A program made the position numbers and the translations under genes. Positions 1 through 64,000 of a DNA stretch of 64,000 nt are shown in pieces (position 1 is the first letter of the stretch; each line of letters opens with the position of its first letter). This DNA comes from Phorcus lineatus (Eukaryota; Mollusca; Gastropoda; Trochida; Trochidae). Location of the stretch: NCBI GenBank assembly GCA_921293015.1, contig OV121090.1:35065082-35129081 (forward strand). Reading direction: 5' to 3'. The notes below the pieces were generated by a model. It worked only from the letters and a program-made list of their open reading frames with translations, had not been told where the DNA came from and did no database searches.

Positions 1-1488
1 GAAAATCATTTTGACATATTTGTAATTGTATGAAATTATAACAACTCTTAAAATAACCTTTTCAATTGAAAGAAAAATATGAACAAGTTAATGGATCTAT
101 CAATAATGAATATTTCTTCCTTTGGTTCTTAAATGATGTCCTGTTGATATATTCAAATGTCAACAATTAAATTGATATATCCACATGAACTTCTTAGGCA
201 TTAGGTATTTGTGATATTGAGCAAACGCTCAAATTACTCCATGGATAAGAAAATTCTTGTCTTCTCTTTATTCATGATTCAAAAATATCTTTTAATATTT
301 CACATTTCATATCATATTTAAAACATTTTCATGATTTCAAAACCATTTTGGAGTATGAGAAAGATTTGTTTAAAAATTCAAAAACATTTATCAGTTCATA
401 CTCGGTTACGTTAAGTCTTTGAAGATCATAAATGAAAGTATCTTTCAATATTTAACAATTTTACAAAATTACTGTGAAAACAGTTTTTATTTCAGATAAG
501 ATAATTTCAAAAATTTACTTCATAATTTTTTTTAGTTTTTGTTGATCATTGAAATTCAAATGACCTGTATATCATCAGTATTTCTTAGACATAAAATGCA
601 TTCAGTATCTACCTCTCCGTCCTAATAACGTTTGTCACAGGAGACAACCGACATTACTCTATGTTATTTTATACGAGCAACTCCATCAAACTCTATTTGT
701 TCACAATAGCAATAAATGTATATTCTTATACCATTTTCATTGGGAAATGATGACGTGATTCCATCAAACTCTGTTATTTAGATATGGATTTTACCTCATA
801 GACATTGAAAAATCCATGGAATCATCATTAGACATTATAAGAGAAATGTGCCTACTAATCAATGAATACTTCAAAGAATATTCTATCAGTAATAACAATT
901 TTTGAAGAAAATATTACTTAAGTGGGATAACTAAAAAGCAAAAATATGTTGTCATAAAAACTCAGATACATTTAGTGGCTCTTTGATCAGGATTGTCTTG
1001 GTCGAATGTTAAAAAGCCATTTGTTCATTTATTAGGTATTGTGTAAATACCAACACTTCAAGAATGATTGATTATGTTTTGTTATGTATTACAAAAAATG
1101 ATGTTGCTAAGATACACAAACAATGCTTACTCTAGCAATTAGGTCAATTCATACCAATACAAACACTATTAGCTATTCATCAAAGAATGTAATTACTTGA
1201 GATTTTGCCAGCATATGGCATTATAATTTTGTTGACAAATTTGAAGTGACAAAGTTACAGTTACATGTTGTTTGTGTTACACAAATAATCATAATCAAAC
1301 ATAGAAACACATAGTTGAAAATGGTATTATACATGTTTTATTGAGGGATGCAGGACAGAGATATAAGGAAATGTTGTTGAGCATGTCAGTATTCTCTAAT
1401 GGCAGCAGGGACTTCACAGACCAAGTGACATGTGATGAAAGGTCAAGGTCACTGAGCAGCTTATATAATGTTATCATGGCATTAGCAT
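1..1488. other. AT-rich unique DNA, no feature recognised
   Basis: No open frame resembles a known protein and I see no tandem or inverted repeat of note. The base composition is strongly AT-rich, as in the rest of the window, which fits intergenic or intronic DNA. Confidence 0.5.
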
Positions 1489-1774
1489 CCCTTGTATTGA
1501 GTGAGTGAGTTGGGGTTTAACGCCGCTTTCAAGATTATTTCACTTATATCGCGGCTGCTAGTATTATTGCAGGAAGAAAGCCCGCAACACCAATGTGGCT
1601 ATGCATTGCGGTGAAACCTGCGAGCATCGACTGGAACTAGCGAACCATGGGTGGTACTGCGCTGAAATTCAGTGTAGCATTGCACTCAAACCTGACTGCG
1701 TATAGAACAGTTCTCTACTGCAGACAAAGTTACCGAGCCCCTGGTGGGATTCGAACCACGGACCCTTGTATTGA
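1489..1774 (-). mobile_element. tRNA-related SINE, 5'-truncated, with 12-bp TSD
   Basis: The element body (1501-1762) is flanked by a perfect 12-bp direct repeat, CCCTTGTATTGA, at 1489-1500 and 1763-1774, so this is a retroposed insertion. On the minus strand it begins with GGTTCGAATCCC (1746-1757), a pol III B-box of tRNA type. It runs through a body containing GCGGCGTTAAACCCC and ends in a short ACTC-repeat tail (GTGAGTGAGT on the plus strand at 1501-1510). No A-box precedes the B-box, so the copy is truncated within the tRNA-like head. The plus-strand sequence GTGAGTGAGTT plus TTTAACGCCGC resembles repeats abundant in gastropod and bivalve genomes. This is recall, not a database search. 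Confidence 0.8.
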
Positions 1775-2687
1775 CTAAGTACAAGTCTACGATGTCTTTT
1801 AATGTTATGATATTCCTCCTTGAAGCCACTTAACTTGTTACATAAGTAGGCAAGACCATTAAACCCTGTCCAAGATGGATGTGGTCATCCAAAGCCTTCC
1901 TTCCCATTCATCAAGGCATATTATTATTTCTTTTGTATCCGCATAAGCCTTGTCTTGGCTTGTTTACCAATGCAGTTCCATTCTTTGGAAAAAAATATGA
2001 TTAAATTAAGTCTTTCTTACCGAGTACTATCAAATGTTGGTTTTTAACTTAAACATCACAAATGTTAGTTGCGGCTAAAACTACCAATACCACTGTTTTA
2101 TGCAAAAGTTACATTGATTGTACATGCAAAATAATAGCTTCCATTTTATGCTTCGTTGCCTTTATGAGGAAAAGCAGCTTTGATTGCATTTTGGCAAATG
2201 GAGTTCAGCGGCAAAGGATATAAACTCAGGAATGATTGGAGAAAATGTTTATCTCGGACCTTGTGCTTAGAGGAAAACTTATGATTTGTTGTAAAAACTC
2301 AACTACATGCAAAAGCATTTGTTATGTGTTTCTTTTTGGAGCATTTTATTATTCTATTATACTAGTTCTGTTGGTTATTTATTGACTGTTACAATGATAT
2401 AATTGGAAAAAAGGTGATGACAAATGCAACCCGTTCTTCATGTTGTATTGCCATTGAAGTAAGAACTAGTAGTAGTAGTGACTAATTGTGATCTTTAAGA
2501 TCAGCGGGAATAGAACTACCAACTTCAAAAATCTATTTCTCGTTCATTTGGAAGCTTGTAAAGTATAATCCTAGCTTGTTCCTAGTTGGCTTTAAGGTTG
2601 ACAATTCCCTACATAGTACTGTAATACGGCTTTTAGTATATTGATACTATGTTCATTTTAGAAAGTTTTACAATTTTTATAAGGTCT
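1775..2687. other. unique DNA, nothing recognised
   Basis: There is only a short AGT trinucleotide run near 2468-2480. I see no coding signal. Confidence 0.4.
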
Positions 2688-3011
2688 AGGTCTGTCCATC
2701 CTGCTAAATCAGCTTATTTGATTCCGCTCAGCTCCTTCCTAATATCCTGATCTTCTTCCATCCAAAAGCCTCATATCGCTAGCTATCCAACCAGCCAATG
2801 AGACGACTCACATCCAGCAACAGCGGAAAAATCTGTTGAGTTCAAGATGGTAGCTTTAAGCTACTTGCATAATGACATTTCATTGGCTAAAAGAATAAAA
2901 GGTGAACTTAGTCTTGAATATCAAGCCGCCTTTACGAGGCTTTTGGCTCTGGGTATTAAGAAGGAGCTGAGAGGATACAAATACACAGATTTAGCAGGAT
3001 GAGTCTGTCCT
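2688..3011. mobile_element. MITE-like element with about 85-bp terminal inverted repeats
   Basis: The left arm (about 2688-2775) and right arm (about 2930-3011) are imperfect reverse complements. Both carry ATCCTGCTAAATC, CTCAGCTCCTTC and AAAAGCCTC in the same relative order. A short internal inverted pair (AGCCAATGAGA at about 2791, TTTCATTGGCT at about 2878) sits near the centre. There is no coding capacity, so the element would be non-autonomous and would fold into a long hairpin. The TSD is not clear and the superfamily is not assigned. Confidence 0.75.
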
Positions 3012-3824
3012 TTCATCTTGTCAGATCCCTATCGATATGAATATTAGTCAGCCGAGGAGTTTCACATCTGAGGAAGTTCTATAAGTTTCTAATAACAGAA
3101 CAATGAAGAAAAGCATTGACCTTACCTCCTAAAGGGAAAGTTTCACATTTAAATCTACAACTTAACATGAAACAAACATTTAACAAACATTTTGTAATGA
3201 AGCAAACACATTTTAAAAGTAGTAAATAAATGTCCCTTTGTCATTTGTATGGAAGAATCATGATACAAAGCAAGCTGATGTGGTAAATGTTTACACCTGT
3301 AAGTAAATGTGGAATGATTGAAATAAAAGGTGAAAGGAACTAAAAGACCTCATGTTTGCTTATTGCTATGCTCTGGTTGTATGAAGTTGTAATCTATGAA
3401 ACTAAAAAGATGAAGTTGTCAGAGATTTATAAAACTATTTTCAGGGCAGTGTCTCATAAATGTAAGTTTGAAAATAAGCTACTCAATCTAAAGATATGTC
3501 TTAAGTAGGTTATTAAGAGAAGTATATATATATTTATCACTTGCTTGCAAAACTTCACTCTTATGGTTTGCAATAACAATGGATGTCAAAACAGTTTTCT
3601 TAGGTCTACATGTATGACAAACTCAGCCAATTAGAGTAGGTGATTACATCAATCTTACTCTTAAACACCACACTCAATGTTTGGGCTTTGATGTTTATGT
3701 AGGCTTCTAACCTCATAAACTAAAGTGATCCTTGAAACAAGCAGGTAACAAATCATTTCAATTGTTTTCTGTTTTACTAACTAACCTGGTACAAGCTGTA
3801 CATAATGAGTTATTATGCTCTGCC
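3012..3824. other. unique AT-rich DNA
   Basis: Apart from a short TA run near 3524 I see no repeat or coding signal. Confidence 0.4.
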
Positions 3825-4225
3825 TAATGAAGTTTTTGGGGATATAGAAATGACCTACTTCCGTCCGTCCATCCATGCAAGCTGGGTTTTTTCCCAAACA
3901 ATCATCAATGTGAAGTTGTGTCTTTTTCAGTTTCCAACTTCTTTCTTCATTTATTTTGACTGTTCCATGGAAACGCAACTTAGAACAAGCTCAATGAAAC
4001 TTGGTGTATGGAAAAATCATCATGTGTAGTGGTGCCTTTTGGGGTTTTCAATTGATTCCTACTTTACTTTTGGCAGTTTCCATGGAAACATTACTTGGAC
4101 TTAAGTTTCTGACCAGAACTCATTGAAACTTTGTCTGTAGAACAATCATCATGTGAAGTGGTGAGTTTTGGGTTTTTGAATTTTTCAGAAATTTAATTTG
4201 TGCTGTTTCCATGGAAACACAAGTT
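3825..4225. repeat. degenerate ~115-130 bp tandem repeat carrying X-box-like palindromes
   Basis: Three degenerate units each contain a palindrome of the form GTTTCCATGGAAAC: 3962-3974 (one base short), 4076-4089 (perfect) and 4205-4218 (perfect). Each is followed by a segment like CTCAATGAAACTTGGTGTATGG and then AATCATCATGTGAAGTGGTG. The 14-bp palindrome matches the RFX X-box consensus RYYNYYATRRNRAC at every position. That match is seen; binding is inference. Related sequence recurs near 42330-42600, so this is a dispersed repeat family. The small open frame at 3805-4029 lies in the repeat and is not considered a gene. Confidence 0.7.
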
Positions 4226-5345
4226 TAAAGGGTGAGACTTTAAAACCTTAATGCTAAGCACATTTAAACTAAGGATCTTAAACAATCTTCTTTTTACAAT
4301 GAATAAAATGAATTAAATGTCAATCTGCTTAGGATAGTTTTCAACTTGAAATACTTTTTATAAGTTTATTACAGAATATAGTTCCATAATCTAATATATA
4401 ATTGTTCAATATGTTTCACACATTTGGCAGCGGATATAGTTTCCTCTGTCTGCTTGTTTGATTTCCAACCTCTAGATGGCATCCACCATATTTCATATCA
4501 TACTTCTGAGAGAGTCTTTCATAGTTTATCCATTAAGTGTTTGCATATGAAATATGCAGAAAAGTTTAGGGCGGATAAAAAAAGCATAAAGCATTACATA
4601 ATTGCAGTCACAACTCATTACGTTAAATTCCACAAGATCATATAAAACTCATTACTTCTCCAACATTTTTACTTGTCCACTTTTATTGCTCACCATTAAT
4701 GACTGAAAGATTGCCAAAGCAGAGATAAACAATAACTACTCAATTCTGTTTGAAAAGTAATGACAGGACTCTAAAAGATACTTTATTTATCCATGACTTT
4801 TACTTAACCTGTTATCCATGTTGTGCTTGACGAGTTACGACTGTATTGAATAAATTGATTAATTGTCATGTACTTTGTAAGAAGGTCCTTTATAACCTAG
4901 TTCAGACAATGGATTGTCAAACAAATTATTGGGAACCATAATGAAAAGGTAAAAGTACATGTACTAGTATTAGTAAGAACTTCTATGATTTATCTCAGAG
5001 CAATCTGGACACAAGCCTATCTCCAGACCTAAATCTGCTGGACAAGCCAGCTCTCTAACAATGCTGGGTCTGATAGTTGCCAGAAGATTGGTTGTAGAAC
5101 TCAAATGAGTTGTCTGCCAAATTACATTTGATCCCTTCATCCCCAGATAGAGTTGGGCTTGTCCAGGGATGTCTGAACCAGTTGTAATTAATACCAGATT
5201 CATTACATGCAGGTTGTTGCAGTACAGAGGGGTATGGTTGTCTCTTTACAATTTGTTGAAAGTGAAGATAGAAAGATAACAACAATGATGACGATAATAG
5301 TTGATATTCATAACAGAAATATCCAACTGAAGGTGTTCAGTAGTG
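4226..5345. other. unique DNA, nothing recognised
   Basis: The short open frames on both strands (for example 4424-4645 plus and 4970-5285 minus) resemble no family I know and have no supporting context. Confidence 0.4.
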
Positions 5346-5352
5346 CTGCTGA

Positions 5353-5474
5353 TAGATGGATGGATGTATGGATGAATGGATGGATGGATGGATGGAAGGA
5401 AGGAAGGATGGATGGATGGATGGATAAGATGGATAAGATGGATGGAAGGATGGATAAGATGGATGGATGGATGA
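5353..5474. repeat. (GGAT)n tetranucleotide microsatellite with interruptions
   Basis: This is a run of GGAT/GGAA/GGATAA units. It opens both strands to repetitive frames: a Trp-Met-Asp-Gly run on plus and a His-Pro-Ser-Ile run on minus. Those frames are artefacts of the repeat. Confidence 0.95.
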
Positions 5475-6499
5475 CAAGCATACATGGGAGTGAGTGAAAG
5501 TAAGCTCAATCTTAGCTCTAGAACATTTATCATCATCAGATCCTTTTTCAGGCTGTTTTGGGGATTGGATGTGAGGAAAACTGTGTACAAAACTTTGGAA
5601 GTTGTTTTAGGGGTTGCTGTATGACTGATGGTTTGGTGGGTTCACACCTGATGCCATACACAATCATTATCATGCATGTTGCTGGGAGTAAGTTGAGGTT
5701 GAAGCATGTGTAAAATATTTGGTAGTTTTTAAAAAAAACCATTTTCTATATTTTGAATATAAATACTTCATAAAAGTGAGACATGGATCCAAAAACCCAT
5801 CATCCAATATTAGCATTAAGTAAAACTAGATTGACACCTAATTTTCCAGAGCTATCATTCTTGTCAGAACTGAATGTATGAATTGAAAGTTGGCATTTAT
5901 TGATTTCATATAAAATCTAATGTGTCAGAATGTGAATATAATTGAAATTATAGTCTCGAAAGCGTGTAGGAATTATAAAAAAGTTTCGTGTATTTAAGGT
6001 CATGTGAAGACATTGAGGAACTGTGTACTTGAGTTTAAACAGTTACTTTCTTATGATTGGTCCCAAGGCAGTGGATATCTTCAAAATTGAAATTGGCTTT
6101 CAAAATTATATACTTAAAGAAATGCTGATGAAAATAATAAAAGATGGATGTGTTTGTCTGCCAGGAGATGGCCAGTGCAAATGATGAGCACTCCAAGAAT
6201 GATCGTTTCTCCTCTATTCTAGACTTCATCATTCAAGTCTTGGATATACATCCAGCAACTAGATTAGGCTTTTTTTGTAAACTCGATACAAGATGATATA
6301 TTTCTCTGAATGAAGAATATTTTGCAAGATGAAATGAGTCCCTTAAGAAAATAAATCTATATATATGAATGAAATATATACTTTTATTAACGGTAAAGCT
6401 TTTAGATATTGGATGAAAAATAATTGAACAAAACAAAATTGTAGTGCCAGTAGTTAGTCCTATTTGAGGCAGGAAGCCAGGAAGATTATATAACTGTTC
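5475..6499. other. unique AT-rich DNA
   Basis: No repeat or coding homology was seen. Minus-strand frames at 5548-5742, 6035-6232 and 6233-6436 are short and unrecognised. Confidence 0.4.
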
Positions 6500-6924
6500 T
6501 TAAAGAGCCACTCTGTGATTTTCATAACGTATAATTTACCTTTGATACGAACCTAAATGTCATATGTGGTGATATAAAATCAAAACATCCTAACTTTTCA
6601 TGTCCAAAAGACATATATATGACAAAGACTGGTTTTCCATGAAAATCTAAAAAACAGCCTTATAAATGCACAGAGGTGTAGATAACACGTCCAATATACA
6701 GGCTGTTTTAGATAAGTCTCCAAAAGTACGTTTGACCATTTGACGCGCGCCACTGTCCGGTTTTTTATCATAATTGCGACGTTCTACCTTCATATTGTCA
6801 TTATAAAAACCCAACAAGCTTTACAACATGTCTTTTTGGTAACAGTTGATACTTCGCGATCAAATGACACCATTGATTAATTTTGCCATATATGACTCCA
6901 ACAACTCACGGAGTGGCTCTTTAA
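6500..6924 (+). mobile_element. TTAA-flanked MITE, copy a
   Basis: The element (6504-6920) lies between TTAA tetranucleotides at 6500-6503 and 6921-6924. Its termini AGAGCCACTCTGTGA and (reverse complement of the right end) AGAGCCACTCCGTGA are inverted repeats. The interior carries the family block CGTTTGACCATTTGACGCGC (near 6728), also found in four other copies in the window. There is no coding capacity. TTAA duplication is the target signature of piggyBac-type transposases, so mobilisation by such an enzyme is inferred. Confidence 0.85.
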
Positions 6925-7083
6925 GCCTGCCCTGAAAGAGGACATTTCCAGGAATATCACAGTACAACAAGGCTTAATTTACCATAATGGGTTAAATCCT
7001 AAAAAAAAAACAGATGTAAAAAAAATTTGCTATCTTTAACCACAACCCCTAAGCCCACACCTTCATCTTCAATCTACATCAAT

Positions 7084-7123
7084 CACCCCCACCCACCCCC
7101 ACCCCTCCCCGTTCACCCCTCCC
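7084..7123 (-). other. G-rich tract on minus strand, G-quadruplex candidate
   Basis: The plus strand reads as successive runs of three to five C separated by one to three bases. The minus strand therefore has at least four G3+ runs with short loops, meeting the usual G4 pattern. Folding is inferred. Confidence 0.6.
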
Positions 7124-8019
7124 ACTGCTCCACATATGCACACTAGTGAGCCACTACATGAGATAATTCACAATGAGTACTGTAAGCTTGACAAACACTC
7201 AAACACTGGGATAAAAGGTTTGAGCCACTGAAAAGGCATTTCCAAACAGAACACCAGCAGAATTTATCTTTTTGTTGTTGGAGAATTTACTCATTTGAAA
7301 GGTTTAAAAAGAATTAATCATAAAACAAAAGGTTAGTTTATTTATCTTGTAAAAAATATGTATGTGTACAAAAAAATGAATTTAGACCTGATTATCAAGT
7401 ATGTTTTCAACCACTTATTGTATGCTTTGAAAGCACTTAGAGTAGTGCTCAACTCTGTGACGCTACAAGATAAGAGGTACTAATGAAGTATTTTGCCCTT
7501 TGTACTTTTTAATTGGTTTAAGCTCCAACATTGTAGGCAGAATTAAATGCCTCTGTGAAATCCAGGAGGAACAACCAATACATGACCTCTTATGTACATG
7601 GTCACAAAAGGTCAGCGTTTAGATTGCACTTTGATAAAAATGAAGCGTCCTATACAAAACTTGAGAGTTGGATGACAACCCAAAACCTTCATGACTGAAG
7701 TGGGTCATTCCTTGCAGGTAAAGTCAAAACAGAACTTTGATTGGCTAAACCATCGGTCTGAGCTAATTTTTCTTACATTGCATTGGTTAAAAGGAGGACA
7801 TACTTTAGTGACAAAATAATGTAAGTGTTGACAGCTTATTATAAACACTCATGAACTTGTTGACCATCAAAATCATCTCTCACTGAAAATGACATTTTTG
7901 TCATTGTAAACACTTTACATTAATGGAAGTCTGCTAAGAATATGGACGTTGACAAGATCATGTAATTGGAATATTGGAATAATCATCAAAGTTGGATTGA
8001 ACCTCCCTACCGTCTACCA

Positions 8020-8041
8020 CCCCCCCCCCCCCCCCCCCCCC
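8020..8041. repeat. 22-bp poly(C) homopolymer
   Basis: An uninterrupted C run follows CTACCA. Its exact length in an assembly is often unreliable. Confidence 0.9.
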
Positions 8042-8536
8042 ATAAAAAAATATATAACTTCAATAAGTTTTAACATTTGTGTCATAAAAACATGGACACA
8101 ATATATCCAGCTCAGTGAGTGTGAAATACTGTAAGTGTTAACCGCTCTTGAGAAGGAAAAATGTTACATAGTCTCGGGAGTATAAACAGCTCTAATAAAC
8201 ATGCATTAAACCAGACTATACATGACACGGGCATAATTGAATTTCCTCTGACATTAATCCCCTAATTTCAATCTATATCTTTGATGCAGCTAGTGCCACC
8301 TGTGACCAGGCTTATTAGAGGTTATGAACTGGTCATACTCTTACATATATATATATATATCTTTGGGCAAAAGCTGATTCTTATGGACTATGCATATGGT
8401 GTACAATAAATCATATGGAGATGATGCAGTGGATGTAAGTCAGTATTATTGATCTGTAAGATATGTACAATCAATCTGATTGGCTTGTATTCAGTTAATA
8501 CTCAACAGATATTGGTGGAGAGTGTAGTGATATATA

Positions 8537-9668
8537 CCAGGGGAAGTCAATAAGTTCATAGAAGTGGATATATAACAGAAGCTAATGGTTGTGATATTGT
8601 TTATATTTTTCAATAGAATCTCCCTGGACATCGATGCACTTTGTCTATTTGTCTTTGAGACTGTCTATCCTCATGTGGTAGAAGTCTTCTGCTTGGCCCC
8701 TCAGCAGCGCCTGAGTTGCTGCCTTTAGTTCAACATCATCGGCAAATCTTATGCAACGCAAGTGTGATTAAAAAGTTCCAAAACAGATAGAAGTATTTTG
8801 GCACCAGATCTGGACTGTAGGAGGGATGGTTCAGTTGTTCAAAGCCACATTGTTGAAGTACAGGATGTGCAATATGACTCTTGTGCACTGGAGCATGTCA
8901 TGACGAATCATAACTTTAGCAGTCGACATTCCGCGCCTCTTCTTTCTGATCACCACTATCAATTGCTTCAACAAGTCAACATAGTAGGCTCCTGTTTGTA
9001 GTTTTAGGTGGTTTAAAGTCTATAAGTATCACGATCCTTGAATTTCAGAAAATGGTTGCCATGATCTTGACAGCAGATCTAGAGGGCTGACTTCTGAACT
9101 TCTTGGGTGCAGTAGAGTGCTTATGCTTCCATTGCATGGATTCTTGCTTGCTTCCCCTGTAACCAGATGGGCATGAAAGTTATCGGGATCAGCATTGTAG
9201 ATGTTCGAGAGCTCACGACTGGATTTAACTCTCTGGTGACAATCTTGTGCATTTAAGTTTCGTGACACCGATTTTGCAGAAACCTTGGACATATGCAAGT
9301 GCTCATGAATTATGGTGCAAACACTTCCATGAGAAATGACACACTCTGAAGATATCTAGTCCACCTTTATTCTACAATCGGACATGCTAAAGCCTTGGAA
9401 CAGTGCAACACCTATCGTCTGTAATGGCTTCAACAGGCCTTCCTGATCTTCCTGAGCTGGACCCTGCTTAAACTCAGCTGACTATTTTGCGACAGTAGAA
9501 TATTGAGGGGTTTCTTTCCCATACACAATGGTCATACATCTATGTGTTTCGACCGCATTCACCCCTCCTTTTGTGATAAACTTGATGACCACACGATGCT
9601 TTGTTTAGAACTTTCCATAATTACAGCAGAGAAATACTCACTTGTATGAACCTATTGACTTCCCCTCG
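8537..9668 (-). mobile_element. mariner-type DNA transposon, decayed, with TIRs and TA target
   Basis: The terminal inverted repeats are about 32 bp. The left begins CCAGGGGAAGTCAATAAG; the right, read as reverse complement, begins CGAGGGGAAGTCAATAGG. TA dinucleotides flank the element at 8535-8536 and 9669-9670, as expected for Tc1/mariner insertion. At 1132 bp it is somewhat shorter than the usual ~1.3 kb, so internal deletions are likely. The interior encodes the transposase remnant on the minus strand. The host sequence on both sides belongs to the same local tandem repeat. Confidence 0.9.
8600..9535 (-). pseudogene. mariner transposase remnant
   Basis: Read on the minus strand, fragments in shifting frames match mariner transposases. 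The segment HEHLHMSKVSAKSVSRNLNA (within about 9235-9325) corresponds to the end of the DNA-binding region. CGFEQLNHPSYSPDLVPKYF (about 8785-8850) corresponds to the conserved YSPDLAPSDYFLF block. A C-terminal segment near 8650-8700 matches the usual FYxxGIxxLxxRWxKC region. Frameshifts and stops are frequent. The first acidic motif (normally TGDETW) reads TGEASK, and the third catalytic Asp (normally PSDY) reads PKYF. The copy is therefore dead. The longest open piece is 9029-9298. Confidence 0.85.
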
Positions 9669-9876
9669 TATACCAATCTGATTGGCATATATTGAAATAA
9701 TGCTCAACAGATATTAGTAGACTCAGACTAAGCATATAGTGTACACGTGAACCATATGGTAGGGGATAATGCATTGTATATAGGTAAATTGGACTATATG
9801 GTACATAGAATTAATCTGATTGGCTTATACTCCGTTAATGTTCAACAGATATTGGTGGAGTGTATAATACTAAGTT

Positions 9877-10015
9877 AAAGCGAGACTGGGTCCACATCCT
9901 TATCAATCTAGGCTAATTAATTGCTGAGCAAGAGCGCTTGTCTGAAAACACCAAGCTAATTAGCCAGGGTAGACAACAATGAGCCTCATTTCTTTTGTGG
10001 ATGCAGTCTTACTTT
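9877..10015. mobile_element. small MITE-like insertion (139 bp)
   Basis: The left end AAAGCGAGACTGGGTCCACA and the reverse complement of the right end AAAGTAAGACTGCATCCACA match at about 16 of 20 positions. The insertion splits a unit of the local tandem repeat, whose sequence resumes as ATTGGTGGAGTATG. The flanks ATACTAAG and ATACTTAAG may be a degraded TSD. The family is not recognised. Confidence 0.5.
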
Positions 10016-10189
10016 GATACTTAAGAAATATTGGTGGAGTATGTAATGATATAAAAAACCAATCTGATTGGCTTAAATTGAGTTAATGCTCAACATGTAC
10101 ATATACTGATGAAAGAAATGATAAAAAATCTACAGAACAAATCTGATTGGTTTATACTGAGTTTTGATGGGGGAGGCTTGGCCAGTGAC

Positions 10190-10402
10190 CAATCAGCTGG
10201 GTTCTAAGTATGTCTCTCAGCCAACGACAGATCTCTGCCTTTAGCATGATGCATTACTGGAACACAATGTGTTAAGTGCCTGAATGGATGTACGGACCTA
10301 CATGGTCGCGAAGCGCTCTGTAGCTGCATCGAAAGTGCAATTCCCATCAGGGTAATAATATACATTGTACCGCCAGTGAGTAGTCCTGGATTGGATATTA
10401 AG

Positions 10403-10404
<2 letters not shown>
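10190..10404 (+). mobile_element. possible SINE-like body ending in an (ATT)n tail
   Basis: This moderately GC-rich block is unlike its surroundings. It runs directly into an (ATT)n microsatellite, an arrangement typical of retroposons with simple-repeat tails. No pol III box, TSD or family match was confirmed, so an ordinary sequence next to a microsatellite is equally possible. Confidence 0.25.
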
Positions 10405-10497
<93 letters not shown>

Positions 10498-10523
10498 TTA
10501 TTATTATTACTATTATTATTATA
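10404..10523. repeat. compound (ATT)n-(TAC)n-(ATT)n microsatellite
   Basis: About 44 bp of ATT repeats are followed by about 48 bp of TAC repeats and a further ATT stretch, with very few interruptions. Confidence 0.95.
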
Positions 10524-11090
10524 TATAAGTGCCTTCTTTTTCATAAGATTCACTGGTAGTTCATGATGCTAACACTGACTAATAGAACTTCTCCACTTTC
10601 ATCCAACAACAGGCAGATGCAGCAGCTGTTTTTTCAAATCACTACACGGTGGTAAGGAATGGTCTCTGCCCTAAAGTCAGTTTGAGTAACTGATCTAAAC
10701 TGAATCTGAATTTTTTTAAATTTAAATGATTTTTTGGATTTCTTCAAATCAAACATTTGAGCTGTAATAAACTTGAGTTTAATCTTTTGCCACTCAATTT
10801 CTTTAGAAGTAGGTAGAAAATGACAAAAGAATACAAAGGCAGTTGATAGGCAATAGCAATTCTAATGCAGATCTGATGATTATAATGGTTTAATGGCAAT
10901 TAAGAAATAAAAGATTCAAATGAATAGTCTCACTGGAAATTATACATTTAACCTATTATCAGAAAACAGAGGATAACTGTACAATTGTGTGACTAGATGC
11001 CGTTTAATCCAGGAGTCCTTTCGTTTTGGTGATGAAAGCTAGAAATCTCAGGTGTGGTCAACAAATGTAAATTGTCTTCTGGAAAAATCA
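10524..11090. other. unique AT-rich DNA
   Basis: No coding or repeat signal was seen between the microsatellite and the TTAA elements. Confidence 0.4.
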
Positions 11091-11523
11091 TTAAAGGAGG
11101 TTTTAGGGGTCATGCAAATATGTCAAACTTCATAAATGATTTTATTTCATCAACAAGTAGTGGTTGTTCAGAAAAATACCATATTAGTGCTTATCAGTTA
11201 GTATAATGAGAAGAAACAGGAAAAAGGTCGAGATTTATGATCAAAACTGGACAACATAATTTGGAAAACTAATTCAAAGCAGAAAAGCAAGAAATATAGG
11301 TTTTCATTGCTTAGTTGGTCATTAAACTAATATACGAGTACATGTAAATGGGACGCTGAATTTTGACTTCTTAACATCTATATGAAAACGTCATAATTCA
11401 GGCATTTAGGAGATAAAGATGCAACTTTGAATAGACCATCTGAACCTAACCCAGTTCATATGATATTTTGACTTGATTTAAACCAAATACAAAATTCATG
11501 AAACTTACTCCTTGTCACTTTAA
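11091..11523 (-). mobile_element. TTAA-flanked MITE, copy b (reverse orientation)
   Basis: The element (11095-11519) lies between TTAA at 11091-11094 and 11520-11523. Its reverse complement begins AGTGACAAGGAGTAAGTTTC, matching the start of copy d (AGTGACACAGAGTATGTTT). Its other end, TCATGCAAATATGTCAAACT near 11110, matches the subterminal block of copies d, f and g. It is non-coding. The right-hand TTAA is shared with the next element. Confidence 0.85.
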
Positions 11524-11869
11524 AGGGGCAGTAACGCATTTTAAAAAAATGTTGTTTCATTTTCCCAAATAGATATTTGTTTAAGCCATATTTTTTCTTC
11601 AGAGGGAAAAAAACATCTTAAAACTCAATTATCCATAGTCTTATACTCGGTTATTATGTAACAAAGTGCAGGCAAAACGTCTTTGCAGCCATTTTAGTGT
11701 TTATCAGTGAAGATAGAGAAATGAATTTGCTTTTCTTAACCTAATACGTTTAGTTTGTTTTAAAACTGCCACTCTTGATTAAAACATTGTTTTGCAATTT
11801 GTAACATTTATTTTTGTTTTTGTGAGATTTCTTTGTTCACATAAAAAAAACATGCTACTGCCCTTTTAA
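11520..11869. mobile_element. second TTAA-flanked MITE, different family, abutting copy b
   Basis: The element (11524-11865) is bounded by TTAA at 11520-11523 and 11866-11869. Its ends AGGGGCAGTAACGCATT and (reverse complement of the right) AAGGGCAGTAGCATGTT are inverted repeats. The interior does not match the copy a/b/d family. It shares the left TTAA with the neighbouring element, so one inserted exactly at the target duplication of the other. Confidence 0.75.
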
Positions 11870-14296
11870 TGTGTTCTAGGGGACAGTCTCTTGTAGAGAA
11901 AGACATGAATATCCTGTTCACCATGAATCCCCCATCCAAGAGTATTTAACTAACATTATCAAGATTTTCTAACATCAAGTGGGATGCCACAATGCGCTTA
12001 TTTTCCTAATATAGAATAAACTGTCTCAGAAACACAAATTGAGTCCTGCTTCATTGGTGGTAATCTATGCAAATAACACGCCAGAAATGAAGGGAAACTA
12101 TAATTTCCCGACAATTTGTATGCTGGCAGAGACCTTTAAGCTAATTGAGGGTAATGTTATCTGATAAAAACGGCAACTAGCTGTATCTGTGCACCATTCT
12201 GGATGGTCATACTGCCCTTAGCAGACAAATCACATCACATGCCCGCTCAATTAGTCTATCAGCTATTGACTTGCCTGATTTAGTTTTGGGCTGTCAACAA
12301 ATTGTATTTTCAGATAGACACAAAAGTACATTTGACTCCTGAAGAGAGTGTTATCATGATTTTTGTGGAGACAAATTCGGGGAGTGTCCTGTTTTGACAA
12401 TAGTTTTATTTTTTTACATGATTATTACACACATAGTTGAACAATATTTTTGAGGGTAATAATTGGTTGCTTACATTTGACAAAAATAACTTACAATTTC
12501 TCAACAAAAATGGCATTGCATGAGTAATAAGGTTTGCATGTAAGTTATAAATGTGTGAAGTCTTGCTTATAACTGTGTTACAAGACATTACTCGTTAGTC
12601 TTCAAATGAAATTAGTGAAAACATTTACATTGTAACACTAAATATATTTCAGGTTGTAATAATTAGTTACTCCAGTGAAATTTTATTTCATACAAATGCA
12701 AAATAATAAAAATAAATTGAGAACCAGAAGCCGATAGAATCTTTGCTTTAATTCATTAAAACTAATAAAATCTAATAAATCTAACTTCAATTTAATTCAT
12801 CATGTTAATTTTTAAAAGTGCTTTTGTATGTCTATTACCTTTTCATACCATATGATAATGAATGTTTTTTTATGATGTTTCCCTAAACCTGATGCAAGAA
12901 AATGTGTTGAAACATATTCAGCATTCTCTCCCAACAGAGGTAGCTCCATAATAAATTCTAATGCAACCTCTGTCGTAATTCAAGTGTTTCTCAGTCTTGA
13001 AATGCAGAAGCCTGATTGTATGCAATCAAAATTAGTTGTGGAATCAGCAAAGCTGTTTAAAAAAGCTGTATATTTTTGGAAAGACTAACCTTATTCGAAT
13101 TTACACTTTGCACTTTACAAAATACATTCACCTAACGACTGCATCATTACATAGGCCTGTGTGACAACAAATATGTTACTGCATGCAGTTTTGTCATTGT
13201 CTGAAATACTGCAAGGTAGTTTATGTTGGAAAATTTTTTTGCAAGGGGAATTTGCCTGAAGCATGAGAACAACCTGTATTAGAACAGAGGTTAATTGTAT
13301 AGGAATTAATGAAGGAGCGCCCCCTGTCGGGTAAAGAATGGATATTCAAAAGATAATCTAGTTTCTTATCCTAGTTGAAAACATAGGGTGAAAATCTTTA
13401 TGACATTTTATCTGTAACTTAAAAGATTCATTGACTTTGCATGAAATGTAGTTTCTACCATATTTGCTCTTCAGATTGTCTGCAAAATTTCTACAGTTCA
13501 GATCGATTTGATGCACTTTTGCATAATTTCAGTTGGGCTTTCTTATTTGATTCTATACTCAAAATTCATGAATGTTTTAAAAAAAAATTGCTAATTCCCA
13601 TAAGAATTTATGTTATGATCAATTGAAGTTTCAATATAAAAATGTAAAATAAATGTTTGCAATAGTGTCATTAATCCTACTTGTTATATGTTTGTGAAAT
13701 GCACAAAAGTGTCTTGTTCCAAAATTTTTAAAAACCCATACGTATCCTCTTTAGATATGACAAAAACCTTCACTGTGCCTGTACAATTTTTATAGGTCAC
13801 CCTCACATGAATGTTCTTCCTTTGTCCTAAGTTTTGAAAATAATTGATCACTTCGTGATCCATCACACTAGCAAATTGCTAGTTGTGAAAACAATTCAAT
13901 CCTCACCATAACCTATAAATTATCTCATTGTCACCAATTTCACTGGTGTTGGGAAATCTTGACAGTGCACTAAACCACAAGATTGAAACCCAAACCACTT
14001 ATTCTTTTTGAGTTAACACAAGTTAATTACAGGCCGACAACACCTCCAACTTTATGCCCCTTCCCCATCCCCCATGTTTCAAAGTGGAAGGACATGAGAA
14101 ATGATTTCAATGAAACTATCATATTGGTCAAATTTACCCGTCCATTGTTGCATACAGTACTAATGTTGCAGGATTCCAACTCATATATTAGTTATTGTTT
14201 GTAACCACATACCTCTTATCTAAATGTGTAAACTACACATATTATGTCAAAGAGGGGGATCCTCAGAGAAATAGTATTGTCTTAATGGTTTCAATA
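11870..14296. other. unique DNA, no gene recognised
   Basis: AT-rich throughout, with a slightly more balanced stretch at about 12000-12320. Short open frames (12406-12588 minus, 13441-13626 plus, 13684-13866 minus, 13983-14204 plus) resemble nothing I know and are not proposed as genes. Confidence 0.4.
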
Positions 14297-14668
14297 TACC
14301 GTATTCGACTTAATAACCGCCCACTCCCCTATAAGCGCCCACCCACCCATGTTTTTGACTGAACAATATGCGTCCTGATTTAGCGCCCACCTCTCAACAT
14401 TGCTTACCTTGCATGCTGATTCATTGAAGAAGGTTTTTCAGTCTTGCAATAAGTCTTTTACTTCCACTAAAGTGAAGAATACAGGGTATTTCAAGACCCC
14501 CAGCCACCACCAAAATGATAAAAGTTATAAAACCATATTTCAAAGACATGTGTATCGTAAGAAAACACTTTCAAGACTAAACTTGAGGACAGTTTTTATC
14601 GTTTTAATTAGCGCCCCCTTTTACCAATTTTTTAAGCGCCCCGGGCGCTTATCACGTCGAATACGGTA
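14297..14668. mobile_element. MITE with TACCGTATTCGAC termini
   Basis: The left end TACCGTATTCGACTTAATAA (14297 on) and the reverse complement of the right end TACCGTATTCGACGTGATAA (from 14668) form TIRs of about 26 bp. Both lead into GCGCCC-rich subterminal repeats. Flanking TA suggests a TA target. It is 372 bp and non-coding; the open frame at 14400-14669 runs through it and is incidental. Degenerate relatives lie at 29830-30177 and probably 20508-20950. Confidence 0.85.
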
Positions 14669-16028
14669 GTTAAATAGCTGTAATAATCTTTCATTACATC
14701 TAGAGAGTTACTGTTTGAGGTCATGTTCAGGTGACCTTTGTCGAAGTTTGAACCGACCAATAAAATGAGGGGAGGAAGTCACCTTTGAACCAATCAAAAA
14801 TGTGAGCTTTTTTAAATCTTGATTACTGTCACATGCTGTTGTTCATACTACGTCTGTCTATATTTATCCTTAAAAAACTTTTCTGACCTAAAGTGTTAAT
14901 TTACTTTTTCACAACTAAATAAATAAACAACACACAAATATTCTGTCAACAATATCTGCACAGAATTGATGCTGCCATCATAATTGTTAACACAATTCAC
15001 TGAGAAACATCGGTAATAATTGGATTTTATAGTCGAGATGCTGAAGAACAGTGAAACATTCATATTGACCCACGATTCTAAGTGCTGGGCCAACTCTCTT
15101 TTGATTGGTAGATGTTTGTGCCTGCGCGACATATGCATGAAATCGGTGCATGATTCGCTAGATGTAATAACGGTCCTCAGGACATAGAATATTACAGCTA
15201 GTTTTAACTAGATTGAGCTGGTATATTCAAACAAACAAATAAATATTTACTATTGATTTCTTTCCAAGCTTATGGAATATTTTAACACAGAGAATAAAAT
15301 TGTTTGTACTTTTATCAAATTTTTAAAAATTATATGAAGTCAAATAAAATTAAGGCAAAGTTTATGCTACGTTTTTTCATATATATGTTACCAAAATGTA
15401 ATTACAAAAGTTCTTACCAAGCTTCAAATGTGTTGGATGAAAAGAAATCTGATACATTAATCATTTGATTTAAGGACATGCATCTTCTTCAAACAGAAAA
15501 CAATTCATACACACAATGAATATGTATAATAGTGCAAAATGTATTAAAAAATTTGCCCTGAAAGCTCTGATGTTGGAGCCATGAAAACATCAAAGCAAAA
15601 CATTATCTGACCTAAAACGCAAATAGATAAAGAAGCAATTAAGCATCAGAGATGAGAAACAGGCTTGCATGAACACAACCAATAACTATTCATTTAGGTC
15701 CTTGAAAGATGCTTATTGTGTCGTCAAATGTTCATGTCTTTGGACCATAACTTATGGGCAGGGCTTCACAGGAATCAAATACTTAAGGAAGCGACCATTT
15801 CTGTGGAGTTATTTCATGCAAATGATGAAAATGCTCAGCAGCAAAGTATAAGAGGGTTTTTGATTGCAATGTTGCTCATGACTGGTCTAGCTGGTTTTAT
15901 AGGCAGTTCCAGCAACACAAATAGTGACGAGAGCACAGCAAGAAAGTTTGTTGATGTTCAATGAAGAATAAATAAATAGCAATTGCTTTGCGTCAATATG
16001 ATTCGCTGAACACGGTAATAGAAGTTCA
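14669..16028. other. unique DNA, no gene recognised
   Basis: Includes two hormone-receptor-like half sites (AGGTCA at 14718, AGGTGA at 14729, spacing 5), which can occur by chance. The overlapping open frames at 15669-15964 have no recognised homology. One ends in a Ser/Asn-rich stretch after a hydrophobic segment, but there is no start context, splice site or conservation evidence to support a gene. Confidence 0.35.
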
Positions 16029-16811
16029 GTTCATACCTCCATAAACTTAATTTCGTGACGTCACATCATTTTAAGCCACGCCCATCGACGGAACTATTTG
16101 TAAACAAGTTACTTTTTTTCTTAAAATAGAAACACTTTGTGCAATGCCACTTCTTGAAAGTAGGTAAATAAAAAAATAACATAATTCAGGGTGAAGTAAT
16201 TATTGTTGTCAAAGGTTCTAAAGGTAGTCGTTTTCATAACAAACTAGAGAGCTCTATCTATCATATATGTCATATTGTTCAATGCTCTGCCTGCCGTTGC
16301 AGGGAGGTTGGCAAATTAATTTAATGTCGTTAAGTTCATGAACAGAGTTAAGCTTGGCTCCACATCAAGTTTAAGAACTGTGTGTTGTTTAATCAGATTC
16401 CGTTAAATCGAGATCATAACACCACCCCCATGGCATCTACGAGGGTAAATTTAAATTCGGCTGGTTACCTCTCCGAGTTCTACGTTCGCGATTTGTGTTT
16501 ACAACTGTGAGAACTAGCAATGTCAAGGCCACGTGTGACGGACGTCCGATAAGTTCATGGCCACGTGTGTTGTAGATTTTCATTGGCTGATGAACGTTTT
16601 GTAGGCGGGGCTAGGGATCCGACGACATTTTGATTGACATTTAACCTCTTTCATGCTGTTGAGCGTTGAATTCATTCGCGTAAATAGTGCAGCTCTATTT
16701 GATGCAAATATGTATATTTAGAGCAATAAAATGTTTAAAAAACAACCAGTATGTATATATTTATTTATAAGAATTGACTTCAACATTTATTAAGTTCATG
16801 GAGGTATAAAC
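16029..16811. mobile_element. non-autonomous TIR element (~783 bp)
   Basis: The left end GTTCATACCTCCATAAACTT (16029-16051 overall) and the reverse complement of the right end GTTTATACCTCCATGAACTT (16789-16811 overall) differ at three positions over 23 bp. The interior is more GC-rich than its surroundings. It contains a perfect CRE-type palindrome TGACGTCA (16056-16063) and several TAAGTTCATG copies (near 16330 and 16550). It has no coding capacity. Its right TIR forms part of the adjacent hairpin. Confidence 0.65.
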
Positions 16812-16926
16812 TTGAAAACCGATGTGCAAACTCGGCGTAAATCCGCTACGCGGATTCACACAGTTTGCACATCGGTTTTTAAGTTTATACCTCCATGAAC
16901 TTAATAAAAGTTGAAGTCAATTCTTA
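16768..16926. repeat. 159-bp near-perfect hairpin
   Basis: The left arm (16768-16846) and right arm (16850-16926) are reverse complements over about 70 bp with only a few mismatches. They close on a tiny apical loop (AATCCGC - TAC - GCGGATT). The arms contain the TIR sequence of the element at 16029-16811. A transcript from either strand would form a long double-stranded RNA. The most likely origin is two copies of an element end joined head to head. Confidence 0.9.
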
Positions 16927-17280
16927 ATGATTTTCTTTGTTTGCATATCTCCAAGTTGCCAACAAAGAGGCTTGTAAACACTTTTATGATGGTTGCCTCT
17001 TAGTTTCTTCTTGAATAATTAATAGATTTTGAAAATGGTTTGATATGACAATCCCCAAAAAGTTTCTTCAACTTTTTGCTGGGTCGACGTCATGTTAAAT
17101 CTTTAGGTTGTTTATTACCTTTTTGAAATGATGATCATCAAAATTATCTTTGACAGATACCTCTAGTTGATCAAGTGAAACCCATTTTTTTTATTGCGAC
17201 ACGAAAACTCCTTCTACAAATGTTAAATTTAAAATTGTCAAAGTAATTTTTCAATTTTGAGTCATTTCAAAACAGTCTTT
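16927..17280. other. unique AT-rich DNA
   Basis: Nothing was recognised between the hairpin and the minisatellite. Confidence 0.4.
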
Positions 17281-17875
17281 GCCTTGTAAATGTGTAAATA
17301 TGCATTGTCAATGTTCATTTTTTGCATTGTCAATTTATAGTTTTAGCTTTGTCAATGTATAGTATTAGTCTTATTAATGTGTAGTTTTAGTCTTTTCAAA
17401 GTATAATTTTAGCTTTGTCAATTTATAGTTTTAGCTTTGTCAATTTATAGTTTTAGCTTTGTCAATTTATAGTTTTAGCTTGTCAATGTGTATATAGTTT
17501 TAGCTTTTTTAATGTTTAGTTTTAGCCTTGTCAGTGTGTATTTATAGCCTTGTCAGCATATAGTTTTAGCCTTGTCAATGTACATTTTTAGCCTTGTCAA
17601 TGTATACATACTTTTAGCTTTGTCAATCTATAGTTTAAGCTTGTCAATGTTTAGTTAAAGCCTTGTTAATGCATAGTTTTAACTTTGTTAATGTTTAGTT
17701 TTAGCCTTGTCATTGTGTGTTTATAGCCTTGTCAGTATATAGTTTTAGCCTTTGCAATGTATAGTTTTAGCTTGTCAATGTATAGTTTTAGCTTTTTTTA
17801 TGTATAGTTAAAGGCTTGTCAATGTATAGCTATAGCCCTGTCAGGTTATAGTTTTAGCTTTGTCAATGCTTTGCA
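17281..17875. repeat. 22-bp minisatellite, ~25 units
   Basis: The consensus is close to AGTTTTAGCTTTGTCAATGT plus AT. Three nearly identical units lie at about 17400-17470 and more diverged ones on either side; some units are 23-28 bp through small insertions. It is not coding. Confidence 0.9.
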
Positions 17876-20190
17876 TTGTCGATATATTTTGTTTTATTTG
17901 ACTATTCAATGTCTTGGATTGGTTTTTAATGCTGTGTCAGTTTAAGAAAGAGCTTGAGTTTTAGCAGTAACAATGCTGTTTGTTTTGTTTAGTTGTTTTG
18001 TTTCAACATATAAAATTTTCAAGTTGAATTAGATATATAGCATATCACAAGTTTGTTTCAAATCAAGTTTACATCAGTTTTGATATCAACAAACTTTAAG
18101 TTCTCATGTTGACAAGCTGTTCTGTTCCTAGTTTTCATCTGTTTATATTGTTTGAACAAACGCATCTTTAAAGTATTGATTGAGCGCTTCAAGACTATCA
18201 TTTCCAAAAAGATAAATATTTGCCCTGAGCTCATATGCAAAGTCATTCAGTGCAGATATCAGCCTGTTGTTTTAATGAAGTTTCCAATTGATTTATTGAT
18301 AGGAATAACACTTACAAGAGTGCATCCAATAGATATGTAAATGTTGTCAACTCATTGACATGGAATCTTTGTAAATAATAAGTTATACATGACAAATACC
18401 CAGACAACCTCCTTCTGTTGATATATTAATTTATTTATCACCACATGAATTTAATTTGTTACCATGCTATAATGTCTTAACACAGACAGATAAAAAGATC
18501 AATTTTAGGACAAAACCTGCGTGTTGATCTGTGGATATGGAGACATTTGCAAACCAATAACCAACAACTAGCCTGCAGATGATATATAGTGATCCTCATA
18601 TGAAAACACATGAGGCTCTGCCATATTGTTTAGCATTAAAAAGTAATAACAAGAAAGATAACTTCAATATATTAGGAGACAAAAGTCTGGACATCAGGTC
18701 ATTGCGATCAGGCTGACCTGAAGAAGGACGAAGATATCCCACTTTTGACATGATGAAAAAACAGAGATCAGAGTCATGAATAATGGAGCCAACTTGACAG
18801 ATAACTGCATGATGTTTATTCAACAGGAGTTTTTAAACATTGCACTATTCTCATATGTTCATGTCTGTCGGTTATAGATGAGAATGTCTAGAATTGCATG
18901 TGTCTGAAAAGGATAGAGACAGGATTTATGATGCATCGTTCTTTTAAGATTGTAAGTCAGTGGGATCCCCTGTTAAATAATACAAAACATTTACTTTTAT
19001 TAATTTTACTTGTTGTTGATGATAGAATATGTAGTCATAGAAATGTAGTTTTTGGAAGTGTCCCTCCACAATTTATGTACAATAGTTCTTTTGATAAGCA
19101 TTTCAGAAGTTGAGGTGATAAGGATGTTGAATACAATGTTATGTTTATACAACTTCTTTATTCAAAGAAGATCAAATATTGCTTTGAGCGCATGTGTATC
19201 TATGTCAAAATGTCACTTACCTTTATTAAAGAATTTGTATATCCACAACACTGTCTTCACCATCCCCATCTTAAAGTAGTGCTCTTTCATTTCTTTTTGT
19301 ACATCATTATTCTGGGTCCAGTCTAATTTTTAGAAGATCAAGAAGATAAACTTTTTAATATTAAACACTTATTTATATTAATGAAACCTGATATCAGATA
19401 AATACATCAAGGATTTAATTGATTATTTATTGACATCATGATTACAGTTATTCTTAAATGTTATAAATAATTTCTATTTTCTTTTAAATTATGGTTGTCA
19501 TAAGTTATTTTTCAATAATTTAAATCTAACTTTAATTTCTATATTGGTTCTTCCTTCTGAGTGATTGATATAAAGGAAATGATCTGAGTTTTGCTTTATG
19601 TTGAATACAGGCAATGTCTGGTAATATTCTGAAAGTCACAAGCAAAGGATCTATCTTTTCACATGTGCCTTAACAGTGAATTTTCTAGCATCCTTTTCAA
19701 AATGTTGAAATAAACTTTTTTTCTTTACAGAAAGCTAACAACAATTTACTACCTTGTAAAAAAACTCACATAATCTCACACCCATTATGCAATGACAAAT
19801 TTACTAATTGGTACCATTTAATTGTGAAGTTATGTTTAGTAAACTTGAGCTTAATGATTGTTTAAATTGATTAGAAAATGGAAAATATGTACATTTGCAT
19901 ACAAGTTTGAAGTCATTCATGTAGAAGAATTGACTCAAGTCATCTTTAAGACATAACAGTTAAAAGTAAATCATGGCTGGAAGCACGCTAACATTTAATT
20001 GTAAATAAATTACAAAAGAAAGCATTGCCCCAAATTGAAGTAAACCATGAAGAAACATGCACACATATAATCTTTAAAACATAAAAAGTCATACAAAATT
20101 ATGTAGAAAGCCAACATTGGGCTATAAATTATTGACCAAAAAGTAATTTTGCAAATTCAGGCATTCATGAAGAAAAGTTCATACATGTCA
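17876..20190. other. unique AT-rich DNA
   Basis: Several short open frames lie on both strands (for example 18058-18246 minus, 18898-19113 plus, 19052-19326 plus), none with recognisable homology. I see nothing else of note. Confidence 0.4.
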
Positions 20191-20335
20191 TCAGGGTATC
20201 GTCCAAAAAGACAGAATTCCCAAAAGACAGAAAGCTTAAAACAACACTTTTTATGGTGTAACAAGGGCTCTACCCTTTGAAAATAATGGAACGGCCCAGA
20301 TAAATAAAGACAGAATTCCCAAAAAGATTAAGATG
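20190..20335. repeat. short repeat remnant with duplicated GACAGAATTCCCAAAA
   Basis: AAAGACAGAATTCCCAAAA occurs at about 20208 and again at about 20307, with a related AAAAGACAGAAAG between. This may be a degraded mobile-element fragment; the boundaries are unclear. Confidence 0.35.
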
Positions 20336-20507
20336 CAACAGTTGTTTATTTTTTTCACTTGATGGATTATAAAACATAAGTTAATAGTCCATCATGTAGA
20401 TGAAAACATTATCTAACTGTAAATTAGTGACAATCAAAAACATATTGCACTAAAGGACACATTCCAATTTACTAAATTCGAGTTTCAAGTTGCCAAACAA
20501 ATATTCA

Positions 20508-20950
20508 CATACCATGTTTCCTCTATAAACGCCTTGTCTCCTATAAGCTCAGGGGCCTAGATTTTCGAAGCTCTCTTAGCACTAAGTTTGTCGTAAGTAC
20601 CATCAATTAACGTTCTCTTACGACTATCTCAGCACTAACAGAGCTTTGAAAATCTGGGCCCAGATCTCTAATAAGCACCAGGTTTCAAATCAGCGCCAGT
20701 CCTCTAATAGGTGCCTGGGTTCAAGAATAGGTAAGAAAATAAGCACCGGGTCTAAATCATTGAATTTATGCTTCCTTAGTAAACATTATACATATTATGT
20801 AAGTTCAGTTTTCATTTTTAGAACATAAGCTTCAGGTCTCCAAAAAGTGCTGGGCCTTTATTAAATGTTTGGGGTCAAGAATTGTTAAAAAAAAAGTACC
20901 TTGGCACTTATTAAAAGAGATTCGGCATGTACCCTTATACAGTGCAAGTC
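20508..20950. mobile_element. degenerate relative of the CGTATTCGAC / GCGCCC MITE family
   Basis: The region has repeated ATAAGCACC / ATAAGCGCC-like motifs (CTATAAACGCC, CTAATAAGCACC, AATAAGCACCGGG). It ends in GGCACTTATTAAAAGAGATTCGGCATGTAC, which resembles a decayed copy of the right terminus of the 14297-14668 element. A 109-bp foldback is inserted at 20553-20661. Assignment is by motif similarity only. Confidence 0.4.
20553..20661. mobile_element. 109-bp foldback MITE with GGGCC termini
   Basis: The left arm GGGCCTAGATTTTCGAAGCT and the reverse complement of the right arm GGGCCCAGATTTTCAAAGCT are inverted repeats extending about 36 bp. The element is almost entirely the two arms. Its insertion splits the older element around it (ATAAGC before, ATAAGCACC after). 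Compare 55298-55408. Confidence 0.8.
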
Positions 20951-23400
20951 TATCATCCAATTAGGAAAAGCCAACTAACTAATCTCAGTAATGAGTTGGA
21001 CTACAAATGTTTATAAGTAATCTTTGTAACTGAGAGGATAGACAGCTGACTATGTGTAACATCTATCTTGGGTGTCAAACCTTCAGTAGGTATAATTCCC
21101 TGATATACAAGATAAGTAAGAAAGAGGAGCTGGGTTCGCTTTGAACGTATATCAGTTTCACTATAGTCTGAATGTTCTAAATTAACACAAACTGATTTCA
21201 TATTTCCTTTTTCCTGATGGTTTGTCAGTTAAGTTGATATGAAATATCAAGTCTGTTGAAGAATAAGCTTGTAAGAAAGTAGAGTTTAATATATGTTTTG
21301 CATATTTAAAGAACAAGCCCTAGTTATTTTGGATATGAAACTCAAGGAAAGACATTTGTGTGCTTTAAATCCCATCAAAACATACACATTTATGCAATTA
21401 AATACAGTCCATTTAAAACATATATATTAGGGTATTATATAAGTTTTGAGTGAATTATAAGTATTGGTTTATAGCGAATACAATTTGTAGTTTAGCTTTC
21501 ATTATATATGGCACTAAGCTGGAAACCGATTGGTTTGGTAGTGATCAGCCCTATCAACTGATTGGCTGTCAATTTTGGGGTCATATCCTGTTTGAAATGT
21601 CAGATCATAGATGAGTGACAAGTGTCAAACAAATATAAGACTAGGGAAGGAATCAATGATTTGATTTTAATGAGATTGATATAGCACAATACAATCCTCA
21701 ACCTCTTTTTATCATGATCAAGATGTGATTCGAGTAGGCAATCTCATTAAGGACCTCTTGGCAAAAGGTTTGGTCTTCCATTGAGGAAATTGACTATAAA
21801 ATCTAGCTCTTAGCTCATGAACTTTCAAATTCAAATCCCTGAGCAAGTGCTGAATAGAATGATTCAGATACTGAGCTACAAAGACACTTTATTCCATTAT
21901 CTCATGCCGGAACTTTTTATTGGTAGTTTGCGTCATACAAAAATTCAAGGGCATTAAATTTGAGTGCAAATATTCCCTGTGAAATGTCCCAGGGAATAAA
22001 TGCAAAGAGTATAAAACCATTCAGCCCTTGATGACATAGGATAATGTAAATCTAGAGTGAAATATAGTATTATGGTATGAATAGATATATCGGTGGTCAG
22101 TGAAGTATACCAAAACATAAAACAACTGTGGAGACAGTTTTTATACTTTGTTTGTACACTGAGTGAAGAATGAACATTAATACATTTCAAAATTATTTTG
22201 TATTATGAAAATTTTTTAGGACTTTTAAATCATTTTTATCTTTCATATTATTATGATATTTGATTTTAAGTTTTCATTAGTGAGACTTCAACACCTCTTG
22301 AGAAAGTCTTGATAATCTTCCTCTAAGGAAGTGTTTAAGGAGATCATGATCATTATTTGTTGAATTTATCTTTAATCTTCTCTCCAACTAAAATATTGTG
22401 TCCAGACTTCTTGTACAATACAGGTTCAACCCTAAAACAATTCATTTAGAACTAAAAGCCCTGGAAGGCTGAAATATTGTGTACAGATCAACCTTTTGAC
22501 TAATTATGATGTAGACTCAGTTTGTCTGACCTGTGATAAGGACCACAGAGGTCGAACCTTTCAAAACTAATCTAGTCTTTTCTCCAGAACTCTCATGTGC
22601 TGATTCCTCTGCCCATTAACATGTAGGCTGTAGACTGTAGATTTGTAAACTTCATGTGATCAACTGCTTCTGGAAATTATTTTGTTTTACATATTATTTT
22701 TATGGCAGAATTAAGCAGTGGCAAGAATGCATGACTCTCCGTAAGTTATTTCTAAAGATAAACTCACAAAGAGCCTTTAGGAGGGGTTCATTGTCAAGTC
22801 AACGATGCTGTCATACATAATATATGTGTATGTGTCTCATGGGGTGCAACTCCCCCTCCAAATAGACATCCTGTATACACCCCTGATGGTGCCAGCGAGA
22901 CTTTAATCAAATATAGTTCTAGCACTTGTGGGTTATAACCATTGGTAGGTGGTGAACTTATTCAATCTTGTTAACTTCATGACTTTAAAGGTCATTTAAA
23001 GTAGAATTTCGTTTACTTTTGTGGAAATTACTCCCACAGATGTACCCAGAATACCTCCGCAGTTGGGGAATTAATTTACATCTTCTCCTAAATACTCAAT
23101 TTCTCAATTGGTTCCATTAAACATTATTCGCATCTATCGTTCCACATAAAACATTTCCTGTCTTATGTTGAATATCCTAAGCTATTCTAAGATGACTTGT
23201 TAAGTTAAAACTATATATCTCAGTCATGCTGAGATGCTGGTGGTTTTGGGTGTGCAATGAGGTCATCCAATACAAACTTAAGTCATTGGTCACCTGCAGG
23301 AATATTCTTCATTAAGGACAGTTCTTGGGCCGTTCAGACCAAACTGCTTTACTGCGCAAAAAAACTTGGAAAACTTCACAACATGGCTACAACAACATAA
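20951..23400. other. unique DNA, no gene recognised
   Basis: AT-rich with no repeats noticed. Minus-strand open frames at 21001-21201 and 21954-22190 are short and unrecognised. Confidence 0.4.
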
Positions 23401-23859
23401 ATATATTCCCTTGACACCGAAACATTAAAATATGTAACAAAAACATGAAGTCAGACATGTTAAAACCTGGCGGCTGCAACATTTATTGCTCTGCAAACTT
23501 TGACCTGTACCCCACAAGCCTATTTAACTTGACCTGGGAAATCTATTTAGGGAAATCAGGATCTGTCTTGCATATGAAATATTTTTAAAATTCAAATATA
23601 TATGTTGTCATGCCGTGAATAAGAATAAATTCCAATCTTTACAATGTACATACACGAGTAAGAATGTTTAAATTCAAATTGAACAATAAAAATTAATTTA
23701 AAAGAGGAGGAAAAGCACTAGCAAGCTGTCCACCCTCGCACAATGTAAACTCAGAAGAGCCTTCTTCTTCATTGTGTACATGCATGTGTGTCCGTCCATC
23801 TGTTGCTGAGCTCACACATCTCATTGAACCTTTAATGTTTCGGTGTCAAGGGAATATAT
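23401..23859. mobile_element. MITE with perfect 29-bp terminal inverted repeats
   Basis: The left TIR (23401-23429) begins ATATATTCCCTTGACACCGA. The right TIR (23831-23859) is its exact reverse complement over 29 bp. The 459-bp element has no coding capacity. Identical ends suggest a young insertion relative to the other MITEs here. The terminal ATAT leaves the TSD ambiguous; a TA target is possible. Confidence 0.9.
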
Positions 23860-24109
23860 CAATTTTGTTCTATCAATGCAGACACGGCACTTTTGTCTGC
23901 TAGGCCTGATACTACTATTTGTATTACATCTTCAGTGCTATTGTGAGAGGTATAGTTCAATGGGTAAATTGTGCAAACCACTAGTAGAGGTGGTAAATAA
24001 GTAGCAGAGGCCACAAACTTTAAAGATGTTTGTGACTTCTTTCTAGAAGGTAAAGGTGTAAGATGCTGAAATTGTACATTGACATTTATCATCCAAAACT
24101 GTGTTCCAC

Positions 24110-24157
24110 AGGAGATATCGCTTGTGAAGATCAAGCGATATCTCCTAGGAGATATCG
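24110..24157. repeat. 15-bp stem hairpin plus a third arm
   Basis: AGGAGATATCGCTTG (24110-24124) pairs perfectly with CAAGCGATATCTCCT (24132-24146) across a 7-base loop. AGGAGATATCG repeats at 24147-24157, so two alternative hairpins can form. Confidence 0.85.
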
Positions 24158-24383
24158 TTTTGACGATAGATTTTGAACAATGCCCTATTACAGTCAAGTT
24201 CAAGGTATCACAATTGTTTTTCATCATCAAGTAATTACATAACAATGGTATGACGTCATAAACATGATGATGTCACAATGCTATGACATCACCACACTGA
24301 GAGTCTTAGAGTAGTGCAGTGTTCAGAAATATACATTATTCACAGAATCGAATTGAAAAATAATTTTGAATGATAAATAGAAT

Positions 24384-24519
24384 GTCACCCTCGTGTCTTC
24401 TGATATCGAATATATCAACACTCGTTGATAAAAGTAAACAAATCCTCGACAAGCCTCGGATATTTGTTAATTTTATCAACTCATATTGATATATTTGATA
24501 TCAGATGACACTTGGGTGA
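24384..24519. mobile_element. ~135-bp foldback element
   Basis: The left arm (about 24385-24449, TCACCCTCGTGTCTTCTGAT on) and right arm (about 24454-24518) are inverted repeats of about 65 bp with a very short loop. Blocks such as TCTGATATC, AATATATCAA and GTTGATAAAA match between arms. Weaker pairing continues outward to about 24371 and 24533. Confidence 0.75.
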
Positions 24520-24533
24520 GATTTTCTATATCT

Positions 24534-26669
24534 TGACAAATTAGGATTATAGATTTTAAATGTGATGTCCGTAAAAAACCAATGATAGAGAAGGCATGAA
24601 AAGGCAATACCTGATGAGCTACAGAGCCAGTTGCTCTATTTTTGCAATATTTGTAAGTGTGTAATTACTTTTGAGGTTATAACTGGGTTCAATCAACTGT
24701 CATTCAACTTAACAATTTCTTACCTTAATCAACTTCTATTCATAAATTGGTGAGGCTTTTCTGAAGTTTAGTTGTATTTTGTTCTCTTAACCAAGGTTAA
24801 AGGTGAAGAAATTGACACAGCATAGAAATGTCACGTGATATCAGGTTTCCATGGCGAATGATGACCTAATGGCAATATTATGATTTAATGCACCTCATAT
24901 GTTTGCCTACTCAATACCATGTACAATATGAATCTGATTAAATATTATTTAAATGAATAAGGCAGGAATCAACTTTGTTTGCTTTAAAATCGATAAGCAA
25001 TTTAAAATCTTTTTACAACATTAAACTGTTTTATTCTTCTATTTGATTGAAATCTTTAAAGCTGTTGAAATTGAATATTGAATTTCTTCATCAATCTGGC
25101 TCTCTATGCACAAATCCCATATTGATGTTTAGTTTTGTAAATGAATTAAACCATTTTGAATGGGAAATATGAATCTGAATTATTCTTGAAAATTCATCCA
25201 AAGTTCTAATTCGGTTTGTCTCCTAATGTTTTTGGATAAAACATTTTAGAATTGTCATCAGTACTGTGTATATATGATATCATATACAAAGAGATTTAAA
25301 AACATTAGAATAAAACTTAATTGTTTCTAGTTATTTTAAGTGTGACAATGAACCAGAATTTTACAAAACCCAGATCATTTTATCTTGTGCTCTGATTTTG
25401 TTTTTGATGAACATTATGTTATGGTATTTATTCCAATTATAACTTAAAGAAATTAAATGCTCAGATATTTTGGGTAATATGATTAGGCAGTTTTGATGAA
25501 AAGATTTTGAAGCACTTTACTTTTAAAGTTTAAAATAAGTTTTCAATTTAAGTGATTAAATTTCATAGAAGGGGAAAATATTTCTACATAACCAAACGCA
25601 ACCATTTCCTAAAACCCCAACTCCCGCCTAAACCCATATGTAAGCATGTATAATATTTTCAGGCGGGAGAAAGTAATTTTCCCTCTTTAGAAAGTCATGG
25701 TTATTACAAAATGACAGATTTTATGGATGTTATTTCATTGACTTTGAAAGATATAGACATAGATATATTATGATATTTTAAAACAATGTTTTTTTCAATA
25801 CATTCATTTTTACCGGAGTGGGGTTCAATACAATATATCTACATGTCTCTTTTGAAAATATTATGAGTCAAATCATAGACTATACTATACATACAAGCAC
25901 TTGACATTTGAAATGAGATCTCATGAAAAAGAAATTAAATCTTGCTAATTGCTGGACCATAGTTTTTAGTCAATAAAGGACATCTGAAATGATCATGATC
26001 ATATCAAGTTCATGAATACATGAATGCATTTTTCTAACTCGCATATTGTAAAGCTGTTCACAGTCAAATGACCACATTCAGTGTTCGCTTGAAACTTGAC
26101 ATCTTATCCTATGACCTTGATAATCTGGTTGAGTAAATAGATGTTTTACCCACTGAAGAAAATAATTGACCCTCATTAATCTATGATTTGGAATAGTTGT
26201 TTAAATAAATCATGCCAAAAATGCTCTACAGTATTTAAAAGTTATGTTTTTCAAGAAGAAAGTTGTCCATAGACAAAAGAGAAGCTATCAACAGAGAACA
26301 AGTTGGCTCATTTATTCTTCTATAAAACCCTGCATGATTGATGATCATTTCATCTCTTAAAGGTAACTTACAAAAAAACACTTAATTTAAACGACTCTTG
26401 TGTCAAATAATTATATTGGGAAAGATGTCATAACCTTTTAGAACCTGAGGCCATGAAGATGATGTCAATGCAAAGTGAGCAAAACAAATTTTACCATTGC
26501 CAAAACAATAACGAGAACACGAAAGAATTCTATCAATCCAAATATAAGGACTTGAGGGGCCAGTTGATTGTTGTTCTGCTTCACATGAAATCATAATGAT
26601 ATGTGCTGAAATTTTACTCATTTTACAATTATTTTGTAAGAAATAGAGTTGCCTCATGTGTTTACAGTA
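24534..26669. other. unique AT-rich DNA
   Basis: There is no recognised coding sequence. A short inverted pair CCCGCCT / AGGCGGG (about 25622 and 25661) is too small to interpret. Confidence 0.4.
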
Positions 26670-26870
26670 AAGTACTGTTTTGCCCTGAACTATTATAGTT
26701 AAAGCACAAGGCCAAAGTTCATATCTGTTGTTTTGTAAGTACAGTTTTGCCTTGAACTATTATAGTTAAAGCACAAGGCAAAAGTTCATATCTGGTGTTT
26801 TGCAATTAAGTACAGTTTTGCCTTGAACTATTATAGTTAAAGCACAAGGCAAAAGACCACATCTGGTGAT
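26670..26870. repeat. ~70-bp tandem triplication
   Basis: Three units carry TGAACTATTATAGTTAAAGC (starting about 26686, 26753 and 26824) with only a few differences. Spacings are 67 and 71 bp. Each unit contains the imperfect palindrome AACTATTATAGTT. Confidence 0.9.
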
Positions 26871-28285
26871 GACATACTGCTATTGTTGTTGACATCATGG
26901 GCAATTGTTTCATGACATCACTATTCGTTATTGCAGAATAAAGGATGGGCAGCACCTTTGATCATTACCGAAACAATGCTTGAATCTGAAATAAATGTAT
27001 TGATTAAATATCATAAAGTTCCCAAATAATTTAACCTTGTTCCTGATCAAAGTTCATGAGGCTTTCCGCACCTGTAAGCATGTTGAATGGCTTTACTCCA
27101 GATCATTTTTCTGATAATGAATGAGACCTATGTCAAATTTTCTAATCTCAATAAACAAAATCCCTTAACAATCAGTAATTTTTAAAAAATTGATTGAGAA
27201 ATGATTGCCTATTTATATCATTTATGCATAAACAGAAAGGCCCCATGTAATCAATCATCTTCCCTGAAACACAAACACGCACACACCCCATCCCTCAAAT
27301 GTTATGATAGAACCTTCCCTTTAAACAGAATGGATACCAAATAAGCTGGGGAGAAAGGTCAATCATTACAGGTATGATTGATAGCTCGTCGTTCATTGCT
27401 CACTAATTTGCCAACACGTCCATCTAACTATAACTTTCAGCTGTTGCACAGTAATCTAGCTGTTGTTGGAAACTTGTTGGAAACTGCATATTAATCATTG
27501 GAATGTTACACCCCAGGTGTTGCAGTAGGTATTATCTAGCTGGGCCACTTATTCCTTAAATTTACTTCTAGAGCTGTCCTCAACAACAACTCACTCACTC
27601 AAACGTTTTGTACTTGAGCTCGTTCTATCAGGCTAACTGTTTCAGAATGTTCAGTTCTTCTGGCATTTGACAAGACAAAAGTGATCACAGCTCACATCAT
27701 CCCACCTGTAGTTTTAATGCCTCACATAATATCTATGATTTGGAAAACATATGTAGTCAATCATATTAATGAGTCAGGATAACATCAAAAGGAAGATGGT
27801 GATGATGTGTACATATTTGGATAGTTAAAGGTTAACACATAAGGTAACATTATATGAATCCAAGTCCAGGAAATAGGCTGTACCCTTGAGCTGTAATACC
27901 TAATAATAATACCTAAGCATATGAATACCCCATGGGAATTTTTCTTACCAAATTTGAAGTATCTAATCAAATTTTGTTCTAGTGATGCTCTTGAAATAAT
28001 TTCAGTCGCACATATGGACACAGGGCTGGACACAGGGCTTGATTCCCTTGATTACTTCATTACAGGGGTATGTTATCTTTCCAAAACAAATGCAATACGT
28101 AAATATGACATTTGAATGCAGAGTTATCTTTGAACTTAATTCATTCATATATGTATAAATAAAATCCTAATATTTTCTGTTTCATCACCAATTTTTTAAA
28201 AACTATTTTGGATCTGCTTTAAAACAATGAATAATGAATATAATGAATAAAAAAATACTTTTTAAAAATAGGCAAATCCAATCAT
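26871..28285. other. unique DNA, no gene recognised
   Basis: A more base-balanced stretch lies at about 27340-27620. Otherwise AT-rich, with short unrecognised frames at 27785-28033 minus and 27921-28115 plus. Confidence 0.4.
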
Positions 28286-28460
28286 AAAATGAAGTTGTGT
28301 TTTTTTTTTTAATTTTCCTGTTAATGATAGATTGGTCGCAATCTGGAAAAGTTGTTTTACTATGTATACATGAACATGAAATTGTGTTGTTTTTTAATAT
28401 TCGTTGTTAATGATACATTGGTCGCAATCTGGAAAGGCTGATTTACTTGTATGCGTCTCA
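28286..28460. repeat. ~91-bp tandem duplication
   Basis: Two units share GTTAATGATA(G/C)ATTGGTCGCAATCTGGAAA (about 28320 and 28411), each preceded by GTTGTGTT and a T-rich run. They are modestly diverged. Confidence 0.85.
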
Positions 28461-29829
28461 TCAAAATGCTTTTGAATCACATATATAAACAGTTTTGAAA
28501 TTGATTTTATTCGAAGTCATTTGTTTAAGAAAATTGATATTTGTTTAGCTCAAACCCCACAGGATCTATGTGCATTGAAGAGCTCTTTCTGAATCAACAG
28601 CAATGCAAGAAATTCCCTAGAACCACAGAGTTTAGAGTGTTTGTCCATCTCGTCATCATGATGCATATTCAAGCCTGCTGTGAAAGTAAATTTCAATTCT
28701 TAAACTTTTTTTGATAAACTGTATTTCCTTACATATTCCTTGTCATTGACAAATCCTATTAAAACTTTCTCCAAACCTTTATTCTGAAGGATAGAAAATG
28801 TTCTGAAGCAAAAAGTTTGAAAGTGCTTACGGGAATATCCACCAAAATTCTTTCCACATAAAACCTAGTAGAAAGGTCCCGTCAAACTGCCAATATGCCA
28901 GGAAAGCCCTATTGAACCCCTATGAATATTCAATTTCCTTTAAAAAAAAATCAAGAAAATCTTTTGTCCTTCTGTTCTTTAGTGCATATATGAATGATAA
29001 TTAAGATCAAAGAACTCATTTGATGTTATTCCTTATGAAACACTATTATCTTTTTTCACCATATAAAGTGATCGATAAATTCATTTCATAATCCTGTACT
29101 ATTTCTATTGATTATATGTATCTTCAAGCTAAAAATCTATTCCAATATCTCGAGACTCACTTTTCCAGTCTGCCTTTTTTGCTTGTATAATCCTCTCTGT
29201 CTTCTTGATACCTTATCAGATCAATGACGGTAAATCAGAGTCTAAGTTAATTCCATTCAGTGTTTGTCATTCACTGAACCCAGTCCGTACATCAATCAAC
29301 CCCTGTGTTCCTTGTTTCTGCCCTGCCTGATGCATGGTGTGTATTGTGTGTAACCTGCACAGCTACCCGGGCCATAGTACTTGCTGAGAAGACCAAATCA
29401 ATCTAACTTATCAGACGCTACCTCTTTCTGTAATTAAGTAACAAACTTTGAATATCCAGATTTGTTTGGTAACAGTCATTGATCTGCCTCATTCAACCAT
29501 TTTGATAAAGGATGGTTGTATTAGTGTAAGAAATAAGTTTGAAAAGTGGCCAACCCAAAAGTGTTTCATGATAATTGAAGACAACCTCATAAAGTTATAA
29601 TTTGCTCATAAACAGGCATCTGCCATGTTAGTTTATTGCTTAAGTGTTATGATTAAAAGTGCTTTGATTTTACTTATTTTAGAACTACGTAAAGAAAAAA
29701 TATATGTATGAATAAATGTGACAGGGTGAGATAAAAACATTTCTTCTGGCTTCGGCTAGCGCATCAATCAGACCAGAGATCCTGGGGTAAAATCCCAGTG
29801 GAGATGATCACAGAAACAAATACTGACTT
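28461..29829. other. unique DNA, no gene recognised
   Basis: A relatively GC-balanced stretch lies at about 29150-29420. No open frame or repeat was recognised. Confidence 0.4.
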
Positions 29830-30177
29830 TAACGTAACAAGGGCGTTCTCCCTATAAGCACCACCTAACCACGTTCCAATTGGTTAATAAATTATTGCCC
29901 CACCCTCCAATAACATACTCTGTATTGTAGACCTAGACAGTCTCACTGTAAACACTTTGAGTCTAGATCAGTAATCACGCTTCATTAAAAGAATACCTCT
30001 TCCATCATATGTAACATAACCATAAAAGCTTATCAATTTTGAATATGTTTAGGCGGCAGTATTTTTGGGTTTTATTTAATACTTTCTCTATTGCATTTTA
30101 TGGAAAGCCATTTTAATAAGCACCAAGTCTTTTCAATTTTCAGAGTGGCCAAGAAACTTATTACATCGAATACGGTA
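29830..30177. mobile_element. degenerate copy of the CGTATTCGAC MITE
   Basis: The right end CTTATTACATCGAATACGGTA (ending 30177) matches the right TIR of the 14297-14668 copy. CTCCCTATAAGCACCACC near 29850 matches that element's left subterminal CTCCCCTATAAGCGCCCACC. The outermost left TIR is lost, so this copy is older. Confidence 0.7.
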
Positions 30178-30858
30178 GTTGTATTACCAATTTCATATCA
30201 ATATAAAGGGGAAATTAAGCATTAAGTGAATATATTCTTAAATTCATGATGACATCACCCTTCTGTGTTACAAGTTTATTTTCTTTTAAAAATTAATGCC
30301 AGTTTACAATGCAGATCATTTTTTAATAAAGCTTGATATGCTTGTAAAACAATATAGTTTTTTGTCTTGGTATCTGAATAAGTTCATAAAAGTTCTAAAG
30401 TGTGAAACATATATTTTTGTAAGTTTATTTCAAAAAGATTCACAAAACCCTTTGCCCATAAGACTTTAGAAACGATTTGATTTGTTGTTATTGAAGACCC
30501 TAGATTCATTACGAGAATGGTAAAGCATGAAACCCATGTTTAAAACATGGGTAGTGTGGTCAAGGTATGTACATTTTATGTGCTGCTTTGAAAACACTCT
30601 TTAATACTGAACATTCTTGCTGTCAAAAGAGAGGAAATTGATATCATTTGCTGCTTCAACAAGTACTTAAAACATTCAAACGAAAATGCTTTTCTCAGAA
30701 CAAGACTATTAATTTGCAATCTCTGCCTGTTGAGAATCATTAGATCAGCTTCTATTTGTGTGTATTAGTGTTTCAATGAATGATGATGATGATATTTATT
30801 AGTGATTTACATGATTTAAAAATTTACCTTTTAGCAGTGAAGACTTGTGTATAGAATT
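30178..30858. other. unique AT-rich DNA
   Basis: Nothing recognised. Confidence 0.4.
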
Positions 30859-31305
30859 TTAAAGTGACACAGAGTATGTTTAATGATTTTTTATGTGGCT
30901 TAAATATAAGAGCCAAAATAGCATATGTTTGAGCTAAGTTCGAATTACCTGTTTTAAATTGCATCTTTATCTCTAAAATGTCAAAATTATCATATTTTCT
31001 TGTTTACAATGATAAACAAAAACAGCCATATAAATGTTAGGAAATCAAAATTCTTCATCCTATTCACATATATGTTATTTAGTTGCATGATCTACTAAAC
31101 ACTGCCAATCAATATTTGTCTTTGTGTCTGTTTTAGATTAGTTTCCAAAATTACGTTTGAGTCATTGGCGCGCGCCAATATCTGTTTTTTTCAATCACAA
31201 ATCACAACTTTAACCTGTTTATTGTCTCTATAATGGACTATAATAAGCATTAGGAAACCATTTATGAAGTTTGACATATTTGACTCCTTACGATTTTCCC
31301 TTTAA
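30859..31305 (+). mobile_element. TTAA-flanked MITE, copy d
   Basis: The element (30863-31301) lies between TTAA at 30859-30862 and 31302-31305. It begins AGTGACACAGAGTATGTTT, contains CAAAATTACGTTTGAGTCAT followed by TGGCGCGCG (near 31148) and has TGAAGTTTGACATATTTGAC near its right end. All three blocks recur in other copies, so it is a good reference for the family. Confidence 0.9.
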
Positions 31306-33647
31306 TTGTGATATTACATTGGGTAAATATAGAAAATAACACCAGGATAAGAGCTAGGTTTACCTGTAAATAATTTTTTTTTCCTGTAAAAAATTATTTT
31401 TCACAATTTAAGTGTATTAGAAAAACATTTCTTTTCAATGATGTTTATCATTACAGAAATATTAACTACATATTGTTTTTAATATACACAGGACACTTTT
31501 ATCGATAAAACTATAAATCAATATGATGAAGAGATTGATTATTTGTTGTATCATTACCAACAGGACAAGTACACAAAGTTGAAATCCATGATGAAAGTTT
31601 TTATACTTACAAGTGATGTCCCAGATGAGAACTTCAAGCTGGAGAATGAACTTAATCCAACTTCAAGCTGATAACAATCCTTCTAAACGGGGAACTTCAG
31701 AATGATCTTGTCATCATGTCACAAAGATGGAAAGTCTTTGTCTAAGACTCCAAGCAGACACTTCAGTTTGGCAACTTTCTGCAGTATGCAAGCATGCAGT
31801 ATAAATAGCAGCTCCAGTCTTTTGCAGACAACTATCCTTTATGCCAAAACAACTTCTAGAAATAACATTGTCCTCATATGTCACAGATTTCAGATGATAG
31901 AAGAAAGTTCCAGAAGAAGTTTCCAAATTTCAGGTTTAGCACTGACAGGAACGGTTAAGCAATTTTTCTATTATGCAGTCTGCGTAATAACAAAGCCAAC
32001 ATGTACAGGTTGCTATTCTTAATGTGAGAATGTCTTTGAGAATGACACGCTCTTGTGGCATGAGTACTGACACTCAAAATCTCTTTCTTACAATGACAGG
32101 TGGAGTTTTGCGATTTTCTGCTGGATGCGTGTCTGTGATATAAATACTGATGCAGTAGAGAGCGTGATGGGAGAAGCAGTGTATATTGACTGGGAGATGG
32201 ACGGCCAGCAGCTTGTAGCACATACCAGGTGCCCCTTTAACGCAGAGCTCGCCACATGAGCTTCTGTTGACAGGGAGAACGGCTGGTGGGTATTTGCTGT
32301 GAAATTGACTTGAGCAAAACAAATTAGTGGTGATTTAGGATTTTATTGAAAAGTAAATTGCAGGTTCCATTTAAGGGTGAATATTTTTTATTGCTTATAT
32401 ATTTGATGTGGAATTACTTTTTATGTTTCGGTTTCATGGTTTTGTTGTATTGTTAATTAAGGTTTTGTTATAAACATTTTCTGCTGGATCTGATAACATG
32501 CAAAACACTTAATGTATTTTAGAGAGAGCGTTGATGTACTGAAACATAATGGTTTTTACATTAAAGTATCATAAAGGCTACTAGTGTAAAAAAATAATAA
32601 TGATTCAGTTTTTCCTTATTTCATAGAATTTATTTGTTTGATGTGTCATCTTGATTTTTTTTTAATGAAAGAAGATAACAATATGTAATCATATTTTGAT
32701 ATAATCCATAGTGAAAATATACACATTAATATAAAAAAAATTTCTCTAGTAATTCTTAAAAGTCATAAGATACACTGGAAACACAGCACATCTTAAAACA
32801 CATACATTTTAATTAAAAACGACAAGAAAGCCTTTCATGAATTGTCAAATTTTCAGATAAAGTCAGATGCTGTAACATGCAAAACTTGAAATTAAAAGTC
32901 AATAAACATCTTGAATTCAGACTCTGAAACTAATACGGTTTAGTTTATTTGACCATGAGTTCTACTAGTTGAATAATTCAATGAGCTCAACTAATTAGAT
33001 ATGGCATTGCAGTTGGTAAAAGCTTTGATAACATCAGCCATGGCTCCCTTGATGCTTCAAGGCGCTTATTGTCACAATAATGATGTAGGTTTCCTTTTTT
33101 TTCTGCCAGGCAAAAGAAGCTTATCTTTTTTATAACTGAAAGTAGACTGTTTGACAGTAAACATTCTATACACTGAGTCCAAAAAACTTGCTTTTTGAAA
33201 ATGAAATTAAACCATATGCACTCATTTTGAAGTAATTTGCAAAAAAAATGAAAATTGTGTGACTTGTGAAAAGGCAGGCGACACAGAGGTTGTATAACCA
33301 CTTTCAATCAGTGTTAGTTACCACCTTTATGAAAAAAAAATTCAAAATATTACTAAAGTTACATAAAAAATTAATAACCACAGAAAATTGATAAGAATTA
33401 GGTAGCCTATGCTAACATTAGAAAAGTCCAAAATGTTCTTTCATTTCCATTGGCAATGTCTAATAAATGTCCTGATATTGACAATTTAAGAGGATACTGG
33501 ACAAGTCCAAAACAGAAAGAACAATGCTCTGTTTAGAAGACTCGCATCCACTTTATAAGAACACCAGCAGGGCTGTTTAATGTAAGTGACATTATGGACA
33601 ACCATATTAAAGGATGGCATGTAGGTGTGAAGACATGCACCAGAGAC
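31306..33647. other. unique DNA with a promoter-like patch, no gene proven
   Basis: A canonical TATA-type sequence TATAAATAG (31800-31808) lies in a more GC-balanced stretch (about 31680-32330). Overlapping 70-106-codon frames occur on both strands there. None has recognisable homology, and one TATA match is expected by chance in AT-rich DNA. The rest of the interval is AT-rich, including an unrecognised minus frame at 32987-33307. Confidence 0.3.
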
Positions 33648-33755
33648 CATGGACAGTTGGAAACAGCAACTCCCCGTCTCCATGGACAGGTGGAAACAGC
33701 AACTCCCCGTCTCCATGGACAGGTGGAAACAGCAACTCCCCGTCTCCATGGACAG
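33648..33755. repeat. 33-bp tandem repeat, three full units
   Basis: Units start at 33648, 33681 and 33714 with a partial at 33747. Each begins CATGGACAGGTGGAAACAGC (the first has GTT). Because the period is divisible by three, repetitive open frames appear on both strands (for example an 11-residue METGSCCFHLS repeat on minus). These are by-products of the repeat. Confidence 0.95.
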
Positions 33756-36440
33756 ACACAGACCATTAAACGTTGACATAAGGCTTATATTATATGATGA
33801 TGACAAGTCAGATTAGCACACCATGTTTGGGCTTTAAAGTGCTATTTTGAGTTGTATAAAGATTGATTAATTAACAACACTTAGACAGTTCAAGATGAAT
33901 CATAATGGTCAGAATATATGCTTCCATTAATAAACAATCATCAATGCAGTTTTTGCACAGTCAGAGATATTATAAAAGTTTTATACTTTCACTCAAAAGT
34001 GAATTTTTTTAATTGAGCATTAAGTTGACTATTTTGTAGTGATAAAACAAATTTTAAAATTTAGAAATGTAAAGTATAAAACAATTGAAAATGAATGTAT
34101 GAAACATGTCTGACTCCTAATGACTTTCAATTTTAAGAGTTGAAAACTGGTTATTTTAACAAAAAGTGTTTTTTGAAAAAAAGAGGAGAATTGTAAGATA
34201 TGTACTAAAAGTCAAAGACACTTGCTGAAATGTTGTTAACCAATGGTAGAAAATAACTCACCCAATTGCAATAGCAGCTAGCCTAACATAAGTTAATAAC
34301 TCTCTGAAATCCCCAAATTACCTCACCTTACAAGTTACACAATGCTGTTAAAACCTTGTGATTTCACAATTTTATGGCATTATTTTATCCCTGGTGTTAC
34401 AATTGCTCTGACCTTACTGAAATAAAAAAGATCAACATTTTTCACTGAATGAACAATGCTTTTGATGAATCTTCTCACTATTTATCCCATCAGAAGACAG
34501 TGGAACGATGTCCTCTTTAGAAAAGTTCATAACGCTTCACTGTATCCTGATGAATATCTCGTATCTCCCTCACATCTCTACCAATTGGTATATTTTTTGA
34601 TCGGCATGCAAGATTGACATTGTCTGAATAAAGAATTTATGCACTTACAACTTCTTTATTAAAAGAGTAATATATTTCAACATATATTCTAATACTATTT
34701 CAAATGTGTAGGAGTTCAAGAAGTTTAAGAGGTATTAAAGATTTTATGGATATCCTACTTTTTTTTATTCAGATTGTGACATTTGGGAAGATATTTTAGA
34801 TGAAAATGATAAAGTGACAAGGCAACATGAAACAGTACTTCCAAGGCCTTTATAGACATGAATTTGCCAGACCCTTCCCAGTTACCACATTGTGGGTGTC
34901 TACATGATTGAATGTGTTTGATAGTCAGATTTATTTTGACTTCATGTACAGTCTATGTATTTCTTATGTTAATGTCATATGCTGTTAAACATGAAAAGTA
35001 AACTACATAGTGTAGTGAGATTACCAAAGTAGTATCAAATACTCAATCAAATACTTCAGTAAAATAATGATGTGATAATTAACTTCATGTGTTTACAAGA
35101 TGATAAATTACTAATTATATAAAGGCAAACTTGAGTTCCATTTTTTAAAAATATTTTAGCAATATACTGTTAGATATGATTTTTATGGTTTTTATGGTTT
35201 TGATCTATAAAAATATATTTTTATACTATGATGATATCAGTTTTATAATGATATTAATTTGAATACACAAGTACTAGAGCGATATTGAGATAAGCTATTG
35301 CAAATTGCTTACCAATACAATTCTTTCAATAAATAAGTATTTTAAAATCACAATTACTAGTCCCTTTCAAGAAAGTCTGACACATTTCAATTTATTTTTC
35401 ACTTTTTCCAATTACATCATTTTCAGTTCCATGAAGGAATTGCCTTTGTTTACGTTGCATATAGTAAAGCTTGAACAGAGGATACCTCTTATAGATAATG
35501 CTACTACTGGGCCAAGGGGCAGAGTAGATCCAGTCATGAAAAGGGATATATCTTCAAATTGAATAATTTTTTAGTCTCAAAAGCATTTTTAAAATAAAGA
35601 TATTTCCCACATCTGGTTATCAATTGTTTCCATAAATAAGTTTTTGACGAGATAAATATGTCCTTTAAAGTAAACCCACTGAATTCAATTTGGTTGTTAC
35701 TGAAGTACAGATAAAACAAAAATTGTTTATCATGATATATTTGTCAATGTGACAGAAGATCTGAAGTACCTGAGGAAGTTCCATCTGTTGATGCTCACAA
35801 CTTCTTTTTATAAAATGACAAATAAAAAATCTGTCCTCATTTTGTTGTGTCCTATTTGCGAGCTGGCTGGACACTTCCCTGATCATTAGAGACAATAGAT
35901 CTCCTCATAACCATCCTATTGGAATGAAACAGTACATGAATCTGGTTGATATTCCTTGCTAGCGACCTGTTTGTTGTAGAAGTATATATCTATTTGTACT
36001 CCTATAGCTGAAAGTGTTATGAACTTGAATTGAACATATGTTTTCACCAACTAAAGAAGTCTTGAGAAAGTGTTAATCTCGCCAAGAAACAAAGTATACT
36101 GTTAGAACTCTTGTGAATATGACAAGTTTGCATTAGATACCAATCAGTTCATAACGTTTGAGCCCTTCATTTCTTTTCCGGTGGTTGTATGATATCAAAT
36201 TCGAAGTGAATTGAATGTGAAACCATAATGCAATGAAAATTAATGAATCATTGTCTTTGAATCATATTATTTTGTTTTAAAGATATTAGTTTTATCGATA
36301 GACGACTTACCAAAGAATTTTGATTGAAGTTCAAACAAAAATGATTATGTAATATTATTACAAGAAACGGCCTTTAATTTATACGACCTTATTCCTGCAA
36401 AAACGATATTTGATAAAAAGTCTTCCAATTTGGCAGCCCT
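33756..36440. other. unique AT-rich DNA
   Basis: No repeat or gene recognised. Short frames at 35305-35562 plus and 35534-35895 minus have no support. Confidence 0.4.
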
Positions 36441-36464
36441 CTACATCCGGAGAATATGCCGCCA

Positions 36465-36715
36465 ACAGTCGATTTTGGTGACTTTGAACTTATTTTCAAT
36501 GACAACATGGCAATTGGACTTCTTTTTAAACTCTAGTTAACGCAATCGCATTATCGTATGCACACAGTCTCAAAACTTGGTGACATCCTCGATGTTAGAT
36601 AATCTAGAGACCTGTCACAGTAAATTATTTTGACCTTGAGCTTATTTTCAGATCACCATGGCACTTTGACCACCTTTCAACTTCTTGTTAACATTACAAT
36701 TCATGAACTGTTGCA
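36465..36715. repeat. degenerate ~160-bp tandem duplication
   Basis: The segment TTGAACTTATTTTCAATGAC near 36485, then CATGGCA and GTTAAC, is echoed by TTGAGCTTATTTTCAGATCA near 36636, then CATGGCA and GTTAAC, in the same order and spacing. Confidence 0.6.
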
Positions 36716-36953
36716 TCCACTGCCTCCGAATATTGTAACATTTTCCGTATAAGGTCATACAGACAATGACACCACATTTGAAATGATCCATTTGCTTCCT
36801 CTCATGCAACTTTTCTTTATAAAAATCTGTGACAGCAAAATGTCAACACAACTCTTATTAATCAACACTTAAGTATGAAAGGGGTATATATATGAAGGGC
36901 ATGCTTCCTACGAAATGATAAAAAATAGTAAATCTATCTCATTGTTTTCATTA

Positions 36954-37030
36954 TTAAAATGACACAGAGTATGTTTCATGAATTTCTATTTGGCTGAAAT
37001 AAGAGTCAAAATACCATCTGTTTTGAGTCC
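36954..37030 (+). mobile_element. TTAA MITE, fragment (copy e)
   Basis: TTAA at 36954-36957 is followed by AATGACACAGAGTATGTTT. Homology to the left end of copy d (including TGGCT and AGAGTCAAAATA) continues to about 37030 and then ends. The right part is deleted or replaced. Confidence 0.75.
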
Positions 37031-38110
37031 AACAGGTCAAGAGAATTTAACCGTGAGTACTGATGTTTCATAAAATTCGCCCATCACACGTTGTCACTAC
37101 AATTTGTTCGAGGCCGTATGTCGAAGTTTAGCAGTTTAGTTCATTAAGCAGTCAGAAGGATCAGATGTTACCTGTCTAAGGTCTCCTATGCATGTGTACA
37201 TAATGACACGAAAACAATGGAGACATTATTTGTCATCTTTATGTCCCTTATGAAAGCAATTGGTGTCATGTGAAGCCAATGGATATTAGTCTTTCTAAAT
37301 CTTAACCTCTCCTACAGAAATGTTGCACTCCCAAATCTGAATTTATTTTGGGATGGTACCTTAAGGAAAAGCGTTTTGGATTCGGTCTAATCCCTTGCCC
37401 CTTCAAATGGCTGGCATTTTGTCTAAAACATATTGACTACTTCTCCTCAGAAACCAATGTCACAGGAAGCTTAATTTTTTGTTATCAAACTTTGAGACGA
37501 TAGGAAAGGAAGACCTAATGCTTCTATTTTACTGTTTGGCCTTGTGTAATATATCTTGACATTATTTTGCCAATGGAAATTCAGGACCATTAGCGATTTT
37601 TCAGTTATTTATATCTGCTTCCAACCGTATATAGGTGTTTTTGCAATAAAGGTGGTAACCATGGGGTAATTTTCTCCCAAATGCGTGGATATTGTGTTAT
37701 TAAACCTTTAAACACGAAAGTTAAAGGTCTTGACTCTTTGTTTACGACATTAACTGTCAATATCATTAATATCCATTTTACATAATTTGAGTTTTAAACG
37801 TAGGTGAAAAGGAATCTACTGTTTGGTATTTTAGAAGTGTTTAGTGATATCTCTCAAGCCAAATGCATCGTATCCCATTCGTTATAACCAGAGTTGACTT
37901 TCATCTCGCGATAGCGGCGCCACTTAGATGTCAGGACTTTTGAGTTTGAGATATTCTCTTCTAGCTCCTTGAATTTTGACATTTAATAAGCAGAAAAATA
38001 AATTCTAAACATAGTCATGAATGACCAGCCGGCAGCGTTACGAGACATTAGGCCAGATAGACATCAGGTTATTTTGGGAGCTCTGTAGTTCCCAATACGC
38101 TGATGCATCC
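37031..38110. other. unique DNA, no gene recognised
   Basis: A CpG-containing patch lies at about 37880-38100; nothing identified. Confidence 0.4.
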
Positions 38111-38114
38111 TACG

Positions 38115-38638
38115 TACGGAAGCACCCTAGTGCCACAGTCAAAGTTTTATAATAGTAACTCCTAATTAGGAGATAAGTACCCCCTAATTAGGACTTAATT
38201 AACACCTAATTAGGAGAAAACTAAGTCCTACTTAGGACATAGCTATCTCCTAATTAGGACTTAATTATCGCCTAATTAGGAGATATATCACCTAATTAGG
38301 AGAAAGTAACTTTTAATTAAGATAACCAAGTCCTACTTAGGACATAGATATTTCCTAAGTAGTTGATACTTTCTCATAATTAGGTGATACTAACTCCTAA
38401 TTAGGTGATAATTATTTCCTAATTAGGTGATAACTAAGTCCTAATTAGGTGATAATTCTCTCCTAATTAGGAGTTAGTATGTCCTAATTAGGATTTAAAT
38501 CTCCTAATTAGGAGATAGTTTCCCCTAATTAGGTGATATTTATATCCTAATTAGTCGATGATTAAGTCCTAATTAGGTGATGGTATATCCTAGTAAGGGA
38601 AAAAAAATTTTTGACTGTGGCACTAGGATGCTTCCGTA
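38115..38638. mobile_element. TIR element filled with a phased palindrome array
   Basis: The left TIR (38115-38143) and right TIR (38610-38638) are 29-bp inverted repeats with one mismatch. The left begins TACGGAAGCACCCTAGTGCC. If the outer TA on each side is the target duplication, the element proper is 38117-38636 with CGGAAGC termini. This would fit a Tc1/mariner- or pogo-like MITE, though the superfamily is inferred. Almost the whole interior between the TIRs is the palindrome array. A second inverted pair (GTATACG 38644, CGTATAC 38671) lies just outside the right end. Confidence 0.85.
38161..38598. repeat. 21 CCTAATTAGG-type palindromes at ~21-bp spacing
   Basis: Palindrome starts are 38161, 38183, 38205, 38227, 38249, 38271, 38291, 38311, 38332, 38354, 38375, 38396, 38418, 38440, 38462, 38483, 38503, 38524, 38546, 38568 and 38589. 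All intervals are 20-22 bp, mean about 21.4. Fourteen of the 21 are exact CCTAATTAGG; others include CCTACTTAGG and CATAATTAGG. The spacers vary (AGATAAGTA, TGATAATTA and similar), so the palindrome is better conserved than the spacer. The TAATTA core is the site type bound by many homeodomain dimers, and a 21-bp spacing is two helical turns. Binding itself is inference. Confidence 0.95.
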
Positions 38639-40980
38639 CCTACGTATACGCTGTTGTAGTGTAGCGTCAACGTATACATTCTACGCGTTACGCTGACGTA
38701 ACAGGATGAACGAACACATGGATATCGTATCAGAGTTGTAAGATCAGTCGATATTAACAAGGAGCAATCTCTAGTCAACCCGTAACAAAGCGGAAAACTG
38801 CATGTAATTTTTCACTTTGATATTTGGCTCAACACATTATGAATGTAACCAATAAGGATACTTTCGTGACTGCTTCATCACGTGGACGTAATGTCGTGAA
38901 AGTGAGCGAACAGTATAGAGCCATAAACAAGGAAGAATAAAATGTTTGATAACCTTGGCAAACACATTCTATAATTTCACTAATAGAAAAAGATTACTTC
39001 TCAAATACATAGATTATTTTACAAAACGACCAACTTACATCTCAGGCATAGAGTCTTTTCATGCTCAAATCTCAAATAGACCACATTCGCTGTTTTTGTA
39101 TAGCTGTTCCTATACATTTATTGGTATAATGCTGCAGCATTCAGAGATAACATAACAGGTAAGGGTTTTTTTATAAAATTATGCACCATTGATGTTGATG
39201 TTTTCCGCGATGTTCAAATAAAAATTTTTTTTTAAAAACACATACATGAATGGGGCTCCCGGTATCCTCAAAGGAAGTTAATAGCACGCAGCATGTCGCT
39301 TCCTGCTCTCTGATGGCGGTAGGTAATGATGGTCCAATCAAGTCGGGTATGAAGTGATACCAGGCCATAGACAACTTACATTAACTTGCCTTTGATGTAC
39401 AATCAATTCATAATGCAGCGGAATCTCGACACGTCAAATATGGTTATAGCTCCTCCCTGATTTCAAACGTTGCAATATACTACTTTTGATTTGATCAATT
39501 ATGTTTTTTACCTTAATGGATTGACATAATTCATTTATCTCGAGAGAAAAACAATCGAGTTTATAGTACAATACAAGGCATAACATTCACTGACTGTGTG
39601 GAATCAAAGTTTTAAAACATTGATGGCCCTATTATTGTTCAGTTCTCAAGTCTCTGCCGTTAAGATAAAGGAATTCTTGAATTGGAGGTCCTAAGTGACC
39701 AACATCTTTTAATTTATTGCCTGTAAAGATATATCAACGATGGAATACATGTTGAAGCTTCAGCCTGAAATAATTTTAAACAGTATGTGATTAATATGAA
39801 ATAAAGACCAGTGTATTATTAACATGAGTTCATTGAAATGGTAACTATGAGATTAGAACCCATTCTGGACTTCAGTAATTGTCTGCATGGTAATAACCCT
39901 CACTAGGAATCCCTGCAGTAGCCGTGAAGTAATCCTAGCGGCTGAACAGGGCTGGAAGGTGTACTTATGTCGAGAGTAATATGGAGCGTGAAGGAGAGGT
40001 AGATTACAGACAGATAGCCTCATAATTCATTCGTCTAAATTGCATAGACATTTCTCCCACTTGCTTTTGCTTTTTCCACCTTAATCGTTATAACAAAGAC
40101 ACCTTCTGTTGCTTATTTTACTATTTTGAACAGCATGTAAGACCTTTAACAACATTAATATAGATATATTTATATAACAAGTGAACGTTGAATCCAAAAA
40201 TATAATGCAAAGTTTTCACCATTCATACATAATTGTGAGCTTTAGTTACTGTACAGTCAATAAGTGTTAGTTGGTGCTACTGACTTTTATTGTGTTTTGT
40301 ACGTTATATATCGAGGACCTTGTGCAAATATCTCGTATATATACACTAACCTTTGCAACAGGTGTGTTGACCTTTGCAACATGTGTGCTTCTGTGTTGCT
40401 AGACAAGGTATGGCCGTCAGTGTAAACTTCGCTATATCTGTTTGTATGATATTTACTTCTAGGAAAAGGTTTCTAATTTTAGTGGTCAGAAAAATCAGGA
40501 GAAAAATATACGAGTCCGAAATATCCATATTGTAGATATAACCACCTCAGTAATCCATCCAATAGAATAAATGAACATTTCTATTTGAATTACTTTCTAA
40601 TTTATCATGCGTCCTTGTGGATGTGTTAAAGCATTCGAGTATCTTTATGCTTGTGGTATGCTTTGATAAACATGTATATTACAGACTTGTTTATCTGCCA
40701 CTAACAGACGTAGGGGTTGGGGAAGAGATAGATATGACATCATATATACTACTCTCTGTGAGAGATATATAATTCGATATTATAATGTTATTATTCCGAT
40801 GACGTACCGTTCAAGCGTTCAAGTGAAAAAGCAAAGGAAAGATCGTCACAAATCCCCTTCAATATAAGTAATGAGCTTTCATCTTCACGGTACATGAAGC
40901 GCTTCTTATGACCATTTCTTCGCCAAATGAGCAGCTGAACATATTTTATGGTGTTGAATTCTGTTTCACTAAGTAATTCA
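38639..40980. other. unique DNA, no gene recognised
   Basis: CpG-containing near 38640-38720 and more balanced near 39880-40080, AT-rich elsewhere. Frames at 38946-39155 plus, 39171-39374 minus and 40346-40528 minus have no homology I recognise. Confidence 0.4.
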
Positions 40981-42157
40981 CATTGACATCAACATTGACA
41001 TCAACATTGACATCTGAAACACTGACACCAGCATGGACACATTATATCAGAAATATTGACATAAACAAACATTTCAATCAAAAACATAGAAATGAGTATG
41101 GAAACATTGACATTAGAAATATAAACATAAGTATTGAAACATAAGCATGACTATGGAAACATAGATATCAGAAACATAAACATGACTATGGAAACATTGA
41201 TATCAGAAACATAACATGACAATGGAAACATTGATATTAGAAACATAAACATGACTATGGAAACATTGATATTAGAAACATTAACATGAGCATAAAAACA
41301 TTGACATTAGAAACATAAACTTGAGCATGGGAACATTGATATTAGAAACATAAACATGAGCATGGAAACATTGACATTAGAAACATAAACACGAGCATGG
41401 AAACATTGACATTAGAAACATAAACACGAGCATGGAAACATTGACATTAGAAACATAAACATGAGCATGGAAACATTGACATTAGAAACATAAACATGAG
41501 CATGGAAACATTGACATTAGAAACATAAACACGAGCATGGAAACATTGACATTAGAAACATAAACACGAACATGGAAACATTGACATTAGAAACATAAAC
41601 ATGAGCATGGAAACATTGACATTAGAAACATAAACACGAGCATGGAAACATTGACATTAGAAACATTAACATGAGCATGGAAACATTGATATCAGAAACA
41701 TAAACATGAGCATGGAAACATTGATATTAGAAACATAAACATGACTATGGAAACATTGATATCAGAAACATAAACATGACTATGGAAACATTGATATTAG
41801 AAAGATAAACATGAGCATAAAAACATTGACATTAGAAAGATAAACATGAGCATGGAAACATTGACATTAGAAACATGAACATGAGCATGGAAACATTGAC
41901 ATTAGAAACATAAACATGAGCATGGAAACATTGACATTAGAAACATAAACATGAGCATGGAAACATTGATATTAGAAACATAAACATGAGCATGGTAACA
42001 TTGATATTTGAAACATAAACATGATCATGGAAACATTGATATTAGAAACATAAACATGATCATGGAAACATTGACATTAGAAACATAAACATGAGCATGG
42101 AAACATTGATATTAGAAACATCAACATGAGCATGGAAACATTGATATTAGAAACAGA
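40981..42157. repeat. 35-bp minisatellite, ~33 units
   Basis: The consensus is near AAACATTGACATTAGAAACA followed by TAAACATGAGCATGG. The first units (to about 41180) are diverged and partly shorter. The centre (about 41340-41680) is nearly homogeneous, with a variant ACACGAGC interspersed in a higher-order pattern, which indicates recent expansion from the middle. It is AT-rich and non-coding. Confidence 0.95.
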
Positions 42158-43539
42158 TGAACTTATATATACCCTCTGTTGTATATATAGTTATTAACCT
42201 CTAGATAACATTAGCATATCTTGGCATAACCTTTAACATAACCAAGTTTGCGCGGGATAAAGAAATGGCGTCCGTATACCTATCCGCCCGTAGATGTGTC
42301 AATTTGGACCAGACTAAAAAAACCCATTAAGCTTAGCGAAATGAAACTTGAAATAGTCATCATGTGAAGTGTTGTATTTCAGTGTTTTCAAGTTCTTTAT
42401 ATTGTTTCTTTGGCAGTTTTAGTTTTATACCCGGCAAACTCAAAACTGTTCTCCCTAACTCGATTAATCTATCCCTTTCAAACACTCATTATAATGCCCT
42501 ATAGCGCCTTCAACTTCTTGGTATTTTTTCAATGGAAACACGACAATTTAACATTCTGTTTCAAGGACACCAAGCTCAATGAACCTTAAGGTGTGTTATA
42601 AACTTTGCGTGCAAGATTAACTTATTATCAATGATTAGAAAATATGAGAAAAAATTATTGAAAAAATAATGAAGGAGGCTTTATTATCATATATTTACCG
42701 ATTTTCCCAGGTTGCAGGGAATACAGTCATCTGCTTGTTTTAGTTCTGTTGCACCGTCTTTCTGATAAATTTAATGAAACATGAAGTCCAAAGTAAATCT
42801 GAAATTCACAGCTCCGTACTCCATTAATATGTTAAAGGAAGTGTGTTGAGTTCTCAGCTTGCAACTTCCTGTGTTTTGCCAGATCACATCAATTCATCTT
42901 AGAAGTACTTTAAAGCTAATTAAACGTTCCTGTCATGTTTATTCAAGTGTGCATACAAGAAGAATATCAATCAGAAGGCGAAATTGAAACAGGGTTTATT
43001 TCATGTTTTCCATTCACATGGAAACTAAATACAAGTATAGAAATGATTTAAAACCATTATTCAGATGAGATAATCTGATTACACCGATAAAACAGAGGAT
43101 ATATTTCATTTCATTTGTTTATTTTAAGATACAGTAAGGGAGAAAGCTTTGAATATACACATTTTTAAAAATGCCTTTGCTTGAAAGCTTGTAAAATGAA
43201 CTACGATAAATGTTGAGATCAGTTATGTTTTATTCTACTTTGAAATACATAAGTTTTAAGGAGTAAATGTATAAAATAGTTATCAGTCAATGTTAGGTAA
43301 TTAGCAGGTAAGCGGAAGAGATTAATTACTTCCCAGAAAAAATCATTTGTTTATATATTTAGAACTAAGTCAGCTGCCAAATATAGGGATTTATGGAATA
43401 TAGAGGAAGGCTGATACGTTGACAGGCACAATGTCTAAGGTGCAGAGATGTTCAGAAGATTACAATGGTTATTGTCGTTGTACAGATGTACAGTTTATAA
43501 CAGTTTGATTGTCTCTTTAAAAATTATTTTAGAAAAGTT
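42158..43539. other. unique DNA with a relative of the 3.9-kb repeat
   Basis: At about 42335-42600, GAAATGAAACTTGAAATAGT, CATCATGTGAAGTG, TTTTCAATGGAAACACGACA and CCAAGCTCAATGAACCTTA recur in the order seen at 3960-4220, so this is a dispersed copy of that repeat. Here the palindrome is degraded. No gene recognised. Confidence 0.5.
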
Positions 43540-43570
43540 GTCATATATTTCTTTCAAATAACGCATCGTA

Positions 43571-43996
43571 TTAAGGAGGTATTCCGTGTTATTGCAGTCA
43601 AATATGCCAAACTTTATCAAGGGTATCATAAAATGGATAAGTAGCGACTGTTGCTGAAAAGTGTCTTTCAAATGGTTTTTTATAGTTACAGAATGAAGGT
43701 ATTAGTCCTGATTGTAATAAAACAAAACGGACAGTGGCGTTCTTTCGATTAGTCAAACGTAATTTTTGAAACTATTTATAGTAACCAGAAGGGCAGTTTT
43801 GACCTAATCGTGTTGTTATTAACTATTATCCATTTATATTGAATGAATGACCTTGGTTTCTCGGTTTCGTTTTAACAATATTTTCATAAACTTGTCATTT
43901 GGGAATGAATAATTTAGATTTTTTAAATAATCATAACCATACATGACATTTAGGTAGCCAATCACTTTCATATGAAAATCACGGAATGACTCTTAA
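43571..43996 (-). mobile_element. TTAA-flanked MITE, copy f, in copy A only
   Basis: The element (43575-43992) lies between TTAA at 43571-43574 and 43993-43996, in reverse orientation. The end GAGTCATTCCGTGATTTTCAT (reverse complement, from 43992) matches the left end of copy a, and GCAGTCAAATATGCCAAACT near 43594 matches the subterminal block of copy d. The equivalent place in copy B (about 53770) is uninterrupted, so it inserted after the duplication. Confidence 0.85.
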
Positions 43997-45587
43997 ATAC
44001 CAATACTTCCCTCTCAAATTGAACCATTAGACGAAAAGATCGGACGGATACTTTTTGTCGATGAGTTTTTCAAGTACCAATAAGGCAGATGAGTCATTTG
44101 CGGTGTCCATTCTGGACGATGAAAATTTCCTTTAAAAAATGATAATAATTGGCCCAATTTTAAACGAGTAGTTCAGGTCTCAGGTCGCGCAAGAATTATA
44201 CATGACAGGCATTGGCATGGACGTACCTTGGTTAGTTTGCCCAACATATTATTTAGATCACTGTACATGTGGTATAATATGTTATCTATCTATCATTAAT
44301 CACACGAACATTGAGTTTCACATTCAGGATGACCTTGTGTCGTTGAAACTTGTAAATGGTAATGCGTGGTGCAGTTGTAGTGCATATTAAATAACGGAAA
44401 CTACATAATTTTGTGAATAAAATATATAATGTATACACAATCAGCTTGTAGATATAACGAGCAGCCTTAAGGTTAGAAAGTCACACCTGTTTAAGAGATA
44501 AATACTATATTAATGAATTTATACAACAACCAATAGGTAAGAAACTGGATCAAAATACAATCGGTTTAAAAATTAAAAGGCATATGACTAAAATGTGTTA
44601 TTAATTTAAGGAATATATTCTCTCTCTCAATGGCATTTGCCCGTAGATGTTGTTTGCAGGTGCTGTTAATATTGAAGTGTTACGGGAGTAGTTTGTTTAC
44701 ATAACATTCAGCAACGTTATCTAGGATATAACAATTTCTGCACTGAAAGGTCAAGGACGTAAAGAACATTAACTGTCAGATTAGTATTCAGTCAATGAAC
44801 GTTTCGGTGTAAATTTAATTGTATGTAAAGTATTACAATGTCTCTTTGAAGAAGTTTGAAAAGGTCTAGATCTTAAGTCAAAATTACATCCATTAGCAGA
44901 CGTATAGTAAAATAGAGATAGAGATGTTCGATGCAACTTTGTTCATATTGTCTACAAAAGACATGTCCTATTTGCGCTGCTTTTCCAATAATGAAATATC
45001 AATGTTATCAACTTTGACTTATTTCCCTGACTGATTATTAGAATTAATCACTTGAAATACCACGAAAAGATTAAACAAGTGATTATTCTTAGATATTATT
45101 TGGAGATATAGTCGGTGTCATCTAACCAAGAACAGAGGGCGTTATTTACAGGAAGCATAAATGTTTCATAGCCCTATGCATTGTCAACTTAGAAAGGCTA
45201 CCAAAGTATTCTACATTTTGTTAACTATATATCCACTTGATATTAGATACAAGCTGGTGTTGTAAAGTCACGTTTTAGTATTATTAGTATCATCTAAAAA
45301 GTTCATGGGATAATTCAACATCTGAGGGATAAGGTTTGTTTGTCCAGGAATAAAATCAGAATTCACATATCTAATGTGCATGTTTTCCCAGGTTTTATAT
45401 TTAAGTTACCACAATCAAATTTCGATATCTGAACACAGATGAAAATCAAAATCAATTGTGCAAATCTTCTCAAGATTTGATTATGAAGTTTTCACATTTT
45501 GGTATGATTTTTTCTCGAAATGATGCACTCCCACTATATTTCTATGTCCTGTTTTCACATTCATCAAGCCTTATCTCGGTCTTCAGC

Positions 45588-45683
45588 TTGCTAAGGTTCG
45601 ATAATTGGCTTCCTAAGGTTTGACATCTTGGATTGAAGGGTTTGATATCTTGGTTTGTAGGGTTTGAGATCTTGGTTTGTAAA
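45588..45683. repeat. ~25-bp tandem repeat, about four units
   Basis: Units resemble AAGGTTTGATATCTTGGTTT. A shorter, diverged version is present in copy B at about 56688-56745, so this small array predates the duplication. Confidence 0.75.
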
Positions 45684-47412
45684 GTGTATATCTCATTTTC
45701 GAAATGTTTCCTCATATATTCTTAAATGCACCATTAACTTGCGCCATCAGTGCGCATGCAACGCGTCTAGACAGGAACTAAAAGATCATAATTCGTTTGT
45801 TAAATATTTAAGACATCCTTCATTTTTAGGATGCGAAGGTGTTCTGTTATTGTGAAGAATTCAAGGACTACACTTCACGAGCGCAGGCAAATAGAATCTC
45901 TACATCTATTTAAGTAGGTTGCCATGTAGCAAAGTTTACCCTGCAGACGCCGTTATCAACGCCAGATCTTCTTCATGAGGTCAAATTGATTGACTGAACA
46001 TTTCGATGAAGACTCTATGTTTACTAATGCAGGAATACCTTGGTATGGGTGTCTTTATCAAGGTCTTCTAAATCTCCACCACGTGATGGGATTTTCTGGC
46101 AGTAATTTCTTTGAAACTTTTATTTGCATCTCGTCATTGTCAAAGAAAAAACACATTTCTTTCAGACAAAGACAACGGCTACGTTTTGTCATATTAACAT
46201 TTGAAATAAGCTAATATTTGTCGCATGGAATTTTAAAAACATAATTATCAGTCTAATTATAAAAGAAATATATACTTCTAGCACATCAAATATTTGTTAA
46301 AGTTTAAATGTTATGCGTTATGTTTAGGATAAAACATGACCAAAGAACATTATTAAAAAGGAAACGGGAAATGCGAAGGCGCTGAAGATCCACGGCCATT
46401 CCTAAGGGAGGAGGGATTACTTTCGACTTGAAGAATCAGGTTTGATGGAAATTACAGACATAGTGTCACAAAAGAACAATAAAGTGTAGTCACTGCAGGT
46501 TTACAGTAGCAAGTCACACCTGTGAACAAAATAACTAAAAAAACTTTATGTACCTTCTAAAAAAGGTGTCAAAAGAAGTTGGTAATTTGTTTAATACAAT
46601 TTCAACTTGGGGATATTGTCTTTCATCAAGTCCTCGTGTTCAGAGGAAGATATTAATAAATTAATGTAAATAATTAATTAATCAATCATGCTAGTGAATG
46701 ATCTAAACGCAAGCACCGGCGTTCATGAAACGAAGTGCACAAATATTTGAAGAATGTTTACAGCCCCGAGACTTCTGAAGTCATGTGATACCAGTTTAGC
46801 TTCTTCATTATCACTCTTCAAGAGCTAATTTGGTACAGACCTAAACCACAGGAAAGAGTTATTTGTGGAGTTCTTATTTAATATGAGGTTATCATACTTC
46901 GACTGAGCTAGGTAATAAACTGTTATTACGCTGATGTTAATATGTGGTGGGAATACGAGGTAGGGATTTTTTCGGCGATCGAGCGACCAAATTGCATTAC
47001 TAAATCTCGCATGGACTTATAAGAAATCTCCTGTTAGTTCACTGAAGTAGAGGTGAGATAACATATAATACAAGGTGTCTGGACAGTTTAGTATCTTCAT
47101 GCAATCCCTTGATACTAAATACTTTGCTTCCAGGTGGGATATATCCTAGAATGTTATTTCTGAAACGTCAACCACTGCTTAAAAATAAAATTCAAAGAAC
47201 TAAGTAACTGGTTATATGTTCTTTTGTAGTTCATTCAGAACACTTGTTAAAACAGTGAGTTGTCAATGAACATTTACATAATTTTTCTATATACTTTGAA
47301 ATGTATAGTGTACAGCTGCATCCCAAATTGTGAACCTACTTGTGTTAGTGCAAATGTCATGTAGTTTAGATTTTGTTTAGACATATTTGCACAATCCCAC
47401 TGAATTGACAAC

Positions 47413-48163
47413 GCATCACCCTCAACCTGTTTGTAGAATATCATTGTCTACCAGAGCATCACCCTCAACCTATTAGGAGAATATCATTGTCTACTATAGC
47501 ATCACCCTCAACCTATTAGGAGAATATCATTGTCTACCAGAGCATCACCCTCAACCTAATTTTAGAATAATCATTTTCTAACAAAGCATCACCCTCAACC
47601 TATTTGTAGAATAATCATTTTCTAACAAAGCATCGCCCCCAACCTATTTGTAGAATAATCATTTTCTAACAAAGCATTACCCTCAACCTATTTGTAGAAT
47701 AATCATTTGCTAACAAAGCATCACCCTCAATCAATTTGTAGAATAATCGTTGTCTAACAAAGCATCACCCTCAGTCTGGTTGTAGAATAATCATTGTCTA
47801 ACAAAGCATTACCCTCAACCGATTTGTGGAATAATCATTTTCTAACAAAGCATCACCCTCAACCTATTTGTAGAATAATCATTTTCTAACAAAGCATTAC
47901 CCTCAACCTATTTGTAGAATAATCATTTTCTAACAAAGCATTACCCTCAACCGATTTGTAGAATAATCGTTGTCTAACAAAGCATCACCCTCAACCTATT
48001 TGTAGAATAATCATTTTCTAACAAAGCATCGCCCTCAACCTATTTGTAGAATAATCGTTGTCTAACAAAGCATCACCCTCAGTCTGGTTGTAAAATAATT
48101 ATTGTCTAACAAAGCATCACCCTCAGTCTGGTTGTAGAATAATAATTTTCTAACAAAGCATGG
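47413..48163. repeat. 44-bp minisatellite, ~17 units, copy A only
   Basis: The consensus begins CATCACCCTCAACCTATTTG, continues TAGAATAATCATTTTCTAAC and ends AAAG. The first three units are about 43 bp with a slightly different variant (AATATCATTGTCTACCAGAG). The unit AAAGCATCATCCTTTGTCTG followed by TGTGTAAATATTCATTTT occurs once at about 59334-59375 in copy B at the matching place. Confidence 0.95.
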
Positions 48164-49503
48164 AACTGCTTGGCCAAAAGTCGAGGTAAAAGCGATTTCA
48201 AAAGAAAAAATGAAACCAGGATACTTAAGAAGAGAATGAAAACTTAAAACACTTTTCGTCATTATTTGTGATTTTGTGTAACAGCAGCCGCCGATTTTCC
48301 ATTGCTCCTAAATGCCCTCAGTCGTACACACTGTAGTACAGGGTTCAAAGTTCGCAGGTCATATGTCATAAGGTCATAATGTTGAGATAAGAAACAAGGT
48401 AGAGATATGCCCATCACACGCGTATGTAAACTGGAGTTCTCAAATTTCCAACGAGCTGCCACAACATGTTCATTTCTCTTCTGGTGTGAGACTAAAACGT
48501 CATCGGTTTTGGCCATGCTCTGGTGACTTTAAGACATCATAATTTACTCGAAATTTGCAAAAAGATATAAAGGAGTTTTACAAGATTTCGGGATGCAGTT
48601 GTATGTAGCCAGGGGTCAATACTTGAATATTTGTGAATTATTGTGTTGATGTCATTGATTGTTATAATTAATGAAAAAAATTGTCTCCTAAATGTTTGCT
48701 AAGTTTTGTATACTTATCAACTCAACTAGGTTGGAAATTACCGTTGACGTGTGATATTGTCATAACGAATTTCATTTATTAAGTTTATTTCAAAAGTATA
48801 ACTTGAATATTCAAAATGAATGAGTGTCATTTATTATTCTAATAGTTTTCTTTGGACCATATAGATCATTATCTACAACCAAAATCGTCCGCATGAAACA
48901 ATATTGAATCAAATTGATTGTATCGTTCCAGTGAAAATGTAAATGGACATATGCATTTGTCAAACACAAAGAAGTGATATTTGAAACATTCATTCATAGC
49001 CTGTGTTACCATAAAAACCACGGAACGGACTGGCACCGTCACAAAGTTTGATCAATTTGATAGATGATAACAGATGAAGAAATTGTTTAAGTTAAGTTGG
49101 TGAAGATATTACAGCAAATTTCAAAGCATATTGTACTGCCACAAGACCAACTGATGAAAGCCTTTGGAGACCAGCAATACAGCTTGAAGAGGTTTTCTTT
49201 GTCTGAGAGGTCTGTGACAAAGCCGTCTTCTTCGTCTGCAGGCAATGCAACGCAAATATAACACCTAGTACTCGTTGATGGCCACGCGTTTTGCATGTGG
49301 ATGTATGCCACTGTTTGTGACAGTTGGGTTCCTCATGAATGGAGACGTTTTCCATGAATTCAGAAGAGAATCTTAGAAGGAATAGATCGTCTCTTGCAGT
49401 AGTCTATTCGGCGTCTCATTGGCAGCATACATAGAGAATACTACACTCGGTCTCATTACGTACGAATTATACGAAACGAGTGTCCTTCCGGCGGTATCTG
49501 ACC

Positions 49504-49529
49504 GAGCGAAAGCGAGGTATCTTTCGCTC
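49504..49529. repeat. 9-bp perfect hairpin
   Basis: GAGCGAAAG (49504-49512) and CTTTCGCTC (49521-49529) pair across an 8-base loop inside the copy-A-specific segment. A transcription role is possible but unproven. Confidence 0.7.
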
Positions 49530-50041
49530 TTTATTACCCGTGTTCTAAATGCAAACAAAATGGAAAATTACTGTTATTTTGTAGTTTTCATGTTTTCAAA
49601 CCGGAACCGGTTTCGTAAAGCGGTTGAGGAGGAAATCAGATGTTCCATGGCCACTGCACTTCTTTTGACCTTCGTGAGTATGCGCAACAGAATAAATCCA
49701 TATTGGTTTTTCAATTAAAAGAAAACAAAACCAAAGGGGCAACAAACTCAAGCTTCAAAAGAAGCAAATTTCATTTTATCATAATTGAATAGCGTACAAC
49801 TATTGCTTTTGTCATTTCGCCCCGCACATAATCTACCCGTCAACCGTCACTTGAAGGACACTTAACGTGCGACCTAGTTTAGAATTCGAGTCGGCTTGAT
49901 CACAGGACGTGTTACGGAATTCTCACGCTTTTCCCCATCCTGACAGCTAGTGATGGTGGCATCGTGCTGGCAGTGACTGCTTTGGATTGGGGCGGCATGG
50001 TTTGCTGAAGGACAAGGTCACCGTCACAGGAAATGATGCTG

Positions 50042-50179
50042 CTAAGCTAAGTTTTGATGTTGAACATACTCGAATGCCCCCAGAGTTTTAACAATTGAAG
50101 TAACTCTTCCTCGAATAGTACCATCAATTTCCACGCTGTCATTGACACGAATGGGAGTCGCCATGATTTCCAAAGACAT
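50042..50179 (-). CDS. possible small ORF or exon (45 aa), unrecognised
   Basis: An ATG at 50179 (minus) opens a 45-codon frame ending in TAG at 50042-50044. The protein includes IRVNDSVEIDGTIRGRVTSI, an alternation of hydrophobic and polar residues with Gly turns like a small beta-barrel (SH3-like) domain. It lies in the CpG-richer segment found only in copy A. Nothing else shows that it is translated, and a frame this long is common by chance. It could be an exon of a split gene, a retroelement scrap or nothing. Confidence 0.2.
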   Translation of the reverse strand: MSLEIMATPIRVNDSVEIDGTIRGRVTSIVKTLGAFEYVQHQNLA

Positions 50180-51480
50180 TGTAGACAGAAAACAAAACAG
50201 ACGAACTCCTAGAAATCTATTTATTTTCCAAAAAAATGTAAATTACTTTTAGTGTCTTCCAAATACGTACAAATATATTTTGTGGTGTATTTATTTCATT
50301 TTTATCTGTTCTTGTAATTAGTTTAAGTACTATCGCTCATGCGAGATGTAACACCCTATGAAAATGACGTAGTAATAGTTGTAAAATGAATGAATTCGCG
50401 TGATTGTTATGAATGAAAAAGTAGTTCCGTCAGAAGATGACCTAAGTGAAAGTTCAACGGTTATCCAATCAAATCGTTAGAATACGGGTCAAATGGTTAC
50501 GACACAGGTCAATGCGACACGAAACTTGTGTGACGTACGGGAGTAGTATGCAACTGCCTATACGCTGATCACGTGGGTAATAAATGAACAGCCGTAAGCT
50601 AATTTCTAAATCATTCACGTGATAATATTCTTTTTTGAACTTTGTTTTCTTCTACTGTCTGTTTGGTCTTCGTTGTTGTTTCAGGTTTTATGAGAGTGAT
50701 CTTTCTCTCCGCAGTGAAACCATCGTTTATCAGATCAGCTATGTGTTAAAGTTGGTGTTTGCTAACACGAAGAATTCTTTTATTCTGGGCTTATACCCCT
50801 TATACATTCCACTGACCAAAGTTGAAAATATATATTAGATAATCTTTTTTTTTATTTAGGAAATCAGAAACCGGATAAAATGATCAGTTGGCAGTTTGAT
50901 GTTGGCAAATTACCAGGTAGGTAGGTGGATGGATTTAAGAGCAATTATTTTAATCCAAAACGACCACTGACCACGTGTGATAAAACGTTCAACTATGATG
51001 TGATGTAGATGCAATCATGTTTAGCAGTATTCTTTACAATATTCAAACTTGATGTTTTGACTTCGCGAAACATTACATTTTATCTAATGATAGTCACCTG
51101 ATAGGTAGGGAAGTGGGCATGCCCCGTTCCGGCTGAAAATATCTGTTTGAGCCTAGCAATAAAGTTTTTTTTACCAGAATTTAAAGAAATGATCTCTTAC
51201 CAACTCGTCTTCAAGTTGTTTGCCTTTCCATCCGTCTTTTCTATCATCTTCTCAATCCCTTTTCTCCTTGAGCTGTCTACTCTCTATTGAATGCTTGACA
51301 TCACTTTAAATACCAACTAAGTTACGCACTCACTCACTCCAAGATGTTTGGCCTATATGTTGGTTTTTGTCAATCTGAACAAAAGCTTTCAAAGATCCAT
51401 CCCGGGGAACGGTACGAATGCGATGTTTTACACATTAACTAAGGATGGTTTATATCTATTTCACCTTTACCCCGTTTCAA

Positions 51481-51974
51481 CACAACTTGCACCAAAGCAT
51501 AAACTGACAAGAAATATTTACGCACATCTACAAATTATCTGTTTTCCCATTATGTTTAAGGTTCAAACATATTCAGAAGAATAGAATGGCTATGAATTAG
51601 CGTTTAAAATATATACATTTAGATGTCCTGATAACAATTTGAATTATGATTTATGTCAATGTTACATTGAATATGAAAAAAAGATTATATTTCAGGTCAT
51701 CTTTCACACACTTTTGCAACAAATCATCAACTTGATGAAGATATGTGATGAAATATACCACATGCAAAAAGACAAGTAGTAGAAACAAATACACAACAGA
51801 CTAATATATAATGATAAATGTTATCACAGATACATAACATTAATGACTAGGACACACTTTTCTGACATAGTGACATTGCATATGAAATATTAATAAGTAC
51901 GATTAATTTTGTACTTTTTTACCCAAAATAAGACAGAAAAGCTCATTTGATCATTTTATTATTTAAAAATCATA
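51481..51974. other. AT-rich spacer between duplicate copy A and the LINE
   Basis: No homology to copy B and no feature recognised. Confidence 0.4.
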
Positions 51975-53632
51975 AATCAATTTAAAAGACTAGAAATTTT
52001 ATGGCTGGGATCAAAGAAACGTTCGAGAATGAAACTTTGCCCCGAGTGGAAGCTAAACTGGGATCAAGACTCCTTTACACTTTTGGGAATTCACTTTAGT
52101 CTAGATCTTGAGGACATGGTTAAAATGAATTACGATGAAAAGCTCATAAAATGTCAAACTTTAATGAACCTGTGGTCTGTCAGAAACCTCACTCCGCTTA
52201 AATTGGTAGAAACACTATATTAAAATCACTTATTCTTCCGAAACTTAACCATCTTTTTACAACAATCCCAAACCCACCTGAAAACGTCATTAAAGATTTC
52301 CAAAGCAAATGTTTCAAATTCATTTGGAAAAATAAACCTGATAAAATAAAAAGAGGCCACGTTATCTGCAATACAGATGACGGAGGTTTCAATGTTCCCA
52401 AGATAAAAGAAATTATCCAAGCGCAAAAGCTATCCGTCCTTAGACGTAACTATAAGAAACGAACATCTTGGTCTAATTTAATTGAAATGAACCTGCCTAA
52501 AATCAATTCAATGGACATTTAAGAACTTAATTGTCATCATTTAAAGAACGAAATCACGCAAGATATTAGAAATCCGTTCTATATAGACTTAGTATCATCT
52601 TGGCTTGACTTTGTAAAAAATATCTCATCCCAAGCAGTTACAGACATTCCTAATGAAACAATATGGCACAACTCAAACATTATGATCGGTAAACAAACTA
52701 TTTATTACCCAGACTGGAACTCCAAAAGAATTCACTTTATAAATGACCTTTTGGATGAGAACGACTGTTTTCTAGACTTTATAGGATTTAAGAAAATATA
52801 TGATATTAATACAAACTTTATTCTCTATTATGGCTTGATTCAAGCAATAAAAGCATACATAAAATCAATGGGATTTACGCAAGTAAAAAAGTTAGAATTA
52901 CCAACTTTTCCTCTCAATATAAAACATCTCTGCAAAGAAAACAAAGGATCTAGACACTACTATTCAATCCTTATTCAGAGTCAATGCATAAAAAATCACC
53001 ATATTAACAAGTGGAATTTCGAATTACAAAGCAACATTCCTAATATAGCATGGAACAAATACAACAAGATACCTTTCGGATGCACTACTCATACAAACAT
53101 ACAATGGTTTCAATACAAAATTCTACACCATATCCTACCAACAAATACTCGACTTTACAAAATTGGATATTTGAAGTCTGACCTATGTGATTTCTGTTCA
53201 AGACATCCTGATACTATCCAACATTTATTCTGGGAATGTGATTTTGTGAGACCACTGTGGACAAAATTGGAAGATTGGCTGAAAGAGAAAGCGCAAATCG
53301 AAATACATTTTGATAAACAAAAGATTCTTATTGGCTTCCCAGACAGAAACAACGACCCGTTAAACATTATTATTCTGATTTTCAAAAAAACAATTTTCGA
53401 TCTTAAACTCAAAAGGCCGCCAACCTTCCAAACACTAATTTCTAAAGTCCACGATTATTATAATGTTACTAAATGTGAAGCTGAAATGTCTAACAAAATC
53501 GATATGTTCTATAAATTCTGGTCATCCTGTCATTTTTTATTCATATAAATGTAACGTGTGATTGATACCTACATGTATATATTTTCGAAATAAAAGTTTA
53601 AATTAAAAAAAAATCAATCAATCAATTTAAAA
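51975..53632 (+). mobile_element. 5'-truncated LINE with 13-bp TSD and A-rich tail
   Basis: The element body (51988-53619) is flanked by a perfect 13-bp direct repeat AATCAATTTAAAA at 51975-51987 and 53620-53632, so it arose by target-primed reverse transcription. The 3' end has a stop at 53546-53548, a polyadenylation signal AATAAA at 53589-53594, nine A at 53605-53613 and short TCAA repeats. Only about the last 1.6 kb of an expected 5-7 kb element is present; the 5' truncation falls inside the reverse transcriptase ORF. It sits between the two copies of the segmental duplication. Confidence 0.93.
51988..53548 (+). pseudogene. LINE ORF2 C-terminal fragment (reverse transcriptase thumb to zf-RVT)
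   Basis: Frame 1 (51988-52223) reads EILWLGSKKRSRMKLCPEWK then FTLLGIHFSLDLEDM, the post-catalytic part of a non-LTR reverse transcriptase. A frameshift near 52197-52204 moves to a second frame with ILKSLILPKLNHLF and FKFIWKNKPDKIKRG. An in-frame TAA at 52520-52522 interrupts this frame. From 52682 it is open for 288 codons to 53548. That piece carries the C-terminal zinc-binding motif of LINE ORF2, LCDFCSRHPDTIQHLFWEC (Cys169, Cys172, His181, Cys186 of the open piece). The pattern resembles L1/Tx1-type elements, but the clade is not resolved. One frameshift and one stop over 1.56 kb suggest moderate age, younger than the mariner relic. The catalytic YADD region and endonuclease are missing. 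Confidence 0.93.
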
Positions 53633-54709
53633 CATCATTTCAGTGTTAAACAAACAAGATTTTGAGTTTCATTTTCACACATGCACTGACAAAGCAATTA
53701 TCCATCACCATGTCGAAAACCAGCTACAATCAATCACCTAGGCCTATTACTATAAAACGTCATATATTTCTCCAACTGAGAGTTTAGGGGAAACGATGAG
53801 CGGGTACTTTTTGTCAACGAGTTTGGAAAGCGCCAATCAGGCAGCTGAGCAATACGGCAGTTCTTCCGCACGATAAAATCAACTTTGATAATCGTTATGA
53901 ATCACTGAATTCCCCTGATTATCATCTCAGGATCAATTTGTAAACCACTAGTTGACCTCACTAGACCTCAGATGTATACATGACAGACATGGATATTGAT
54001 GTACCTGGTTAGTTGTTATTTGCTCAAGCTCATTGTCAAGCTGTACGTTATGTTTAGTTGACATCTGTTTATCATTATTAACACGACTCCATCTACGAGT
54101 TACACATTTAAATTGAACTTGTACTGATAAAACGTATAATTGATAATGCTTATGCAGTGCATATAAAATAACTGCATCTAGTGAATGTTTAATGTTTAAG
54201 TCCGATTGCACTTTCATCGAGTTACGGTAAATAAGCCACACCTGTTTCTGTAATAGCTATTTCATATCCACCTTATAACCACGGGTGTGAAACAACCCAG
54301 TGAAAAAAATAGATCAAAATATAACCGGCTTTATCACGACGAAATTAAAAGGAATAACATGTAAAATATATTGTAAATTCTTTTGGGATTTTAACAAAAT
54401 CATCTAATCAGTAAAGTATTGAGAAATTTGTTGCAACCATATTTACTGGTTCCAACCGAATATGACCTTAATGTGACAGCTATCATGCGATGAAATCATT
54501 TTTGTAAATTTAATACAATGGAACATATATACCGCATATTCTTGGAGATGATGTACGCTAGCGTTGAGATTATCGACCTGCTCGGAAGTAGCTTGTTTAA
54601 TTAACACCCAGTACACTTAAAGAGATTTGCCACATTAAATGCGAACGTGATATTTACTTGTTTTAGCAGTAAGAAGTCGAAATTCAGCGTCTGATGTAAC
54701 ATTTATGCT

Positions 54710-54938
54710 AATAACTTCTACTAAGCACTTACAACAAATAGTTGTCTTTTTGTCTCCTGTGAATACGTAAAATTATGTTTGAGTCATTGGCGCGCGACAT
54801 TGTACGGTTTTCGACCACAAATTCTTTCACAATACTGAACTCATAAGCATAAGAAATGACCAATACTTCTCTATCAAACAACACTGTTAATGAAGTTTGA
54901 CAAATTTGACCCAAACAACATACTATCTGCCCCTTTAA
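54710..54938 (+). mobile_element. TTAA MITE, right part (copy g)
   Basis: AAAATTATGTTTGAGTCATT then GGCGCGCG (near 54770) and TGAAGTTTGACAAATTTGAC (54893) match copy d. The right end CTGCCCCT meets TTAA at 54935-54938. The left end cannot be defined; similarity fades before about 54710. Confidence 0.75.
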
Positions 54939-55297
54939 CTGCCAGATTGGTGTCCAGGCACGATTCGTAGCAAATTGTCTGGTAGCGTTACCAAAGTAGT
55001 TTGACCCTTTTTTATCTAAAATGTTTGATATCATCTTTAGTTAAGATCATATATATGTCATATTGTGGTCACATTTCCTTTAGTGAAATAACATTATCAT
55101 CAACATTAACAATTCCTGATTGATTATAAGAATGATTGTAAAATGTATCTAGTAGACATAGTCTGACCTGGAATAGTGGTTCTCATTTAGAGGACCTATG
55201 CATAGATAACAAGAGAGCATACCAAAGTCTTCCTTGAACCCTTTGTAGACCATGTAGACCTTAGTTCGGTGTTGCGAGGTTTTCAAAATGAACTACT

Positions 55298-55408
55298 GGG
55301 CCTCCTTTCACAAAGGTGATCGTAAGTCCTTAAGGTAACCTTAGTGCAATGTTAAAGTATGGGAGTTAAGGTTAACCTTAGTTAAGGTAGCTTTGTGAAA
55401 GCAGGCCC
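55298..55408. mobile_element. 111-bp foldback MITE with GGGCC termini
   Basis: The left arm GGGCCTCCTTTCACAAAGGT and the reverse complement of the right arm GGGCCTGCTTTCACAAAGCT are inverted repeats. The centre also folds (GTTAAGGTTAACCTTAG). It has the same size and GGGCC ends as 20553-20661. Sequences of the type GGGCCT..TTTCACAAAG are common short repeats in marine invertebrate genomes (recalled, not searched). It lies in a part of copy B absent from copy A. Confidence 0.8.
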
Positions 55409-58047
55409 TGGTAAAGTTGGCACAGCATCTACGGCCCTTAGTTAGTTCAAAGAAATTCGGGTATCATGGTACATCTCCGACTTAAATCTGTCCTGGAAGA
55501 TGTATCCAGCATCAGTTATCAGTTACATGATCAATTCAAGTCCATTTTGAAACGAAATCGCTAATTCCGAATATTTCTTTGATTATAATCAATAAAAGAA
55601 TATTTTGTGTTTCTGGCCTATAAAATGCTCAACTTGAAACGGGGTTTGCCTTGGAAGGTACTGTTTTCAACTGATATCAGATTCAAGTTTTGTTTTTGAA
55701 TAAGCATTATTTAAACGTTGATTTCAATGCCCTACGACATATAACACTATGGGTATATAAATAGTAATTACTTAAGTGGTGGATCACTCGCCACCCAATT
55801 TCTAAACATTTTTATATAAAGCACACTCCCAACAAAGGAGATATGACGATTGAGGGGGGTAAATTTCATGCGGCACTGACAAATCGCATTTATGAATTCT
55901 TTCGTCCCTATTTCACTTTTGTACTAGGCGTGGCTTCGAGTCAAGTTTCCATGATTTTGTCAAAGTTTTCCCCAGTCTCATTAGGTCAGACAGACAGATA
56001 ATTCTGTTTATGTCTCACTCGCAACTACACGTAACATGAATTCACATCTTTGAAATAAGTCAACCTTAAGTGTGACTACGACAAGTCGCTCAGAGACAAT
56101 ATTACTTAACTTGTGAAAAGGTACATGTTAAAATATATATTTACAAAATACAACGTTAAATATGCACATTTCACTATCTTCTTGAGCGCCAGTTAAAATA
56201 AGCTTAACCGTATAAAACACCATGCCCTATCGTAAAAATACAATGGCACGTTTGGAAAGGATCAAAATTAGATCCCTAGAATTAAAAATACAATAAAACT
56301 TATCTTCTGAAGACAGAAAAATAAAAGTTAATATTTTACTTTGCTTTGGTGGTGATTGCAAAACAGGGGTATAAAAACGTTTGATAAAATTGTTTTATGT
56401 TATTTTCTCATCCGATTGTTGTAAGTAATTTGAATTAATCATAATTATGCGTTACCCCTCCTCTTTAAAAGGTTCATGAGATATTTAATTATCTGAGTGA
56501 TAGTGTTTGTTTGTCGAAAAATCAAATTCGATTTTCAAATTCAATGTACATTTGGTTACCCCAGGTTCATTTCTAGGAAATCACTGAATTTTACATGTGG
56601 TGTGATTTTCTCCCGAAATATAACATTCGAACTATTATGTATAGTGTTGCAAATTTATCATGCCTCATGCCGGACTCCAGCTTGAGAAGGTTTGATATTT
56701 TGATTGCTAAGGTTTGATATCTTGTTTTCTAATTTTTGTTTTCTAATGTATAGCATTAAGTCGCCCATCAATGCTTGGCATGCAATCCGTCTAGACAGGA
56801 AGTAGAAGATCACGATTCGTTTGTTAAATATCTAAGACATCTTTATTTCTCATGAATCAAACACTGTTCTGTTATTATGAAGAATTCAATAACTAAACTT
56901 CACCAGCGCAGGTAGATAAAATCTCTAAATCTTTTATGTAGGTTGCCATGAAGGAATGTTTAACCTGCCGACGCCATTATCAACGCTAAGTCTCTGTTCA
57001 TTTTGAAATATTTAACCGGTGCGTTAACTAGTTTACTTTATATACTTTACGAGCTTTTTAGCAATTAAAATAAAACCATGGTTAAATTTACTTTGTATGA
57101 TTCTTAAGGTTTAAGCCTATGGGAAAAAATCTCATCTATGGTGTTAACACTTTCAGACTCTTAACAACTTAAATTAACAAATTAGCAACCCAATTACATG
57201 GAACTCAAACTTTGTTTATAAAGTTTGTAAGAAACTGACTCAATTTTCTGGGTCCCACTTGTTGCCTGTCATCCTCCTCTCCGCCTTGTCTCTAGGGCAT
57301 AGTGATCAGTTATTGACAGTTATTGAGTCACAATTTTAACATTATGACTTCCCATTGTCTAAAGTGTGCACATACTTTGAGAAGAAACGAACAAGCATTG
57401 CAGTGAGACGTAGGGTAACTCTTATGTTCCTCGGTTTGAGATCTCTCTATATTATTTGATGAAAGAGTTGCAGTTGATAAGATGTAAGTCAATAAGTTTT
57501 CATGCATCATATTGTAAACGAAATGATGTCAATTGAGAGATGAACCAATTGTTATTGACTACAACATTTACCGTCCAGGTTCATCTGAAAGACGTTTGTG
57601 ACACTTGTAAAGGTGATGAGAACTGACTTTGCCGACTTCTTCTGACTTGTACACCTCCAATGATGTGCTAATATGTTAATAATAGTAAGGATCCAATCCA
57701 CATTTAATCAGTTGTCTAAGGTTTAACATGTCTGAATAAAGGAATAACTATTGGTAGAGGTAGTTGCTTTTAAACCATGACAAAAACGAGAAAAGGCAAG
57801 AAAAACAAAATGGACTGTAAAGCTAAAATATACAATAATTTCCCCTGACACGAAAAAACACCTTTTGTATCTGTAGCAGTTGCACAAATGGGCATAAATA
57901 ACCCAGGATTATCTATCAACACAGTAAAGTTCGATCATAATGAATGATATTATGAATATGATATTGAGAACTCAAGATTTATATAATTGGTATGAATGTA
58001 AATTTTAAAAAACATCATTATGCTAAAACAAAAGTTGATTTAATTTG

Positions 58048-58104
58048 GAGCAAGGCCCTTTTTTTCCTTCTTGGTTCTCGGCCCTTTTGTCCTTGGGCCC
58101 TTCT
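58048..58104. repeat. short GGCCCTT-rich repeat patch
   Basis: GGCCCTT occurs three times in about 50 bp, separated by T- and C-rich sequence. It lies at the right edge of an interval missing from copy A. Confidence 0.4.
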
Positions 58105-60170
58105 ACTAACAAGTCTGCAGGTCTTTGTCAAAGTCTTCTATATCTCCATCAAGTGATAAGATAGTCCGGCAGTACTTTCTTTACTTTCGTCATTGTCAAA
58201 TAAAAAACTATTTCTTTCAGTCAATGTCGACAACAAGGTTTTGTCATATGAAACTTTGAAAATAATTATGAAATTTAAGATCAAGATTTGAATATTGCGT
58301 TCATAAACAAGGATATTGTATTTAAGCTATCAATTCTTAGCAATGTATTGTTCTTTCACACCATATAGTGTTTGTGCTCTCTGCATTATCAGCATGGGTA
58401 CGCACTACCTTATAAAACAAGTCCCTGGCGTTTTGCCACATGAATTTTGGTAATCTTAAACTTCAACTTCAACATGGCCATATAATAATATATGTGTTAA
58501 CGGTCTTTTGTTTATCATTAAGTCATCTTGTTTAGAGAAAAATACATATATTGCACGTGTACATCAGTACTATTGTTTTTGAAAGTGAACTCCTTATGCA
58601 AACTCCATCAGTGAAGAATTTGAAGAATGTTTACAGACCCGAGACACATACATGTAGTCATCAGATATCAGTTTAGTTGCTTGATTATCGCTTTTTAAGT
58701 GCCAACACTGAGTTTGGTACAGACTTAAACCTAAACCACTGGATAGAATTACTTACTTTATATCACAACTGTGTCTGGTTGATAATCGCTCTGACTTACT
58801 TGTGGAAGTGAAGTCATCATACTTCCACTGAGTTGGGTATTAACTGATATTGAGCTGAAGTTAATATGTGGTGTGAAGACGAGGAAGGAATTTTTCCGGC
58901 AATTGGTTGACCAATATACATTTAAAGAATCTCCAGCTAGCCAACCAGTTCACTGAAGTAGAGGGATCATCAAAGTGTCTGAACAGTTTATGACTTTCAT
59001 GCAAACTCTTGATACCAAATGCTTTGCTTTCATGTAGATGCATGTTTGTTTGAAAATGTTTATTTCTGTAACGCTAACCAAAGCTTAAACATGAAATTTC
59101 ACCCATATGAAGGTTTAAATGAATATTTTCTCTAGTGTTATTTTGATAGTTAATTCACACAGGTTAACAAAACACACAAAAACAGTATTATAATAAAATG
59201 GGTCAAGAATTTGATTTGCATCATTTCTTTCAAAATATTTTAAAATTTCGTATATTCACCCACATGTAATTGTGGTTCTTATTGCAAATATCATGCAATG
59301 TGGATCGTTTTTGCATTGTTTTAACTGAACTGACAAAGCATCATCCTTTGTCTGTGTGTAAATATTCATTTTTGGTAATAATCATGAAATTGCCAGGTCA
59401 GTGGTGACGGGGTTTTTTTCTAAAACGAAATAGTCTGACGGGTCGAATTTTCAAAATTTCAGTTTCTTTAATTCAAAAACAAAATGTTCCTCGACTATAA
59501 CAGAAAAACCCGATGTACTTTGAAAAGCATGAAAGGAAATACGTTAGCTATTTTAACGATTTGCATCATTTATTAAAGATCTTCTGGACAGATATAAATT
59601 ATATAATCTTGCGTTTTTTTCAAAATTCTTACCTTTTGTGAGTTTAACAAGTTGGCACAGTGTGAGATGGGAATCAAATATATTTTTCAGTAATTGAAAA
59701 ACAGTATATTGCAGCAATGGAATCTTTTCAAAACATTTTGTCGTGTAACGATGCCACATGATGAAAGCCGTTAAAGATATCCAATGGCACAGAGAAATAA
59801 CACCTTGCCGAGCAATAAAGTAATTATACCCAGAATTGAAATGAAATTATGGTTACCATATTCGTTATTGAGTTCTCTCCCTTTGTATACCGACTTGTTT
59901 TCCACGTTGTATGGTCTATCTATTTGTTCTGTTTCGAATTGAAGAGCAATGAAAAATACTCACGATTCTCCATATACATGTTTGTTTTGACTCGAATCTG
60001 AATACCTAAAACTTCCGTACTGATGAAGTTGTTTTGCCGTTTTTAACATTAAGACATTGCTTTGAAAATTGTTTGAATATTTCAGCCTTAGAAATATATG
60101 ATAATGGACATACGCATTAAATATATAAGATAAAGATACGAAAGATGTGTAAAGGTTGTCAATCTCTCCA

Positions 60171-60303
60171 TGTGTGTGTGTGTGGGTGTTTGTGTGTGTG
60201 TGTTTGTGTGAGTTTAAGTTTGTGTGAGTATTAGGTGTGTGTGTGCGTGTGTGGGTGTGAGTATGCGTGTGTGGGTGTGGGTGGGTGGGTGTATGTGTGT
60301 GTG
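60171..60303. repeat. (GT)n-rich microsatellite
   Basis: Imperfect GT/GGGT/GTTT repeats, interrupted, G-rich on the plus strand. Confidence 0.95.
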
Positions 60304-60870
60304 ATTCAAATTTCTATATTAAATTAGATAACAACAATTCAGTCGACATGTTAAAATTACCAAATATCCCTTCAAAAGGATAGAAGCTTAAAAATCTCAT
60401 CGGGAGTGAGAACAACTGAAACAACTTGATAGCACTAAATTGTTCCACTTGAGACCTTGACTCGATCAACCTGACTAATGTGCTCTTTTATCCGAATGTG
60501 ATGGTTACGATCAAACCTCTCGTTTCCACAGATCTAGACACTGACCGGCACGTTCTGTCAGCCGGTCACAATGAGGACACACCAAGAGGGGGAAGGATTC
60601 CTTATTAATGACTTCGTGTATATTTTGTTATATTTTGGTATCAAATAAAAGGCATACGTATGGATATCAACCCCTTTTTTGTGGGTCACAACGACTCTAG
60701 GCTATTTATATGTTTCCCTTGCTGACAGAGAATTTTGTGGTTTCTGGACAAAGTTTTCAAAGGGCTCTTCTGAGGAAGGTTAATGGTTCAGTGTCTAAGA
60801 CTGAGACGTTGCTCATAACTCAAGGATGGTTTATATTTATTTAGGAGATAAACCTAGTGTGTTTGAAAAT

Positions 60871-61924
60871 CAGAGACATGTTAAACTGCATTGATAGCGA
60901 GTAAATTTTTAATTGAAACCGAACGCGCAGCTTTTTCAGATAGAAATCAAACAAATCATTATTTTAATGTCCTTCGTAATTATTCAGCTTCTTCAAAGGA
61001 AAATTTCATTGTTATTTTTCTGTTTGTCATTTTTTTAATTCTTTAATCATTCTCATTTTTATCATATTGATATCAAAAATCAAGAAAATCAATGCAGTTG
61101 CGAAACATGCAGCGGTTTATATTTCCGTGTCCTTGAGTATTCTATCGATTCCATTACAGAAAGCTTGTAGGAGCCATGTTCATTTCCATAATGAGCCATT
61201 TCTTTAAGATTACATACTTTATTTCTTGAAAATGACTTGAAGTTTTTTAACGGTAAATATACTCAGCAAGTACATTGATATAAGATTATCTTCTAATATT
61301 GTACATCTATAATATGTTTTACGATTATTTGGTAAGAAGAAAAATAACATTTGATGCACCTGTCAATATTGAAAGTACATTGTTTCTTTAATGATAAAAA
61401 GATGACTTTGTGAAACTGAATAGGGCTGAGGGTTTTCATGTAAAAATGATTTCAAATATCTAAGCAACACCTGTCTTTTTCATAACCGTCGAGATAGAAA
61501 TTTATAATATTTGCTTTTTAAGTATCCATGCTCAAATGTTAAAACCCAGGTTTGCCCTCATTTCGCCTAGACCTCATTTCGCCTACTCCTGAAAAAAAAC
61601 CTCATTTCACCTACACTAAGTGCAAAGGGTCACTTCCTCACCCCTATTGTGAATTGTATAGCACATGACAGACATGAGCTGGACTTGAGTAAATGAACCA
61701 GTCCAATCAGTGGTATACAGGATTACTTTGATAATCTACTTTGAATCTTTTCCTTGTGCACTGTTGTTTGTATAAAGTATTTAAATGTATATCTTAGCGA
61801 TTGCTATTTCTTATTATCACTTTGATCAAGGAAATAGCTTAACAGAACATTGTTAACAGGACCATCTCATCTCAATTATTTTACGATTAATTTACGATTT
61901 CTAAGATTATGTGTAAGTCTGAAA
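60871..61924. other. unique AT-rich DNA
   Basis: Contains a short triple repeat CCTCATTTCGCCTA at about 61556-61612 (third unit TTTCACCTA). Nothing else recognised. Confidence 0.4.
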
Positions 61925-62053
61925 ATGGCACTTCTTCAGAGAGTTGAGATTGTTACGTCACAGAGAGATGGTCAGGAAGTTCTACATGCTGGGTACCGTT
62001 ACCGGCTGAATGTCAAGCGACAACTGGCTGTACGTACTGTATATACGTCTTGA
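61925..62053 (+). CDS. FLYWCH-type zinc-finger fragment or exon
   Basis: From the ATG at 61925 the frame reads MALLQRVEIVTSQRDGQEVL then HAGYRYRLNVKRQL and stops at 62051-62053. The pattern (I/V)VTSQR-x-x-x-x-LLHxGYRYR(L/M)N matches the first half of a FLYWCH zinc finger, a DNA-binding domain common in metazoan regulators and in MULE-type transposase derivatives. The domain should continue with TYWRC and the zinc ligands. Here it reads AVRTVYTS and stops, so no complete finger is encoded. Either the exon ends at a donor (GTACGT at 62030 after CTGGCT) with the rest in another exon, or this is a truncated pseudogene. I found no continuation downstream. Confidence 0.5.
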   Translation: MALLQRVEIVTSQRDGQEVLHAGYRYRLNVKRQLAVRTVYTS

Positions 62054-62232
62054 CCTAACTAGATCAATAGAATATAAACAATACTCTTCTAATTACGGTT
62101 TAAAACCATAAACTAACTTCATTTTATTAAAAATTGGTACATACTAGTACCTATACATAGACTTATGTAGGGAAAAATAACAACATATACATAACACAAC
62201 AGAAAATAACCTTGTTTGTGTCAATCCTCAGT

Positions 62233-62299
62233 AGCTCCATCGGCAGAGTCGCCGCTCTGCGTCATGAAGGTCCCAGGTTCGATTCTCAAATTCGGAGCT
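62233..62299 (+). repeat. tRNA-like sequence (SINE head or tRNA pseudogene)
   Basis: GGTTCGATTC (62276-62285) matches a pol III B-box, and TAGCTCCATCGGCAGAGTCG (62232 on) resembles a D-arm/A-box region at the usual spacing. AGCTCC (62233) and GGAGCT (62294) could pair as a short acceptor stem. A full cloverleaf with good anticodon and T stems cannot be drawn, so a working tRNA is unlikely. Confidence 0.5.
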
Positions 62300-62420
62300 T
62301 ATTATTCACAAATATTTACAAGAGTAAATTTTACAAGTCCCTTTGTTTGCCAAAGTTGAAGATCTCTTCTCCTGACTAAGTTTAGATGTACACAAAAGAG
62401 TAGGTGTATTAGAAAAGTAG

Positions 62421-62473
62421 AGGTGTATTGATCAATACACCTACAGAGTTGAGGTGTATCGGTCAATACACCT
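62421..62473. repeat. two 22-bp palindromes in tandem, 31 bp apart
   Basis: The first palindrome (62421-62442) is perfect: AGGTGTATTGA followed by its reverse complement. The second (62452-62473) starts AGGTGTATCGG with one mismatched pair. A half copy (TAGGTGTATTAG at 62401) precedes them. It may be a protein-binding array or the end of a foldback element. Confidence 0.85.
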
Positions 62474-64000
62474 ACAGTTAGAACAAAGGAAACCATAGCA
62501 ACGAGACCGGAAGTGGGGTATAATGTCAAATATCATTTGTAATGTATTGATCTTACTTCGAGTAGCAATTGCAAAGTTTTGTATAAATATGACACGTTCT
62601 TTGATTGCTTCCAATGAACACTTTGGACCAATGAGTGGGAAGATCGCCTTCTATTTGTCATTGCCGCATGCGATATAGTTGAAAGAGTCGTCAAGCGTAG
62701 CTGATAATGAAAATGATATGTGTTTAAGTCAGACATCCCTGTTTTATAAATCAGACCTGTCAATGGAGGAATTCAAAAGTGGATGGAAGGGGCTTCCTCA
62801 TTAGTTTCCTTTAAAAGAGCGACACACCCAGCAAGTCCAGCTGCGTGTAGTTGCTTTATTTCGGACAATTGAATTATCCCTTCCGCTGTAAAACTATAAC
62901 GTCATCGGTTAGCTTTTTGCATTGCTATGATGACTTTAAAACACTACAAATTAAACAAATGCATTATCTTCAGAGAGTCAAATATCGCATTGCACAAGCT
63001 GGTCACCCGGAGTCGTAGAAGAAAGTATCAAATATCAAGCACGACATACCGGCGGCCATTGTTATGTGAACACCTTTATATAATTTCATAGATTTGCATA
63101 ACGTAACTTACATATGGTACCTTCTTTTTAGTAATACTTCTTTTGACAAAAAAATATTGTCTTGCAACTTCTAAAATTTAAATTCGTTTCCGTGAGATCA
63201 CTTTTTTCAACTGCCCCTTACCAGGGTGGTGAGAACTAGATACCAATAGAATTCGTTTTGAGTTAAATTAAGCATTATTTGCGTGCATTAAAAAAATCAA
63301 GACAACGATAAATTGTTAAATGGTTACAAAAAAAAAAAAAAGTATTTGTAATTCGAAAATGAATAAAATTTGCCAACCCTTATCTAACTAATTATATTTA
63401 TCAAAAGAAATAATGAAGATTATCCAAATCAAATTACAATCACAATATCGTGACTTGATCCACATTTAATCTCACATCAAGTTTTAAACATCATCTCTCA
63501 TCGAAATTAAACGTAATATTTGTTTCATATCAATTTGTATTTATAAGAATTTTGAACAGGTAAAGAAGATTTACTACATACTAATTTAACCTCTATGGTG
63601 TAAGATTGCTTAACAAATTTATTAAATATATACCGACAACAAAGCAGTCACGCGTGTTATGCGACGGAGTTACCTGCCTTTGTATCAAATTTGATGCTGT
63701 GACCTAGTAAACAACACATAACACATTGTGCCGACAACAAATACGTTGCAACATTTCAACTGTTTCTCCAAGGTGTACTGTAAGTTTATTTATGCGATTT
63801 GGTACGTAAATGCCCATCCAAGAAATCAACAACAGTGAGTTAATAAACATAACATGGAGCTTCAGTTGGCTCCATATCATATGTTAATGTCTATAAATAA
63901 CATCAAGAATTAACTGGGTCATGCATGTGTTTTTGTTATCATTGTTGTCGATTTCAACACTGTAAAGTTGTGAATCTAGATAGTAACATGATGTTCTTCC
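62474..64000. other. unique DNA, no gene recognised
   Basis: About 55 bp near 62885-62945 (AACGTCATCGGTTAGC, TGATGACTTTAAAACACTAC) resembles 48493-48545 in duplicate copy A, out of order relative to copy B. It may be a displaced fragment. The rest is AT-rich with an A homopolymer near 63328-63341. Confidence 0.35.

Follow-up and report, generated by a model that had tools for sequence, protein, structure and literature searches.

A phased array of TAATTA palindromes dispersed by an IS3EU-like MITE family in Phorcus lineatus

Within the window, the whole 64-kb stretch of DNA (64,000 nucleotides) analysed here, a short element at 38115-38638 is bounded by terminal inverted repeats (TIRs) of 29 bp that differ at one mismatch. 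The left TIR (38115-38143, plus strand) begins with TACGG and the right TIR (38610-38638, minus strand) ends in CCGTA, in agreement with an earlier account made from the sequence alone (hereafter the preliminary description). The inverted repeat can be extended without gaps to 38 nt at 89%, and its outward extension is no better than that of shuffles (p 0.27). Both TIRs are abutted by CCTACG (38109-38114 and 38639-38644), a 6-bp target-site duplication (TSD) that the preliminary description, which thought of TA duplications, had missed. Two 8-bp readings (ATACGCTG and CCTACGTA) were replaced by the 6-bp one; the match looks 8 bp long only because the TIR begins with TA and the right flank continues with TA. 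The array itself (38161-38598) lies between a left subterminal stretch (38144-38160), which is rich in T in the majority of 35 listed copies, and a right subterminal A/T stretch (38599-38609). The right side corresponds to the "A end" of the family, where the spacer reads ATATACCATCA inward. It is composed of 21 palindromes of the CCTAATTAGG type starting 20-22 bp apart (mean 21.4), 14 of them exact, as had been described; TAATTA is present in 17 of the 21, and every one of the 14 exact CCTAATTAGG occurrences in the 64-kb window falls inside the element. No ORF of at least 85 aa was found in 38115-38638, and Rfam gave no match anywhere in the window.

The claim that spacers vary more than palindromes holds in this copy, with deviations in 11 of 210 cells of the palindrome columns vs 51 of 200 cells of the ten outer spacer columns (p 6e-9). 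Of four control arrays taken from the window, three also showed uneven column conservation (chi2/df 2.7-6.2, vs 4.0 here) and the fourth did not (0.9), so column heterogeneity alone is not unusual. A second feature missed before is that the 22-bp unit consensus is fully self-complementary (22/22), with a second dyad in the spacer, whereas 3000 random 22-mers gave a 99th percentile of 16 and a maximum of 20; the spacers are therefore not free. They hold a skeleton of strong and weak (S/W) letters (9.63/10, shuffled maximum 7.87), and the variability profile is dyad-symmetric (Spearman 0.72, p 0.012).

Searching the genome (957.8 Mb) revealed 355 candidate places, and among the 40 that were scored, most matches reach the TIR ends. 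At up to three mismatches, 476 TIR ends (244 + 232) were counted genome-wide, compared with 0 + 0 for a reversed-pattern control. Besides 39 other high-scoring copies, we analysed 74 further loci, which account for 80 of 100 listed exact-TIR places (contigs C1 to C29); the remaining 20 fall in loci already analysed. In all, 119 loci were used for TIR pairing. When a partner TIR was allowed up to seven mismatches within 1.3 kb, 45 of the 74 exact-TIR loci were paired and all 45 carry at least four palindromes (at least five in 42 and only four in each of three copies). Among the 29 partnerless loci, 24 have at least five palindromes within 900 bp and the other five have one to four. The 82 TIR pairs obtained over the 119 loci measure 138-909 bp (median 600), and their 6-bp TSDs are exact in 58, carry one mismatch in 14 and more in 10, while chance identity between flanks of different copies was 15/6642 (0.0023). 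The 58 exact TSDs tend towards GWWWWC, with G at position 1 in 29, A or T at positions 3 and 4 in 55 and 51, and C at position 6 in 30.

The family thus displays the features of a MITE, namely small size, TIRs, a TSD, many copies and, in the window copy, the lack of any ORF of at least 85 aa. The palindrome array is dispersed by this MITE family, hundreds of TIR ends of which are scattered in the genome, as the preliminary description had proposed. Its other suggestion, a satellite captured inside a MITE, found no backing in a small sample: five arrays without an exact TIR, from the array-search matches listed (contig C1 up to 34.3 Mb), all possess a TIR at up to two mismatches, four at both ends and one (L136) at one end. 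One locus (L069, G000:C2:6291772-6294600) contains three exact TIRs within 423 bp, as if two elements adjoin, and in another (L034) a second partial TIR (gtacggaagc) closes the left flank, as would fit a nested or duplicated end. In IMG/VR no exact match to the 23-base TIR pattern was found, and palindrome matches amounted to two chance pairs and no arrays; a phage collection gave no match. On one viral contig (L001, 983-1014), two CCTAATTAGG palindromes lie 22 bp apart outside any longer array, and are perhaps operator-like.

The termini resemble those of IS3EU transposons, which have TA..TA termini and usually 6-bp TSDs (PMC10045372), rust-fungus IS3EU families ending in TAYGG..CCRTA (PMC12730594). 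The window copy has TACGG..CCGTA, and 36 of the 40 high-scoring loci begin with TACGG and 35 end in CCRTA (34 in CCGTA). The 6-bp TSD (72 of the 82 pairs with at most one mismatch) is likewise shared with IS3EU and GingerRoot, and it is not diagnostic alone, since it is also given for Polinton and hAT6 (PMC10045372, PMC12730594). The TIRs of 29 bp compare with more than 30 bp in the rust-fungus families (PMC12730594), and, unlike in IS3EU and GingerRoot, the interior consists of a palindrome array only. Autonomous IS3EU members carry a DDD/E transposase of IS3EU type. A profile search with PF13683, in which 150 of 669 candidates were scored, yielded 130 matches; many of these lie in frames longer than 1000 aa, which we took for retroelements, and the best one (L137) is by eye a Ty3/gypsy-like retroelement without such TIRs. 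A transposase bearing the family TIRs was not found among the matches scored. As ends and TSD fit and no transposase was found, the element is named IS3EU-like by its ends and is not a proven IS3EU member.

We aligned 69 copies of at least 440 bp, omitting 11 of 80 elements under 440 bp as well as five of the 40 high-scoring loci without a recognisable end. Their arrays align with a mean agreement of 0.936 over 738 core columns (0.815-0.983 for single copies), and the spacer sequences return in one order from copy to copy, indicating that the array was inherited and not built anew. Thirty-one units, 24 of them exact, make up the majority array, which contains similar blocks (spacers 2-6 resemble 8-12, and 15-17 resemble 25-27). 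Across the 80 elements, 20-22 bp separate the palindromes in 1812 of 1894 intervals, and the number of palindromes at up to two mismatches ranges from 4 to 39 (median 25). Array length varies by unit steps, in which deletions of at least 40 bp also fall. Deletion junctions, as placed by the alignment, are exactly common to up to eight copies at different loci, which suggests that shortened arrays also moved; together with the paired copies that have four palindromes, this counts against the array serving the element.

TAATTA is the core site of homeodomains, for which the core is expected to be more constrained than its flanks, and in the CArG box, CC(A/T)6GG, CC and GG are expected to be constrained like the core. 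The CArG consensus is perfect in 14 of the 21 window-copy sites, with CC and GG kept in 19-20 of 21, and on the latter ground a CArG/MADS identity was considered the better reading. Comparison across copies led us to drop it. After blocks with two or more changes had been removed, variants present in at least four copies were found at 3 of 9684 cells of the TAATTA core vs 27 of 12959 spacer cells (per-cell ratio 0.15, p 0.002; 6 vs 42 and p 0.0008 with a looser filter), whereas the CC/GG flanks, with 15 distinct variants vs 27 for the spacer, vary like the spacer (p 0.86; looser filter 0.35), the split into core and flank having been made afterwards. Since the core is spared and CC/GG are not, the TAATTA reading is favoured over CArG/MADS, and the choice of the TAATTA core in the preliminary description fits this. 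For Acta2, CCTAATTAGG is listed as the CArG box of the second SRF site (PMC4524680), and TTTCCTAATTAGGAAA, which contains it, is given for Mcm1 in a table (PMC1779545). Those sites are single, whereas here dozens lie in phase inside a transposon; CC and GG define the CArG box yet are not spared here among common variants.

Units of the majority array deviate at 7 of 310 palindrome cells vs 63 of 300 outer spacer cells, a contrast to the private variants (p 6e-13) in which duplication-related units are not independent. Palindrome changes affect C or G in 58 of 85 cases when shared between copies vs 33 of 82 when private (p 0.0003), and the outer positions 1 and 9 are also more variable. For the palindrome as a whole, variants in at least four copies gave a ratio of 0.54 (p 0.11) or 0.43 (p 0.007), distinct variants of the end-anchored set gave p 0.125, and singletons against all shared variants gave p 0.67 and 0.26; variants in two or three copies showed no deficit (1.49, 0.97). 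The weakness of the whole-palindrome deficit and its absence at two or three copies are points against constraint. Spacer differences among units (distinct spacers) keep the S/W class in 43 of 51 cases vs 21 of 54 for private variants (p 2.6e-6), and shared spacer variants are not so enriched (55/131 or 0.42, vs 0.39 private), so the S/W skeleton either is old or arose as the array was built. As an explanation we prefer constraint on the spreading lineage, which is unproven, and see a passive minisatellite as the main rival.

Taken as a whole, the element is best explained as a non-autonomous IS3EU-like MITE with an inherited array that may serve the element's own spread, a reading to which we give even chances. 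An IS3EU/GingerRoot transposase would move it in trans by acting on the TIRs, with insertion probably at a 6-bp stagger, as judged from the TSDs, and the TAATTA palindromes would be kept in the spreading lineage since the array serves the element. The array may constitute a putative platform of repeated sites that are bound and bent, either by the transposase or by a host protein that recognises palindromes and would be of the homeodomain type rather than CArG/MADS, and would thereby aid movement. That the palindromes are kept because of such a putative platform is a proposition we rate a little short of even. Only tentatively do we extend it to the whole body as a putative platform of about 31 TAATTA palindromes two turns apart, on which the transposase or a host factor of the germ line, bound as a bent, multivalent array, would drive transposition, selection acting on spread while the copies, after insertion, decay neutrally.

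It is possible, at a level that we also call tentative, that the array is a passive minisatellite in an IS3EU-like MITE, shaped by slippage or unequal exchange with the palindromes as homology tract; units with a broken palindrome would exchange less, so that palindromes would look conserved without any binding. The shifts of array length by unit steps and blocks, the high column heterogeneity of three of the four control arrays and the weak whole-palindrome tests of common variants all agree with passive exchange, which on its own leaves unexplained why the core is spared but CC/GG is not, the S/W skeleton of the spacers and the 20-22 bp spacing of nearly all intervals. The recount in which the core proved spared raised our estimate slightly for the platform, in its narrower and its 31-palindrome form, and lowered it for the passive minisatellite.

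The preliminary description had taken 21 bp for two helical turns, with all sites on one face of the helix. For the 21 sites of the window copy, the resultant is 0.42 at 10.5 bp/turn, with a drift of 274 degrees, and 0.85 at 10.7; for the majority array, a pitch of 10.8 was the best of four tried (0.85, compared with 0.33 at 10.5). The array spacing fits a helical pitch of 10.7-10.8 and not 10.5, so "two turns, one face" is true only for a slightly long pitch. A periodicity of this kind could itself be the signal, in that alternation of W-rich and S stretches every 10.7-10.8 bp would position nucleosomes or bend the DNA and the palindrome letters would be secondary. The W/S periodogram peaks at 53.9 for the majority array (656 bp, at 10.8 bp) and at 31.4 for the window copy (at 10.7), above the 99th percentile (7.8) and maximum (25.3) of 400 random 440-mers of the window, and the majority array also exceeds the random maximum (16.9) in its TA-step peak (20.0), but the window copy, with a TA-step peak of 10.0, stays inside the random 99th percentile (10.4). 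The period moreover differs from the nucleosomal one of about 10.2, and the exact core letters are kept beyond their W/S class, which makes a nucleosome or bending signal an improbable explanation.

Variants private to single copies bear on a host regulatory role, by which the MITE would spread multivalent sites for homeodomain proteins or SRF (CArG) and the host would use and retain them, much as the preliminary description had imagined a ready-made binding platform. A first palindrome/spacer ratio of 0.37 was discarded, being thought inflated by unit exchange. The unfiltered whole alignment gave 0.72, 0.67 and 0.57 as the agreement cut-off rises, low values that we ascribe to unit exchange and misalignment in the spacers, and unfiltered end-anchored units gave 1.22. 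With filtering, private variants occur at 170 of 16140 palindrome cells vs 150 of 12959 spacer cells in the whole alignment (ratio 0.91; 0.93 with the looser filter) and at 82 of 7660 vs 54 of 5885 in end-anchored units (ratio 1.17, p 0.39), ratios that the filter may push up because it removes more spacer than palindrome blocks (277 and 90 dropped for mismatches plus 659 and 435 for gaps in the whole alignment; 182 and 29 dropped in the end-anchored set, where 23 of 192 TIR ends were rejected). Given filtered ratios of 0.91-1.17, family-wide host selection on the palindromes is not evident, though still conceivable, and we infer that individual copies decay under little selection or none. Palindromes and spacers are about alike among filtered private variants. 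The presence of CCTAATTAGG at the Acta2 SRF site and within the Mcm1 site (PMC4524680, PMC1779545), the 14 perfect CArG boxes and the low unfiltered whole-alignment ratios, which raised our estimate a little, speak for host use; in view of the filtered and end-anchored ratios, which reveal no clear family-wide selection, we consider it decidedly unlikely, and a few co-opted copies would escape the private-variant test.

Least likely of all, and very improbable in our view, is a foldback element, in which the self-complementary array would fold the element as a whole into a long hairpin as the selected or mechanistic feature. Foldback transposons have long inverted repeats that contain tandem repeats and can pair. 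Single-strand folding of 38103-38645 reaches -147.6 kcal/mol (z -23.9) and runs through the palindromic units of the whole element, the unit consensus is fully self-complementary and three mirror axes of spacer similarity among about 30 tried reach p 0.004-0.045, but half-unit variants are not common to both orientations above chance (p 0.74), which leaves inverted exchange of half-units unsupported, spacer dyads do not covary (54 of 100 pairs, compared with a mean of 59.8 after shuffling) and the A and B ends differ from each other in most copies.

The statement that no named element has this design needs qualification, as the ends fit IS3EU and tandem-repeat MITEs are known. An element of this design was not found among the open-access papers listed on CCTAATTAGG, on MITEs with minisatellites or palindromic arrays, on bivalve MITEs, on CArG boxes in transposable elements and on IS3EU or GingerRoot. 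Tandem-repeat MITEs reportedly occur in the clam Donax trunculus, going by the title of a cited paper. The BrickBuilt MITE of Porphyromonas gingivalis, with 19 copies in one strain, has an interior of 23-nt tandem minisatellite between small inverted-repeat ends; it differs in being bacterial, in its TIRs and in that the main text of its description has no word starting with "palindrom" (PMC4596501). Tetris, a foldback transposon of Drosophila virilis, is a non-autonomous TIR element with internal tandem repeats, the transposase of which was not found, and differs by repeats of about 220 bp inside long TIRs, TSDs of 8-10 bp and a suggested Mutator affiliation (PMC4079207). MITEs with internal tandem repeats (PMC4596501, PMC4079207) are thus already known, as are CCTAATTAGG sites. 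The Pacific oyster satellite CgiSat43 has a 21-bp monomer with 66.7% AT, and its table row shows a plus in ten columns, taken for chromosomes, and no Repbase assignment (PMC8268682); identity with the 22-bp unit is only a lead, drawn from monomer length and AT content.

The family offers a natural test of whether the interior of a transposon, and not just its ends, can be selected for spreading, and provides many homologous arrays in one genome with ordered spacers shared and site number varying. Should a host factor bind the palindromes, the family would scatter multivalent TAATTA sites ready for use; should the transposase bind them, they would form an internal recognition array of unusual extent. 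In both cases, motif scans could take the arrays for developmental enhancers.

ACGT/TACGCTG motifs flank the insertion point of the window copy on both sides, and the right flank (38643-38760) is unusually CpG-rich (11 CpG, observed/expected 2.2); the element may have inserted into a region that is a repeat in its own right. Inverted repeats comparable to those of the element were not found within 300 bp of ten other tandem arrays of the window, part of a longer list. A 35-bp array of 29 copies (41136-42155) and a 44-bp array of 17 copies (47408-48161) show none in that range. Another 22-bp tandem array (17305-17868, about 25 copies), which served as a control for column heterogeneity, is not palindromic, and no TIRs were found for it. 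Two short 22-bp repeats, 11 kb apart at 45617-45681 and 56687-56732, resemble each other in their units of GTTTGAYATCTTG type, and reading frames at 51951-53548 resemble, by eye, the C-terminal region of a LINE reverse transcriptase with a Cys-His motif.
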